Part shown: positions 1-64,000 of the stretch, piece by piece
How the letters are laid out: the number at the start of each line of letters is the position of its first letter
How positions within the stretch are numbered: position 1 is the stretch's first letter
Origin: Ahrensia sp. R2A130
GTDB taxonomy: Bacteria > Pseudomonadota > Alphaproteobacteria > Rhizobiales > Rhizobiaceae
Assembly (NCBI RefSeq): GCF_000179775.1
Contig: NZ_AEEB01000003.1
Span: 310,001-374,000, forward strand
DNA: 64,000 bases
Reading direction: 5' to 3'
Notes under the pieces: model-generated
Database searches by the model: none
Told to the model about the DNA's origin: nothing
The model's input: only the letters and a program-made list of their open reading frames with translations
Program-made: the position numbers and the translations under genes

Positions 1-1239
1 CGCATCGACGTTGTAGGTAACACCCGTACACGCGAATATGTCATACGCCGCGAGTTCGATATCTCGGAAGGCGATGCTTACAACCGCGTTCTTGTGAACA
101 AAGCCAAGACCCGCCTTGATGCTCTAGGTTTCTTTGACTCGGTACGCATGACAACACGTCCAGGCTCCGCGCCGGACCGTGTGGTCGTTGTCGTGAACGT
201 TAAAGACAAAGCGACCGGTGAATTTTCAATCGGTGGCGGTTATTCGTCAGCCAACGGTCCAATTGCTGAAGTCTCTCTCACCGAGAAAAACTTCCTTGGT
301 CGTGGTCAATTCCTGAAAATCTCCGCCGGCCTTGGCGATGATGTGGAAAAATACGAACTATCGTTCACCGAGCCATATTTCCTTGGCAACCGTATTGCTG
401 CCGGTTTTGACATCTCTAGAACGACGTCTGGTGATACTGACGACAAGTCTTTCGACTCGGAAACGACATCGTTCCGCTTGCGGGCTGCTGCTCCATTAAC
501 TGACAATCTGACGGCTTCGGTCAATTACACCTACACTTACGAGGACCTGTCTATTGACCCAGGCACTGTCGTATCGACAGCTGTTCAGGACACGTTGAAT
601 CGTAGCCCATATTCTACATCGTCCATTGGCTACGCACTGACCTATTCGACAATCGATAATCGTAAGAGCCCTCGCGAAGGCATTTATGCCCAGTTCCGTC
701 AGGATATTGCGGGCCTCGGTGGTGACGCTGAATATGTTCGTACAGAAGCAGAACTATACGCTTACTATTTGCTCTCCGAAGACGCTGACATTGTTCTGTT
801 CGGTGGTGCTACGGCAGGTGCGATTGAAGGATTTGGTTCTGACGATCTCCGAATCACTGACAACTTCTTTAAAGGCGGCAATCTGGTTCGTGGTTTCGAC
901 AGCCGTGGTCTAGGTCCACGCGCTACCGACGGTGAAGCGCTTGGTGGCAAATATTTCGCCAGTGTGACAGCTGAAGTTCAGTTCCCGCTGCCATTGCTTC
1001 CACGCTCTTACGGTCTGCGTGCGGCACTGTTTGCCGATGCAGGTACAGTGTATGGCAACGACTTCGATAAGATTGACCCGACTATCCGTGACGAGAACTC
1101 TATCCGAGCATCGGTCGGTGCATCCCTTCTCTGGGACTCGCCATTCGGCCCATTGCGTGCAGACTTTGCACACGTTCTTGCCGAAGAAGATTTCGACGAG
1201 AAGCAGTTCTTCAAGTTTGGTGTCAGCACCAAGTTTTAA
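1..1239 (+). CDS. bamA: Outer membrane protein assembly factor BamA (3' part)
   Basis: Partial at the left edge: the frame is open from base 1, giving 412 visible residues. BamA is the Omp85 pore that folds beta-barrel proteins into the outer membrane. The first ~30 residues (IDVVGNTRTREYVIRREF) look like the end of the last POTRA domain; the rest is an Omp85 barrel with many alternating aromatic/polar strands. The loop-6 motif VRGF is visible near base 885-897 (GGNLVRGFDSRG). The protein ends in Phe (FGVSTKF), the expected terminal residue of an outer-membrane barrel. It leads directly into lpxD, the standard alphaproteobacterial order (bamA-lpxD-fabZ-lpxA). The N-terminal signal peptide and POTRA 1-4 lie outside the window. 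Confidence 0.96.
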   Translation, partial: RIDVVGNTRTREYVIRREFDISEGDAYNRVLVNKAKTRLDALGFFDSVRMTTRPGSAPDRVVVVVNVKDKATGEFSIGGGYSSANGPIAEVSLTEKNFLGRGQFLKISAGLGDDVEKYELSFTEPYFLGNRIAAGFDISRTTSGDTDDKSFDSETTSFRLRAAAPLTDNLTASVNYTYTYEDLSIDPGTVVSTAVQDTLNRSPYSTSSIGYALTYSTIDNRKSPREGIYAQFRQDIAGLGGDAEYVRTEAELYAYYLLSEDADIVLFGGATAGAIEGFGSDDLRITDNFFKGGNLVRGFDSRGLGPRATDGEALGGKYFASVTAEVQFPLPLLPRSYGLRAALFADAGTVYGNDFDKIDPTIRDENSIRASVGASLLWDSPFGPLRADFAHVLAEEDFDEKQFFKFGVSTKF

Positions 1240-1348
1240 TAGGGCTAATCGTGGGGACTGGGTTGTCGTTTCATCACGCAGCCTGGTTCCTAGCTATTCG
1301 TGATAGTTTTCTCGTCCAGCGGAAACCCGAGTTAGGAAACCCATTCGC

Positions 1349-2407
1349 TTGAGTGATTTTTTCCGATCTGAAGGGCCTATTTCCGTTGGAGATTTGGCCA
1401 AACTAACAGGCTCGCAACTCGCCGATGATGACTACAAGTCGGTCGAAGTTATTTCGGTATCTCCGATCGAGGCGGCTGCCGAAGGTAGTCTAACTTTTCT
1501 ATCGAATCCCAAATATGTGGACGCTCTTGCACATACCGGAGCAAGCGCCGTTATATGCAGCGAACGCTATCGTTCCGGCGTTCCGGAAGGTGTCGCTGTT
1601 CTCGTAAGTGATCAGCCTTATAAATCCTTCGCTCGCGCTATGGCTGCTATGTTTCCCTCCGCAGCAAGACCAACATCAATATTGTGCGACGGTATTTCTA
1701 CCGCCGCAGGCATTCACGAGACCGCAATCTTGGAAGAGGGCGTTACCGTCGAGCACGGCGCTGTTATTGGCGCTAATGTGTGCGTCGGCAGCAACACGCT
1801 GATTGGTCCAAATGCAATAATCGGACCAAACGTCATGATTGGCCGCAACTGTGCGATTGCAGCAGGCGCGTCTGTCATCGCAGCTCACCTTGGCGACAAC
1901 GTCATCTTGCACAGCGGTGTGCGGGTTGGTGGTGATGGCTTTGGCTTTGCAATGGGACCTGGCGGGCACCTGAAAGTGCCGCAGACCGGCGGAGTTATCA
2001 TTCAAAACGATGTAGAAATAGGCTCCAACAGCTGCGTCGACCGCGGAGCTAATCGCGATACTGTCATCGGCGAGGGCACCAAAATCGACAATTTGGTGAT
2101 GATCGCGCACAACGTCATCATCGGTCGTCACTGCGTTATTGTGGGCCAAACCGGTATTGCAGGCAGCGCTCGACTCGGCGACTACGTGGTTCTTGGCGGA
2201 CAGTGCGCCATCAATGGTCACGTTTCCATCGGTGATGGAGCACAGATTGCTGGACTCAGCGGTGTGTCTGGCGACGTACCGGCAGGTGTACAATGGGGCG
2301 GTGTTCCAGCCCGCCCAATCCGCCATTGGATGCGCGACATTGGGCGTTTGCGCCGTGAGGCACAGGCAATGGAAGCCGACAGAAAGAAACCACAGGCGGA
2401 AAAGTAA
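1349..2407 (+). CDS. lpxD: UDP-3-O-(3-hydroxyacyl)glucosamine N-acyltransferase LpxD
   Basis: Third acyl-transfer step of lipid A synthesis: adds an N-linked 3-hydroxyacyl chain from acyl-ACP to UDP-3-O-acylglucosamine in the cytoplasm. It has 352 residues, a normal length. Residues ~1-105 form the uridine-binding domain; from ~110 on there are left-handed beta-helix hexapeptide repeats ([14 protein letters not shown]). The catalytic His lies in [12 protein letters not shown]. The start is TTG at 1349, preceded by GTTAGGA at 1331-1337; no better ATG starts the domain. The stop overlaps the fabZ start by one base, so the two are translationally linked. Confidence 0.96.
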
Positions 2408-2874
2408 TGACCGAGACATCCAAAGAGCTAAAAACGCTGGATATCAGCGACCTGATGAAGCTGCTCCCACATCGCTATCCGTTTCTGTTGGTTGATAAGA
2501 TTGTTGATATTGATGGTGATCAGAGCGCACGTGGCATCAAAAACGTGACGTTCAATGAACCTCATTTCACGGGTCACTTTCCGCACACTCCGATTATGCC
2601 AGGTGTTCTTTTGGTAGAAGGTATGGCCCAGACAGCTGGCGCCATCTGCTCTGCGCATCACTATACTGGTGATCCAAAAACCACTTATTTTATGACAATC
2701 GACAAGGCTAAATTCCGCAAGACCGTGGGGCCGGGCGACGTCGTAGAATACGTGATCGAGAAAATCCGCCAGAAGCGTAACATCTTCAAATTTGCCTGCA
2801 TTGCTGAAGTGAACGGCGTGAAAGTGGCCGAAGCCGAGATCAGTGCCATGATGGTCGACCGCGATGAACAATAA
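2407..2874 (+). CDS. fabZ: 3-hydroxyacyl-[ACP] dehydratase FabZ
   Basis: Hot-dog fold dehydratase of fatty acid elongation, converting 3-hydroxyacyl-ACP to trans-2-enoyl-ACP. It competes with LpxA/LpxD for the same 3-hydroxyacyl-ACP pool, which explains its place in the lpx operon. It has 155 residues. The motif [14 protein letters not shown] is at residues ~15-28, and [20 protein letters not shown] carries the catalytic His and Glu. The start ATG shares its A with the lpxD stop; the 3' end overlaps lpxA by 11 bases. Confidence 0.97.
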
Positions 2875-3658
2875 CTCTTCCATCCATCCAAGTGCGGTTA
2901 TCGAAAAGGGTGCGCAGTTGGGAGACAGTGTTCGTATCGGTCCGTTTTGCCATGTGGGGCCGCAGGTGGTTCTTGAAGCCGGTGTCGAACTCCTAGCTCA
3001 ATGCTCTATTCAGGGCGATACACGTCTGGGCGCGCGGACACGCGTCTTTCCATTCGCTTCTATCGGAGCTGTTGCGCAAGATTTGAAGCCTCACGGTCAG
3101 AATGCGACCCTATCCGTTGGCTCAGATTGCGTGCTGCGCGAAGGTGTGACGATCAACACGGGCACAGAAGGCGGCGGCAGCAAAACGGTTGTGGGCGATA
3201 AATGCGTCCTGCTCGCCAACGCTCATGTGGCCCACGATTGTATTGTCGGAAACGGCGTTATCATGTCGAACAACACGATGCTTGCTGGTCACTGTACTGT
3301 AGGCGATAGCGTGATTTTCGGCGGTGGCTCTGCCGTGCATCAGTTCAGCCGCATTGGGCATCACGCCTTTATAGGCGGCCTTGCAGGCATTGAAGGTGAC
3401 GTTATCCCGTTTGGGATGGCCACCGGGCACCGTGCAAACCTGATTGGCTTGAACTTAATCGGGATGAAACGCGCCAAGATGGATCGCGCTTCCATGAAGG
3501 CGGTACGTGCGGGCTATGATGAGCTTTTTGCTGCGACCGGGCCAATGCGCGAGAAGGCAGAAGCGATGTTGGAGAACTGCGAGGACCCGCTGATGCGCGA
3601 TATTTTGATTTTTGTTGGCGAGACAAGCGGGCGCCCGTTTTGCTTGCCGGCCTCGTAG
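2864..3658 (+). CDS. lpxA: Acyl-ACP--UDP-N-acetylglucosamine O-acyltransferase LpxA
   Basis: First enzyme of lipid A synthesis; transfers a 3-hydroxyacyl chain to the 3-OH of UDP-GlcNAc. It has 264 residues, the usual size. Residues 1-190 are hexapeptide repeats of the left-handed beta-helix ([20 protein letters not shown] at the N-terminus), and the C-terminal ~70 residues are helical. The catalytic His is in [12 protein letters not shown]. The ATG at 2864 lies inside the fabZ 3' end, 11 bases overlapping, which is typical of this operon. Confidence 0.97.
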
Positions 3659-3665
3659 CCCGCTT

Positions 3666-4511
3666 ATGACGTGGCGTGCAGAGCACGACCGTGTTGCCAT
3701 ATTGGCAGGTAGTGGCGCATTGCCAATTCAATTGGCGACGCAGCTTACTACAGTTGGCCTTCAGCCTTACATTTTGCGCCTGCCAGGCGTGACGGAAAAA
3801 CCATTTGAGAATCTCGATGGTCAAGATTTGCGCTGGGAGCAGGTCGGGCAGATATTCCCACTTTGCAAGGAACACTCCATTGGCCACATCGTTCTGGCTG
3901 GCGGTGTTGATGGCCGCCCTGACTTGAAATTCAGCCAGATGGATTGGCCCACACTTCGTACTCTACCTACTATCCTCGGACAGTTGCTCAAGGGAGACGA
4001 TGCGGTTCTAGGGTCGGTCATAACGGTTATTGAAAAGCGGGGACTCAAGGTTCTAGGTGCTGCTGATATTGCACCATCGCTTGTCGTGGATGAAGGCCGT
4101 TTTTCTGGCGCCCCAGGCACAAAGGACCGCAACCGAATTGATCTGGGTTTCCAGCTTCTCGATGCGATGTCTCCCTTTGATATGGGGCAGGCCTGCGTCG
4201 TTATAGGCGGTCGGCCTGTCGCGGTAGAGGGCGCGGAAGGCACTGACGCGATGCTGCGGCGTATCATGGATTTGCGAGACAATGGCCGCCTGCCGTTGCA
4301 ACGCGGGGGCGTTATGGTGAAAGCACCAAAAGCCGGACAGGATCATCGGGTCGATATGCCAACGATTGGGCCGGAAACGGTTTCGCGCGCTGTTGCTGCT
4401 GGTTTGGACGGTATAGCAGTTCGAGCTGGCGCAACACTGATACTTGAGCGTGAAACCTGTATCGACATCGCTCAACGTGGCGACCTGTTCCTGACAGGAA
4501 TAGCGGCATGA
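3666..4511 (+). CDS. lpxI: UDP-2,3-diacylglucosamine pyrophosphatase LpxI
   Basis: Hydrolyses UDP-2,3-diacylglucosamine to lipid X and UMP. It is the alphaproteobacterial, non-homologous replacement of LpxH. It has 281 residues from the ATG at 3666 (MTWRAEHDRVAILAGSGALP). The frame is open back to 3612, inside lpxA, but those 18 extra residues match nothing in the family, so the later start is preferred. Conserved stretches include VLAGGVDGRPDL and the C-terminal GLDGIAVRAGATLI. It follows lpxA after 7 bases and overlaps lpxB by 4. No lpxH-like gene is in the window. Confidence 0.95.
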   Translation: MTWRAEHDRVAILAGSGALPIQLATQLTTVGLQPYILRLPGVTEKPFENLDGQDLRWEQVGQIFPLCKEHSIGHIVLAGGVDGRPDLKFSQMDWPTLRTLPTILGQLLKGDDAVLGSVITVIEKRGLKVLGAADIAPSLVVDEGRFSGAPGTKDRNRIDLGFQLLDAMSPFDMGQACVVIGGRPVAVEGAEGTDAMLRRIMDLRDNGRLPLQRGGVMVKAPKAGQDHRVDMPTIGPETVSRAVAAGLDGIAVRAGATLILERETCIDIAQRGDLFLTGIAA

Positions 4512-5650
4512 GCAAGACGTTCTATTTCGTGATCGGAGAGGAATCGGGTGACCTGTTGGGCGCCGATCTCATTGATGGCTTCAACGACATCAAAGACCTC
4601 GACGCGAAATATGCGGGGCTTGCAGGTCCAGCTATGGAGCAGCGTGGTGTCAGCAGTCTGTTCGATATTGAAGACATTGCGGTCATGGGGTTTTCAGCCG
4701 TTATCGCCCGGCTGCCCACCATCGTACGGCGGGTTCACCAAGTGGTGGCCGACATCATCTCCAAGCGTCCTGATATGATTGTCTTGATAGACAGCCCCGA
4801 CTTCACACATGCCGTGGCGAAGCGTGTGCGTAAGAAGCTGCCTAATGTACCGATCGTCGACTATATTTGTCCCAGCGTTTGGGCATGGCGGTCGGGCAGG
4901 GCCAAGACCATGCGTGCCTATATCGACCATGTGCTGGCAATATTGCCTTTCGAGCCTCGTGTTTTGGCAGAGCTCGGCGGTCCACCTGCGACCTATGTCG
5001 GACATAGGCTTGCAGGACATGTCGCGGCGCTTCCGACGAAAAAGCGACCACCAAGTGCGCGACCAAAGCTTCTGGTGCTACCCGGCTCACGGCGCGGCGA
5101 AATTGACCGAATGCTTCCAGCGTTCGGTGCGACGGTCGAGCTACTAAGAGCGCGCGGTCATGACTTTGAAGCGGTGATCGCTGCGGTCCCAAGGCACCGA
5201 AGCACCATCGAAAGACACACCGCAACATGGCGCACGGCACCGAAGATTGTTTCTAGCGAGGACAATGACAGCACATTTGCAGATGTCGATCTGGCGCTAG
5301 CGACATCAGGCACTGTCGCGCTGGAGCTTGCTTTGCACGGCGTTCCCATGGTCACGGGCTATAAGCTTGATGCTGTGGCGCGACCGTTTGCCAGCATGGT
5401 GACGACTTGGTCAGCATTGTTGCCTAACCTCATCGTGGACCGGTTGATCGTACCTGAAGAGATCAATGAACTGGTGTTACCCGGTCGATTGGCGCGTCAT
5501 CTTGAAGAGTTATTTATCGAAGGACCCGCCCGTCTGAGGCAGTTGGACGGTTTCAAAGACGTGCGTCGTGCCATGGAAACAAAAACGCCGCCCGGAGAAA
5601 GGGCGGCGTTTGTGATTGCCGAGCTTCTGCGCAACAAGGCGTCGCGTTAA
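4508..5650 (+). CDS. lpxB: Lipid-A-disaccharide synthase LpxB
   Basis: GT19 glycosyltransferase joining lipid X and UDP-diacylglucosamine to the beta-1,6 disaccharide at the inner membrane. It has 380 residues. The N-terminal GEESGDLLGADLI and the central DYICPSVWAWRSGRAK are signature stretches; VLPGSRRGEI and ATSGTVALELAL are nucleotide-sugar binding segments. It is the last gene of the + strand lpx operon. The 3' end is unusual: codons at 5584-5610 (TPPGERAAF) also form a perfect 10-bp hairpin that reads as an intrinsic terminator for the convergent gltA. Confidence 0.97.
   Translation: MSKTFYFVIGEESGDLLGADLIDGFNDIKDLDAKYAGLAGPAMEQRGVSSLFDIEDIAVMGFSAVIARLPTIVRRVHQVVADIISKRPDMIVLIDSPDFTHAVAKRVRKKLPNVPIVDYICPSVWAWRSGRAKTMRAYIDHVLAILPFEPRVLAELGGPPATYVGHRLAGHVAALPTKKRPPSARPKLLVLPGSRRGEIDRMLPAFGATVELLRARGHDFEAVIAAVPRHRSTIERHTATWRTAPKIVSSEDNDSTFADVDLALATSGTVALELALHGVPMVTGYKLDAVARPFASMVTTWSALLPNLIVDRLIVPEEINELVLPGRLARHLEELFIEGPARLRQLDGFKDVRRAMETKTPPGERAAFVIAELLRNKASR
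5584..5610 (-). terminator. Intrinsic terminator of gltA inside the lpxB 3' end
   Basis: Perfect 10-bp stem (AACGCCGCCC at 5584-5593, GGGCGGCGTT at 5601-5610) with a 7-base loop. Read on the - strand, the stem is followed by a run of five T (5581-5585 in complement), as in a Rho-independent terminator. It lies 45 bases past the gltA stop. On the + strand it is followed by TGTG, so it is less likely to stop lpxB transcription. Confidence 0.75.
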
Positions 5651-5654
5651 AAGC

Positions 5655-6947
5655 TTACTTGCGCTTATCGACCGGCACGTAATCGCGATGTGTTTCGCCT
5701 GTGTAAAGCTGACGCGGACGACCGATTTTCTGGCGTGGATCCTCAATCATCTCACGCCACTGCGCAATCCAACCCACGGTGCGGGCCAGTGAGAACAGCA
5801 CGGTGAACATGTCGGTCGGGAAGCCAAGGGCTTTCAACGTGATGCCGCTGTAGAAGTCGATGTTCGGATAAAGACCACGTTCTTTGAAGTATGGATCTTC
5901 GACTGCGATTTTTTCCAATTCCATCGCAACATCAAGGATTGGGTCATCGGTGATGCCCAGATCGTTGAGAACCTCATGGCACGTCTGCTGCATGATTTTC
6001 GCGCGTGGATCGTAGTTCTTATAGACGCGATGACCGAAGCCCATCAGGCGGAACGGATCGTTCTTGTCCTTGGCGCGAGCGATGAACTCGGGAATGCGGT
6101 CCGGCGTGCCGATTTCGTGCAGCATGTTAAGCGCTGCTTCATTGGCACCACCATGTGCGGGCCCCCACAGGCATGCGATGCCGGCAGCAATGCAAGCAAA
6201 TGGGTTGGCACCGGAAGAACCGGCCAGACGTACGGTAGATGTCGAAGCGTTCTGCTCATGATCTGCGTGCAAAACGAAAATGCGGTCCATGGCGCGGGCC
6301 ATAACCGGGTTCACCTTGTAGTCTTCAGCCGGTACGGCAAAGCACATCTGCAGAAAATTTGCCGCGTAGCCGAGGTCGTTGCGCGGATATACGAACGGCT
6401 GACCGACGGTGTATTTGTAGGCCATTGCCGCAATAGTCGGCATCTTTGCAATCATGCGCAGGGACGCGATATCGCGCTGCTCAGGATCGGTGATGTCGGT
6501 GGAATCGTGATAAAAAGCGGAAAGTGCGCCAACAACACCGACCATCAAAGCCATCGGGTGCGCGTCACGACGGAAGCCCGAATAAAGCCGCGTCATCTGG
6601 TCGTGCAACATGGTGTGATACGTTACGCGTTCTTCGAAATCTTTCTTCTGCGCGGGTGTTGGCAGTTCGCCATAAAGCAGCAAATGGCAGGTCTCTAGAA
6701 AATCGCCATGCTCAGCAAGATCGTCGATGGCGTAACCGCGGTGCAGCAAAATGCCTGCATCGCCATCAATATATGTGATGTTGCTTTCACAAGATGCTGT
6801 GGAGGTGAAACCCGGATCAAACGTGAAACGGTCTGTGTGCTTGTAGAGTGTGCCGATATCCATGACATCGGGACCAACCGAGCCGGACCGAATGGGAAAT
6901 TCCCAGGTCTCATCGCCAATTCTAAGGGTCGCGTTCTCGTCAGCCAT
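5655..6947 (-). CDS. gltA: Citrate synthase
   Basis: Condenses oxaloacetate and acetyl-CoA to citrate, the entry to the TCA cycle. It has 430 residues, the size of the hexameric type found in Gram-negatives. The N-terminal beta domain ([15 protein letters not shown]) is followed by the large helical domain. The active-site His lie in [15 protein letters not shown] and in [16 protein letters not shown], and Asp is in the segment [17 protein letters not shown]. It is convergent with lpxB, only four bases apart, and a terminator hairpin sits inside lpxB. A gap of 211 bases separates it from gltX upstream, so it probably has its own promoter. Confidence 0.97.
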
Positions 6948-7158
6948 ATTGTTCCTTTCAACAGCGGTCCGTAGGGCGCAACCATTGAAAAGGCAGGCCC
7001 CGGAATCGTTTCGTTCGCCAGACCCGACAAGTGCCGGTGTCTATTGGCGAACGAACAATCTCCCTGCCGTTTGATAAGCTATCGCTCCCCCGGCCACAAG
7101 CGAAGCGAGTGTTTTGCAGATCAGCAATTGGTCAAACATGGCTAGCGGCGTGCAGCTT

Positions 7159-8580
7159 TCAGGTGGCTTGATCCTGCAAGCGTGCGATGCACTCTTCCTT
7201 GCCAAGCACAGCCATCACGTCGAATACGCCCGGTGACTGGGTTTTACCGGTCGTGGCCGCCCGAATGGGCTGGGCAATCTGGCCCAGTTTCAACTCATTG
7301 GCTTTCGCAAATACACGAACTGCGTCTTCAACGGTTTCCACAGACCAAGTTTCGATTTTCTGAAGGTCCGGCAACAACATAGCCAGCCGCTCCTGTGCAT
7401 CTTCACCCAGCAGAGCAGCAGCCTTTTCTTCCATATTGAGTGGTCGCTCAACAAACAGAAAACGCGCACCTTCTAAAAGGTCCAGCAGCGTTTTGGCACG
7501 CTCTTTTAAACCCGGCATGGCCTCTACAAGCTGTGCGTGTCGCGTGTCGTTCCAGCGTTCGGAAAACCAGCTGCCACCCTCAACTTCGGGCAGAAGCCCC
7601 TGCAAACGTGCCGCAAGATCAGCATCATCTGCTGCGCGAATGTAGTGGCCGTTCATGTTCTCCAGCTTCGCAAAATCAAAGCGAGCCGGGGATTTCCCTA
7701 CGGAATCCAAGCTGAACAATTCGTCCAACTGCGCCTGCGTGAAGAACTCCTCGTCTCCATGAGACCAGCTCAGACGAACGAGATAATTACGCAGCGCGTC
7801 CGGCAAATAGCCCATGGCACGATAGGCTTCAGCGCCAATGGCACCGTGGCGCTTGGACAACTTAGCACCATCAGCACCGTAAATGAGCGGAATATGAGCC
7901 ATTTCTGGCACATTCCATCCCATCGCGTTGAAGATAATTGTCTGCCTTGCGGCATTTGTTAGGTGGTCGTCACCGCGAACAATGTGGCTAACATCCATAT
8001 CGTGATCATCAACAACAACGGCCAGCATGTACGTGGGCGATCCGTCGGAACGCAGAAGAACCAAATCATCGAGATCGGCGTTCGGAAAGCGCACTTCGCC
8101 CTGAACCAGATCGTTTACCACGGTCTCCCCATCCTGCGGACTTTTGATGCGGATCACAGGCTTCACACCTTCCGGCGCTTCGGCGGGGTCGCGGTCACGC
8201 CAGCGACCATCGTAACGCGGTGGCCGCTTTTCGGCGCGCGCCTTCTCGCGCATCTCGGTCAGTTCTTCGGGCGTGGCGTAACAAGGGTAGGCTTCGCCCT
8301 TAGCCAACAGCTCATCAACAACTTCGCGATGACGGTCGGCGCGGGAGAACTGCGAAATCGGTTCGCCATCCCAATCAAGCCCCAGCCATGTCAGGCCATC
8401 CAGCAATGCGTCGACGGCTTCATCTGTTGAGCGCGCGCGGTCGGTGTCTTCGATGCGCAGCAACATTTTGCCGCCCAGAGAGCGGGCCAGCAACCAATTG
8501 AACAGCGCCGTGCGTGCGCCGCCGATATGGAGAAAACCGGTGGGCGAGGGGGCGAAACGGGTGATTACGGGCTTGGTCAA
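7159..8580 (-). CDS. gltX: Glutamate--tRNA ligase
   Basis: Class Ic aminoacyl-tRNA synthetase. It has 473 residues. The HIGH motif is [18 protein letters not shown] near the N-terminus; the KMSKS equivalent is [10 protein letters not shown]; the C-terminal ~150 residues form the anticodon-binding helical domain. Many alphaproteobacteria lack GlnRS and charge tRNA(Gln) with Glu first. The gatCAB genes in this window fit such a non-discriminating role, but which GltX paralogue this is cannot be settled here. Divergent from comEC across 123 bases that contain an 8-bp inverted repeat. Confidence 0.97.
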
Positions 8581-8645
8581 GATTGGCCTTCCAGAGCGTG
8601 TCTGCGGATGCGGAGAACAAAAGGGGACGTTGCCCCTCTAGCATA

Positions 8646-8672
8646 CGACCGTCATCATACAAGCGACGGTCG
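8646..8672. promoter_or_regulatory. Inverted repeat in the gltX/comEC divergent promoter region
   Basis: CGACCGTC (8646-8653) and GACGGTCG (8665-8672) are perfect inverted arms with an 11-base spacer. They lie 65 bases upstream of gltX and 31 bases upstream of comEC. This could be an operator or a leader hairpin; no known regulator motif is recognised. Confidence 0.35.
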
Positions 8673-8703
8673 CACTTCCGGTTATGTGTAAGCGCCGTTC
8701 GGA

Positions 8704-10989
8704 GTGCGCGTGTTTTTAAAGCCCGATCAGAATGTGACGGAGTCTCCTGATGGAGATTTAGCTTGGTCGGTTGAATCTTCCAATGACAGCTCGCAAATCA
8801 CGGAATGGCAGGGCTGGAATGATTCTGGGCTTATCGCGCCGGAACCATTGCCTTTGCGTTCGCGCTTTGGGCATCGACTTTCTATCGCGGGTGCAACGCT
8901 TTCACGCCAGCTTCAAATCGAGGTGGATCGTGGTGCAGGCTTTCTTTGGGCACCGGTATGTCTGGCGGTAGGAATTGCGGGATACTTTCAGTTGCCACGC
9001 GAGCCTTGGCCTTGGGCGTTCGAGGTGCTGGCCCTGGCTTTTATGGTTGTTGCGTTCGTCAGTAGAAATCGCCCGATGCTTCATGCTGCTCTCATGGGCT
9101 GCATGTTGGTTGCAGCAGGGGCGGGACTAACCCGACTCCACACTGCGGCTAACGACACCAAAATGCTTGAACGTCCTAGGATCGCCACGATTGCGGGCGC
9201 AGTTTTGCAAAGAGAAATGCGCGCCAATGGCAGCGTCCGCTACCGGATAGCGGTTACCGAAGGCGAGTTAGCGCGACCGGACGGGTCGCAACGAATCTTT
9301 CGCGTGACCGCCCGAGCTGGTGGCCCCGACGCGCCGGTAGGCAGTCGGTTGGAAGGCCTCGCGCGTCTTAGCGCGCCATCTGGTCCAGCTTATCCAGGCG
9401 GTTACGATTTCGCCTTTTCAGCATGGTTTGACGGCCTTTCAGGGTCTGGTTTCTTTCTCGGTGCACCGACGGCAACGCGGCCTGTAGAAGCGGTCAGCAG
9501 TATTCAGGCCGTTCGGGACGGGTTGGCGAGTCTCATTCGCCAAAGCGTTCCAGGCGAGGGGGGCGGCATCGCGGCAGCCCTTATAGTGGGGGACCGAAGT
9601 GGCATTTCTGCGCCAACCACCGAGGCGCTGCGCCGGTCCGGGCTTGCCCACATATTGGCTATCAGCGGCCTGCATATGGCGCTTGTTTCATTGACCGCGA
9701 TGGGCGGGCTGCGCGCAGTCTTCGCGTTGTTTCCGCAAATTGCGCTTCGTTATCCGGTAAAAAAATGGGCGGCGGCAGGAGGGTTGGCCGCGGCAACGAT
9801 TTACCTGACCTTGTCCGGCATGGCCGTTTCAACGCAACGGGCATGGATCATGGTCGCGATTATGCTCGGCGCCATTATGCTGGATCGCAAAGCGCTAACG
9901 ATGCGCAACGTGGCTTTGGCAGCTTTGGTTGTGATGCTTGTAAGTCCAAGCGCAATATTGTCTGCCGGATTTCAGATGTCATTTGCTGCAGTGGCAGCGC
10001 TGGTGGCTGTTTACGAAGGTCTCAATCGGCGCAATGCAGCGCGCCCGAAGACATTTCGCAAAGGCGGTTTGATTGCCGGAACAGGTCGCGTCTTACGGCG
10101 CGACGTGGGCGGTTTAGCTTTGACATCGCTGGTGGCCGGTTTGGCGACAGGCATATTTGCCGCCTACCATTTTCAGCGGGTTGCACCGCTTGGATTGCTG
10201 GCGAACCTCGCTGCGATGCCTGTCGTTTCATTCGCGGTGATGCCGCTGGCCCTGCTGTCCATGTTGGCGCTTCCATTCGGGCTGCAAGACTGGCCATTGG
10301 CGGCGATGGCATGGTCGACGGAATGGGTGGTTGCTGTGGCAAACTCGGTGTCCGACATGGGTCCGCAAGGTATCACCGGACGCATACCTGTCTCGTCCTT
10401 TATCTGCGCGACGGCCGGCCTACTGATCATGACGCTCGCCCGTTCCAAGCTTAAGCTGTTTGGCTTGGCATTCCTATTACCTGCGGTGCTTCTGGCTCAG
10501 ACTACCAAGATGCCAGCAATCCTCATTTCTGAAGATGGCAGGCAGATCGCGATATTGAGTGAAAGCACCGAGCCAAGTCTGTTGAGGGAACGAGGCAGCA
10601 GGTTCATCACGGAAATTTGGCAAACTGCTTATCCGCCTAACCAAGCAGATGGAACGCCCCACTCTTCGTTGCGATTCCAATGTGACGCTGATGCCTGTTC
10701 AGCCACTGTAAACGGCCTGCAGATCGTGAGTCTCAAGACCTCAGCGAGCCTTTGGACGGACTGTCAAATTGCCGATATTCTCGTGGCTCCATTTCGTCTA
10801 CCAGACGCATGCAATCACGTACCCGTTGCTGAGCGTCCGTTGGTATTTGACGAAACCAGTCTACGGTCAGGCGGATCAGTTGCTATACATTTGGGTGCAG
10901 ATGGCTCGCTGTCGGATGCCACGGTTGAACGCGCGGTGATTGGCTCACCGCGCCCGTGGAACCGGCACCGTTTCCATAGCAATCAATGA
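8704..10989 (+). CDS. comEC: ComEC/Rec2 family DNA uptake channel protein
   Basis: Inner-membrane channel protein of the natural transformation family. It has 761 residues from a GTG start. Residues ~75-150 hold N-terminal membrane segments followed by a DUF4131-like soluble part; residues ~260-580 are the polytopic Competence domain with [17 protein letters not shown], a family signature. The C-terminal ~170 residues occupy the place of the metallo-beta-lactamase domain but show no HxHxDH motif, a state I believe is common in alphaproteobacterial members. The 3' end overlaps convergent lexA by 7 bases. A competence role is inferred; dprA is also present in the window. Confidence 0.93.
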
Positions 10990-11684
10990 TAGCTGCGGAT
11001 GAGCCCCACCAGTTTGCCCTGCACCGCAACGCGGTCCGGGCCGAAAATACGGGTTTCGTAGGCAGGATTTGCAGCTTCCAGAGCGATTGAATCACCTTTA
11101 CGGCGAAAACGCTTCAGCGTGGCTTCTTCGTGATCGACCAATGCCACCACGATGTCGCCCGGTGTCGCTGTATCACCGCGTTGAATAACCACGGTGTCGC
11201 CATCCAGAATGCCAGCCTCAATCATTGAATCGCCTTTGACTTCCAGCGCGTAATGTTCACCACGCCCCAGCATATCTGGTGAGACAGCGATGGTGTGGGT
11301 GTTTTCCTGAATAGCGGAGATGGGCGTACCAGCCGCAATACGGCCCATGACAGGCACTTCCGTCATGGCGGGACCGGTGTCGTTAGCCACCATTTCGGGA
11401 GCGCGGCCTAAGCCACCTTCGACGACACTAGGCTCAAACGGCCTGCGGCCTGCCGGGCTAGGCTGATATGAGTCTGGAAGCTTAATGACCTCCAAAGCAC
11501 GGGCACGGTTGGGAAGACGGCGGATGAAGCCCCTTTCTTCCAACGCTGTGATAAGGCGGTGAATGCCGGACTTGGACTTCAGGTCCAACGCATCCTTCAT
11601 CTCGTCAAACGACGGCGGGACGCCAGCCTCTTTCATGCGTTCCTGAATGAACATTAGCAGTTCGTGCTGCTTTTTGGTGAGCAT
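10983..11684 (-). CDS. lexA: SOS repressor LexA
   Basis: Transcriptional repressor of the SOS regulon that self-cleaves when RecA is activated. It has 233 residues from the ATG at 11684 ([20 protein letters not shown]); an in-frame ATG five codons upstream is possible, but GAGACGAGG sits at the right distance before 11684. The N-terminal winged helix-turn-helix contains [13 protein letters not shown] and [15 protein letters not shown]. The cleavage site is Ala-Gly in [12 protein letters not shown]; the catalytic Ser is in [14 protein letters not shown] and Lys in [11 protein letters not shown]. It is the last gene of the ppiD-trp-moa run but has a 79-base leader, so it may also be transcribed alone. 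No clean GTTC-N7-GTTC operator was found upstream. Confidence 0.96.
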
Positions 11685-11763
11685 TTGCCTCGTCTCCATT
11701 GCGTCGGCGTCGAATCATGACACCGTACAAACCAAGAACAAGTTAACAGGTTGCCAATGTGTT

Positions 11764-12966
11764 CTACAAGCCCAAGCCTGAAACGACCGAAATGTAGGAA
11801 CATTTGTCACCCGCCTTGGCAGCTGGTGCGCCTGCTTGCCGGATAACCAAAGCTTCGGCGCGGGCAAGGCTGGAAAGGATAGAGCTGTCCTGATTGTCGA
11901 AAGGCACAAGTTTGCCATCATCGAAAACGGCCCGCATATATTCCTGACGTTCGTCATTTTCGGGAAGGCTACTCCCCAACACACCCTCGCGCAAAACGCC
12001 TTGCGACCTTGCGCCGAGAAGAGCGCCGATGAGCGGAGCGAGATAGACCTGCGAGCAAACCAGACTGGACACGGGATTACCCGGCAGACCGAGATAGCTT
12101 TGCTTGCCTTTGCGCCCAAATATGAGTGGCTTTCCGGGGCGCATGGCGATCTTCCAGAAGTCCAGCTCAACGCCATGATCTTGCAACACCGGTCGTACAA
12201 GATCGTGGTCACCCACACTTGCGCCCCCGGATGTGACGACCACGTCGCAATCGGATGCGCGCGCGAATTTGTCCGCCAGTGCCGCACGCGTATCAATAGC
12301 GATACCGAGATCGACAGGCTCGCCCCCTGCTGCCTTTACGATGGCTGCAATACCAAGATTGTTGGAACTGACGATACCTCCTTCGGGCACGTCTTCACCG
12401 GGAGAAACCAGTTCGTCTCCCGATGCGATGATGGCGACACTCGGCTTTCGTCTAACGGGCAGGGTGGGCAGCCCCATCGATGCCGCAAGCGATAATCGTG
12501 CCGGGGAAAGCTGAATGCCTGCCTCAAGCAGAGTATCACCCGCGCGGAAATCCAGTCCTGCCTTACGAATGTAACGACCAGGACTCTCAGCTTTTTCGAT
12601 CGTTACCCGGCCATCTTGAGCGCTGGCATTTTCTTGAATGGCAATCGTATCGGCGCCCTGCGGAATACGCGCACCGGTGAAGATGCGGACCGCACAAGCG
12701 GCAGGCAATTCGCCTGCGAATGGATGGCCAGCGGCGCTTTCACCAACCACAGCAAACTCTCCTGAGTTGCCGTTAAGATCAGACGCACGAAGCGCGTAGC
12801 CATCCATTGCTGAAGCATCAAACGGAGGCTGGTCTCGCGTTGTTGTTAGGTCAATCGCCAAAATGCGTCCGGCAGCTTCGTAAATTGGAACGTTTTCAGC
12901 GGGCAAAGTTTCGATATCTGCCAGAATGCGGGCTAGGGCTTCATCGACAGACAGCAAGCCGCTCAC
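11764..12966 (-). CDS. moeA: Molybdopterin molybdenumtransferase MoeA
   Basis: Inserts molybdate into adenylated molybdopterin to finish the Mo cofactor. It has 400 residues. The MoeA N-terminal domain ([15 protein letters not shown], then [15 protein letters not shown]) is followed by the MoCF-binding domain with [22 protein letters not shown] and [12 protein letters not shown], and a C-terminal beta-barrel. The start overlaps the moaC stop by 4 bases, so the pair is translationally coupled. Confidence 0.96.
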
Positions 12967-13448
12967 GTGGCGTCGGCGGTCCAGTCGCCCGATTTACCAC
13001 CGTTCTTGGCTTCCAGTCGCGTGGGCCCGATGGACATGCCGCGATCAACCGCTTTGGCCATGTCATAGATTGTAAGCGCTGCTGTGCTGGCCGCGGTGAG
13101 CGCTTCCATCTCGACGCCTGTCTGGCCGGTGCAGCGGGCAAGCGCGCGAATGCGAATACCCGGCAAGGTCTCGTCTGGCTCGCAATCGACTGTGACTTTG
13201 GTCAAGGCAATGGGATGGCAAAGGGGGATGAGCCGCGATGTTTCCTTTGCGGCCATGATGCCGGCAATGCGAGCGGTGCCAAGCACATCGCCTTTTTTGG
13301 CATTTCCAGCTTCGATCATTGCAAGCGTTTCCGGCAGCATCGTCACCGCGCTGGTAGCGATGGCTTCACGGGTGGTGGAGGCCTTGTCACCAACATCAAC
13401 CATGTGAGCTTCGCCGCTCTTACCGATATGGGTGAGGCTGCCGCTCAT
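12963..13448 (-). CDS. moaC: Cyclic pyranopterin monophosphate synthase MoaC
   Basis: Converts the MoaA product 3',8-cyclo-7,8-dihydro-GTP to cyclic pyranopterin monophosphate in Mo-cofactor synthesis. It has 161 residues, full length. Visible signatures are [14 protein letters not shown] near the N-terminus, [12 protein letters not shown] in the middle, and [20 protein letters not shown] near the C-terminus with the active-site residues. It overlaps trpC and moeA by 4 bases at each end. MoaA is not in the window. Confidence 0.96.
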
Positions 13449-14248
13449 GCGGCTATAGGCCGGGCCAGAAGCTCACGGGTGGCCGTTGCAACATCTTCCT
13501 GACGCATAAGGCTCTCACCGATCAGGAATGTCTCCACACCGCAGCGCGTCATGCGCGCAAGGTCATCAGGTGTGAAGAGGCCGGATTCGCCTACAACAAT
13601 CCTGTCATCGGGAATTTTCGGAGCGAGGATCTCTGTGGTCGTCAGACTGACCTCGAACGTTTTGAGATTGCGGTTGTTGATGCCGATCAAAGGGGACGTG
13701 AGATGGAGCGCACGATCGAGTTCGGGTTCGTCGTGAACTTCAACGAGCACGTCCATGCCGAGTTCGAACGCCTCATTTTCCAGCGCTCTGGCGGTATCAT
13801 CGTCGATGGCAGCCATGATGATGAGAATGCAGTCTGCCCCCCAAGCGCGGGCCTCATGCACCTGATAGGTGTCGTAGAGAAAGTCTTTGCGCAGGCAGGG
13901 CAGGGCCGTGGCGTCTCGCGCTTCACCTAGGAACGCAGGGGCGCCTTGAAACGATGGCGTGTCGGTGAGAACGGACAGGCAGGCCGCACCACCGGTTTCG
14001 TAAGCTTTAGCCAATGATGCGGGATCGAAATCTTCTCGGATGAGCCCTTTCGATGGGCTGGCCTTTTTGATCTCTGCGATAAGCGCGTAATCGCCAGCTG
14101 CGTGCTTGGCTCTCAAAGCATCGGCAAAGCCGCGTGGAGGTGTGACGTCCGTCATGCGGGCCTTGAGATCGGCTAGTGAAACCTGTGCTTTAGCGGCAGC
14201 TATTTCCTCACGCTTGTAAGCGCCGATACGATCAAGAATATCAGCCAT
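13445..14248 (-). CDS. trpC: Indole-3-glycerol phosphate synthase
   Basis: TIM-barrel enzyme closing the indole ring from CdRP in tryptophan synthesis. It has 267 residues from the ATG at 14248 ([20 protein letters not shown]), with GGTGAAG just upstream. The frame stays open for 46 more codons into trpD, but those residues are not family-like. [12 protein letters not shown] carries the catalytic Lys; [11 protein letters not shown] and [13 protein letters not shown] are phosphate-binding strands. The start lies 8 bases inside the trpD 3' end. Confidence 0.96.
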
Positions 14249-15263
14249 TTGCTTCACCGTTTGACGCAGCAACGAGATTTGCGAGAGCAGCTTTGGCTGC
14301 CCCGCTGTCGATGCTTTCGGCAGCCATTTCAGCACCGGATTTAAGGTCGTTTGCAAGGCCGGCGACGTGGAGACCGGCACCGGCATTCATCAACACGATG
14401 TCGCGGTAGGCGCCTGCTTCACCGTCTAAGACAGCGCGAAGACGAGCCGCATTGTGCTGTGCGTCACCACCACGAATGTCTTCGATTGCATGGCGACCAA
14501 CGCCAGCATCCTCTGGCTCGACTTCAAACGTGCGTAGAACACCATCGCGGCCTTCCACGACCTTTGTGGTGCCTGTAACGGTCAACTCGTCCATACCGTC
14601 GCCGTGGACCAGCCAGACATGTTCGGAACCAAGGTTGAGCAACACCTGCGCCATTGGTTCCAACAGGTCGGGCGAATAGGCACCGACGCATTGTCGCTTC
14701 ACACCGGCAGGGTTTGAGAGCGGCCCAAGAATGTTGAACAGCGTGCGCGTGCCAAGTTCGACACGCGATGGACCCACATGACGCATGGCGGCGTGATGGG
14801 CGGGAGCGAACATAAAGCCGACGCCTGCCTGCTCTACGCATCGCTGTACGCCATCTGCGCCGGTACTGAGATCGACACCCAAGGCCTCCAACGTATCGGC
14901 AGTGCCAGTTTTGGATGAAAGCGCGCGGTTGCCATGCTTGGCGACCTTCGCACCCGCGCCCGCTGCCACGATGGCGGAACATGTCGAGATGCTCACCGTA
15001 CCCGTCTGAGTACCACCGGTTCCCACGATATCTATTGCGCCGTCTGGCACATCCACTTTCAACATGTGATGGCGCATAGTCGTAACCGCGCCTGTGATCT
15101 CGTCGACGGTTTCGCCTTTTACACGCAGAGCCATCAAAAAACCGGCAATCTGCGATGGTGTGGCATTACCCGACATCATCACGTCAAAGGCCTGTGTGGC
15201 TTCTTCGCGGGTGAGCGAACGACCCTCAGCGACAATCGCGATGAATGGTTTAAGATCGTCCAT
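14241..15263 (-). CDS. trpD: Anthranilate phosphoribosyltransferase
   Basis: Transfers phosphoribose from PRPP to anthranilate. It has 340 residues. The PRPP-binding glycine-rich motif [17 protein letters not shown] is near residue 80, followed by [20 protein letters not shown], and [14 protein letters not shown] is in the C-terminal half. It begins one base after the stop of the upstream peptidyl-prolyl isomerase gene and runs into trpC. trpG or trpE is not in the window. Confidence 0.96.
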
Positions 15264-15264
15264 G

Positions 15265-17163
15265 CTAGCGGCCTTGGGTCAAAGCCATATCTATGGTCTG
15301 CGGGTTTTGCGTCACGCCGTACTCACCTTGCAGGCGCGCAATCATCTGATTCAACAGATCATCGGCAGCGCCTTCGTTGGCGATGTTAACCTGTTGATCG
15401 ACATTCGGCGCGGCTGCAGCTTCCGGCAAGCGAACTTCTTTCACCTTAAGCAAAATGCTTGTTCCGGCTTCCGAGCCATCAACGATAGCAATGTGGCCTT
15501 CAGCACCCTTGAAGCCTTCTTGCGTGGCAGCGCTGGGGAAACCTTGAGCAGTACCGGTGCGGTTTAATGGCTGTGTCGTTGGCGCAGCGCCTAGAGTGGA
15601 AGGATCAACCTCAGCGCTCAGTTCTCGCATGGACGCGCCACCATCAAGCCGGGCTTTCAAAGCTTCAGCTTTCTGTTGGACCATCTTGCCGCGTTCTGCT
15701 GCCATCCAATCTGTCGTCAAGCGTTCCGTCACCTCGTCTTGAGTGCGGTCACGGGCGGCTGCGATTTCGGTGACATCGTACCAGACGAAACCTGCTGCAC
15801 CGATGTCCAGAGCGCTGGCCTGTGCCCCGACTTCCGTCTCAAACGCCTGGCGCAATAGATCGGACGACTGGGGAATATCGGTGAGCTGCGTGCCATCTGG
15901 TGTGCGACCACGGGCATCGACTTCAACGCTGCGGATTTTCAGATCGAATTTAGGTGCTGCTTCAGCAAGCGAAGAACCTCCGGCGCGGCTGTCCTCGATT
16001 TCTTCAGACAGGCTCGTGATGCGGCTTGCAGCACGTTCCAGCGCCATGGCGTTCTTGATCGTGTCTTTCACTTCATCAAGCGGTGTTGTGCGGGCCTCAT
16101 TGACCTCCGTCACACGCACGATGACCGAACCAAACGGCCCGTCGATCACATCGCTGATCGCATTTACCTCAAGCCCGAAGGCAGGGTCTTGCAAATGAGC
16201 GGGCAGGGCGTCTTTGGCCATCAAACCAAGGTCTGCATCCGCCATTGTGCGATCGGCTTCAGCGACCACGGTTTCGAAGAAAGCGCCTTCTTCAAGTGAT
16301 TTTTTGGCCGCTTCTGCTGCTTCACGTGAGGGGAATACGATTTGCTGAACACGACGGCGTTCCGGCTCCTGATAACGTGAGATACGGGCCTGATAATCAG
16401 CTTCGATCTCTTCGTCGCTAACTTCCATGGATGCCGCGAGATCTTCAGGGCGCAGGCTTAGAAGATCGAGCTTGCGGTATTCAGGCGCTGCATAGTTGGC
16501 CTTGTTCGCCTCAAAATATGTTTTCAACTGCTCCGCAGTTGGGGCGGCTGGTTCACCAGCGATGGCGGGTGTAATCGTCAGATATTCAAAGACACGCTGC
16601 TCTTGCGCGTAGTTCGCCAGCGCTGCCTTAAACGTGTCCGGCAGAATGGGGCCGTCCGCGAAGGAGCGAGTCAACTGGCTGCGGACTGCGGAGGCATTCT
16701 GGGCTTCTATAAAATCGCTCTCCCGCATCTGTGCCTGAAACACCGCCTGGCGGAATGTTTCGCGATTGTAGCTGCCGGTGGAGTCATGAAACGCCGGGTT
16801 CTCGGCGATCATCTGCGCGAGTTGTTTGTCGGACAGTGCCAGACCGTGGACACGTGCAAACTCGTCCAACGTTGCCCAAGCTACAACGTTGCCCAATGCG
16901 CGCTGCTCTACACCGAATATGCGTGCTTCATCGCGGGTCAAACGACGTCCGGCCCGCTGCTGCACTTCGTTCATGTTGCGGTTATAGGCCGACAGGAATT
17001 CCCTCACTGGCACTTTGGTTTCGCCCACAGCCGCTACGGATGTAGTGTCACCGCCGCTAAGAATGGAGCCGGTAATGCCCCAAAGCGCGAAGCTGGCAAC
17101 CAGCAGGATAAGAAGAATTTTGGCCGTCCAGCCAGTTACAAAACCACGAAGAGCACCTAGCAC
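15265..17163 (-). CDS. SurA/PpiD-type peptidyl-prolyl cis-trans isomerase
   Basis: Periplasmic folding factor anchored in the inner membrane. It has 632 residues from the GTG at 17163 ([12 protein letters not shown]), chosen because AGGTG lies 7 bases before it and the family usually begins ML-x-x-LR; an ATG five codons earlier lacks a ribosome binding site. One membrane helix follows ([19 protein letters not shown]), then a SurA-like N-terminal chaperone region, then a parvulin-type PPIase segment around the RRRVQQIVF stretch and [16 protein letters not shown]. It resembles PpiD, but the symbol is withheld because alphaproteobacterial members are divergent. First gene of the trpD-trpC-moaC-moeA run, divergent from tpiA. 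Confidence 0.9.
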
Positions 17164-17359
17164 GTCGAAACACCTCATTTGGGTGGAATAGAAATGGCAG
17201 CGTGCAGAATCCGCAACGCTGCGCCTGGCGGCAACATATGGACGGTCACGCGGTGCCGCAAGCGCTGCGCCTTATACGAGCTTTGCATTTAGGCTGATGC
17301 GGGCTAGGCCTCACGCCAACGTGTTCACCCTTAGCCTAAACGGCCATGGAGCCATCCAG

Positions 17360-18124
17360 ATGACACCCGATATCAAGCCACTCGTAGCAGGCAATTGGAA
17401 GATGAACGGCGAGCGCGACAAGCTCGACCAACTGGCGCTTTTGGCAGCAGGCTTGGATGCGGAACTGGCAGAAAAGCTTGATCTTGCTGTCTGTCCACCC
17501 GCCACGCTTCTATATGTTGCGACAACATTGGCGGAAGACACGCCGCTGATGGTGGGTGCACAAAACTGCCATGCTGAGGTCGAAGGCGCGCATACTGGTG
17601 AGATTTCAGCTGAAATGATCTCCGATTGCGAAGCTGATTTCTGCATCGTCGGCCACAGCGAACGCCGCACGGATTGCGGAGAGACAGATGCAGACGTTGC
17701 CGCCAAGGTAAAAGCCTGCTGGCGCGCTGACCTGACAGCAATCGTCTGCATCGGCGAAACCGAAGCGCAATATGATGCCGGTGAAGCGGAAAGCGTGCTG
17801 CGCGGGCAGATCAGCAATTCGATCCCCGATGGTGCGGAAGAAGAAAACACCGTCGTGGCCTACGAACCCGTTTGGGCCATAGGCACCGGCAAAACGCCCA
17901 GCCCGGACGATATTCGCGAGATCCACGCATTCATTCGTGAAGAACTGGCGGAAAGGTTCGGCGGACACGGTGAGCGCATGACCATTCTCTACGGTGGTTC
18001 GGTGAAGCCGAGTAACGCATCGGAATTGCTGATGATCGAGAATGTCGATGGCGCATTGGTGGGTGGGGCCAGCTTGAAAGCGGCTGATCTGTTGGCCATA
18101 TGCGAAGCCTACCGCAAGACATAA
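17360..18124 (+). CDS. tpiA: Triose-phosphate isomerase
   Basis: Interconverts dihydroxyacetone phosphate and glyceraldehyde-3-phosphate. It has 254 residues from the ATG at 17360 ([17 protein letters not shown]), with GGAG 9 bases upstream; 21 extra in-frame codons before it are not family-like. Lys is in GNWKMNG, catalytic His in CIVGHSERR, Glu in [13 protein letters not shown], and the phosphate loop is [12 protein letters not shown] hairpin with a short T-run follows the stop. Confidence 0.96.
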
Positions 18125-18131
18125 ACTGGGA

Positions 18132-18154
18132 CGGCGTTTGCTTTCGCCGCCTTT
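18132..18154 (+). terminator. Probable weak terminator after tpiA
   Basis: CGGCG (18132-18136) and CGCCG (18145-18149) form a short stem around TTTGCTTT, followed by CTTTT. It begins 8 bases after the tpiA stop. The stem is only 5 bp, so read-through to secG is plausible. Confidence 0.5.
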
Positions 18155-18217
18155 TCCATTAAGACGCGCAGCGGTGCCTTTCGGCGCACCATTATTCTTA
18201 CAGGCAGTATCCCGACC

Positions 18218-18616
18218 ATGACGACAGTCCTCATCGTTGTTCACATCATGCTGGTTCTGGCGCTTATCGTGCTGGTCCTTCTTCAAAAATCTGAAGGCGG
18301 TGCCCTTGGTATCGGCGGTGGTGGCGGCGGTGGCGGGGGCTTCATATCGGCGCGTGGTGCTGCTGATGCTTTGACCAAGACGACAACCATCGTTGCTGCG
18401 GGCTTTTTTGCTACTTCCGTCGCGCTGGGAGTGGTCGCAAACCGTGACAACCGCACCGAAGATATTCTGCGACAGGTGGAAACTGCACCGACAGGTGTTC
18501 CGACCGATAGCGGCACAGCAACGCCTCCGGCCAACGTTCCCGATGCTGGTGGTCTGCTCAACGATCTTGAAAATCTTGGCACTCCGCAGCCTTCAACAGG
18601 TGTTCCGACCGAGTAA
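18218..18616 (+). CDS. secG: Preprotein translocase subunit SecG
   Basis: Small membrane subunit that stimulates SecYEG protein export. It has 132 residues, slightly long because of a Pro/Thr/Gly-rich C-terminal tail. The first membrane helix is TVLIVVHIMLVLALIVLVLL (residues 3-22), followed by the conserved QKSEGGALGIGGG, a run of nine Gly, the SARGAADALTKTT stretch and a second helix (IVAAGFFATSVALGVVA). It sits between tpiA and pyrG, as in many Rhizobiales. Confidence 0.94.
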   Translation: MTTVLIVVHIMLVLALIVLVLLQKSEGGALGIGGGGGGGGGFISARGAADALTKTTTIVAAGFFATSVALGVVANRDNRTEDILRQVETAPTGVPTDSGTATPPANVPDAGGLLNDLENLGTPQPSTGVPTE

Positions 18617-18707
18617 TTTCGCTTTCAGCGCGCGGAAGATGAATTTTTCCGCGTGAACTGTGTGAATTGCTGCAAAACGGTTTTGCTTTTGCTGTTCGGG
18701 CGTCTAA

Positions 18708-20354
<1,647 letters not shown>

Positions 20355-20360
20355 CCTCTT

Positions 20361-21098
20361 TCAGGCGGCGCTCGGTGTTTGCGCTGCTCCTGCTGTCGAA
20401 GTTGCGATGAATATGTTGTCGCTGCCACGTTCCACCAAACCGGTGCGCGCCACTTTGCGTGCCATATCGACATTGAACGCATCGCGTATCGCAATCCGCA
20501 GGGCAGGGTAGCGAAGTTCCAACTTCCGCAACGCTTCGAACTCCCAACGCATCGTCCACGTTCCCGGCGCGGCCGTCACCGTTGCTGTAGCAGGCGTGTT
20601 CAGCAGGTACGCGATTTCGCCGATAAAGCACCCACCTTCGACGGCGAAGTCCTCGCCTTGGCGATTGATCGAGACCAATCCATCCAAGGTGCAGAACAGA
20701 TGACCCTGTTTCTCGCCCTCGATGGTCAGGTGTTTGATGCCATCACCTTCGATCCATGTACCACTACGCACCAGACGACGGAATTCACCCGGAGCCAGCC
20801 CGGGAAACTTTGCGTAGAGCGCACGTTCCCAGCTTGAGAGAGCGAATGTCGTCCGGTCCAGCGTCAAACCGGCCAGAACGTAAATGTTCGCGGTACCAAG
20901 AATACAGCTCCAGATGATCGCCTCCCACAATGGAATCGAAGGCGCTAGATAATAGTAGGCAATGTAAAAACCGGTGCCGACCAGAATGAGAACACGCAGC
21001 AGGATTTGGTTGCGTGTCAAAAGACCCAGCGCATAAAGGCCAGCCGCAGCATGGGCGAGGCTGTTGGGATTGCTCAGAAACTCAAGGAAAGCATTCAT
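20361..21098 (-). CDS. Popeye-like membrane protein with a cyclic-nucleotide-binding fold
   Basis: About 245 residues from the ATG at 21098 (MNAFLEFLSNP); a TTG two codons earlier is an alternative. The N-terminal half has three predicted membrane helices (LAHAAAGLYALGLLTR, LLRVLILVGTGFYIAYYYLA, WEAIIWSCILGTANIYVLAG). The C-terminal half is a cNMP-binding domain with the phosphate-cassette pattern FIGEIAYLLNTPATATVTA. The Arg that contacts the cyclic phosphate in CRP (PRxATV) is Ala here. Three helices plus such a domain is the arrangement of the Popeye family, which binds cAMP in animals. Ligand and function are unknown. Convergent with pyrG. Confidence 0.8.
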   Translation of the reverse strand: MNAFLEFLSNPNSLAHAAAGLYALGLLTRNQILLRVLILVGTGFYIAYYYLAPSIPLWEAIIWSCILGTANIYVLAGLTLDRTTFALSSWERALYAKFPGLAPGEFRRLVRSGTWIEGDGIKHLTIEGEKQGHLFCTLDGLVSINRQGEDFAVEGGCFIGEIAYLLNTPATATVTAAPGTWTMRWEFEALRKLELRYPALRIAIRDAFNVDMARKVARTGLVERGSDNIFIATSTAGAAQTPSAA

Positions 21099-21192
21099 CC
21101 TCAATAGCCTTGGTGGAAAATTTTGTAAGTGCTGAATACGAATAATTTATCAGCGTGAAAGTGTCCTTTGACACAGAGTGGGAAAACGCGAG

Positions 21193-21208
21193 TTAACGAA
21201 GGGTAAAC
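21193..21208. promoter_or_regulatory. Imperfect CtrA-like site upstream of rlpA
   Basis: TTAA at 21193, seven bases, then TAAAC at 21204-21208; it differs at one base from the TTAA-N7-TTAAC consensus of the cell-cycle regulator CtrA. It lies 52 bases before the rlpA start. One-mismatch matches occur by chance, so this is weak evidence. Confidence 0.3.
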
Positions 21209-21260
21209 TGGATTGTGAGACTGTTTTTCAGATCACCTCCGCTCCGGATTAAGTTTCAAA

Positions 21261-22049
21261 GTGCACCACGTCACGCGCCCCTTCGCATGGATTGGCCTTA
21301 CTGCTTCTGCGCTGGCACTTGCCGGTTGCGGCGGCACGGCTAATCAGTCGATCATCAAAGCTATGCCTGCAGGCGCGGGCAAACCTTACATCAACGACGA
21401 AACGAAGTTCTCTGAATCCGCTTACGGTGTGGCAGCCAGTCCGCGCGTTTCCACCAGCCTGATCGTTCGCAAGGGCGGTGGTCGTCGGCAGGTGGGTAAG
21501 CCCTACAAAATTCGCGGTAAGTGGTATGTGCCAAAAGAAGAGCCGGGTTATGATCGGCGCGGTCAAGCCTCTTGGTACGGTCCCAACTTCCACGGTCGCT
21601 TGACAGCCAATGGCGAAGTTTACGACCAGTTCGCCCTTTCTGCCGCACACCCGACATTTCCGTTGCCCAGCTACGCGCGGGTGACGAATGTGGACAATGG
21701 CCGGTCCGTTACGGTGCGGGTGAATGATCGCGGGCCTTACCATTCCAAACGCATCATAGATCTTTCAGCGAAAGGTTCTGAACTGCTGGGCTATCAAAAG
21801 CAGGGCATCGGTAATGTCCGTGTCCAGTGGATTGGTCATGCACCGCTACATGGCCTTGATGCACCATATCTGGAGGCCAGCTTCAGGCCGGGCGGCGTGG
21901 GTGGCTCGCTCTTTGCGGCCAATGAAGTGGACCGCTTCGCTACCGGCTCGATCAAACATATCGCGGCAGATCCTTTCGCAGAAGCCGGACCGATCGATCC
22001 GTTTTACGCACGCAAAGCAAAGCCGAAGAAAAAGTCCAAAAAGAAGTAG
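21261..22049 (+). CDS. rlpA: RlpA family lipoprotein (septal ring lytic transglycosylase type)
   Basis: 262 residues from a GTG start. A lipoprotein signal with lipobox LAGC (residues ~20-23, in LALAGCGGT) predicts a lipid-anchored periplasmic protein. The core is a double-psi beta-barrel: GQASWYGPNFHGRLTANGE, VTNVDNGRSVTVRVNDRGPY and RIIDLSAKGSELLG with the conserved DRGP. No SPOR domain is visible; the C-terminus is Lys-rich (KAKPKKKSKKK). Known members cleave glycan strands lacking stem peptides; whether this short form is active is not shown. It is followed after 108 bases by a D,D-carboxypeptidase gene, suggesting a cell-wall unit. Confidence 0.92.
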   Translation: MHHVTRPFAWIGLTASALALAGCGGTANQSIIKAMPAGAGKPYINDETKFSESAYGVAASPRVSTSLIVRKGGGRRQVGKPYKIRGKWYVPKEEPGYDRRGQASWYGPNFHGRLTANGEVYDQFALSAAHPTFPLPSYARVTNVDNGRSVTVRVNDRGPYHSKRIIDLSAKGSELLGYQKQGIGNVRVQWIGHAPLHGLDAPYLEASFRPGGVGGSLFAANEVDRFATGSIKHIAADPFAEAGPIDPFYARKAKPKKKSKKK

Positions 22050-22157
22050 GCGACGAATTCCCGTTCTTGCCCCGTTGTGAAGATGTCGTAGGCTTCGTAG
22101 TATCTCGGCGCGTATGTGCCAGGGGGGCACGTGCTGCTTGCATACGGGACCATATCC

Positions 22158-23312
22158 ATGATCATGCGCCTTGCCGCTGCTGCACTGTTTTTGCTGGCCG
22201 GATTGACCGGAGCTTTTGCCCAGTCGTTCGAGACGGCAGCCAAACAAGCCATTGTTATGGACTACGAGACTGGCTCCGTGCTGTTTCAAAAGAATGCCGA
22301 TGAACTGATGCCGCCGGCTTCCATGGCCAAGTTGATGACGATGGAAGTCGTTTTCGACGCCGTTAAACGTGGCGCACTTGAGCTGGATGATACGTTCACG
22401 ATCTCCAAAGACGTCTGGCAGCGCGGCGGCGCGACCTCCGGTGGCTCCACGATGTTCGCTGATTTGAACGATGATATCGCGCTTGAAAACCTCATTCGCG
22501 GTGTGATCGTGCAATCAGGCAATGATGCTGCTATGGCGATTGCCGAAGGTATGGCTGGCTCCGAAACAGGTTTTGCGGGCCTTATGAACCAACGCGCACG
22601 CAGAATTGGGTTGGAGAAATCCAACTTCACCAACTCCACCGGCCTGCCGGACCCGAACCAGCGCGTGACAGCACGTGAACTTGGGCTGCTGGCCCGGCAT
22701 CTTATCCGCACCTATCCGGAACTCTACCAAATCTACGCTGAGCCGGAATTCACCTGGAACAAGGTTCGCCAGCGAAACCGCAACCCGATTCTAGGCCGTG
22801 TCGATGGTGCTGACGGCCTCAAAACCGGCTATACGGAAGCTTCCGGCTACGGCCTTACTGCATCTGCGAAGGTTGGCGATAAACGCATCATCATCGTGCT
22901 GAACGGCATGTCCTCTCAGGCCGAGCGCCGTAACGAAGCGATCAAAATGATGCGCTGGGCATTTCGTGCTTTCCAGTCGATCAAGCTGTTCGAAGAAGGT
23001 GAGATCGTAGGTGAGGCCACATTGTTCGGTGGGGCGAAATCAGGCGTTCCGTTGAAGGCGGAAGGCGCACTTTCTATCTTCGTGCCTGTTGGTTTCCGCG
23101 ACCGGCTGAAAGCCGACATCGTTTTTCAAGGGCCAATCAAAGCGCCAGTCGAGGCTGGCACCCGCATCGGCAAACTGCAGGTCAGTGTCGATGGCGAGGT
23201 CACGCAAGAAACTCCGCTCTACGCTGCTGAAGATGTTGGCACAGGCACGATAACCCAACGCGCGGTCGATGCAGTGCAGGAGCTGTTGATCGGCCTGGTT
23301 CGTTTCGACTAG
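22158..23312 (+). CDS. D-alanyl-D-alanine carboxypeptidase (penicillin-binding protein 5/6 type)
   Basis: Trims the terminal D-Ala from peptidoglycan pentapeptides in the periplasm. It has 384 residues from the ATG at 22158; the signal peptide (MRLAAAALFLLAGLTGAFA) cleaves before QSFET. The S11 motifs are present: SxxK in PASMAKLMT, SxN as SGNDAAMAI, and KTG in LKTGYTEASGYG. The C-terminal ~100 residues form the PBP5-type beta-rich domain with a final amphipathic segment (VQELLIGLVRF). The frame is open 14 codons further upstream, but that leader would bury the signal peptide. It heads the tmk-holB-metG-tatD cluster. Confidence 0.94.
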   Translation: MIMRLAAAALFLLAGLTGAFAQSFETAAKQAIVMDYETGSVLFQKNADELMPPASMAKLMTMEVVFDAVKRGALELDDTFTISKDVWQRGGATSGGSTMFADLNDDIALENLIRGVIVQSGNDAAMAIAEGMAGSETGFAGLMNQRARRIGLEKSNFTNSTGLPDPNQRVTARELGLLARHLIRTYPELYQIYAEPEFTWNKVRQRNRNPILGRVDGADGLKTGYTEASGYGLTASAKVGDKRIIIVLNGMSSQAERRNEAIKMMRWAFRAFQSIKLFEEGEIVGEATLFGGAKSGVPLKAEGALSIFVPVGFRDRLKADIVFQGPIKAPVEAGTRIGKLQVSVDGEVTQETPLYAAEDVGTGTITQRAVDAVQELLIGLVRFD

Positions 23313-23373
23313 CGCCGTTGCGCTGCAACCTCGCTCCGCCTATCGCTGACAGCGGACAATCGGAGAGCAAAGC

Positions 23374-24021
23374 GTGCGCGGTCACTTCATCACATTCGAA
23401 GGCGGGGAAGGGGCTGGAAAGTCCACCCAGATAAAGCGCCTCGCCAAGAAGCTGGAAGATGATGGCCACGAGGTCGTAGTCACCCGCGAACCCGGCGGCA
23501 CAACGGGCGCAGAAGCCGTACGCCACGTTGTTCTTTCCGGCGCAGCACAACCATTCGGCACAGAATTGGAAGCCGTACTTTTCGCTGCTGCCCGCGCAGA
23601 CAATGTGCGTGAACTCATCAAACCGGCATTGGCGCGTGGCGCGATTGTGCTGTGCGATCGATTCATGGATTCCAGCCGGGTTTATCAAGGTGCAAGCGGC
23701 GGTGTGTCGTCCAACATGATGGACATGCTGGAGCGCGCCGTCACAGAAGACGCGCGCCCCGATCTTACATTGCTGTTCGATCTTTCCCCCGAAGAGGGGC
23801 TGAAACGCGCGGCTGACGTTTGGAAAGACGATGGGCCGGACCGCTATGAAAGCGAGGCACTGGCGCAGCAGCACATTCGTCGCGATGCCTATCTCGCCAT
23901 CGCCAAAGCCGAGCCTGACCGTTGCAAGATTATTGATGCGTCCAAAACCCTTCGCACGGTCAGCAAACAGGTCGACCGTGTGATCGATAACTTCTTCGCC
24001 GCCCAAGCGGTGTCCGCGTAA
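23374..24021 (+). CDS. tmk: Thymidylate kinase
   Basis: Phosphorylates dTMP to dTDP. It has 215 residues from a GTG start. The P-loop is FEGGEGAGKSTQ; the DR-type motif is VTREPGGTTGAE; CDRFMDSSRVYQG and the lid region (DDGPDRYESE) follow. It overlaps holB by one base, the usual arrangement. Confidence 0.96.
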   Translation: MRGHFITFEGGEGAGKSTQIKRLAKKLEDDGHEVVVTREPGGTTGAEAVRHVVLSGAAQPFGTELEAVLFAAARADNVRELIKPALARGAIVLCDRFMDSSRVYQGASGGVSSNMMDMLERAVTEDARPDLTLLFDLSPEEGLKRAADVWKDDGPDRYESEALAQQHIRRDAYLAIAKAEPDRCKIIDASKTLRTVSKQVDRVIDNFFAAQAVSA

Positions 24022-25076
24022 TGGTCGAAGATGAGGAACGGCCCGTATTCGACAGGCTGGACGGCATCGCCATTCCGGCGGCGAGCCGCAGCGTTGTTGG
24101 TCATGATGGTGCCATGTCTCAGCTCACCAGCGCCCACAGGGCAGGGCGTCTGCATCACGCTTGGATGATTTCCGGCCCCCGTGGTGTAGGAAAATCGACG
24201 CTGGCGCTGAACTTTGCGAAACATCTGTTTGCTCATCCTGCAGGCGCTCATGCGCCCGAGGCATTTGACGGGGGTTCCATTTCCGATGCGCTGCACGGCT
24301 CCGTATCGCAGGGTTCACACAATCAACTGCTGCACCTCACCCGCCCTTGGGACCCCAAAGGCGAACGGTTCAAGACGCAGCTTTCGGTCGATGAGATTCG
24401 CCGTACCGTGCCGTTTTACGGCATGACAGCCGGTGGTGGTGGCTACCGCGTCACAATCATCGATGCTGCCGACGATATGAACACGAGTGCCGCCAATGCT
24501 GTGCTGAAGATGTTGGAAGAACCACCGGCAAAATCCATCTTCTTTGTCTTGGCCCACGCGCCGGGTTCACTGTTGCCAACCATCCGTTCGCGCTGCCGTG
24601 TGTTGCCGCTCGATCCTCTTTCGCCTGAGAATATATCCAGCATTCTCAATACGGTTTCATTAGATGGTGCAGGAGAGGGTAGTGGCGATGCCGCTCGCCT
24701 CGCCCAAGGTTCCGTCCGTCGCGCAATCCAGTTGCAACAAGGCGATGTGCTGAAATTCTATAGTCAATTCGAAAGCCTGATGAAGCAGCCGAAACCCGGT
24801 GAAGCGCGGGATTGGGTGGCGGTTCACATGCTGGCCGATAATTTGTCGAAACGTGGCGGCGAGGCGGCCTACGACCTGTTCATCGAGCTGGTGTTAGACT
24901 GGATTGCCAGCCGCGTACGCGAAAACCCGAACGTGCCCGTGGCATGGATGGCCCGCTGGGCAGACCTGCACACCAAGGTGCGCGATGCGGTGCGTTTGGC
25001 CGGTGCCTACAATCTCGATAAGAAACAGGTGTTGCTGAACCTGTTCAGCGACCTTTTTTCCGTGGCGCGTTCCTGA
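24021..25076 (+). CDS. holB: DNA polymerase III subunit delta'
   Basis: Clamp-loader subunit that helps place the beta clamp on DNA. It has 351 residues. The AAA+ fold has a P-loop ([16 protein letters not shown]), Walker B-like region before [18 protein letters not shown], and sensor-1/SRC motif [11 protein letters not shown]. Start ATG shares its A with the tmk stop. The C-terminal helical collar domain is present. Confidence 0.94.
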
Positions 25077-25137
25077 TAGGTGCTACCCAAATTCCGGCGC
25101 GCAAGTGATGCCGGAAACGCGGAGAATACCTCGCCCC

Positions 25138-26679
25138 ATGGCGCAAAAATATTACATCACCACAGCGATTTCCTATCCCAACGGCGCGCCGCATATCGGC
25201 CACGCCTACGAATTCATCTGTGCCGATGCCATCGCCCGCTTCAAGCGGCTGGACGGTTATGACGTCCGTTTCCAGATCGGCACGGATGTCCACGGGCAAA
25301 AAATGTTCCAAACGGCGCGTGATCTCGGCATTACGCCGAAAGAGCTGGCGGATAAGAATTCCGACGCATTCCAGTCGATGACCGAGCATTACGGCATCTC
25401 GTGGGACCGCTTCATCCGCACGTCGGACGAAGACCATCACCGCGCCAGCCAGGCCATCTGGAGCGCGATGGAAGCGAATGGCGACATCTATAAGGACGCC
25501 TATGCCGGCTGGTACAGCGTGCGCGATGAAGCTTACTACGAAGAAGACGAAACACGGCTGACCGAAGACGGCAAACGCCTCGGCCCGCAAGGCTCCCCGG
25601 TGGAATGGGTCGAAGAGGAAAGCTACTTCTTCCGCCTGTCCGCCTATGGCGACAAGCTGCTGGCGTTGTTCGACGAGCAGCCGGATTTCATCGCACCGGC
25701 AAGCCGCAAGAACGAGATAGTGTCGTTCGTAAAAGGCGGCCTGCGCGACCTGTCGATTTCCCGCACGACGTTCGACTGGGGCGTGAAGGTTCCGGGCGAC
25801 GACAAGCATGTTATGTACGTGTGGGTCGACGCGCTGACGAACTATCTCACCGGTGCGGGTTATCCCGATACCGAGAGCGAATTATGGTCCTATTGGCCTG
25901 CTGATCTTCACGTGATCGGCAAGGATATTACACGCTTCCACGCTGTCTATTGGCCTGCCTTCCTCATGTCCGCCGGTATCGACCTGCCCAAGCGCGTTTA
26001 TGGCCATGGCTTCCTGCTGGCTAATGGTGAGAAGATGTCGAAATCACTGGGCAACGTTGCCGACCCGATGGATTTGGCCGCCGAATATGGCATCGACGCC
26101 ATGCGCTATTATTGCCAGCGGCTGGTGCGGTTCGGCTCCGACGGCAGCTACAGCCATGATGACATCGTGAATCACACGAATGCGGATCTTGCGAATAATT
26201 TCGGCAATCTGGCGCAGCGTTCGCTGTCGATGATCTTCAAGAATTGTGATGGCAAGCTCGACGGAGCAGGGGCCTTTACCGAGGCAGATACTGCCCTTCT
26301 CGCGACTGCTGACGGCATGCTGGCCCCCTGCCGCGACGCGATCGACCGCACAGTGCCGAACGAAGCCTTGGACGCCATCTGGGCCACGCTGGACGCTGCC
26401 AACCGCTATTTCGATGAACAAGCTCCGTGGGGGCTGAAAAAGACCGATCCAGAGCGCATGGCGACAGTGCTTTACGTGACCGCAGAGGTCGTACGTCAGG
26501 TTTCGATATTGGTTCAAGCGTTTCTGCCAGAGAGCGCCGAAAAGCTGTTGGATCAGTTGAAAATACCGGAAGATCAGCGCGATTTCGCATATCTGGGCGG
26601 CGACAATCGCCTAGACACGGCAACCGTAATCGAGAAGCCTGAAGGTGTGTTTCCACGCTATGTGGAGCCTGCCGCGTGA
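25138..26679 (+). CDS. metG: Methionine--tRNA ligase
   Basis: Class Ia synthetase charging initiator and elongator tRNA(Met). It has 513 residues from the ATG at 25138 ([16 protein letters not shown]); 11 upstream in-frame codons are rejected. HIGH motif in [16 protein letters not shown] in [13 protein letters not shown]. The connective peptide has no zinc-binding cysteine quartet, and no Trbp111-type C-terminal domain follows, which is the short form common in alphaproteobacteria. It overlaps tatD by 4 bases. Confidence 0.96.
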
Positions 26680-27470
26680 CCTATCTCGTCGACAGCCACT
26701 GCCATCTCGATTTTCCCGACTTCGCGCCGGAACTTGATGCGGTCATCGAAAGCGCCCGCGAAACGGGCCTGCGCCGAATGGTGACCATCTGTACCCGCGT
26801 GCGGAAATTCGAACAGGTGCGCGCTGTGGCCGAGCGCTACGACGACGTGTTCTGCAGCGTCGGCACTCATCCGCACAATGCCGATGAAGAGATGGACGTG
26901 ACCGCCGACGAACTGTTGAAACTGGCAGACGATCCGCTCGTTGTCGCCATCGGCGAAGCAGGCCTCGACTACCACTACGACAAGTCGGACCGCGCCAACC
27001 AAGCCGCCAGTTTCCGCGTCCACATCGACGCCGCCCGACGCTCCGCCCTGCCCCTCGTCATTCACGCGCGCAGCGCTGACGACGACATGATGGCCATCTT
27101 GGAAGAGGAAACACGGGCAGGGGCGTTCCCTGCCGTGCTGCACTGTTTCTCATCCGGCGCGGCATTGGCTCACAAAGGTATCGAGCTTGGCCTATACGTC
27201 TCGTTTTCCGGCATCCTGACGTTCAAAAACAGCCAGGATATCCGCGATATCGCAGCCGACATACCTCACGACCGCGTTTTGGTAGAAACCGACGCGCCAT
27301 ATCTCGCGCCAATGCCCAATCGCGGCAAGCGCAACGAACCGGCATGGACGGCGCATACAGCAGCCGTTCTGGGCGACGTTTGGGGCATGGATCGTGACGC
27401 AGTGTGGGCCCAAACGACCGACAATTTTCACCGCCTTTTCTCCAAAGTGCCGCGTGCTGACGATGGCTGA
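26676..27470 (+). CDS. tatD: TatD family metal-dependent hydrolase
   Basis: 264 residues from a GTG start that overlaps the metG stop. TIM-barrel amidohydrolase-like nuclease fold: metal ligands in [12 protein letters not shown], Glu in [11 protein letters not shown], His in [11 protein letters not shown] and [12 protein letters not shown], Asp in [10 protein letters not shown]. Characterised relatives are 3'-5' exonucleases acting on DNA or RNA and D-aminoacyl-type substrates; the exact substrate here is unknown. Upstream of an MBL-fold hydrolase with an 8-base overlap. Confidence 0.94.
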
Positions 27471-28278
27471 TTTAGTCGGCCAAACCCGCTTCACGATCCT
27501 TGGCTGCGGCTCGTCACCGGGCGTGCCACGCATCGCCGATGACTGGGGCAATTGCGACCCGAAGAATCCGAAGAACCGTCGACGTCGCGCGTCTATGCTG
27601 GTCGAAAAATTCGGCCCAGACGGTACCACTACAGTGGTCATCGACACCGGACCGGATTTCCGCGAGCAGATGATTACTGCTGGAATTTCGTGGGCCGACG
27701 CCGTGGTCTATACCCACAGCCACGCTGATCACATCCACGGTATCGACGATCTCCGCAGCTTCGTTATCAACGACCCAAAACGCCGTCGCGTGCCCATCTG
27801 GGCGGATGATTTCACGTCGCAACGGCTGCACGAGGGCTTTGGCTATTGCTTCGAGACGCCCGAAGGCTCGAACTATCCGCCTATCCTCGACGAGAACCGA
27901 ATCGTAGCCAAACAACCGTTCACGATTTCAGGCGCCGGTGGTGACATTGAGCTACTGCCATTCGAACAGCCGCATGGCAATATTTTGTCACTCGGATTCC
28001 GCATTGGCAACGTCGCATATTGCAGTGATGTCAGTGCGTTGGACGAACGAGCTCTACCATATTTAGAGAACTTGGACGTCTGGATCATTGATGCGCTGCA
28101 ATACCGCGAACACCCCAGCCATTTAAGTCTCGATCAGACGTTGGCCTGGATCGAGAAACTCAAACCTCAACGCGCAATACTGACCCATATGCACACGCCG
28201 CTGGACTACGAAACAGTTCTAGCTGCCACGCCGGACCATGTAGAACCCGCATTCGACGGCCTGCAATTTAAGGCTTAA
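27463..28278 (+). CDS. MBL-fold metallo-hydrolase (PhnP-like)
   Basis: 271 residues from the ATG at 27463, 8 bases inside tatD. Metallo-beta-lactamase fold: ILGCGSSPGVPRI at the N-terminus, metal-binding YTHSHADHIHGIDDLR, YCSDVSALDERALP and a terminal ILTHMHTPLDYE. The pattern resembles phosphodiesterases of the PhnP/RNase Z side of the family. The metG-tatD-MBL order is widely kept in alphaproteobacteria, but I cannot assign a substrate. Its 3' end overlaps the convergent UPF0489-like gene by 4 bases. Confidence 0.9.
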   Translation: MADLVGQTRFTILGCGSSPGVPRIADDWGNCDPKNPKNRRRRASMLVEKFGPDGTTTVVIDTGPDFREQMITAGISWADAVVYTHSHADHIHGIDDLRSFVINDPKRRRVPIWADDFTSQRLHEGFGYCFETPEGSNYPPILDENRIVAKQPFTISGAGGDIELLPFEQPHGNILSLGFRIGNVAYCSDVSALDERALPYLENLDVWIIDALQYREHPSHLSLDQTLAWIEKLKPQRAILTHMHTPLDYETVLAATPDHVEPAFDGLQFKA

Positions 28279-29090
28279 GCGGCTTTTGGCACTTCGAGGT
28301 CGTTCGCCGTGGCCCGCAACCGCGCCCAGCGCGTCACTGCGTGCTTCGTCGTCATCATCTGCGGCGGAATCAACTTCTTCACGGCGCCACGAACCGCGCT
28401 GAACCGCTCACCATCCGTCACCAACTCCTGCTCAGGAAGTGTCACGATGTCGGCCTTGAATTTTGACGCGAGCTCCTTGCCGAAATCGCGGTAGATGGAA
28501 CGGTCCGGGTTCGAATAACCCGGTGAATAGATGAGGAAAGTCACATCTGGCGTGTGCTTCAGATCGGTGTCGAGAAAGCCGCCAATCATCTTGTTCTGCA
28601 GTTCATCTGAGAATTCGACGGAGGCGAGGGCGTCCCAGTCGAGGTCCAACTGCTCATGCTCGCGAAGGCCATTCCAGTCTTCGAACAGGCATTCGTGATA
28701 CGCTAGCGGCATGTCCTGCCGGTCGCTGCGATTGTGGCGGAAGCGGTAAAGTGGTGCCAGCTTGTCGCTCTCATAAGCCACCACAGGACCGTGGTCGTAT
28801 CCACGGCCGCTGTGCTCGTTGTGAATCCACGTGATGCGCTTGACCATGCCCTCCATGATCGCATGGGTCATGAAGTTGCCGCGATCAACAAAAGTGGATT
28901 CACGATGCGATGTGAAACAAGCTCTCTGGCTTGGCCGATCAATCAACAGCCCGCGCATATCACAATGGGAATCGACATGGGCCACGGAAAGCCCACGCAT
29001 GCCGTGGTCCTTCCAGAACGTGTAAACTTGGTCATGATGGTCAGCGAGAAAGATCGTCGGCATTAGGATGCTCTGCAAATGAAAACCCAT
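28275..29090 (-). CDS. UPF0489-like protein (arginase/deacetylase-like motif pattern)
   Basis: 271 residues; the ATG at 29063 (MPTIFLADHHDQVYTFW) is an alternative start with no clear ribosome site at either. FLADHHDQVYTFWKDHG, then VAHVDSHCDMRGLL and later LDLDWDALASVEF resemble the UPF0489 family (human C5orf22 type), where DSHxD and DxDxxS are spaced like metal ligands of the arginase fold. MVKRITWIHNEHS also fits that family. Function is unknown; this is recognition by motif only. It is flanked by an MBL hydrolase and, across 273 bases, parE, and has no obvious operon partner. Confidence 0.65.
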   Translation of the reverse strand: MGFHLQSILMPTIFLADHHDQVYTFWKDHGMRGLSVAHVDSHCDMRGLLIDRPSQRACFTSHRESTFVDRGNFMTHAIMEGMVKRITWIHNEHSGRGYDHGPVVAYESDKLAPLYRFRHNRSDRQDMPLAYHECLFEDWNGLREHEQLDLDWDALASVEFSDELQNKMIGGFLDTDLKHTPDVTFLIYSPGYSNPDRSIYRDFGKELASKFKADIVTLPEQELVTDGERFSAVRGAVKKLIPPQMMTTKHAVTRWARLRATANDLEVPKAA

Positions 29091-29331
29091 GCGGGCGTGT
29101 ATCCCTCGTCTTTAACGGTGACCCATTAAAACGAGGCTCCAATACGTCTAAAATTGTAACGACCCGCAGAAGTCTTGGATTCGGACATCTAATAATGTTC
29201 CATAATATATCTTATGCAACATATATGTGTTGATCACCATGGTCGTACATCACCTGCGAACGCATGCAGAACAGTCGTTTGGCCTGGCCGCGCAACTGAC
29301 CTATCTTACAGCTTAGCAAACTGACTTGATT

Positions 29332-29350
29332 CGCCGGATGCGATCCGGCG
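29332..29350 (+). promoter_or_regulatory. Perfect hairpin in the parE leader
   Basis: CGCCGGAT (29332-29339), loop GCG, ATCCGGCG (29343-29350). It ends 1 base before the GAGG (29352-29355) that serves as ribosome binding site for the parE ATG at 29364. Such a stem next to the Shine-Dalgarno could influence translation; it could also be a transcription terminator remnant, but no T-run follows. Confidence 0.45.
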
Positions 29351-29363
29351 CTGAGGACCACAT

Positions 29364-31409
29364 ATGTCGGACGATCTCTTTTCCGGTGGCGCATCGACAC
29401 CTGCGACCACGCAGGTAACGCCGAGTACGCCTGTGAAAACCGGCAAGGCAGCCGCCAAGCCTGTCAAAGGCAAAACTGAGGGTGACTACAACGCGTCCGA
29501 TATCGAGGTTCTCGAAGGCCTCGAACCCGTGCGTCGTCGGCCGGGTATGTATATCGGCGGCACGGACTCCAAAGCGCTGCACCATCTGTTTGCCGAGGTT
29601 ATCGACAACTCCATGGATGAGGCCGTGGCGGGCCACGCGTCTTGGATCGAGGTCGAGTTGGATGCCGAAGGTTATCTGACGATCACGGATAACGGGCGCG
29701 GCATACCCGTGGACCCTCACCCCAAATTCAAAGACAAGTCCGCGCTCGAAGTCATCATGACCACGCTGCACGCTGGCGGAAAATTCGACGGCAAGGCTTA
29801 CGAGACATCCGGCGGTTTGCACGGCGTCGGCATCTCGGTCGTGAACGCGCTGTCGGACGATCTGATCGTGGAAGTGGCGCGCAATCGTGAGCTATACCGT
29901 CAGTCCTTTTCGCGCGGTCATGCTGTCGGGCCCGTGGAACTGGTGGGCGAAGTTCAAAATCGGCGCGGCACCAAGGTTCGCTTTCATCCCGATGCCCAGA
30001 TTTTCGGCAAGGATGCACGTTTCAAGCCGCTGACTTTGTTCAAGATGGCGCGATCGAAAGCCTATCTCTTCGGTGGCGTGGAAATCCGCTGGTCCTGCGA
30101 CCCCGCCCTTGTTTCCGGCAAGGACGAGGTGACGGACAAGGCCGTGTTCCATTTCCCCGGCGGGTTGAAAGATTTTCTGCTCGAAAAACTCGGCAAGCAA
30201 ATGCAGGTGACCGACCGACCTTTTGCCGGAACAACCGAAAAACGCTCCGGCCACGGCGCGGTAGAATGGGCGATTACGTGGTACGGCGATGATGGGTTCG
30301 TAAACTCCTACTGTAACACCATTCCCACGGCAGAAGGCGGCACCCACGAGGCAGGTTTGCGAACCACCCTCGCCCGTTCGTTGAAGTCCTACGCCGAACT
30401 CGTCGGCAACAAAAAGGGCGCGATGATCACCACGGATGACGTGATGACGTCAGCGGCTGCCATGATTTCCGTCTTCGTGCGCGAGCCAGAATTTGTGGGT
30501 CAAACCAAGGATAAGCTTGCGACCGTGGAAGCCTCCCGCATCGTAGAAAGCGCCATCCGTGACGCCTTCGACCATTGGCTTGCCGCCTCACCCGCCCAAT
30601 CGGCCAAACTGTTGGATTGGGTGGTGGACCGCGCCGAAGAGCGGATGCGCCGTCGGCAGGAAAAAGAGGTCAACCGCAAGAATGCAACGCGCAAATTGCG
30701 CCTGCCGGGCAAGCTGGCGGATTGCTCCAAAAACGCCAAGGGCGGCACGGAAATCTTCATCGTGGAGGGCGATTCCGCTGGCGGCTCCGCCAAGCAAGCC
30801 CGCAATCGCAAGAGCCAGGCTATCCTTCCGCTACGCGGTAAAATCCTCAACGTTGCCTCTGCCACACGCGATAAAATGGCGAGCAGTCAGCAGATTCAAG
30901 ACCTCATTCAGGCGCTGGGCTGCGGCACCGGAACAAGATTTTCAGCTGACGATCTGCGCTATGACCGCGTTATCATCATGACCGATGCGGACGTCGACGG
31001 CGCGCATATTGCGTCACTTCTCATCACGTTCTTCCATCAGGAAATGCCGGGAATTATCGAGACAGGTTCGCTCTACCTGGCCGTGCCTCCGCTCTACAAA
31101 CTCAGCCAAGGCGGCAAAACAATGTATGCGCGCGACGACGCCCATAAAGACGAGTTGCTGAAGAGCGAGTTCAAATCAGGCAAGAAGGTCGATCTTGGGC
31201 GCTTCAAAGGCCTTGGCGAAATGATGCCCGCGCAATTGAAAGAAACCACGATGGATCCCGCTAAACGCACGCTGCTGCGGGTGAATATTGATGAACCAAT
31301 CCCAGCAAAAGACAGTATCGACAGGCTCATGGGCACCAAACCGGAACTGCGCTTCAACTTCATTCAGGAAAATGCGTCGTTCATGGATGAAGAGATGATC
31401 GACGTTTGA
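29364..31409 (+). CDS. parE: DNA topoisomerase IV subunit B
   Basis: ATPase subunit of topoisomerase IV, which unlinks daughter chromosomes. It has 681 residues, shorter than GyrB, and ParE-like. Residues 1-45 are a low-complexity Ala/Thr/Lys leader, followed by the GHKL domain (EVIDNSMDEAVAGHA, ITDNGRGIPVDPH, GLHGVGISVVNALS) and the TOPRIM domain (IFIVEGDSAGGSAKQARNRK, TDADVDGAHIA). The C-terminal LGRFKGLGEMMP follows. It is monocistronic in appearance. Confidence 0.95.
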   Translation: MSDDLFSGGASTPATTQVTPSTPVKTGKAAAKPVKGKTEGDYNASDIEVLEGLEPVRRRPGMYIGGTDSKALHHLFAEVIDNSMDEAVAGHASWIEVELDAEGYLTITDNGRGIPVDPHPKFKDKSALEVIMTTLHAGGKFDGKAYETSGGLHGVGISVVNALSDDLIVEVARNRELYRQSFSRGHAVGPVELVGEVQNRRGTKVRFHPDAQIFGKDARFKPLTLFKMARSKAYLFGGVEIRWSCDPALVSGKDEVTDKAVFHFPGGLKDFLLEKLGKQMQVTDRPFAGTTEKRSGHGAVEWAITWYGDDGFVNSYCNTIPTAEGGTHEAGLRTTLARSLKSYAELVGNKKGAMITTDDVMTSAAAMISVFVREPEFVGQTKDKLATVEASRIVESAIRDAFDHWLAASPAQSAKLLDWVVDRAEERMRRRQEKEVNRKNATRKLRLPGKLADCSKNAKGGTEIFIVEGDSAGGSAKQARNRKSQAILPLRGKILNVASATRDKMASSQQIQDLIQALGCGTGTRFSADDLRYDRVIIMTDADVDGAHIASLLITFFHQEMPGIIETGSLYLAVPPLYKLSQGGKTMYARDDAHKDELLKSEFKSGKKVDLGRFKGLGEMMPAQLKETTMDPAKRTLLRVNIDEPIPAKDSIDRLMGTKPELRFNFIQENASFMDEEMIDV

Positions 31410-31467
31410 GGCAACCGGCAGCGGATATGTGCGTTCTAAAGGCATTATCCAGACTAGAGACAACCTC

Positions 31468-32130
31468 ATGCTTCGCACATTTATGACGACCGCCCTCACC
31501 TCCCTTGCCATGCTGACACCCAGCTTTGCGGCAGATCAAATCGAAGGTCCGGAATTCGAGGTCATCAAAGCGGTAGACGGTGTCGAGTTGCGCGCATACG
31601 CGACGTATCTTGTGGCCGAGGTCGATGTGAAAGCGGACGATCGTCGCGCAGCAAGCCAGATGGGTTTTGCACCTCTCGCCAGCTATATTTTTGGCAAGAA
31701 CAGGCCCGGCGAGAAAATTGCGATGACCGCTCCGGTAACAACCCAACCTGTTACAGAACGACAGCCAATGGGCGGTGGCGATGGTGCAAAAATTGCTATG
31801 ACGGCTCCGGTAACAACTACGCCAACAGAGGATGGTCTTTACACAATCCGGTTCACGATGCCGAAAAAGTGGACGATGGAAACGCTGCCGAAGCCTGAAA
31901 GCGATAGTGTGCGGCTGATCGAAGTTCCAGCCAAGAAACTCGTTGCTGCGGGCTATGTGGGGCCACGCAATGAAGAGACGGCGGCAAGCTTAAATGCAAA
32001 GCTGGATAGTTTTGCTGCAGCCAACGACATCGTGCTCGCTCCGGGCATGATAAGCGCCGGTTATGATGGTCCCAACACACCCGCCGCCAAGCGTCGCTGG
32101 GAAGTCATGCGGGAAGTTCTGGCCGACTGA
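31468..32130 (+). CDS. SOUL family heme-binding protein
   Basis: 220 residues from the ATG at 31468, giving a Sec signal peptide (MLRTFMTTALTSLAMLTPSFA, cleaved before ADQIEG). The SOUL/HBP fold is indicated by PEFEVIKAVDGVELRAYATYLVAEV, MGFAPLASYIFGKN and two copies of KIAMTAPVTT. Family members bind heme, usually weakly; the periplasmic location is inferred from the signal. The frame is open 13 codons upstream. No operon partner is evident. Confidence 0.9.
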   Translation: MLRTFMTTALTSLAMLTPSFAADQIEGPEFEVIKAVDGVELRAYATYLVAEVDVKADDRRAASQMGFAPLASYIFGKNRPGEKIAMTAPVTTQPVTERQPMGGGDGAKIAMTAPVTTTPTEDGLYTIRFTMPKKWTMETLPKPESDSVRLIEVPAKKLVAAGYVGPRNEETAASLNAKLDSFAAANDIVLAPGMISAGYDGPNTPAAKRRWEVMREVLAD

Positions 32131-32322
32131 GTGACTGCTCGGCGGGCCGCTGTTCCCCCTCTGTTTGACATAATTGGCGCTGCGGCCTACTCAACGGGCG
32201 TTCTGGCGGCTTGCGATATGCGTATGCCGCTCCCGTTTGCCGGCGCGAGGTCGGCTGATCGACCCCTTCCCCGCCGCTGACGACGCCATGCCGGACGCGG
32301 CCAAAGCAAAGCCAAAGCACAC

Positions 32323-33921
32323 ATGAAATTTTCCGACCTCGGGTTGTCCCCGAAAGTCTTGGCGGCTGTCGAAGCCTCCGGTTACACCGAGCCAACGCCC
32401 ATTCAGGCGCAGGCCATCCCCGAAGTCCTGAACCGCCGCGATGTCATGGGCATTGCCCAAACCGGTACGGGCAAAACTGCGGCCTTTACGCTACCCATGA
32501 TTTCGCTCTCAGAAAAAGGCCGTGCTCGCGCCAGAATGCCCCGCACGCTGATCCTTGAACCGACGCGCGAACTTGCTGCTCAGGTTGAGCAGAATTTCGA
32601 GAAATACGCGGTAAACCACAAGCTCAACGTGGCCCTTCTCATCGGCGGCACGTCGATGGAAAAGCAGATGAAGATCCTTGATCGCGGAGCTGATGTGCTG
32701 ATCGCGACGCCAGGCCGTCTGCTGGACCTGTTCGAGCGTGGTCGCATCTTGATGAATGGCGTAGAAATCCTCGTCATCGATGAAGCCGACCGCATGTTGG
32801 ACATGGGTTTCATTCCCGACATCGAGCGCATCGTGAAAATGGTGCCGTTCACGCGCCAGACGCTTTTCTTCTCGGCAACCATGCCGCCGATTATCGAAAA
32901 ATTGGCTGACCAGTTCCTGCAAAATCCTGTTCAGGTGATGGTGGCTGCTGCTGCAACAACGGCAAAAACCGTCGAGCAAAAGCTGGTCAAAGCTCCGAAA
33001 AAGGACTTCGAAAAACGCGCCAAGCTGCGCGATGTGATCGACAGTCAGGACAACATCAAGAACGCTATCATCTTCTGCAATCGCAAGGTGGATGTGGCGA
33101 CGCTGCACCGGTCCATGACCAAGCGCGGCTATTCCGTCGGTTCGCTGCATGGTGATATGGACCAGTCCGCACGCATGAAGACACTGGCCGCTTTCCGCGA
33201 CAATGAGATCACGCATCTTGTGGCGTCCGATGTTGCCGCGCGCGGCCTCGATATTCCCGACGTTTCCCACGTCTTCAACTATGATGTGCCGATCCATCCG
33301 GACGACTATGTGCACCGCATTGGCCGCTGCGGCCGAGCCGGTCGCGATGGTTGGGCGTTCACCTTCGTCACGCCTGCCGATGATCGCTACATCAAAGCAG
33401 TGATGGCTCTGACCGGCGACGAGATCGAATATCTTGGCCGCGCGCCTATCGCAAAAGCCGACGATGCGGATGAGGCCGACGACAAGCCAAAGCGCGGCCG
33501 TCGTGCAGCGCCGAAATCCGATGATTCAGGCGAAGCGCCCAAACGCGCCAGACGCAGCAAACGCGCAGCGCCTGCCGAAGACGAAGCCGCACCGGAAGCT
33601 GAAACCGATGGCGAAGAACGATCCACAAAGCGCCCTCGCCGCACATCACGCCGTGCACCGGAGCAAGAGACCAAGGTTGAAGAGGCTGCACCGGTCGCCG
33701 CTAAGGAACCTGCTGAACGACAAGAGCGCCCCAAGCGCGAACCGCGCCGTGACGACAGGGCTGAAAAGAAGCCCAACGATCGTAACAATGACCGCAACAA
33801 TGATGGTAACAGGGGCGGCGGACGTGACCGGTCCCGGAACCACGACGATGACGGCCCGACCAGCAAAGGATTGGGCGATCACGTTCCCGCCTTCCTGTTG
33901 CAGCCGACCGGCAAATCCTGA
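32323..33921 (+). CDS. DEAD-box ATP-dependent RNA helicase (RhlE type)
   Basis: 532 residues. Q motif PTPIQAQAIPEVL, Walker A AQTGTGKTAAF, DEAD in LVIDEADRMLDMG, SAT in LFFSATMPP, and HRIGRCGRAGRDG in the second RecA domain. Residues ~375-532 are a long disordered tail, first mixed acidic/basic with RRAA and KRARRSKRAAP, then Asn/Arg/Gly-rich (NDRNNDRNNDGNRGGGRDR), which would bind RNA non-specifically. A 192-base GC-rich leader separates it from the SOUL gene; cold-shock type leader control is possible but unproven. Confidence 0.94.
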   Translation: MKFSDLGLSPKVLAAVEASGYTEPTPIQAQAIPEVLNRRDVMGIAQTGTGKTAAFTLPMISLSEKGRARARMPRTLILEPTRELAAQVEQNFEKYAVNHKLNVALLIGGTSMEKQMKILDRGADVLIATPGRLLDLFERGRILMNGVEILVIDEADRMLDMGFIPDIERIVKMVPFTRQTLFFSATMPPIIEKLADQFLQNPVQVMVAAAATTAKTVEQKLVKAPKKDFEKRAKLRDVIDSQDNIKNAIIFCNRKVDVATLHRSMTKRGYSVGSLHGDMDQSARMKTLAAFRDNEITHLVASDVAARGLDIPDVSHVFNYDVPIHPDDYVHRIGRCGRAGRDGWAFTFVTPADDRYIKAVMALTGDEIEYLGRAPIAKADDADEADDKPKRGRRAAPKSDDSGEAPKRARRSKRAAPAEDEAAPEAETDGEERSTKRPRRTSRRAPEQETKVEEAAPVAAKEPAERQERPKREPRRDDRAEKKPNDRNNDRNNDGNRGGGRDRSRNHDDDGPTSKGLGDHVPAFLLQPTGKS

Positions 33922-34049
33922 TCGGAACCAACGATCATTTCGGCGTCTCGCAACATCGTGAGCGCCGACCTGCTCTTTGCCATCGAAAGGCCCTGTTTGC
34001 TGGGCTAAGAATGGGTTGTGTCGGAGACAGGAATGCGAACAGTGCTGCC

Positions 34050-35414
34050 ATGGTGATACGGTTTTTCAAAAGCCTGCTGGCGGTTTTTCTTGCGGTCGCA
34101 ATATCGACACCAACGACGATCGCAAATGCGCAAAGCCGTGGCATCTCGCTTGTTCGCGATGCTGAAACCGAAGCTCTCATCCGCATGTATGCCGCCCCTC
34201 TGATGAAGGCTGCAGGCCTTCGTCGTGGCTCGGTAGAATTCATCATCGTCAACGACCCAAGCTTCAATGCTTTCGTTTCCGGGCGCGGAATGTTCATCAA
34301 CACCGGACTTTTGTTGCAGGCGGAAACACCTGACGAAGTTATTGGCGTGATCGCTCATGAGTTTGGCCACATCATTGGCGGCCATCAGGTTAAGCTGCGG
34401 GAACGCATGGAAAATGCCCGCCGCATCGCCCGTTGGACAAGCCTTCTGGGCGTTGGCATTGCTGCTGCAGGTGCTGTTTCCGGCAGTGGCAACACTGCGC
34501 AGGCGGGTGCAGCAATCGCCACAGGTGGTGGTGGCATCGCGATGCGCGACATTCTTCAATACCGTCGCGGAGAAGAAACGGCTGCTGACCGAACAGCCGT
34601 TCGGTTGCTGAAGGCAACAGGTCAAAGCCCCCGTGGTTTAATCAAGACGTTTGAACGGCTTGCCCGCGCATCATCAATTATTGGCGGTCGTATAGACCCC
34701 TATCTGCGCAGCCACCCTGCCCCGAACGAACGTATCCGCGATCTCACGAGTGCCGTGCAGTCCAGCCCTTACAAAAACAAACCAATTCCTGCTTCCATGC
34801 AAGCGCGTCACGATCTCGTCCGCGCTAAACTGGCAGCCTATGTTGGCGGCAGCAGCTACGCCCGCTCTTTGTTGCAAAACAAAAGCCTTTCCGAGAATGC
34901 CCGGATCTACGGTCGCGCTATAACCACCTATCTTTATGGCTCGCCCCGTCGTGCCATTCCGATGATCAATAAGCTCTTGGACCGTATGCCAAACAACGCC
35001 TACGCCCACGAAATGAAGGGCGAAATTTTGCTACGATCAGGTCGGGCAAAACAAGCCGCTCCTCACTTTCGTAAGGCTGTTAAGCTCGACGGCACCGGTG
35101 CCGGTATTCTTCGCATTCAACTGGGCCACGCCCTTTTGGAGAGTGGCAATCGTAAGGATTTGCCGGAAGCAATTGATCAACTGCGCAAAGGTGTAAGCCG
35201 CGATCCTACTGCTGTTGCCGGCTACCAGTATCTGGCCCGCGCATATGGCGAGACGGACCAGACAGCACGCGCTCTGCTTGCCTCTGCAGAATATGCTGTT
35301 CGCACCGGGCGTCGCGGACAAGCCCGCAGCTTTGCGGAACGTGCTCAAAAAGGTTTCAAGCGCGGCGAACCTGGTTGGCTTCGCGCGCAAGACATCATCG
35401 GTTATAAGAACTAA
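34050..35414 (+). CDS. M48 family metalloprotease with TPR repeats (BepA-like)
   Basis: 454 residues from the ATG at 34050; the signal peptide (VIRFFKSLLAVFLAVAIST, ending ANA before QSRG) sends it to the periplasm. The zinc site is VIAHEFGHIIGGH, with the third ligand Glu in YRRGEETAADRTAV. The C-terminal ~200 residues hold TPR-like repeats (AYAHEMKGEILLRSGRAKQA and following). This layout matches BepA/YfgC, which degrades or helps assemble outer-membrane proteins. The next gene, a DsbA-like protein, starts 41 bases later and may be co-transcribed. Confidence 0.92.
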   Translation: MVIRFFKSLLAVFLAVAISTPTTIANAQSRGISLVRDAETEALIRMYAAPLMKAAGLRRGSVEFIIVNDPSFNAFVSGRGMFINTGLLLQAETPDEVIGVIAHEFGHIIGGHQVKLRERMENARRIARWTSLLGVGIAAAGAVSGSGNTAQAGAAIATGGGGIAMRDILQYRRGEETAADRTAVRLLKATGQSPRGLIKTFERLARASSIIGGRIDPYLRSHPAPNERIRDLTSAVQSSPYKNKPIPASMQARHDLVRAKLAAYVGGSSYARSLLQNKSLSENARIYGRAITTYLYGSPRRAIPMINKLLDRMPNNAYAHEMKGEILLRSGRAKQAAPHFRKAVKLDGTGAGILRIQLGHALLESGNRKDLPEAIDQLRKGVSRDPTAVAGYQYLARAYGETDQTARALLASAEYAVRTGRRGQARSFAERAQKGFKRGEPGWLRAQDIIGYKN

Positions 35415-35455
35415 CTTTGCACGACCTGTGCCGCGCTTGCGAAAGGCCTTACTCT

Positions 35456-36211
35456 ATGTCCGTCAAATTTCTGCGCAGTGCGCTATGCGCTATCGCCATC
35501 ATGTTGCCTGCACCCGCATTGGCTTTGGACGATACAGACAAAGCTGCGGTCGAGCAGATCATTCGTGATTACCTGTTGGCCAACCCGGAATTGATGGTCG
35601 AGGTGCAGCAGGCGCTTGAGGCCAAGCAGCAAGCAGAGGCTGCAGAAACGGCCAAGCGCGCACTGGATGAAAACCGCGAGACAATCTTCGCTTCGGCTAA
35701 TCAGGGTATCATCGGAAATCCTGAGGGTGACGTAACGGTAGTCGAATTTTTCGACTACAATTGCAGTTTTTGCCAACGCGCCATGGAAGACATGAACACG
35801 CTTTTGGAAAGCGATAAGAACCTGAAATTCGTGATGAAAGAGCTGCCAATTTTGTCGCAAGGTTCTGTTGAAGCCAGCCGCGTATCAACCGGCGTCTACC
35901 GCCTGTTCCCTGAGAAATACGAGGAATTCCATAACAAGTTGCTGTCGCTTCAAGGCATGAAAGACGGCAATCGCGCCCTTCGTATCGCGCAGGAAATGGG
36001 CCTCGATATTGATGCCATCAACACCGAAGGGCAGAAACCCGATGTGTTGGACGCTTTCCGCGAAGCCAACGACCTCGCCAACAGCTTGGGAATCAACGGC
36101 ACACCATCCTACGTCATCGGCGATGAGGTTATTTTTGGAGCCTTGGGTGCCGATACATTGCGCGAAAAAATCGAAAACGTGCGCCAATGCGGCAAAACCA
36201 CCTGTTCATAG
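35456..36211 (+). CDS. DsbA family thiol-disulfide oxidoreductase
   Basis: 251 residues from the ATG at 35456, with a signal peptide (SVKFLRSALCAIAIMLPAPALA). A helical N-terminal extension (residues ~25-80, Gln/Ala-rich) precedes the thioredoxin fold, like ScsC/Com1-type proteins. The active site is CSFC in FFDYNCSFCQRAMED; the cis-Pro is in NGTPSYVIGDEV. Two further Cys lie at the C-terminus (QCGKTTCS). Probably acts in periplasmic disulfide exchange. The next gene is accB after 83 bases with a palindrome. Confidence 0.92.
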   Translation: MSVKFLRSALCAIAIMLPAPALALDDTDKAAVEQIIRDYLLANPELMVEVQQALEAKQQAEAAETAKRALDENRETIFASANQGIIGNPEGDVTVVEFFDYNCSFCQRAMEDMNTLLESDKNLKFVMKELPILSQGSVEASRVSTGVYRLFPEKYEEFHNKLLSLQGMKDGNRALRIAQEMGLDIDAINTEGQKPDVLDAFREANDLANSLGINGTPSYVIGDEVIFGALGADTLREKIENVRQCGKTTCS

Positions 36212-36243
36212 GCGAATTCGACGCTCAAACCTGTCGACGCCCC

Positions 36244-36260
36244 CATGCCAGCGTGGCATG
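36244..36260 (+). promoter_or_regulatory. Palindrome between the dsbA-like gene and accB
   Basis: CATGCCA, loop GCG, TGGCATG: a perfect 7-bp stem 33 bases past the upstream stop and 35 bases before accB. No T-run follows, so it is more likely an operator or RNA-structure element than an intrinsic terminator. Confidence 0.4.
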
Positions 36261-36294
36261 ACTGATTCATGTAAATAGTCCGGGAACCATAGCT

Positions 36295-36774
36295 ATGTCC
36301 GCATCCAAGAACGCGAAAACAGCAATCGACACCAAGCTCATTCGCGAATTGGCAGAGATGCTGACCGATACCGACCTGAACGAGATCGAGGTCGGCCTTG
36401 GCGAATTCCACGTTCGTTTGGCACGTGGCGCAGTCGCCGTTGCTGCGCCGATGCAAGTTCAGCCTGCCGCAGCAGCCCCTGCCCCGGTTGCAGCCGCTTC
36501 ACCTGCTGCCGCTGTTCCGGCAGAGGCACCTGCCGGTGCCGGTGAGCCGGTACCCTCTCCCATGGTCGGTACCGCCTATCTGTCACCAGCACCTGGTGCA
36601 GATGTGTTTGTGAAGGTCGGAGACAAAATCAAAAAAGGCGACACGATCCTGATCGTCGAGGCCATGAAGACGATGAACCAGATCGCTTCGCCGCGAGATG
36701 GCACGGTCGAATCCATCAACGTGGTCGACGGCCAGCCAGTGGAGTTCGGCGAAGCTCTGGTCATGCTGAGCTGA
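36295..36774 (+). CDS. accB: Acetyl-CoA carboxylase biotin carboxyl carrier protein
   Basis: Carries the biotin that shuttles CO2 between AccC and AccAD in the first step of fatty acid synthesis. It has 159 residues. The N-terminal helix region (IRELAEMLTDTDLNEIEV) is followed by an Ala/Pro-rich linker (~residues 45-80) and the biotinyl domain with the biotinylated Lys in VEAMKTMNQI. It is followed 10 bases later by accC. In several relatives aroQ lies just upstream; it is not here. Confidence 0.96.
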   Translation: MSASKNAKTAIDTKLIRELAEMLTDTDLNEIEVGLGEFHVRLARGAVAVAAPMQVQPAAAAPAPVAAASPAAAVPAEAPAGAGEPVPSPMVGTAYLSPAPGADVFVKVGDKIKKGDTILIVEAMKTMNQIASPRDGTVESINVVDGQPVEFGEALVMLS

Positions 36775-36784
36775 GGCGGCTGAG

Positions 36785-38131
<1,347 letters not shown>

Positions 38132-38146
38132 TCCTTTCCAGCTACG

Positions 38147-38761
38147 ATGTCGAATATCGACAATTTGATGATGGAGATCACGCCGGAAGTCCTGCTCAAA
38201 GCGTATGCGAGCGGTATTTTCCCTATGGCAGATTCTGCCGACGACCCAGGCTTGTTCTGGGTGGAGCCGGACTATCGCGGCGTCATCCCGCTTGATGGTT
38301 TTCACACGCCAAAACGGCTTGCCCGCACCATCCGTCAGGAAAAATTCGACCTCCGTATCAGCACGGCTTTCGAGCGGACTGTCGATCTATGCGCGGAAGA
38401 AGCGCCAGATCGTAAAGAGACATGGATCAACCAACGGATTCGTCAGCTCTACAGTGAGCTGCATCTTATGGGACATGCGCACAGCGTGGAGAGTTGGCTG
38501 GATGGCGAACTGGTAGGCGGCCTTTATGGCGTATCGCTGGGCGGTGCGTTTTTCGGGGAAAGCATGTTTTCCCGCACCCGCGACGCCTCCAAAGTTGCGT
38601 TAGCGCATCTGGTGGACCGGCTGAATTTCAACAGATTTGTTCTGTTGGACACCCAGTTCAATACGGAACATTTGAGCCAGTTCGGCGCATTGGAAATCCC
38701 CAAGCGTGACTATCTCAAATTGCTATCGGATGCTTTGGACGTGGAAGCTCGCTTCGTCTGA
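38147..38761 (+). CDS. aat: Leucyl/phenylalanyl-tRNA--protein transferase
   Basis: Attaches Leu or Phe to proteins with N-terminal Arg or Lys, marking them for the ClpAP N-end rule pathway. It has 204 residues. Family signatures: [25 protein letters not shown] (in two parts), [20 protein letters not shown] and [18 protein letters not shown]. It ends four bases from the convergent DUF2155 gene. Confidence 0.95.
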
Positions 38762-38764
38762 CGA

Positions 38765-39214
38765 CTAGTTGGTTGATGGCGGTGGTGGTGGCACATCCGA
38801 AGTCTGCTTGCAGGCTTTCAGCCACACATCGTTCACAGGGTGCTCGATGGCGTTCAACCCCGGGCTTTCGGCAAACATCCAACCGGAGAAGATCCGGCGG
38901 ATGCGACGGTCGAGTGTGATTTCGTCGACTTCGATGAAGGACGTGGTCTTGGGCGTTTCCGCAGCCGAGCTTGAATAGCATGCGCGCGGCGTAAGTTCGA
39001 GCTGACCGAATTTTACGGTCTCGTCCATATAGACGTCGAACGTGGTGATGCGTCCGGTGATCTTGTCGAGACCGGCAAACACGGCGACCTTGTTGGCAAT
39101 CCGCGAGATCTGCTCTTCTTCAGTAAAGCCATCTGTCTGGGCTAAAGCCGTGCTGGCAACAGTTGCCATCAGTGCGGCCATTAGAATTCGCATCATATTC
39201 GCCGCCATTTGCAT
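38765..39214 (-). CDS. DUF2155 domain-containing exported protein
   Basis: 149 residues from the ATG at 39214; ATGs at 39208 and 39193 are also possible, and the frame extends to 39283. A signal peptide ends TALA before QTDGF. The conserved DUF2155 core includes AVFAGLDKITGRITTFDV, the Cys-containing LTPRACYSS and SGWMFAESPGLNAIEHPV. The C-terminus is Pro-rich. Function is unknown; in alphaproteobacteria it often lies next to the NDUFA12-type gene and near aat and accBC, as here. Confidence 0.88.
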   Translation of the reverse strand: MQMAANMMRILMAALMATVASTALAQTDGFTEEEQISRIANKVAVFAGLDKITGRITTFDVYMDETVKFGQLELTPRACYSSSAAETPKTTSFIEVDEITLDRRIRRIFSGWMFAESPGLNAIEHPVNDVWLKACKQTSDVPPPPPSTN

Positions 39215-39270
39215 CTGATTGTTTTGCACGTGCCGCCGGAATGTGGCGACAGTGTTGGTTATGGGGTGAA

Positions 39271-39660
39271 CTATGGAGTCCAAGCCTCGTAGTCGGCGGC
39301 AGGCTTGTCGCGTGATGCAGCGTTCGCAAGCGAACCTTGCGGGCGATAGGCAGCTGCCGTGCCCGTCATGTTAGCAAGATGCGGCTTTTCCCATTCGCGC
39401 AATTCGTATTCTTCGTCGGCCGGCGAAACATCGGTGCGGTGATGCAACCAACCGTGCCAACCGGCCGGAACACGAGAAGCGTCTATGTCACCATTATAGG
39501 TGATCCAGCGTTTGTCTTCAGCAGAGCGATAATACCGGTTTCCGCTGGCGTCTTCGCCAACAAGCTCGCCATTGCGCCAAGTGAAAAACCGCGTGCCGAG
39601 CGTTTGCCCGTGCCACCAAGTGAAGAATTGCAGGAAGAAGTTTTTCATGTTGCCGCTCAT
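39271..39660 (-). CDS. NDUFA12-type NADH:ubiquinone oxidoreductase subunit
   Basis: 129 residues; an ATG four codons in (MKNFFLQFFTWW) is an alternative start. Signatures of the B17.2/NDUFA12 family: FTWWHGQTLGTRFFTWRNGE, VGEDASGNRYYRS, KRWITYNGDIDASRVPAGWHGWLHH in sequence, and ending in Pro-rich acidic text. It is an accessory subunit of complex I shared by alphaproteobacteria and mitochondria, bound at the membrane/peripheral arm. Its gene lies upstream of the DUF2155 gene, with the two coding regions separated by 56 bases from the chosen start. Confidence 0.92.
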   Translation of the reverse strand: MSGNMKNFFLQFFTWWHGQTLGTRFFTWRNGELVGEDASGNRYYRSAEDKRWITYNGDIDASRVPAGWHGWLHHRTDVSPADEEYELREWEKPHLANMTGTAAAYRPQGSLANAASRDKPAADYEAWTP

Positions 39661-39732
39661 TTCGCGCCGCTAACCGCAACGCACCCTCGTATATTTCGTT
39701 GTTAAACCTGAATGCCGATCAGGTCCACCGCG

Positions 39733-40521
39733 TCATTCGGCATAGACAGTTGGAAACCAGTCTTCCGGCAGCGTATCGTTCATGGAAAGCTTCAAACCCA
39801 TTTGCGGAAACGGCGGTGAAACCGCGTGAGGGCGCTCAACATAACGGGCATCATCGCCCGTAAAGCGAAAGCTGACCGCCCGCCGCCGTGTGGGCATCGG
39901 GTTCGGTGGCGCGTCGTGCAACGTGTGAAAATCAAAGGCCAGCACGTCACCACGCTTCACCGCAAAGGACACGATGTTCGGATCATCTTCAGCGATTTCC
40001 GGAAAGGGTTCATAGGCCGTGGTGTCGCCTTCTAGCGGCTCCAGCGTTTTGAAACGACGCGGCATGTAGGTCTTTGCGCCGACGTGAGAACCTTTGAGAA
40101 AATTCAGGCTCTGCGCTTCGTCCACATCATCAAGCGGCACCCAAAGGCTGACGGTCTGCGGACCGGCCACACAGTAATACGGCATGTCTTGGTGCCACGG
40201 CGTTGCGGAAGAATTGCCGGGCTCTTTGACCAGCACATGCTCGTGAAAGAATTGCGCACGCTTTGCACCCATCAAGTTGGCAGCCAGTTCGCCCAGTGGG
40301 CCATCGCGGGCAATGTTGATGAAGGTCGGGATGCGTTGCCAGTTTACGTAGTCACCGAAATAGGCACCGCCTTCTTCTGCGTGGTTGGCTCCATGTGGAC
40401 CTGGTGCTGCCATGTTGGTCTCGACGGCCTGAGCGAGCCGGTCCAGCCAGCCAGTATCCAGCACATCGCGGATGACGGCCACACCATCGCGACGAAAGGT
40501 TTCAACGGTCTCGTTCGTCAT
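39733..40521 (-). CDS. Phytanoyl-CoA dioxygenase family protein
   Basis: 262 residues. Fe(II)/2-oxoglutarate-dependent oxygenase fold: the HxD pair lies in TPWHQDMPYYCV, the distal His probably in DFHTLHDAPPNP, followed by the 2-oxoglutarate-binding Arg in RRRAVSFRFTGDD. Substrate is not predictable; relatives hydroxylate a wide range of small molecules. It is downstream of the GNAT gene on the same strand, 18 bases apart. Confidence 0.88.
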   Translation of the reverse strand: MTNETVETFRRDGVAVIRDVLDTGWLDRLAQAVETNMAAPGPHGANHAEEGGAYFGDYVNWQRIPTFINIARDGPLGELAANLMGAKRAQFFHEHVLVKEPGNSSATPWHQDMPYYCVAGPQTVSLWVPLDDVDEAQSLNFLKGSHVGAKTYMPRRFKTLEPLEGDTTAYEPFPEIAEDDPNIVSFAVKRGDVLAFDFHTLHDAPPNPMPTRRRAVSFRFTGDDARYVERPHAVSPPFPQMGLKLSMNDTLPEDWFPTVYAE

Positions 40522-40539
40522 CGGAATTACCCGTCCTGT

Positions 40540-41025
40540 TCAGCCAACTGTCTTGTCAAAAATAATCGCCGAAATTCCGGCCAAACCGCCGCAGGCATCC
40601 GTTTCACCGTCGCGAGTATAGCCCACCGTTTCATAGAAGCGGATAGCATCGTCATTGCCGCGCAGAACATCCAGCCAGATGCGCGAGTCCGGAAAAAGCT
40701 GCTGCTCAAGATTGCCGAGCAACGCCTTACCGATACCAAGACCTTTCATCTGCGGATCGACATGCAGCCGGTCAACATACATGCCGTCTTTCTGGAACGC
40801 GTAAAGATGGCCCACGACCTTTTCACCCTGCAACGCCACCAGAAACCGGTCCTGTATTCGCGCTGCTTGCTCGCGGAACACATCGGCTGAGTGCCGCGTC
40901 GTGATGATTTCTTCCGTCTCCGCCTGCCCGATCAATGCCGGATAGGTGGACAGCCAAGAGCGGTTCGTAAGGTCACGAGCATCAGCAACCTCGGTGCCAT
41001 GTGCGCGGCGTACAACGACACTCAT
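40540..41025 (-). CDS. GNAT family N-acetyltransferase
   Basis: 161 residues. Acetyl-CoA-binding motif A is [21 protein letters not shown] in the middle, followed by [17 protein letters not shown] near the C-terminus. The substrate is unknown. The start overlaps the gatB stop by 4 bases, so it is co-translated with gatB. Confidence 0.9.
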
Positions 41026-42524
41026 TCGCCAATCTTCGCCCGCAGCAGATCGTTCACCGCCTTCGGATTGGCTTTGCCGCCGGTTGCTTTCATCACCTGC
41101 CCGACGAACCAGCCCAGCATCGCGGGCTTTTCCTTGGCCTGCGCCACCTTTTCAGGGTTGGCTGCGATGATCTCGTCCACGGCCGCTTCGATTGCACCAG
41201 TATCGGTGACCTGTGCCATGCCACGATCTTCAACGATTTTGGCTGGGTCGCCGCCCTCGTTCCAGATGATTTCAAAAACGTCCTTCGCGATCTTGCCGGA
41301 AATCGTGTCGGCCTTGATGAGGTCGATGATACCACCCAACTGAGCTGCGCTGACAGGTGAGTCCGCCAAATCGGTTCCGGCCTTGTTGAGCGCACCCAAC
41401 AGGTCATTGATCGTCCAGTTTGCGGCCAGTTTGGCATCGCGGCCTTCGGCAACCTGCTCGTAATAATCGCCCACAGCCTTGTCGGCGACGAGGATGGAGG
41501 CATCGTACTCGCTCAAGCCATTGGCTTGGAAGCGCGCCCGCTTTTCGTCCGGCAATTCCGGCAGTTCTGCGCGGATGGTTTCGACGTAGGCATCGTCGAA
41601 CTCCAGCGGCAGCAGGTCCGGGTCTGGGAAGTAGCGGTAATCATGCGCTTCTTCTTTCGACCGCATAGACCGCGTTTCGCCCTTCACTGGGTCGAACAGA
41701 CGGGTTTCCTGATCGATCTTGCCGCCCTCTTCCAGAATATCGATCTGGCGACGGGCTTCGTAGTCGATGGCCTGGCCCATGAAGCGGATGGAGTTGACGT
41801 TCTTGATCTCGCAGCGCGTGCCGAACTCGCCACCGGGTTTGCGCACGGACACGTTCACATCAGCCCGCATGGAGCCTTGGTCCATGTTGCCGTCGCAGGT
41901 GCCGAGATAGCGCAGGATCGAGCGCAGCTTGGTGACGTAGGCTTTCGCCTCGTCGATGGAGCGAATGTCCGGCTTAGACACGATTTCCATGAGTGCTACG
42001 CCGGAACGGTTGAGGTCCACGTAGCTCATGGTCGGGTGCTGGTCGTGCATCGATTTACCTGCATCCTGCTCCAGATGCAGCCGCTCGACGCCGATTTCGA
42101 CGCTTTCGAAATCGCCCTTCTTGTCCGGCCCCACCTGCACCTGCACGACGCCTTCACCGACGATGGGGTGGTAAAGCTGGCTGATCTGATAGCCCTGCGG
42201 CAGATCGGGATAGAAGTAGTTCTTGCGGTCGAAGGCGCTTTTCTTGTTGATCTGCGCGTTCAGCCCAAGCCCTGTTTTCACGGCTTGCCGCACGCAGTGC
42301 TCGTTGATGACGGGCAGCATGCCGGGCATGGCGGCGTCGACCAGCGACACGTGGCTGTTCTGCTCTGCGCCGAAACCGGTGGAGGAGCCGGAAAACAATT
42401 TCGCCTCGCTCGTCACCTGCGCGTGGACTTCCAGCCCGATGACCAGCTCCCACGGGTGGTCTTCACCGGGGAAGAAATGGGCTTCGTTGGGCGTGCGGGT
42501 ATCGACGAGTGCTGGGGCGGACAT
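41022..42524 (-). CDS. gatB: Asp-tRNA(Asn)/Glu-tRNA(Gln) amidotransferase subunit B
   Basis: tRNA-binding kinase/transferase subunit of the GatCAB amidotransferase. It has 500 residues. Family signatures: [49 protein letters not shown] and the C-terminal YqeY-like helical domain ([19 protein letters not shown]). In many relatives it follows gatC-gatA directly; here it is separated from gatA by about 3 kb of accessory DNA. The long opposite-strand frames across it are antisense artefacts of high GC. Confidence 0.96.
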
Positions 42525-42678
42525 GGATGCGGACCTGAGCGTTTACGAATGGGGAGGTTTCCCGCAATTCATAAGCCCGTGCGGCGCTTTTGTCAGCCCT
42601 CAATCATCCGTGATGCAGCCTTGAAAATTTCCGCCCAACCCCGACCTTGAAGGCCGATCACCACACGAGACCACGCCC

Positions 42679-43179
42679 ATGACCTCCCCCACCCCTTTTT
42701 CTGCTCCGGCAGGTACCCGCATCGGCCATGTGCATCTGCGCGTGTCGGACCTCGAACGGTCCATCGCCTTTTACCGCGATGTCATCGGCCTGAAGCTGAT
42801 GCAGCGCTATGGCACGCAGGCGGCTTTTTTGGCGGCGGATGATTATCACCACCATATCGGCCTCAACACGTGGGAAAGCCGTGGCGGTGCGCCCGCGCCG
42901 AAGGGGCATCCCGGCCTGTTCCACACCGCCTTTCTCTACCCCGACCGCAAAAGCCTCGGCGCGGCAATCGCACAGGTTGCGAAATGCGGGGTCGGCCTTA
43001 CGGGGGCCGCCGACCACGGCGTGAGCGAGGCCGTCTATCTCGATGATCCCGATGGCAACGGCATCGAACTCTACACCGACCGCGCCATGGACGAGTGGCC
43101 GCGCGGTGCCGATGGCGAGTTGGAAATCGTCAACGCGCCGCTGGATGTGGACGCCCTCGTGGCGCTGGCGACCACCTGA
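42679..43179 (+). CDS. VOC family protein (glyoxalase/catechol dioxygenase type)
   Basis: 166 residues. Vicinal oxygen chelate fold: IGHVHLRVSDLERSIAFYRD at the N-terminus with the first metal His, HHHIGLNTWESRGG in the middle, and VYLDDPDGNGIELYTDRAMDEW with the metal Glu in the C-terminal half. The pattern resembles CatE-like single- or two-module extradiol dioxygenase relatives, but the substrate is not predictable. It is on the + strand between gatB and the accessory block, divergent from gatB. Confidence 0.9.
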   Translation: MTSPTPFSAPAGTRIGHVHLRVSDLERSIAFYRDVIGLKLMQRYGTQAAFLAADDYHHHIGLNTWESRGGAPAPKGHPGLFHTAFLYPDRKSLGAAIAQVAKCGVGLTGAADHGVSEAVYLDDPDGNGIELYTDRAMDEWPRGADGELEIVNAPLDVDALVALATT

Positions 43180-43686
43180 AAGCCGCGCTGGCGAAAAGCT
43201 GAGCCGAACACCCGAACGGCCCGCTGGCAGACGTGCGAAAGCGCCCGCCGGTGCGCTTGTTGGTGCGGCACCGCGGGGTTTGCATCAGTCCTGGCCCGAA
43301 ACCTGGAAAGTTCGGGAACCGGTGGGGCGTGATAGGCAACCCGTTAGCCGGTAGTTTCCGGCGAAAAGGGTTTCCCCTCACGCCCCACCCGGTTCTTGCT
43401 GCGGTGAGGAGTTTCACCTCACATTGCCCTGACACACCACTACATCCGTGTCCGTTACCAGACACGCCTGCACACCACGGCCGACGGAAGCGCGAACAAC
43501 CGCCCGGGAAGAGAGCGCGGGGCTCCAAAGCAAACGGCCGTTAAACCCGCCACCCCGGAAGAACCGACCCCACACGACGACACAAACGGAGCGCCCCGCC
43601 GGTTCCCTGTGTGGGGATGGGGGCAGTGTGGCATGGGTGGTTGGGGACAAATTTATTCAGCGATCCCTGCTCATCCCAAATTCCTT
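43180..43686. other. Non-coding, structured GC-rich spacer
   Basis: About 500 bases without a credible gene. It holds a long hairpin (43316-43395), a smaller inverted repeat GTGAGG/CCTCAC at about 43404-43422, and GC-rich text. Short open frames here are not supported by domains or codon use. This is the left flank of the repeat-GIY-YIG-repeat unit. Confidence 0.6.
43316..43395. repeat. Long imperfect hairpin, about 80 bases
   Basis: The outer arms are 43316-43332 and 43378-43395: inverted copies differing by one bulged G. Inside are AACCC (43338-43342) with GGGTT (43368-43372) and GCCGG (43347-43351) with CCGGC (43358-43362) around TAGTTT. The nested stems suggest a structured RNA or an extragenic palindromic element; it starts 137 bases past the VOC gene stop. 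No T-run follows. Confidence 0.6.
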
Positions 43687-43823
43687 TGTCATCCCCGCGC
43701 AGGCGGGGACCCACTCATCAACAAGCTCTCAACGCCGCAAAAGGACCGACGCGGCTCCACCCCACTCCCTGATCACCACATCATTCAGCAGAAAAGTGGG
43801 TCCCCGCCTGCGCGGGGATGACA
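43687..43823 (+). repeat. Palindromic dispersed repeat, copy A
   Basis: 137 bases bounded by perfect 29-bp inverted ends (43687-43715 and 43795-43823) beginning TGTCATCCCCGCGCAGGCGG. Each end also contains its own small palindrome (CCCCGC-GCAG-GCGGGG). Subterminal text at 43716-43729 (CATCAACAAGCTCT) and around 43775-43786 (CCACATCATT) recurs in copy B in the opposite orientation. No target-site duplication is obvious. Translated, it gives the familiar spurious peptides VIPAQAG and PRLRGDD seen in many proteobacterial genomes, so it is probably a member of a widely dispersed repeat family. Confidence 0.85.
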
Positions 43824-43844
43824 GTCGAGGGGGTAGCGAACTCC

Positions 43845-43878
43845 TAGCGTGACAATCCCAGCCCCACCCTTCACGCTA
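43845..43878. promoter_or_regulatory. Inverted repeat just upstream of the GIY-YIG gene
   Basis: TAGCGTGA (43845-43852) and TCACGCTA (43871-43878) are perfect 8-bp arms with an 18-base spacer, ending 4 bases before the start codon at 43883. The position would cover the ribosome binding site if it folds as RNA, or could be an operator. No clear Shine-Dalgarno is visible outside it. Confidence 0.5.
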
Positions 43879-43882
43879 CCTC

Positions 43883-44179
43883 ATGCCCCGTGACCACCAC
43901 TATTATGCCTATCTCCTCACCAGCCGTCCGCACGGCACACTTTACTGCGGCGTCACCAACGATCTCTACCGCCGCCTACTAGAGCACCGCGAGGGTAAAG
44001 CTGCCGGTTTCACAAACAAATACGACGTCCACCGTCTTGTTTGGTTCGAAGAACATGGCGACATCGAACTCGCCATCGCCCGTGAGAAGGCCATCAAGAA
44101 GTGGAACCGCGCATGGAAAATACGGCTGATCGAGGAAGGCAACCCGATGTGGGATGATCTCGGCATAGCGATCTTGTGA
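43883..44179 (+). CDS. GIY-YIG nuclease domain protein
   Basis: 98 residues, essentially only the GIY-YIG domain. YYAYLLTSRPHGTLYCGVT carries the GIY and YIG-equivalent strands; the catalytic Arg is in NDLYRRLLEHREG; the Glu-bearing helix and tail are AIAREKAIKKWNRAWKIRLI and NPMWDDLG, typical of the small stand-alone family. Such proteins are predicted metal-dependent endonucleases; no biological role is established for this subfamily as far as I know. It is bracketed by inverted copies of the same palindromic repeat about 60 bases away on each side, which suggests a functional link between nuclease and repeat. Confidence 0.92.
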   Translation: MPRDHHYYAYLLTSRPHGTLYCGVTNDLYRRLLEHREGKAAGFTNKYDVHRLVWFEEHGDIELAIAREKAIKKWNRAWKIRLIEEGNPMWDDLGIAIL

Positions 44180-44240
44180 GACGGTTCAGACCATAAATGC
44201 CAGCTAACACCCACCACCGTCCCCATTACCCCTCACCGCT

Positions 44241-44380
44241 TGTCATCCCCGCGAAGGCGGGGACCCACTTCTCCGCGAAATGATGTGGCGATGGTAAAGC
44301 GATGACTGACCAGCATCGCATTGCCGCCGCTGTACATAGAGCTTGTTGAAGAGTGGATCCCCGCCTGCGCGGGGATGACA
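44241..44380 (-). repeat. Palindromic dispersed repeat, copy B (inverted to copy A)
   Basis: 140 bases with 29-base inverted ends (44241-44269 and 44352-44380) that match at 27 of 29 positions. Read on the - strand, it aligns with copy A: the ends, the subterminal TCAACAAGCTCT and the CCACATCATT block agree, while the middle ~60 bases differ. Together with copy A it frames the GIY-YIG gene in head-to-head inverted orientation. Confidence 0.85.
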
Positions 44381-44432
44381 AAGCCAGACACTGTTACTGT
44401 GCGGTCGCGGGTCGAAAACTAGCAACTCCTAA

Positions 44433-45551
44433 TTAGCTCTGCGACTTCTCAAAGCCCATTTTCCAATCCAACAACAGGGTCTCTACATCTGGCGAATGCC
44501 CAGACTTCAGAACATACATCAAGGCAGTACGGACAACATTGACTACCGTGAGCGCTTGTTCCGCGGTCGGTTCCTGTCCTCTATGAAGAGTGTTTTGACG
44601 AATGTCGTAGACTTCTAACGTCTTAGCAAAGGCTCTATCTCGCTCATCGGCACGAAAGCTGGTCAGAACAGCGACGCATTTTGATATAGTTTTCGCCGTG
44701 TCACGCCGCTCGCTTCGGAAAATCCGTTCAAGAGCCATGAAAGAAAAGGTCACAGACTTTCGAAGATTATCCGCCACGCAACTTTCATCAAAGAGTGTCA
44801 TGCACTCACGCAGAAAAACCAAGTCCTCGAAAGTTTGAAGCAATCTAATAATTTCCGAGATGTGTCGCAAAATATCGCCATCAATTGTGATGACGCTGTC
44901 AGAAATTTGAAATCTTTGACGCAACCCGTCACGAACTTTGAAGATTGGTTGTTCTAAATTTAAAGACGGAGGATGGAAACTTGTGCTGGAAACATAAGGG
45001 ACATCCACTGCTGGTGCGGTGGCCAACCGAATAACGCATGCGATCAACCAAATTTGTTCCTCTACGCTTTCTTCAAACGCACCGGTCGCTGGATCAACAA
45101 CTAGTTGACAGTGCGCTGTGCCTTCAATGCCGTTGTCTAAAGCGACCCAAGGCGATGGTTTCGCCTTGCCTTTTTCCGCTGGAGAATAGGATGCCAACAC
45201 CGGCGCGAATGCGTTGAAGTAGATTTTTTCTAACCAGATACCTTGTTCTAGCTTCACGTTATCTTTGGATATCTTTAGTCCGCGTAGCATTCCAAACCGC
45301 ATCCCATGCTTGACGGCATGTTCCGCTTGCGATGCGTTGATGGAATTAGCGATGTCACCGATAACTCTATTGGCTACTAACGTAGCGACCGCTGTCCTAA
45401 ACGCCCAAAGAGAACAACCTAACGAGTCACTGAGTTGAGAACGAGCCCGCTTTGCTGTTTCTGCGTGGTTAGACGCTGCGATCTCAAGTCGGGTCAACTC
45501 AAAATCGGTCAATCTAGAGGTCGGTTTTGTTGCTTTGAACTTGCCTCTCAT
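44433..45551 (-). CDS. Unknown protein with C-terminal HEPN-type RxxxxH motif (Apea-like)
   Basis: 372 residues from the ATG at 45551; the frame is open to 45629, but the extra part overlaps gatA in another frame. No signal or membrane helix. The N-terminal ~260 residues are unrecognised. The C-terminal region has FMALERIF (~residue 271), then LEVYDIRQNTLHRG (~313-326), whose R318-QNTL-H323 fits the catalytic RxxxxH motif of HEPN RNases, in the LALEALL...YDIRSxxxHG arrangement of Apea-like HEPN proteins. The gene is clearly lower in GC than its neighbours (29 of 60 bases in 44701-44760 against 46 of 60 in 46441-46500), suggesting transfer. A defence or toxin role is inference only. Confidence 0.7.
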   Translation of the reverse strand: MRGKFKATKPTSRLTDFELTRLEIAASNHAETAKRARSQLSDSLGCSLWAFRTAVATLVANRVIGDIANSINASQAEHAVKHGMRFGMLRGLKISKDNVKLEQGIWLEKIYFNAFAPVLASYSPAEKGKAKPSPWVALDNGIEGTAHCQLVVDPATGAFEESVEEQIWLIACVIRLATAPAVDVPYVSSTSFHPPSLNLEQPIFKVRDGLRQRFQISDSVITIDGDILRHISEIIRLLQTFEDLVFLRECMTLFDESCVADNLRKSVTFSFMALERIFRSERRDTAKTISKCVAVLTSFRADERDRAFAKTLEVYDIRQNTLHRGQEPTAEQALTVVNVVRTALMYVLKSGHSPDVETLLLDWKMGFEKSQS

Positions 45552-45576
45552 TGACCAAAGCGTTGGCGTCCAAGCT

Positions 45577-47010
45577 TCACAAAACTGCCCCCACCCGGAA
45601 CAAATCCTCTTCCCCGAATGGCTTCCCAATCAGTTGCAACCCTAGCGGCAATCCCTTCGCGTCCACGCCTGCTGGCACGGCGATGCCCGGCAGTCCCGCC
45701 ATGTTCACCGTTACCGTGAACACGTCATTCAAATACATCGCGACGGGGTCTTCCTGTTTGCTCACGTCGCCGATGGGGAATGCGGCGCTGGGGGTGGCGG
45801 GGGTGAGGATGCAGTCGATGCCATCCGCGTAGGCGCGTTCGAAATCCTGCTTGATGAGCGTGCGAACCTTTTGGGCGCGGGTGTAGTAGGCGTCGTAGAA
45901 GCCGGCCGACAGCACATAGGTGCCGATCATGATGCGGCGCTGCACCTCGTCGCCGAAGCCTGCGGCGCGGGTGCGCTCGTACATATCGGTGATGTTCTCG
46001 CCATCCACCCGCAGCCCGTAGCGCACACCATCATAGCGGGCGAGGTTCGACGAGGCTTCCGCAGGGGCCACGATGTAATAGGCGGGCAGCGCGTATTTGG
46101 TGTGGGGCAGCGAGATATCGACGATCTCCGCGCCCGCATCACGGAGCCGCTCGGCGCCCTCTTTCCAAAGCGCATCGATCTCATCGGACATGCCGTCCAT
46201 TCGGTATTCGCGCGGAATGCCGATCTTCATGCCCTTGATGGACTTGCCCACGGCGGCCTCGTAGTCCGGCACCGGCATGTCGACGCAGGTGGTGTCCTTA
46301 GCGTCGCTGCTCGCCATGCTCCGCAGCATGATCGCGGCATCGCGCACGGTGCGGGTGATGGGGCCAGCCTGATCGAGCGACGAGGCGAACGCCACCATGC
46401 CCCAGCGCGAACAGCGACCATAGGTGGGCTTGATGCCCACGGTGCCGGTGAGTGCCGCTGGCTGGCGGATCGAGCCGCCGGTGTCCGACGCGGTAGCCGC
46501 CGCGCACATGTTCGCCGCAACCGCTGCTGCGCTGCCACCCGACGAGCCGCCGGGGACGAGGTCTTCGGTTTCGCTTACAGGGTTCACTACCGCGCCGTAA
46601 TAGGACGTCTCGTTGGACGACCCCATGGCGAACTCGTCCATGTTCAGCTTGCCCAGCATCACCGCGCCATCATCCCACAGGTTCTGCGTGACGGTGGATT
46701 CGTAGGGCGGCTTGAAGCCATCGAGAATGTGGGAACACGCTTGGGTGTGGACGCCCTTGGTGGCGTAGAGATCCTTGATGCCCAGCGGCACACCTTCCAA
46801 CGGGCGCGCGGTGCCAGCGGCAATCGCCTTGTCGGAAGCACCCGCCATCTCGCGGGCCTGCTCCGCCGTGGTGACGATGTATGCGTTAAGGCGCTCGTTC
46901 TTGGCCTCGATCGCGCCGAGGTAAGCGTCCGTCACCTCACGGGCGGAGAAGGATTTGGCGGCATAGCCATCGCGCAGGTCTGCGATGGTGAGGGCGGTGA
47001 GATCGGTCAT
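45577..47010 (-). CDS. gatA: Asp-tRNA(Asn)/Glu-tRNA(Gln) amidotransferase subunit A, C-terminal tail missing
   Basis: Amidase-signature subunit that releases ammonia from glutamine for transamidation. It has 477 residues. The catalytic Lys is in [14 protein letters not shown]; the Gly/Ser-rich signature is [20 protein letters not shown] with cis-Ser and the nucleophile in [12 protein letters not shown]. The protein stops at LFRVGAVL, where the family normally continues ~15 residues (VLE, then TP and WW). In the next frame the following codons read EAWTPTLWS, so either a small frameshift or an insertion at this edge removed the tail. The core is intact and probably functional. gatC lies 54 bases upstream. 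Confidence 0.93.
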
Positions 47011-47064
47011 GGGCGGGCGGTCCGGCTTAATGTGATGCTTGGAATGGCGGCTGTAAGCAATTGT

Positions 47065-47352
47065 CTATTCGACGACTTTAGGAACCGCGAAGAAGTTGTC
47101 ATCGCTTCCCGGCGCGTTGGCGGTGACGGCCTCGGCCATCTCGCCATCGGTCACCACATCGGCGCGTTTTCGCATGTCCATGTCGACCACGGAGGTCATG
47201 GGTTCGACGCCCTCGACATCGACTTCCTGCAGCTGCTCCACGAAGCCGAGGATGGTGTTCAGCTCCGGCACCAGCTCTTCGGCGCGCTCATCAGAAACAC
47301 GGATGCGGGACAGCGCAGCAACGCGCTTTACGGTGGCAAGATCGACGGACAT
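47065..47352 (-). CDS. gatC: Asp-tRNA(Asn)/Glu-tRNA(Gln) amidotransferase subunit C
   Basis: Small linker subunit that holds GatA and GatB together. It has 95 residues, full length. Typical pattern: [20 protein letters not shown], the [20 protein letters not shown] helix and belt, [13 protein letters not shown] and a final [10 protein letters not shown]. First gene of the gatC-gatA unit. Confidence 0.95.
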
Positions 47353-47442
47353 GGGCGGGGCTTTCGATGAAGCTGGAATGGGCGGAAGTTTCTGCCCCGC
47401 TTCTAGCGACGGGACGGCGGGGAATAAAGCCCCTGCCTTCTT

Positions 47443-48144
47443 CTACAACTCTAGCGAACCGCCCGGTTCCACCACCTTCACCGTGTCGCTGCTGTTCATT
47501 GCGGCCACGAAGCTGTCTGCCGACTGGTCGATGATGGGGAATGAGCCGTAGTGGCAGGGCACGATGGTCTCGAATTTGAAGTAGCGCTGGCAGGCTAGCG
47601 CTGCGACTGCGCCGCCCATGGTGAAGCGGTCGCCGATGGGGACGAGACCAATCTGCGGCTGGTGGAGTTCCTGAATAAGCGCCATGTCGCCGAAAATATC
47701 GGTGTCGCCCATGTGATACACGCTGGGGCCATCGGCGAAATGAAAGACCAAGCCGTTGGCGCTGCCGAGATCGTGGGACACGCCGTTCTCATCCACATGG
47801 GTGGAGGAATGGAATGCCTGGGTGAAGGTGACCGAAAAACCTTCGTGGTGCAGCGTGCCGCCGGTGTTGCCGCCATCGGTGTTGGCCACGCCTTTTGCAG
47901 CAAGCCAGCTGGTGAGGTCGAAATTACCGATCACCGTCGCGCCGGTTTCTGCTGCAATCGCCACCGTATCGCCCACGTGGTCGCCATGGCCGTGGGTGAG
48001 CGCGATGTGGGTGATGCCCTCAATAGCCTCTGCCCTGCCCGCTTCATCGAAGCTTGGATTGCCGGAAAAGAACGGGTCGATGAGGATGTGAGCTGCGCCC
48101 GCGTCGATGCGGAAGGCGGAATGGCCGAGGAAGGTGAGTTTCAT
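47443..48144 (-). CDS. UPF0173-type metal-dependent hydrolase (MBL fold)
   Basis: 233 residues. [14 protein letters not shown] at the N-terminus, metal motif [29 protein letters not shown] and a terminal [12 protein letters not shown] are the UPF0173 pattern. Substrate unknown. Neighbours are gatC on the same strand, 90 bases away, and ruvX divergently, 29 bases from its start. Confidence 0.92.
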
Positions 48145-48173
48145 ATCAAGCTGCCTTGTCTATAAGCGCAGCC

Positions 48174-48656
48174 ATGGACGCTACGAATCCCGCAGAGTTG
48201 GCCCAATTTGCCGATGCCTTGCAAGGCAGCGGACGGCTTTTGGGTATCGATCTTGGTACCAAAACTATCGGGCTGGCGATCAGCGATGAGAATTGGGCCA
48301 TTTCTTCTCCGGTGCGAACCATCAAACGCACGAAATTCACGCCAGACGTTCAGGCCATGCTGGAATTCGCCACGGCAGAACGGGTGTCCGGCATCGTGAT
48401 TGGGTTGCCGTTGAACATGGACGGGTCGGAGGGGCCGCGCGCGCAATCTTCGCGCGCTTTCGCCCGTAATCTGTCACGGCTGACGGAGTTACCCATTCAG
48501 CTTTGGGACGAAAGCCTGTCCACCAGCGAGGCGCTGGAGGGTGTCAGCGCCAAGAAGGCCGCGCAGATGAAAGCTGACGGCAAGCTGGATGCCTTGGCGG
48601 CCAGCCTTATTCTGCAGGGATGCTGCGACGCGATGCGGGCTTTGCCGCCGCGATAA
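48174..48656 (+). CDS. ruvX: Putative pre-16S rRNA nuclease / Holliday junction resolvase RuvX (YqgF)
   Basis: 160 residues from the ATG at 48174; a TTG six codons earlier is less likely. RNase H-like fold: GRLLGIDLGTKTIGLAIS with the first acidic residue, VIGLPLNMDGSEGPRA, and LWDESLSTSEALEG. The YqgF family matures the 5' end of 16S rRNA in E. coli and was earlier proposed as a resolvase. Its 3' end overlaps the convergent small membrane protein gene by 50 bases. Confidence 0.93.
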   Translation: MDATNPAELAQFADALQGSGRLLGIDLGTKTIGLAISDENWAISSPVRTIKRTKFTPDVQAMLEFATAERVSGIVIGLPLNMDGSEGPRAQSSRAFARNLSRLTELPIQLWDESLSTSEALEGVSAKKAAQMKADGKLDALAASLILQGCCDAMRALPPR

Positions 48657-48942
48657 AGCTGCCGATCTTTGCCTTGGCCTGAGGCCACCAGCGGGCGCGC
48701 ATACGAAACGCGATGAGCAGTGGAATAATGACAGCGCTGTCGAAAATAACCGCTTTCACCACCATGCCGGGTATGATCTGCGGGTCGATGCCCAACAGAT
48801 TGCCGTAAATCTGCATGATGTGATCGAAAAATGCGCGGCTGAAGAACTGATAGCCGAAATGCATATCGTTGGCGGCAAGGCCGCCCCAGATGCCGAGCAA
48901 AACAATAGGTGCCAGCCAAAGGATCAATAGAGTTCGAAACAC
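48607..48942 (-). CDS. Small membrane protein, probably DUF6105-like
   Basis: 111 residues. Two predicted membrane helices: TLLILWLAPIVLLGIWGGLA at the N-terminus and MVVKAVIFDSAVIIPLLIAF in the second half. Between them DMHFGYQFFSRAFFDHIMQI and YGNLLGIDPQIIP resemble a short Rhizobiales-specific family that I recall as DUF6105; treat this name as tentative. Function unknown. A perfect CtrA consensus site lies 74 bases before the start, so cell-cycle control is possible. The last 50 bases overlap ruvX antisense. Confidence 0.75.
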   Translation of the reverse strand: MFRTLLILWLAPIVLLGIWGGLAANDMHFGYQFFSRAFFDHIMQIYGNLLGIDPQIIPGMVVKAVIFDSAVIIPLLIAFRMRARWWPQAKAKIGSFIAAAKPASRRSIPAE

Positions 48943-49015
48943 AAAATACGCCGCCGCGTGCAGATTCCAGTTGCAGCTAGAATGCTTGGCTGGCCCTGCT
49001 CGCGCAAATTCATAC

Positions 49016-49031
49016 TTAAGAGAAGGTTAAC
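49016..49031. promoter_or_regulatory. Perfect CtrA consensus site (TTAA-N7-TTAAC)
   Basis: TTAA at 49016-49019, seven bases, TTAAC at 49027-49031. This is an exact match to the binding consensus of the alphaproteobacterial cell-cycle regulator CtrA. It lies between the acyl-CoA dehydrogenase stop (49050) and the small membrane protein start (48942), so the latter is the likely target. Confidence 0.6.
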
Positions 49032-49049
49032 ATCCCCGTATTCCGGCGG

Positions 49050-50516
49050 TTACGCCCTGTGGATAGACGCGCAACCTAGCGCTTCCAGAATATCACCAGC
49101 ATCGTGGCGGGCATCCAACATACCGTAGCTGCTGCGCCACGGGCGGCCCAAACGGGTCTCAGTAAAGGCTTCTGCCAATATGCCCGGCGCGATACGCTGC
49201 AACTCTGCAGCTGCTGCTGCAAAGGCCAGCTGTTCCATGAACATGCGGATCGAACCCGGGTCGGCCACCGCCATTTCGCGTGACGAGCGCAACACATTGG
49301 CCGTGCCCTCACCGCTTTCGCCAAGGTCTTGCGCCACACGATCCACGACACGGTCCACGGTGCGCGGGCCGCGACGGGCGATCTGTGCGACATCATCGCA
49401 AAGCGCTGCGGGCGAGCGGGCCGGTTCTGTGGTTAGGCCACATTCAGCGAGGACTGGCGCCAACAAGCGACCGCTCCAGAAGGCTGCAACGGGGGCCATC
49501 AGGCGGGCGTATCCGGCTTCTACGGGGTCATCGGCCGCACGGTCGAAACTGGCGGCTAACCGCAAGGCAAGCGCATGGGCTGCGGCCACATCGAGCGCGG
49601 CATCTGCCAGCGCCCGCAACTGCGCGTCATTATGAGCGGTTTCTGCTGCGCGGGAGATCGCTGCTTTCATTGTTCCTGCTTCTATGACGGCGCGATCAAG
49701 GCGTAGGAGCGTTGTGAGTTCAGCCATCACATCTGCACCGTCACCAGGACGACCGATTGGTTGGGCTGGAACATTGGCAAAGTCGCAGTGCGCTGCGCCA
49801 TCTGAAATCGAAAGCCGTAAGCCGGATGATGCGGCAGCGTAACGGTCGATAACGAAACAGGTTTCTGCTTGTGGCGGTCCGTTTGCGGTGGTTTGGCCCC
49901 GCACGAGAATGAGATCAGCGGCGGGCGCTGGTAGCGGAAGCCCACGACCGGTGATGGTCCAGCCACCCTCGCCTTTTTCAGCCGTCATCACCGCGTCCAC
50001 GGCGAGCGCTACGGTGAGCCCCTGTTTTTCAGCCGATAGTCTGGCTCCGGTATCGTATTGGCGCGACATGAGGCCGGACGCCCAGCGGCCAAGGCTTTCG
50101 CTGTCGTTCATCAACGCCGCCATGCTGGCATGGGTGTGCGACAGCAATGTCAGATGTGTCGGTTCCAGCGTGGCGGCAGTTGCCAGACGCAAAGCGCGGG
50201 TGAGATGCCGCGCGCCCGCCTCGACTTCCTCGTTACTCCAAACAGAACCAGCGAGACCAGCGGTGACCCCACGGCGAGCAAGCGCGTGGAAGGCGGGATG
50301 GAAATCAAAGGCAGCAGCATCGCCGTCCAAACGGGGCTGAAACAACGTGGTCAGCCTCGCCAATTCCTTCGCCTGTCGCGCTTCTGTATAGATCGCTAGC
50401 TCTGCAAGATCTTCCAGCACAGGGTCCGGCAGGCCGTTGGCCGCGCCATTCAGTACCGTGTTTCGTGAAAAGGCATTGGCTGCCCGTGTCGTATCGTTTG
50501 CCAAGGTTGCGTCCAC
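49050..50516 (-). CDS. AidB-like acyl-CoA dehydrogenase family protein
   Basis: 488 residues from a GTG start. Acyl-CoA dehydrogenase fold of the AidB branch: [17 protein letters not shown], then [17 protein letters not shown] and [20 protein letters not shown], a region that corresponds to the middle beta domain; the helical C-terminal half ends in [13 protein letters not shown]. AidB in E. coli is induced by alkylation damage and binds DNA; whether this protein acts on acyl-CoA or on damage products is unknown. Divergent from pyrB across 114 bases. Confidence 0.85.
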
Positions 50517-50630
50517 TTTGCCGATTCACCATGTGCAGCTCTCATAACACGGCGCGGCGTTAACGGCAGTGTGGGAAACAACACCATACCGGTTGCGTGG
50601 GCGAACCCTCGCGCCTATCACCCACCTTTA

Positions 50631-51626
50631 ATGACAAATCATTCTTCACAGCAGCCGCGCTCAGAATTGGACGCGCCGGCATTTCGCCTGCCCGGCTTCG
50701 GCCTGAGGCATCTTTTAGGCATCGAAGGCGTATCGCCTGCGGATCTTGTGGCGCTGCTGGACCGCGCTGATGAGATGGTGGACGTTTCCAAGCGCACCGA
50801 TAAAAGCCGCGCTACGCTGGCGGGCCGCACGCTGATCAACCTGTTCTACGAAAACTCTACCCGCACCAGCTCGTCCTTCGAGATTGCGGGCAAGCGGTTG
50901 GGCATGGATGTGATCAACATGGCGGTGGCGACGTCGTCTGTAAAAAAAGGCGAAACGCTGCTCGACACAGCCGCCACCCTGAACGCCATGAACCCCGATC
51001 TGCTGGTCATGCGCCACAGCGCAGCCGGTGCAGCGGCCTTGCTGGCGCAAAAGGTCGGCTGTGCGGTCATCAACGCGGGCGATGGCGCACACGAACACCC
51101 GACACAGGCGCTGCTGGATGCGCTGACGATCCGCCGCCACAAAGGCTCTATCGAAGGGCTTGTCGTGGCGATTTGCGGCGACATCGCCCATTCGCGGGTG
51201 GCGCGATCCAACATCCACCTACTCAACGCGCTGGGCGCTCAGGTGCGGGTCATCGGGCCTTCGACGCTTTGCCCCAGTTCGATTGCGGACCTTGGCGTAA
51301 CGGTCTTCCGATCTATGGAAGACGGCCTGCCTGGCTGCGATGTGGTGATGATGCTGCGATTGCAGACCGAACGTATGGCCGGTGCCTTCATCCCGTCCGC
51401 CCGCGAATTCTACCGCTATTTCGGTCTTACCGAGAAGCGCGTGAAACTGGCGAAGAAGAACGCCATCGTCATGCACCCCGGTCCGATGAACCGTGGTGTG
51501 GAAATCGCATCCACCATCGCCGACGGCGTGCAAAGCGTGATTGTCGAACAGGTGGAAATGGGTGTGGCCGTTCGAATGGCGGTGATGGAAATGTTGGCGC
51601 AAGCCCGTGAAGGAGACGCACAATGA
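50631..51626 (+). CDS. pyrB: Aspartate carbamoyltransferase catalytic subunit
   Basis: Forms carbamoyl-aspartate in pyrimidine synthesis. It has 331 residues from the ATG at 50631; twenty upstream in-frame codons are not family-like. Carbamoyl phosphate site [51 protein letters not shown] and [12 protein letters not shown] are signatures. No pyrI is present; the next gene, overlapping by 4 bases, encodes a dihydroorotase homologue that probably associates with it, as PyrC' does with PyrB in Pseudomonas. Confidence 0.96.
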
Positions 51627-52927
51627 AACAGTCTCCACCCCGCCGCCGCCTGTTCATCAACGCACGCATCATGGACCCGGAAACGGGTCTGGATATCCAT
51701 GGCGATGTGCTGGCCGAAAAAGGCAAGATTACCGCTATCGGCAAAGGCTTGTCGCGCGACGAATTCGCTGACGGCAAAGGGATCGTCGATTGTCAGGGCG
51801 CCGTTCTCGCACCCGGCCTGGTCGACGCCCGCGTGTTCATCGGGGAACCCGGCGGCGAACATCGCGAAACCATCAAGACCGCTGGCCGTGCCGCAGCCGC
51901 CGGTGGCGTGACGACCATGGTGATGATGCCGGACACCGACCCGGTGATAGACGATGTATCGCTAGTGGACTTTGTTCGCGCCACGGCCAGCGCAAAATCC
52001 CCCGTCCGCATTCTGCCCGCTGCTGCGCTTTCCAAAGGGCAAAACGGCGAGATGATGACCGAGATGGGCTTGCTGAAAGACGCCGGTGCTGTTGCCTTCA
52101 CCGATGGCCGAAAGACCATCGCCAACTCGCAGATGATGCGCCGCGCTCTAACATATTCCGCTGACATCGGCGCGCTTGTGATGGCCAGCCACCGCGATCC
52201 ACATCTGGGCAGCGGCGTCATGAACGCAGGCATCAACGCCACCCGCATGGGGCTGTCGGGCATTCCACGCGAGGCCGAGATCATCCCGCTGGAACGCGAC
52301 ATGCGGTTGGTGGCAATGACGGGGGCGAAATATCACGCCTCTTGCCTGTCTACGGCAGAATCGGTGGAAGTGCTGGCCCGCGCGAAAGATGCAGGACGAG
52401 ACGTAACGGGCGGTGTGGCTGTCGCCAATCTTTGCTTGTCTGAACTCGATATCGGTCCCTACCGCACCTTCTTCAAAGTCTCGCCACCGTTGCGTTCGGT
52501 CGACGATCGTCTTGCCATGGTGGAGGGTATCCGCTCCGGGGCTCTGGACATGATCGTGTCGAACCATGATCCGCAGGATGTCGATACAAAACGCCTGCCG
52601 TTTTCAGAAGCTGCCGACGGTGCCGTGGGCCTTGAAAGCTTATTGGCTGCAGCACTGCGCCTGCACCACAGCGACGACATTCCGCTGATGCGCGTTCTCA
52701 AATGCCTCAGCCTCGCACCTGCTCGTCGCCTTGGCCGAAAGTGTGGACGTATCACGAAAGGTGCGCGTGCAGATTTCGTGATCTTCGACCCCGATGCGCC
52801 TTGGAAGCTGGACGACACCAAATTGCGCTCTCGCTCGCGCAACACGCCGTTCCAAGATGCGTTGTTGCAAGGACGGGTCTTGAAAACGGTTGTCGCTGGC
52901 CGCACGGTCTTTTCTCAAGAGGACTAA
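51623..52927 (+). CDS. Dihydroorotase homologue lacking metal ligands (PyrC'-like)
   Basis: 434 residues of the amidohydrolase superfamily, class I dihydroorotase layout. The signature GLVDxHVHLREPG reads [13 protein letters not shown], so both first metal His are lost. The later DHAP motif reads SNHDPQ, and the CHVST His is Cys (SCLSTAES). Such inactive homologues structurally support ATCase in Pseudomonas (PyrC'). As I recall, other Rhizobiales have the same GLVDARVF substitution, so it is a conserved state rather than a recent mutation. A separate active dihydroorotase should exist elsewhere. It overlaps pyrB by 4 bases. Confidence 0.88.
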
Positions 52928-52957
52928 CTTCGTTATCAACGAAAGAACTGGCCGCTG

Positions 52958-53578
52958 ATGTCTCTGACCATCTTCATTTTTGCGTTCCTGATGGGCTACC
53001 TCTCAGGTTCCATTCCCTTCGGTCTGCTGGTGGCGAAGATCGGCGGCGCGGGCGATGTTCGCTCCATCGGTTCCGGCAATATCGGCGCAACCAATGTGCT
53101 GCGGACGGGCCGCAAGGGCTTGGCGCTTACCACGCTGCTGTTCGACGTTATGAAGGGGTTTGTGCCCGTCATGACGTTCCTGTCGCTCGGCGGCGGAGAA
53201 CCGACGCTTGCGGTTTTAGCAGGTCTGGGGGCGTTCCTCGGTCACCTCTACCCCGTGTGGCTAAAAGGCAAAGGCGGTAAAGGTGTCGCCACTTATCTGG
53301 GCGTTTTGGCAGGCTTTTCGTGGTGGGGCGTGGTGGTCTTCGCTGTGGTTTGGCTGGCGACTGCCTATGCGAGTAAATACTCCTCGCTGGCCGCTCTATT
53401 GGCCGCAGTTGCCGTGCCGATTGCGCTATGGAGTTCCCCCGCAATCGCCCCTGCGGTGACAGGGCTATTTCTCGTCATGTCTGCGCTGATTTTCTGGCGG
53501 CATCGGGCGAACATCGACCGGCTGACGAACCATCGCGAGCCTAAGATCGGCGCCAAGAAAACCGACGAACCGGCATGA
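52958..53578 (+). CDS. plsY: Glycerol-3-phosphate acyltransferase PlsY
   Basis: Acylates glycerol-3-phosphate from acyl-phosphate in the inner membrane; first step of phospholipid synthesis. It has 206 residues with about five membrane helices. Conserved motifs: [31 protein letters not shown] and [16 protein letters not shown]. It overlaps dprA by 4 bases and follows the pyrC-like gene after 30. Confidence 0.95.
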
Positions 53579-54711
53579 GCGATGCGCTTGCGCCTACCGC
53601 TGGGATCCGGCTTGCAGACGAGCAAAAGCTGGCATGGCTGCGCCTCATTCGCACCCCGCGCGTCGGGCCTGCAACGTTCATTGATCTGATCCGCCGTTTC
53701 GGGACGGCGAGTGAGGCGTTGAACGCCCTGCCCGATTTGGCAGCAAAGGCTGGCGCGAAAGCGATCAAAGTTGCTGATGCCGATATCGCAAAGCGCGAGA
53801 TGGATGCGCTCACAAGAGGTGGCGGAGATTTCGTGTGCCTTGGTGAGCCAGATTACCCGCCTGCCCTGCGCTTTGGCGACAGGCCACCGCCGGTGTTGGC
53901 AATACGAGGTGACAGAACTGCGTTGGGCCGCGATGCTGTGGCCATCGTTGGGTCGCGCAATGCCTCGGTGGCGGGGCTGAAACTCACCGCCCAATTCGCA
54001 CGAGATATCGGTTCGTCGGACTACCTCATCGTTTCCGGTTTGGCCCGTGGCGTTGATTCTGCCGCTCACAAAGCAAGTATTGAGACGGGCACGGTGGCTG
54101 TGTTCGCAGGCGGCGTTGACCACCTTTATCCGCCTGAAAACGGGCCGTTGCTGGACGCCATTCTTGCTACTGGTGGTGCGGCGATTTCCGAAATGCCGTT
54201 GGGCTTCAAACCCCGCGCGCAGGACTTTCCCCGCCGCAACCGCATCGTGGCCGGTATGGCGATGGGGCTGGTTGTGGTGGAAGCGGCGAAGCGTTCCGGT
54301 TCGCTTATCTCCGCACGGTTGGCGAATGAAATGGGGCGACAGGTTTTCGCCGTTCCCGGCTCACCGTTGGACCCGCGCAGTGAGGGTACGAACCACCTTA
54401 TCCGTCAAGGCGCTGAGCTGGCGCGCAATGGTGCGGATGTGGTTGCGGCATTGCAGCCACTGACCGATGCGCAAGGTCAGCTGTCTTATTCTCTGAACGA
54501 TAGTGACTATGAAACAGATGGTTACGAAGACAATCTAAATCAAAGTGACAGAGAGAAATTGCAACGCTCCTTATCCCACGCGCCTGTCGATATAGACGAT
54601 CTCATCCGCCATACGGACCTGCCCGCTGGTGCGGTGCAGATGTTGCTGCTTGAGATGGACCTTGCAGGAACCATCGAGCGACACAGCGGTAATCGCGTGT
54701 CGCTCGCGTGA
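53575..54711 (+). CDS. dprA: DNA-processing protein DprA
   Basis: Loads RecA on incoming single-stranded DNA during transformation. It has 378 residues. The Rossmann-like core has [53 protein letters not shown] and [16 protein letters not shown] winged-helix C-terminal domain (~residues 310-378, [20 protein letters not shown]) follows. With comEC earlier in the window, this supports, but does not prove, natural competence. Convergent with the reductase gene, 2 bases apart. Confidence 0.95.
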
Positions 54712-54713
54712 TT

Positions 54714-55745
<1,032 letters not shown>

Positions 55746-55832
55746 TCAGCTTCCAGAAATCAGTTTATCGGACGCACTCGTCCGTTTCCGCTCATATGCG
55801 GATGAGTGGTGTGCTCCACAAGGAATGGAATT

Positions 55833-55847
55833 CCCCGCGAGGCGGGG
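55833..55847 (-). terminator. Short GC hairpin after the ferredoxin gene
   Basis: CCCCGC, loop GAG, GCGGGG: a 6-bp perfect stem 30 bases past the ferredoxin stop, before the reductase gene. On the - strand it is followed by AATTCC rather than a T-run, so termination would be weak; it could also limit read-through between the two genes. Confidence 0.35.
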
Positions 55848-55876
55848 CAACGTGGCAAATTCGTTCGCTTAGACGC

Positions 55877-56197
55877 TTAGGCTTGGCGTTCAGGCACCCG
55901 AACGATCAGGCCGTCCAACTCGTCACGCACTTTAACCTGGCACGATAGGCGGGAATTGGGCTGCACATCGTAGGCGAAGTCCAACATGTCTTCTTCCATG
56001 GCTTCCGGTGCACCGGCCTTCTCGGTCCATGCTTCATCGACATAGACGTGGCAGGTCGCGCAGGCGCATGCGCCGCCGCACTCGGCTTCGATGCCGGGCA
56101 CTGCGTTGCGGATGGCATTTTCCATGACGGTGGAGCCGTTTTCAGCGTCGACTTCGAACTTCGTGCCGTCGTGGGTAATATAGGTGACTTTGGCCAT
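55877..56197 (-). CDS. [2Fe-2S] ferredoxin, adrenodoxin type
   Basis: 106 residues. The cluster ligands are in [16 protein letters not shown] (C-x5-C-x2-C) and a fourth Cys in SRLSCQVKV. The adrenodoxin-type sequence (AEWTEK-like acidic helix, [17 protein letters not shown]) fits a carrier for cytochrome P450 systems or Fe-S cluster assembly. The paired FNR downstream supports an electron-transfer role. Confidence 0.94.
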
Positions 56198-56290
56198 GAC
56201 AACGGCTCCGAGTGCTGCAACTTGTATTGATTGGCGGTGTAACCCGCCGATGCGTCAAGTCAAGCTGACAGTGACGCGCAGCCAATATGA

Positions 56291-56707
56291 CTACATATCA
56301 ATGAGCGCACCGATGAAGCGGTTGGTCTGGTCCAGTGTATCAGCAAAGCCATCGATCAGCGCGGTGCGGTCGGGGTGTTTTTCCAAGACAGCGGCCTCTT
56401 CCGCCAACTGCCAGGCACCGATGCCCAACGCGGAGCCACGCAAGGTGTGGGCGGCCATCGAACGCGCTTTATCGTCGGCCGCATGCCGAATGCGCTCCAG
56501 ATAAAGATCGGACTGGGCGCGGAACAGCGCAAGAATTTCGACTTCCAAGGAGCGGTTGCCCAATGATTGGCGTGCCAGATGGACCATATCCACCGGCGCA
56601 TCACTACGCTGTTCTGCGCCGCCCTTATTTGCGCGATGAGCGACTGCCGGACCTTCGGCACGGGTAGCGACATAGGCATGGGCAGATGAAAAAGCAGCGC
56701 GGGGCAT
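56291..56707 (-). CDS. Hpt domain-containing phosphotransfer protein
   Basis: 138 residues from the ATG at 56707, with AAGGATA upstream. The histidine phosphotransfer motif is AAHTLRGSALGIGAWQLAEE, with the phospho-accepting His in AHTLRGSA; the domain is a four-helix bundle covering residues ~50-138. No kinase or receiver domain is attached, so it would relay phosphate between other proteins. It is divergent from the GPR-like gene, with 415 bases between; in Rhizobiales a Hpt gene next to this giant gene is something I recall but cannot check here. Confidence 0.88.
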   Translation of the reverse strand: MPRAAFSSAHAYVATRAEGPAVAHRANKGGAEQRSDAPVDMVHLARQSLGNRSLEVEILALFRAQSDLYLERIRHAADDKARSMAAHTLRGSALGIGAWQLAEEAAVLEKHPDRTALIDGFADTLDQTNRFIGALIDM

Positions 56708-57122
56708 TTTTGGTATCCTTGAAACCGTGGTCCGGTACAACACGCACCGGTTATGTTTCAATTCACGCCGGTTACATTGACGGGTCGTTAAACACGGCGG
56801 GAAATTTTTGGTATGGTGAATTTTCACACCGTCCGCGTGACACATATGTTGCGCCCAAAACGCAAAAACGGCCTCAAACGTTAACCAAACTTAACGAATT
56901 GCCCGGTGGGCAACCATGATTCCTGTACCATTCGGGCGTTGTGCACCCTATTAAAGGCGTGCGGCGGGACGGCTGCCAACAACCGAAATGCGCCTGTAAA
57001 CCGGCCATTTCTCTATCATCCGCCCCGAAACTACTGGCCTGCGCGGGAATGCGCAGCGCTTTTGTATTAAGGCGATGCGTCCGACAACGGGTGCACCGCC
57101 GGTGAGTGAGGTTGACTGCGTT
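56708..57122. other. Divergent promoter region of the hpt and GPR-like genes
   Basis: 415 bases without a credible gene. The middle is AT-rich (56800-56895), as expected of promoters, and includes a CtrA-like pair of half-sites at 56881-56895. The part nearest the GPR-like gene is GC-rich and may be the 5' leader. Confidence 0.5.
56881..56895. promoter_or_regulatory. CtrA-like half-site pair with a 6-base spacer
   Basis: TTAA (56881-56884), CCAAAC, TTAAC (56891-56895). The CtrA consensus has a 7-base spacer, so this is one base short, but both half-sites are perfect. It sits between the divergent hpt and GPR-like genes, both plausible cell-cycle targets. Confidence 0.4.
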
Positions 57123-60100
57123 ATGGCAAAATCGGCGAAACCATCTGTGAAGTCCGGCACCCCTTCCGGAAACGCGACCGAGCGCGATGCGCTGGATGCA
57201 GTGGAAGATGCGCTGAAAATCGACTTCAACGCGATTGCTGCAGACGACGAAGCGGATCCTTATCAGCAGACATCCGAACCGGAGCCTGCACAGCAACAGC
57301 AACGCAGCGTTGTTTCTCCGCGTAACCGCCCCGCCAACGACGACACCCGCGCCGGAACCGCCCGCCTGCGTGCAGCCTTGGCCAAAAAACCCTCATCCAG
57401 CCCGTTCTGGTTCGCCACGCTGCTGTCGATCCTCTGGATCGGCGCTTCTTTGTGGGCAGGCTTTCAGCAGTTGGGCGAAGAGATATTCGACCCGCGTTCA
57501 TGGGCCAGCATCGTGACACGGCCTGAGCTTGTTTATCTCGCTGGTGCCGTTCTCGTGCCGCTGCTCTTCATCTGGGCCTATGCCCTGATGCTGCGCCGCT
57601 CTGCCGAGTTGAAACTCGCAGCCCGTTCCATGACGGAAGCAGCCTATCGCTTGATCGAGCCGGAAACAGAGTCCGCCAACGCAATCCGCACCGTCGGCCA
57701 AGCCGTGCGCGGCGAAGTTGTATCGCTGACCGAAGGTATCGAGCGCGCCATGCAGCGTGCTGGTGAACTTGAAACGCTGGTGCACAGTGAAGTTGCAACG
57801 CTGGAAGGCTCCTATTCCGACAACGAGTTGCGCATGCGCGGTCTTGTCCAAGAGCTTGCGTCCGAACGTGAAGCCATCGTCTCCCATACAGAGCGCGTGC
57901 GCTCTTCCATAGCCGGTGCAAGCGAAGTGCTGCAGGAAGATTTGACGAATTCGGCCCGCCAGATTGCCGACACAGTATCGGCCACCCAGCAGGAATTTGC
58001 CGCGTCCTTGGCCGCTTCCAACGAAAGCATGCGCGTATCGCTGTCCGATTCCGGCATCGCACTGCTGGAACAGTTGGGCACTGCTGGCAGTGAAATCGGC
58101 ACCAACATCGAACAGCTCGGCCACGGCATCGTGCGCCAGTTGGATGGGTCCGCATCACGCGCCACCGAAACGATGGAGAACGTGCAAGCGTCCCTTGGTT
58201 TCGTGTCGCAAAACATGATTTCCGAACTGGATGGCCGCGCCGAAGAAATGTCGGGCCGTTTGACCAGCGCCAGCGAAAGCGTGATCGCAAAGCTTATGTC
58301 TGCGGGAACAAGCACTGTTAATTCAGTTGAAGATGTTCAGGCAAGCCTTGGATTTGTAAGCGAAAATTTGAACGAACTATTGACAACGAAGTCCGAAGAA
58401 CTGGTTCAGCGTATCGGCGACAGCGCTGCGGGTCTTGTGGACAGTATTACGTCCAGCGGCACCGCAACGGTTGCCGAGATGGAAATTCGCACCAAAGACA
58501 TGACCGACCGCGTCAGCTTCCTGACGGGCGATGTTACTGAAAAACTCGAAAGCCAGTTTGCTGCCCTTGATGAACGCCTGAACACCCGAGGCACAGCGTT
58601 GGTTGATAGCCTTGGCCAGCGCAGCGTTGAACTTTCCAACGCACTTGAGCAGCGCACCAGCGAGGCTGCCGCGGTGTTCGATAACGGTCGTAGACAGCTG
58701 GCAGGTGAAATCGGCCAAGCTCTTTCCGATACGCAGGAGCAGTTGGACTCCAAGGCGCTGGAACTCTCCATGTCGCTTGCTGCCCGTGTAGAGCAGATCA
58801 ATCAGAATGTTTCCGAGCATGTGGACACGATTGACGCCAAACTGGCGCAACGCGTGTTGTCCTTTGCAGATGAAACTGCCGGACGTATTGAAGATGTGGA
58901 TCGCCGCCTTGATGAGAAGGTCAATGCTTTCGCATCCATGAGTGCCACCCGTTTGACGGAAATCCGCGATGGTATCGCCGGTCAGGTCGCATCGTTTGCC
59001 GATATGAGTCAGGCAGAAATGGCCTCCGTCTCCGAACGCCTCGGCCAACACGCAGTTGGTTTTGAAGAAGCCGCGCGCGCTCGCATCGCTGAACTGGACG
59101 ATGCCATTGCAGGCCGCACTATGGACTTCGATTTGGCAGCAGCAAGCCGCCTGTCCGAAGTCGAGGAGAAACTGGCGAACCGCACGGCAGAGCTTGCAAA
59201 CGTCGCCAGCGCGCAAACCGAGCAGATCGACACCCGCCTCGCCGCCCGTATCGAAGATATCGAAGCCCGCGTGTCCGCACGTATGGGCGAAATCGACAGG
59301 ACGCTGGCCGAAGGCACAGCGGCCGCAGACCGGATACTGGAACAGCGCGCCGGATCGTTGAAAGACAGCTTCGACGAGCAGCTGGGAGGCGTCGATATCG
59401 CGCTTGGCGCTCGTATTGACCAGATCGACGAAACGCTTACCGGTGGCGCTGCAAATGCAGCGCGCATTCTGGAAGAGCGCACGCAGGCACTCAAGGCCAC
59501 TTTCGAAGAGCAGATCGGTACAGCGGAATTCGCCATCGGGTCGCGCATCGAAGAGGCCAAGGATGTGCTTGGGTCACAGTCCACGGAGGCTGCCCGCATT
59601 CTGGCTGAACGCACGGACGAACTGCGCAGCGGCGTAGAAGAGCAGCTTGGTCTTGCCAACACGGTGCTTGGTCGTCGTGTTGCGGAAGCACAGAACGCCA
59701 TCAGTGGCGGTGCCGAGAAGGCTAACGAGCTTTTGCAGGGCCAGGTTGATGCGCTGCAAAAAACTCTCGTCGAAGATGTCAGCGTTGCAGACCAGATGCT
59801 TGCCCAGCGCACGGCAGAGCTCAGCGCGACGATCTCCGGTGGTGCCGATGCCGCCGAACGTATCTTGGCCGAACGCACTGCGGCTCTAGATCAAACCCTG
59901 TCCGGCGGCGCAGATGCAGCCAGCCGTGCTCTGACCGAACACACAACAATCCTGAAGGATACATTCGAGGAACAGGCCGAAGTGTTGGCCCTCACCCTTG
60001 GCACCCGCACCGACGCCATTGGCGCGTCGCTTGAGGAAGCTGCAACGCGGGTGAACGATACGCTCACCCAGAAAGCGGCAGACCTTGCCGGTGCGCTCGA

Positions 60101-62294
60101 CGTAAACATGAACGGCGTCACCGAAGCCCTTGTCGCAGAAGCCGAACGGGCCGAGCGCCAGTTGCGCGCGGCGGTGGAGTCGCTTGAAGGCACCATGATC
60201 GCGCAGGTTGCTGCTGCAGATGCAGCGCTGGATGCCCGCAGCGAACAAGTGTCCATGTCGCTTGCCCAGCGCACGGCAGAACTCAACACAACGCTGGCCG
60301 CCCGCTCCCGCGAGCTCTCGCAGCTTCTCACCCGCGACACGCTGCCCATGCTGCAGAACTTCCAGGGCGAAGGGCAGAAGGTTGCCGAAATTCTGGCCAA
60401 CCGCACAGACGACATCGCAACCAGCCTGTCGGAGCGCCTTGTGGTGACATCTGACGCTTTGAAAGCCGCAGCCGATGCTGCCGCCGCCAAATTGGAAACC
60501 GCTCTCATTGCTTCCAACGAGCGCATGGAAGGTTCCGCGCAGGCCGCTGCAGAAGACCTGTCGGCCCGCTACGTGGCACTGGAAGACCGCACAACGGACC
60601 TCATCGGCAAACTCGCCCGCTCCTCACAGGGATTGAGCGAAGTCGTTGAGAACCAGAGCGGACAGCTCATCGCCACCGGCGAACAAGTGACGCAGAAAAT
60701 CGGCGACGTGACGCGCGAAGTGAGCGAACGGGTGCAGGCGGAAAACGCTGCACTGGTGAACACAATCACCGCGAAATCGACCGAAACCATGGAAGCGTTG
60801 TCGTCCACCAACGACCGCTTGCGCAACGACATTGGCGCGCTTCTGGCACGCCTTGATGGCTCAACCGGTGAACTGTCAGAGGTCATCACCAGCGCAGACG
60901 AACGCCTGACCGGCGCGCAGCAAATGCTGTCCGGCACCACGCAGGGCTTCCGCCGCGCGGTGGATCAAGCCTCCGCCGATCTGGGTAAATCGACAGAAAC
61001 TATCGAGACGAATTACCTCGGTCTCAAGGACATCTCATCGACGGTTCTGGTGGAGATTTCAGAGATCGCAGAACGCTTCGAGCAACAGGGCCGCTCGCTC
61101 GATTCTGTATCACGCCTGCTCGACCAGACGCAGTCCAATATCGCCGTCAGCCTTGATGATCGTCGCGACGCTATCGAAACGCTCACCAGCGGCCTTGTGT
61201 CGAAATCGGAAGATCTGCGTCAGTTGATGGACAGCTTCAACGGTATCATGGCGCAGGCTGTTATGAACGCCGAAGGCCGTGCCACCGAGCTGACACGCGG
61301 CTTGGCCGAGAACGTTGGCCTTGCAGCTAACGATGCCACGGAGCGGTTCGCATCCGCCACGCAGGAAATGCGTGAAGCAGCGCAAGCCTTGCGCGCAGAC
61401 CTTGCCAGCACTCGTGATGATCTTAGGAAATCGGTGATCGACCTGCCGGAAGAAACGAAGGAAAGCACGACGGCCATGCGCCGCGTGGTGTCCGATCAGA
61501 TCAAGGCGCTGAAAGACCTCAACGACATCGTTGGGCGCAACGCGCGCCTTCAGGATGCTTCACCTTCCAATGTTGAAACGCAGCGTGTGGCGCAACCCGC
61601 ACCAGCGCCGGTGGCACCACCTGCCCCTGTTGCGGCCCCGGTAGCTGCCCAAGCGATTGCGCCAACACCTGTTGCGCCGCCATCACCGAGACCCGCCCCA
61701 CAGCCGGAACCGGTTGCTGAAGTTCGTGAGCCTGCACCAATGCCGCGCCAGCGTGCACCGCAGCCTGCTCCTGTATCGGTTGCACCACAGCCGGTTGCGG
61801 AAGCACCAAGTTTGCGCGGTGCGCTGGACTTCGATGTCGCCATTCCTGAACGCGCACCAGCGCCACAGGTGGAAGACAGCAGCGGTGGATGGGTGTCGGA
61901 CCTGCTGCGCCGCGCCTCGCAGGACGATGAGCCTGCAGCACCTAAGGTCAAGCAGGGTGTTTCACTCTCTGGCTTGTCGCAAGACATCGCGCAGGCCATC
62001 GAGCACGACACGGCAGTTTCCATCTGGGACCGCTACCAGCGCGGTGACCGCAACGTGTTCGACCGTTCGATCTACACATCGAAAGGCCAGCGCACATTTG
62101 ATGAAATCAGCGACAAATACGGGCGCGATGAAGGTTTCCGCACATCGGTGGACCGGTATGTCGATGATTTCGAGCGGTTGATTGCAGACGTTGCCCGCAA
62201 CGACCGCGACAACATCATGACGCAGACCTATCTCACGTCCGACACCGGCAAGGTTTACACCATGCTGGCCCATGCGGCGGGGCGCTTCTCCTAA
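57123..62294 (+). CDS. Giant membrane-anchored coiled-coil protein, GPR (growth pole ring)-like
   Basis: 1723 residues from the ATG at 57123; an ATG at 57075 is possible but its AAGG is too close. Residues 1-93 are disordered; two membrane helices follow (~94-114, FWFATLLSILWIGASLWAGF; ~136-159, LVYLAGAVLVPLLFIWAYAL). Residues ~165-1480 are almost continuous amphipathic helix with apolipoprotein-like periodicity, including five tandem 44-residue repeats (59241-59900) and a 22-residue half. Residues ~1510-1620 are Pro/Ala-rich; a globular C-terminus follows (VSIWDRYQRGDRNVFDRSIY). The layout matches the Agrobacterium GPR protein (about 2100 residues), needed for polar growth and rod shape. Older annotations call it kinesin-like; no motor domain is present. 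Confidence 0.82.
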   Translation: MAKSAKPSVKSGTPSGNATERDALDAVEDALKIDFNAIAADDEADPYQQTSEPEPAQQQQRSVVSPRNRPANDDTRAGTARLRAALAKKPSSSPFWFATLLSILWIGASLWAGFQQLGEEIFDPRSWASIVTRPELVYLAGAVLVPLLFIWAYALMLRRSAELKLAARSMTEAAYRLIEPETESANAIRTVGQAVRGEVVSLTEGIERAMQRAGELETLVHSEVATLEGSYSDNELRMRGLVQELASEREAIVSHTERVRSSIAGASEVLQEDLTNSARQIADTVSATQQEFAASLAASNESMRVSLSDSGIALLEQLGTAGSEIGTNIEQLGHGIVRQLDGSASRATETMENVQASLGFVSQNMISELDGRAEEMSGRLTSASESVIAKLMSAGTSTVNSVEDVQASLGFVSENLNELLTTKSEELVQRIGDSAAGLVDSITSSGTATVAEMEIRTKDMTDRVSFLTGDVTEKLESQFAALDERLNTRGTALVDSLGQRSVELSNALEQRTSEAAAVFDNGRRQLAGEIGQALSDTQEQLDSKALELSMSLAARVEQINQNVSEHVDTIDAKLAQRVLSFADETAGRIEDVDRRLDEKVNAFASMSATRLTEIRDGIAGQVASFADMSQAEMASVSERLGQHAVGFEEAARARIAELDDAIAGRTMDFDLAAASRLSEVEEKLANRTAELANVASAQTEQIDTRLAARIEDIEARVSARMGEIDRTLAEGTAAADRILEQRAGSLKDSFDEQLGGVDIALGARIDQIDETLTGGAANAARILEERTQALKATFEEQIGTAEFAIGSRIEEAKDVLGSQSTEAARILAERTDELRSGVEEQLGLANTVLGRRVAEAQNAISGGAEKANELLQGQVDALQKTLVEDVSVADQMLAQRTAELSATISGGADAAERILAERTAALDQTLSGGADAASRALTEHTTILKDTFEEQAEVLALTLGTRTDAIGASLEEAATRVNDTLTQKAADLAGALDVNMNGVTEALVAEAERAERQLRAAVESLEGTMIAQVAAADAALDARSEQVSMSLAQRTAELNTTLAARSRELSQLLTRDTLPMLQNFQGEGQKVAEILANRTDDIATSLSERLVVTSDALKAAADAAAAKLETALIASNERMEGSAQAAAEDLSARYVALEDRTTDLIGKLARSSQGLSEVVENQSGQLIATGEQVTQKIGDVTREVSERVQAENAALVNTITAKSTETMEALSSTNDRLRNDIGALLARLDGSTGELSEVITSADERLTGAQQMLSGTTQGFRRAVDQASADLGKSTETIETNYLGLKDISSTVLVEISEIAERFEQQGRSLDSVSRLLDQTQSNIAVSLDDRRDAIETLTSGLVSKSEDLRQLMDSFNGIMAQAVMNAEGRATELTRGLAENVGLAANDATERFASATQEMREAAQALRADLASTRDDLRKSVIDLPEETKESTTAMRRVVSDQIKALKDLNDIVGRNARLQDASPSNVETQRVAQPAPAPVAPPAPVAAPVAAQAIAPTPVAPPSPRPAPQPEPVAEVREPAPMPRQRAPQPAPVSVAPQPVAEAPSLRGALDFDVAIPERAPAPQVEDSSGGWVSDLLRRASQDDEPAAPKVKQGVSLSGLSQDIAQAIEHDTAVSIWDRYQRGDRNVFDRSIYTSKGQRTFDEISDKYGRDEGFRTSVDRYVDDFERLIADVARNDRDNIMTQTYLTSDTGKVYTMLAHAAGRFS
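59241..59966 (+). repeat. Tandem 44-residue repeats inside the GPR-like gene
   Basis: Five in-frame units of 132 bases (starts 59241, 59373, 59505, 59637, 59769) followed by a 66-base half-unit (59901-59966). Aligned positions share E-Q-L/I-G near the start and the pattern A-x-x-R-I-L-x-E-R-T near residues 29-37. 44 is 4 x 11, the periodicity of apolipoprotein-type helices. The repeats are diverged at DNA level. Confidence 0.8.
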
Positions 62295-62508
62295 GGGGAC
62301 GCTTCGGACAATAGACAAGCATCCAGCGGGCCTCGGTCAATCTCCAGTTGATCTGTGGGCCCGCTGCTGACACAACATCGTCATGGGGTCGGCAGGCACC
62401 CCGTGAGACGCAAGTCGAAAGCCCGCATCCCAACCCGCCCGTTTGCGCTGATAGCGTGAACCGTTCGCCAAACCTGTCCATATGGTGCGAACGAGCCAAG
62501 GATGCCCC

Positions 62509-63306
62509 ATGACCGCTTTTGCCGAAATTTCATCCACCCAACTTTCCCGCCTCATCGGCCTGCCGGATTGCCCGATTATCGTGGATATCCGTATCGATGA
62601 TGACTTTGCCGAAGACCCGCAGGTGGTGCCGACCGCTGTTCGGTTTGCCCACACCGATACGGCATCGCTCGCTGCTTTTCTCAATGGTCGCCGGTCGGTC
62701 GTCTATTGCCAGAAGGGGCGCAAAATTTCGCAAGGCGTCGCGGCGCTTCTTCGTGCTGAAGGGCTTGAATGTGAAGTGCTGGAAGGCGGTCATTTCGCAT
62801 GGCGTGACGCACCCCTGTCGTTGGTTCCCAACGCTGTAATTCCGTCATCTCCTGATGGCAACGGCACTTTATGGGTGACAAGACACCGCCCTAAAATCGA
62901 CCGCATCGCCTGCCCCTGGCTAATCCGCCGCTTCGTAGATCGTGATGCGCGGTTCCTTTATGTGCCGCCGTCAGATGTCGAATTGGTTGCTGAGAAATTC
63001 GGTGCAACGCCGTTTGACGTAGAGGGTCTTGGCTTCGCCCATGAGGGTGATCGCTGCAGTTTCGATGCGATGCTCGATACATTCGGCCTTCGCACCGAGG
63101 CGTTGGATCGTCTTTCCACTGTCATACGCGCTGCCGATACGGACAGTCACAAGACCTCGCCACAAGCCGCCGGGTTGTTGGCAATGTCGGTGGGGCTGTC
63201 GCGGATGTATCGTGATGATGGTGCACAATTGGATGCCGCCATGCCGCTTTATGATGCGCTTTACCGTTGGGCCCGTGATGGTTTTGACGAAGGCCACACC
63301 TCGTGA
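62509..63306 (+). CDS. ChrB-type chromate resistance protein with rhodanese domain
   Basis: 265 residues from the ATG at 62509. The N-terminal ~95 residues are rhodanese-like with the Cys in RSVVYCQKGRKISQG; the rest is a ChrB C-terminal domain (TRHRPKIDRIACPWLIRRFV, VDRDARFLYVPPSDV, HKTSPQAAGLLAMSVGLS). In chromate resistance loci ChrB is a sensor/regulator or helper of ChrA. It overlaps chrA by 4 bases, so the two are coupled. A 214-base gap separates it from the GPR-like gene. Confidence 0.9.
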   Translation: MTAFAEISSTQLSRLIGLPDCPIIVDIRIDDDFAEDPQVVPTAVRFAHTDTASLAAFLNGRRSVVYCQKGRKISQGVAALLRAEGLECEVLEGGHFAWRDAPLSLVPNAVIPSSPDGNGTLWVTRHRPKIDRIACPWLIRRFVDRDARFLYVPPSDVELVAEKFGATPFDVEGLGFAHEGDRCSFDAMLDTFGLRTEALDRLSTVIRAADTDSHKTSPQAAGLLAMSVGLSRMYRDDGAQLDAAMPLYDALYRWARDGFDEGHTS

Positions 63307-64000
63307 CTGTCCCTACCCTACGCGAGGAATTGCCGGTCTGGGCGAAGATAGGATTTCTGTCCTTTGGTGGCCCCGCAGCCCAAATCGCACTCATGCACCG
63401 CGAGGTGGTGGAACTGCGCGGGTGGATGTCGGAGAAAAGCTATCTGGCCGCCCTCTCTTTTTGCATGTTGTTGCCCGGACCCGAAGCCATGCAGTTGGCA
63501 ACCTATTGCGGCTGGAAAACCAATGGCGTGAAAGGTGGGTTGCTCGCTGGCGGGCTGTTCGTTTTGCCTGGTGCAATCCTTATAGCAGTGCTCGCCTTGC
63601 TTTACGGAGCCTATGGCCAACTGCCATTCACGGCGGCGCTGTTCCTCGGCATCAAGGCTGCCGTTCTGGTGATCGTCATCGAGGCGCTTTTAAGGGTCGC
63701 TAAACGGGCATTGGTGAGCAATTTTCACCGATGGTTGGCGCTTGCTGCATTTATCGCGCTTTTCCTGTTTGGCGCGCCCTACCCGCTTGTCATTGTGGCC
63801 GCCGCGCTTGCGGGCTGGTGGTACGGGCGGAACGATGCGGCGGAACCATCTGTCGAAATTCGTGTGGCCACCAGCGACACGATACGAACGGCTGCGATCT
63901 GGCTGTCGATCTGGCTCATTCCAGTGGCCGCAGTTTCGCTGTTTGCGCCGCAAGTGTTCGGCGATCTGGCGCGCTTTTTCTCATTGCTCGCCACCGTCAC
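63303..64000 (+). CDS. chrA: Chromate transporter ChrA (5' part)
   Basis: Runs off the right edge; 232 full codons are visible from the GTG at 63303. ChrA of the CHR family exports chromate across the inner membrane. Visible signatures: KIGFLSFGGPAAQIALMHRE, YLAALSFCMLLPGPEAMQLA and TYCGWKTNGVKGGLLAGGLF, followed by several membrane helices (FVLPGAILIAVLALLYGAYG, AAVLVIVIEALL). The frame has no stop to the end. It starts inside the chrB stop. Confidence 0.93.
   Translation, partial: MTVPTLREELPVWAKIGFLSFGGPAAQIALMHREVVELRGWMSEKSYLAALSFCMLLPGPEAMQLATYCGWKTNGVKGGLLAGGLFVLPGAILIAVLALLYGAYGQLPFTAALFLGIKAAVLVIVIEALLRVAKRALVSNFHRWLALAAFIALFLFGAPYPLVIVAAALAGWWYGRNDAAEPSVEIRVATSDTIRTAAIWLSIWLIPVAAVSLFAPQVFGDLARFFSLLATV

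Follow-up and report, generated by a model that had tools for sequence, protein, structure and literature searches.

A GIY-YIG nuclease subfamily as the likely partner of CGTC-tagged REP palindromes

Introduction

Why does a gene for a 98-residue GIY-YIG nuclease lie between two inverted copies of the same palindromic repeat? The arrangement is found in Ahrensia sp. R2A130, within the 64-kb stretch of DNA that we analysed (the window). A first, sequence-only reading of the window had likened it to REP sequences and their RAYT nucleases, and had noted that no mobilising enzyme was known to be assigned to repeats of this type, which are very common in proteobacteria and recognisable by the spurious peptides VIPAQAG / PRLRGDD.

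According to Di Nocera et al. 2013 (PMC3733652), CGTC-tagged REPs are characterized by the tag, a CCA tail, a short loop and a stem whose first bases are AT. In that paper the class is found in five phyla, its mode of spread is left open, and Neisseria dRS3 and Rickettsia RPE-4/RPE-6 are equated with it (dRS3 with CGTC-1). The paper describes the class as having no dedicated transposase, and does not contain the term GIY-YIG.

Results

A GIY-YIG gene bracketed by two REP dimers

The features of the locus are as follows (window coordinates).

43687..44380, no strand: proposed composite unit, REP dimer A - GIY-YIG gene - REP dimer B; 694 bp, with the outer tags TGTCAT...ATGACA pointing outward
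43687..43823, plus strand: REP dimer A; 137 bp, from repeat pairing and DNA folding
43687..43713, plus strand: REP A1; tag TGTC, stem, 4-base loop and CCA tail
43797..43823, minus strand: REP A2, the inverted partner of A1; from an end-pattern match
43883..44179, plus strand: GIY-YIG nuclease gene, 98 aa, stop included; from Pfam PF01541, alignment and structure model
44241..44380, minus strand: REP dimer B; 140 bp, its orientation opposite to that of A judged from spacer motifs
44241..44267, plus strand: REP B1; from an end-pattern match
44354..44380, minus strand: REP B2; from an end-pattern match

The two inverted palindromic copies around a GIY-YIG gene were correctly described in the earlier reading, both in coordinates and in features. 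Each copy is itself a REP dimer, REP(+)-spacer-REP(-), so that the bracket reads dimer-gene-dimer with the TGTCAT tags outward. The 29-base ends are 100% complementary within dimer A and 93% complementary within dimer B. As had been claimed, the two copies share these ends (94-97% identity between A and B) and the inner blocks; the inverted pairs reach 46 and 52 bp, taking in the TCAACAAGCTCT and CCACATCATT blocks. In their centres the dimers are unlike each other. The gene, placed about 60 bases from each copy, is 59 bp from dimer A and 61 bp from dimer B. A 26-base pattern made for the repeat ends has 4 matches in the 64-kb window and 0 in 100 shuffles, and DNA folding compared with shuffled sequence gave z values of -9.7 for dimer A and -8.9 for dimer B.

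The window repeats have a CGTC/TGTC tag, an AT-first stem of 8-9 bp, a loop of 4-5 bases and a CCA tail, and they are present in the genome in many copies, mainly as dimers with the tags outside (57 ends, 26 dimers). These are the marks of CGTC-tagged REPs, except that at three of the window's four ends a C instead of a T stands opposite the first A of the stem. The difference from the 2013 description, which gives the class no dedicated transposase, is that here a GIY-YIG gene, coding for a nuclease and not necessarily for a transposase, lies between the repeats. The REPs nearest to the window gene have their tags inward, toward the gene, which is the rarer layout (3 of the 25 positions considered below).

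Together with a VOC-like gene and another ORF, the REP-gene unit separates gatA and gatB (window 42679-45629). In genus relatives gatA and gatB are spaced by ~100 bp (L185, L188, L189) or by ~0.9 kb (L190, L192). None of the 14 genus relatives provided a usable precise empty site; with identities of 66-78% at gatA they are too distant for a junction to be read at the window site.

The protein encoded in the window is a member of the GIY-YIG superfamily, scoring 59.7 bits against Pfam PF01541 (cut-off 22.6) over residues 7-80. In an alignment of 43 sequences, 12 columns are invariant, including Y21, G23, R31, E68 and N87, and Y10 and H35 are nearly invariant; we take Y10, Y21, R31, E68 and N87 to correspond to the catalytic residues of GIY-YIG enzymes. 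In fold, the structure model (pLDDT 91.3) is closest to UPF0213 protein BH0048 and to Slx1, a nuclease of branched DNA. The small UPF0213 GIY-YIG proteins 1zg2 and 1ywl, labelled hypothetical in their records, are the best matches by sequence, and 1zg2 is also a fold match. Relatives in phages are partial only, with 38-41% identity.

REPs across the Ahrensia sp. R2A130 genome

The Ahrensia assembly (3.73 Mb, 59 contigs, 94.9% complete) contains 57 repeat ends, 29 forward and 28 reverse, at up to 3 mismatches; the reversed control pattern had 0 matches. Pairing by script, allowing up to 5 mismatches, resolved 26 dimers, 4 unpaired ends and 3 symmetric monomers. For 29 elements placed uniformly in 3.73 Mb, an assumption that is not quite true, two elements within 100 bp of one gene have a probability of ~1e-6. 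PF01541 has two matches in this genome, the window gene and a domain in a 662-residue frame taken for UvrC, and none of the 26 dimers contains a nuclease remnant with E below 0.5.

The elements look clustered rather than uniformly spread: 4 of the 26 dimers and one unpaired end lie inside 14 kb (G000:C43:92740-106922, locus L070), and further close pairs occur on contigs C44, C56 and C57. By eye, the 15 bp beyond the dimer ends are also alike (...CCACC.C before TGTC, GGAGTG-like after GACA), which gives the impression of an inverted repeat running past the tag.

REPs beside homologues of the gene

Beyond this genome we used the best 80 of 108 relatives from a species-genome collection, with flanks of up to 10 kb. 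The records cover Alpha-, Beta- and Gammaproteobacteria, Chloroflexi, Patescibacteria, Bacteroidota-type and other bacteria, and many are metagenome bins. The repeat-end pattern was matched within 1 kb of the gene in 44 of the 80 loci, with 128 matches in 156 kb of near DNA compared with 61 in 1173 kb of far DNA. A sequence-blind test scored the best inverted repeat formed by the 250 bp on either side of the gene, shifted windows in the same loci serving as controls. Scores of at least 20 were obtained for 59 of 110 gene flanks (the other 51 were below 20) versus 5 of 1751 control windows.

The cores of the flanking palindromes vary by clade, the tag and tail being constant. The narrow pattern of the window repeats was consequently dropped as a sole test: it had at least one match in 23 of the 199 family genomes, where the gene is found in 99 at E<=1e-3, and was found at none of 29 other family loci. 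It reached at least 5 matches in seven genomes (G000, G004, G034, G074, G132, G139 and G197), those in G074 looking different. Since the repeat cores are clade-specific, we used instead a covariance model of 33 REPs (~41 bits). The model was built almost wholly from REPs adjoining these genes, but near, far and control DNA were all searched with it in the same way; because the finder that selected these REPs required pairing, base-pair counts in the model are not independent evidence. Of its matches, 162 lie no farther than 400 bp from the gene (63 kb in all) and 55 in the other 1266 kb, a 59-fold enrichment. A strict hairpin finder gave 157 matches in 87 kb near and 43 in 1329 kb far in 110 loci, 69 of which had at least one near match.

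Where the homologue is at least 50% identical to the window protein, a REP lies within 400 bp in 58 of 69 loci, and on both sides in 47. Below 50% identity the figure is 1 of 11 loci (L154). A model REP is missing inside 400 bp in 11 of the 69 close homologue loci; the inverted-repeat test found strong flanking palindromes at the model-negative loci L097, L124, L143 and L149, and no strong ones at L092, L114, L140 and L145. Among 29 other loci from the family of the window, a model REP lies within 400 bp in 28; in the exception (L039) the nearest is 427 bp away. The gene is thus usually beside a repeat; a gene usually far from any repeat would have refuted the sequence-only reading. In another GIY-YIG subfamily of the same bacterial family, only 1 of 16 loci (L172) has a model REP within 400 bp and 2 have any REP; the strict finder detected no REP in these 16 loci (3.2-5 kb each).

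Grouped by shared flanks, the 80 loci represent 53 positions, or perhaps 52 because one and the same long gene flanks two of the groups on one side, and a near REP is present at 34. For the orientation of the REPs we took one member (the first) of each position group, the chance of a tag-out pair being 1/4. At the 25 two-sided positions the nearest pair is tag-out in 15, tag-in in 3 and oriented the same way in 7 (P 2e-4); for the outermost pair the counts are 18, 1 and 6 (P 1e-6).

These observations bear on the view that REPs and a small gene gather by coincidence in permissive intergenic DNA, or that the REPs are the terminators of the gene. In the 2013 survey REPs sit mostly downstream of coding regions (PMC3733652), as this view would have it. 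It does not explain why REPs occur on two sides in a preferred orientation and are found at 1 of 16 loci of the control subfamily, nor does it agree with the co-variation of repeat and protein and the coincidence of unit edges with tags described below. We consider it very improbable.

In two lineages the gene adjoins the same long, highly conserved gene (L083-L085 and L091, L094, L101-L104, L116, L123, L130), which encodes 1241 aa in L084 and by eye resembles a B12-dependent ribonucleotide reductase. An rRNA operon beside the gene in L084 and L091 was ruled out, there being no Rfam match. In Neisseria gonorrhoeae (L260; NZ_CP119140.1, 1880787-1884056) a homologous gene lies inside a dense REP array, with 16 model matches within 1 kb.

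REP number and REP sequence vary with the gene

In 199 genomes of one family we searched for the protein and for the REP model. The REP counts are those among the matches listed (up to ~37 per genome), after filtering. The gene is present at E<=1e-10 in 89 of the 199 genomes, which have a median of 22 REPs among the matches listed, compared with 2 in the 110 gene-negative genomes (P 1e-14). At least 10 REPs are found in 65 of the 89 gene-positive and in 28 of the 110 gene-negative genomes. A comparison within genera, chosen to lessen the effect of shared ancestry, gave the same picture: among 38 genera with both states, REPs are more numerous with the gene in 30, fewer in 7 and equal in 1 (sign test 1e-4). 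Equal numbers of repeats with and without the gene, which the sequence-only reading had named as fatal to its proposal, were therefore not observed.

Seventeen of the 110 gene-negative genomes have at least 20 REPs, which counts against a partnership. When 13 of these were rechecked with PF01541, 11 had a single match, in a frame of UvrC size (at least 681 residues), and the other two had small extra frames, of 103 residues in G041 and 96 residues in G144. Two gene-positive genomes scored zero REPs; one of them (G038) has REPs beside the gene, and in the other (G010) the gene contains a stop.

Might a RAYT or some other known transposase mobilise the REPs, with the GIY-YIG gene as cargo? RAYTs have been hypothesised as the mobilisers of GTAG REPs, and for CGTC REPs the same survey found no tyrosine transposase flanked by them and, for other transposases, no more than a few fortuitous associations (PMC3733652). 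The RAYT-type transposase domain Y1_Tnp (PF01797), the one transposase family covered in our search, was detected in 0 of 20 REP-bearing genomes, while the same search was positive in 5 of 14 controls. Both results argue against this explanation, which we regard as improbable.

The sequence of the REPs also follows that of the protein. For 36 genes of one family with strict REPs within 250 bp, protein and REP distances are correlated (Mantel r 0.45, 0 of 2000 permutations), and they remain so without same-genome pairs (0.44, 0 of 2000 permutations); the median REP edit distance climbs from 0 to 7 with protein distance. Of 12 within-genome pairs, the three with 90-97% protein identity (G034, G187, G173) have a REP distance of 0, and the remaining nine (45-72% identity) differ by 2 to 10 REP edits, the least being 2 edits at 55% in G109. 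In G034, two proteins with 90% identity have one REP type and a third (45-47%) has another.

Duplicated units, alternative alleles and a deleted derivative

Similar units are present at different sites within four genomes. In G173 the copies are 87% identical over 403 bp, and the similarity begins and ends at the REP tags. It is likewise bounded by REP tags in G187, where dimer-gene-dimer occurs at two sites in a window-like layout. In G155 the tag marks the left edge in three copies and the right edge in two. The G147 copies are 20 kb apart and have ~600 bp in common, with unclear edges.

Another possibility is that the protein is a domesticated genome-maintenance nuclease which trims or resolves palindromes, the adjoining REPs being a control element. 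Its closest folds, BH0048 and Slx1, would suit such a role, as would strong purifying selection, dN/dS being 0 to 0.13 in six copy pairs, four of them within a genome. The patchy presence of the gene, found at E<=1e-10 in 89 of the 199 family genomes, would not. Moreover, several copies per genome at different sites, together with decayed copies (a frameshift in Sphingobium TYG73, stops in some family-genome genes), give it the look of a mobile gene. We think domestication unlikely to be the explanation.

At three unrelated sites one relative has a single palindrome where another has REP-gene-REP. At the first, G211 has the single palindrome and G173 the unit, in flanks that are ~90% identical; G212 and G099 have other DNA there, neither unit nor palindrome. 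At the second, on Sphingobium plasmids, the unit lies between fnrL and a response regulator in 4 of the eight aligned, TYG64 and TYG74 have a single palindrome, and TYG72 and TYG65 have neither form. A tree of the Sphingobium flanks sets the gene-bearing apart from the gene-free plasmids; as its root is not fixed, insertion into a palindrome and collapse to one are indistinguishable. At the third, the place of the S. meliloti units is taken in Sinorhizobium sp. K101 by a nearly symmetric palindrome and a further, partial REP. No target-site duplication was seen at the duplicated units or at the alternative-allele sites.

In S. meliloti, a unit of ~160 bp adjoins a full copy and matches its first 45 bp (93%) and its last 120 bp (95%). 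The interior 210 bp, including the 5' part of the gene, is gone, and the remnant lies between two repeats. This short unit is a non-autonomous derivative, formed by internal deletion.

The main rival explanation has the nuclease gene homing parasitically into REP sites, with the REPs spreading by other means. The REP-rich genomes that lack the gene are in its favor, and so are the single palindromes that match gene sites in three lineages, as expected of homing targets. It is harder to reconcile with the higher REP number where the gene is present, within genera too, with a gene-less dimer derived from a gene unit in S. meliloti, and with the lack of a RAYT-type transposase in any of the 20 REP-bearing genomes searched. 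Homing alone is possible, though we doubt it.

Discussion

The association, the subfamily specificity, the co-variation of repeat and protein, the duplication of units, the alternative alleles and the deleted derivative, all drawn from sequence comparison, are best explained if CGTC-tagged REP palindromes have their dedicated nuclease in this GIY-YIG subfamily, which we consider probable. That the subfamily and the CGTC REPs form a dedicated partnership is very likely indeed, and we hold with good confidence that the gene and its REPs move as one unit. The subfamily is likely to be the missing partner of widespread palindromic repeats reported to have none.

In the mechanism that we propose, the basic unit would be REP(+)-gene-REP(-), ~400 bp long with the tags outward, the window containing a composite form, dimer-gene-dimer. 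We infer that the nuclease would recognise the palindrome, as a hairpin or a cruciform, and cut it at other REP sites. The GIY-YIG cut would be a hydrolysed break, with no joining of DNA. Since GIY-YIG enzymes hydrolyse DNA and none is known to join it, movement is most simply explained by host repair that uses another unit: host recombination would fill the break with a copy of the REP-bounded unit, in a homing-like cycle. Internal deletion could then give rise to gene-less REP dimers that spread in trans, and a unit whose two REPs recombine could collapse to a single palindrome, possibly a target again. With REPs supplying both the cut site and the homology, such a cycle would account for unit edges at REPs, single-palindrome alleles, co-variation and the correlation with copy number. 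We give REP cutting followed by host repair an even chance of being the route actually taken.

The closest known system is that of RAYTs, or REPtrons. The analogy drawn in the sequence-only reading holds for the anatomy, a nuclease gene between REPs with gene-less REP dimers dispersed in the genome, and fails for the enzyme, which has an unrelated fold; no Y1 domain was found in the 20 genomes searched. RAYTs are tyrosine HUH (Y1) transposases associated with GTAG REPs, whereas here the enzyme is GIY-YIG, the tag is another and the gene is ~300 bp long. The GIY-YIG-REP unit resembles a REPtron in kind, with a different enzyme superfamily and the other REP superfamily.

I-TevI and its relatives are GIY-YIG homing endonucleases. 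The present proteins have in common with them the domain with conserved Tyr, Arg, Glu and Asn, and presence or absence at orthologous sites; they differ in that no intron or intein was seen at these loci, the bounds are hairpin repeats and the window protein has only 98 aa. Like insertion sequences, the units have terminal inverted repeats; the alternative alleles at their sites hold one palindrome or other DNA. We found no paper joining GIY-YIG with REPs in the open-licence literature, preprints excepted and in part among top-ranked results only.

A broader proposal, for which we see equal grounds for belief and doubt, is that CGTC REPs and the GIY-YIG subfamily constitute a minimal autonomous mobile element, a ~95-residue nuclease and two hairpins in ~400 bp, homing from palindrome to palindrome. 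It would be the source of VIPAQAG-type repeats in many phyla and, given their published assignment to the class, of dRS3 and RPE-4/RPE-6 as well, and a second REP-nuclease partnership, evolved independently of that of the RAYTs. If the partnership holds, another enzyme superfamily would join the nucleases that partner dispersed palindromes, bacteria would have a very small self-contained mobile unit, and some of the small proteins annotated as 'GIY-YIG nuclease family proteins' would be accounted for. With a gene subfamily named, the spread of CGTC REPs can be tested at the bench.

Two variations in REP structure were observed beside these genes. In several genomes from the family of the window (loci L046, L048, L050, L053, L056, L059 and L062), the gene is flanked by REP variants with a long loop, 48-56 nt in length. 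In the left flank of L117, and before the single palindrome of G211 (L242), imperfect tandem copies of the tag region adjoin the REP; they are ~15-22 bp long and CTCCGTCATCCC-like, as if the tag had been copied repeatedly.
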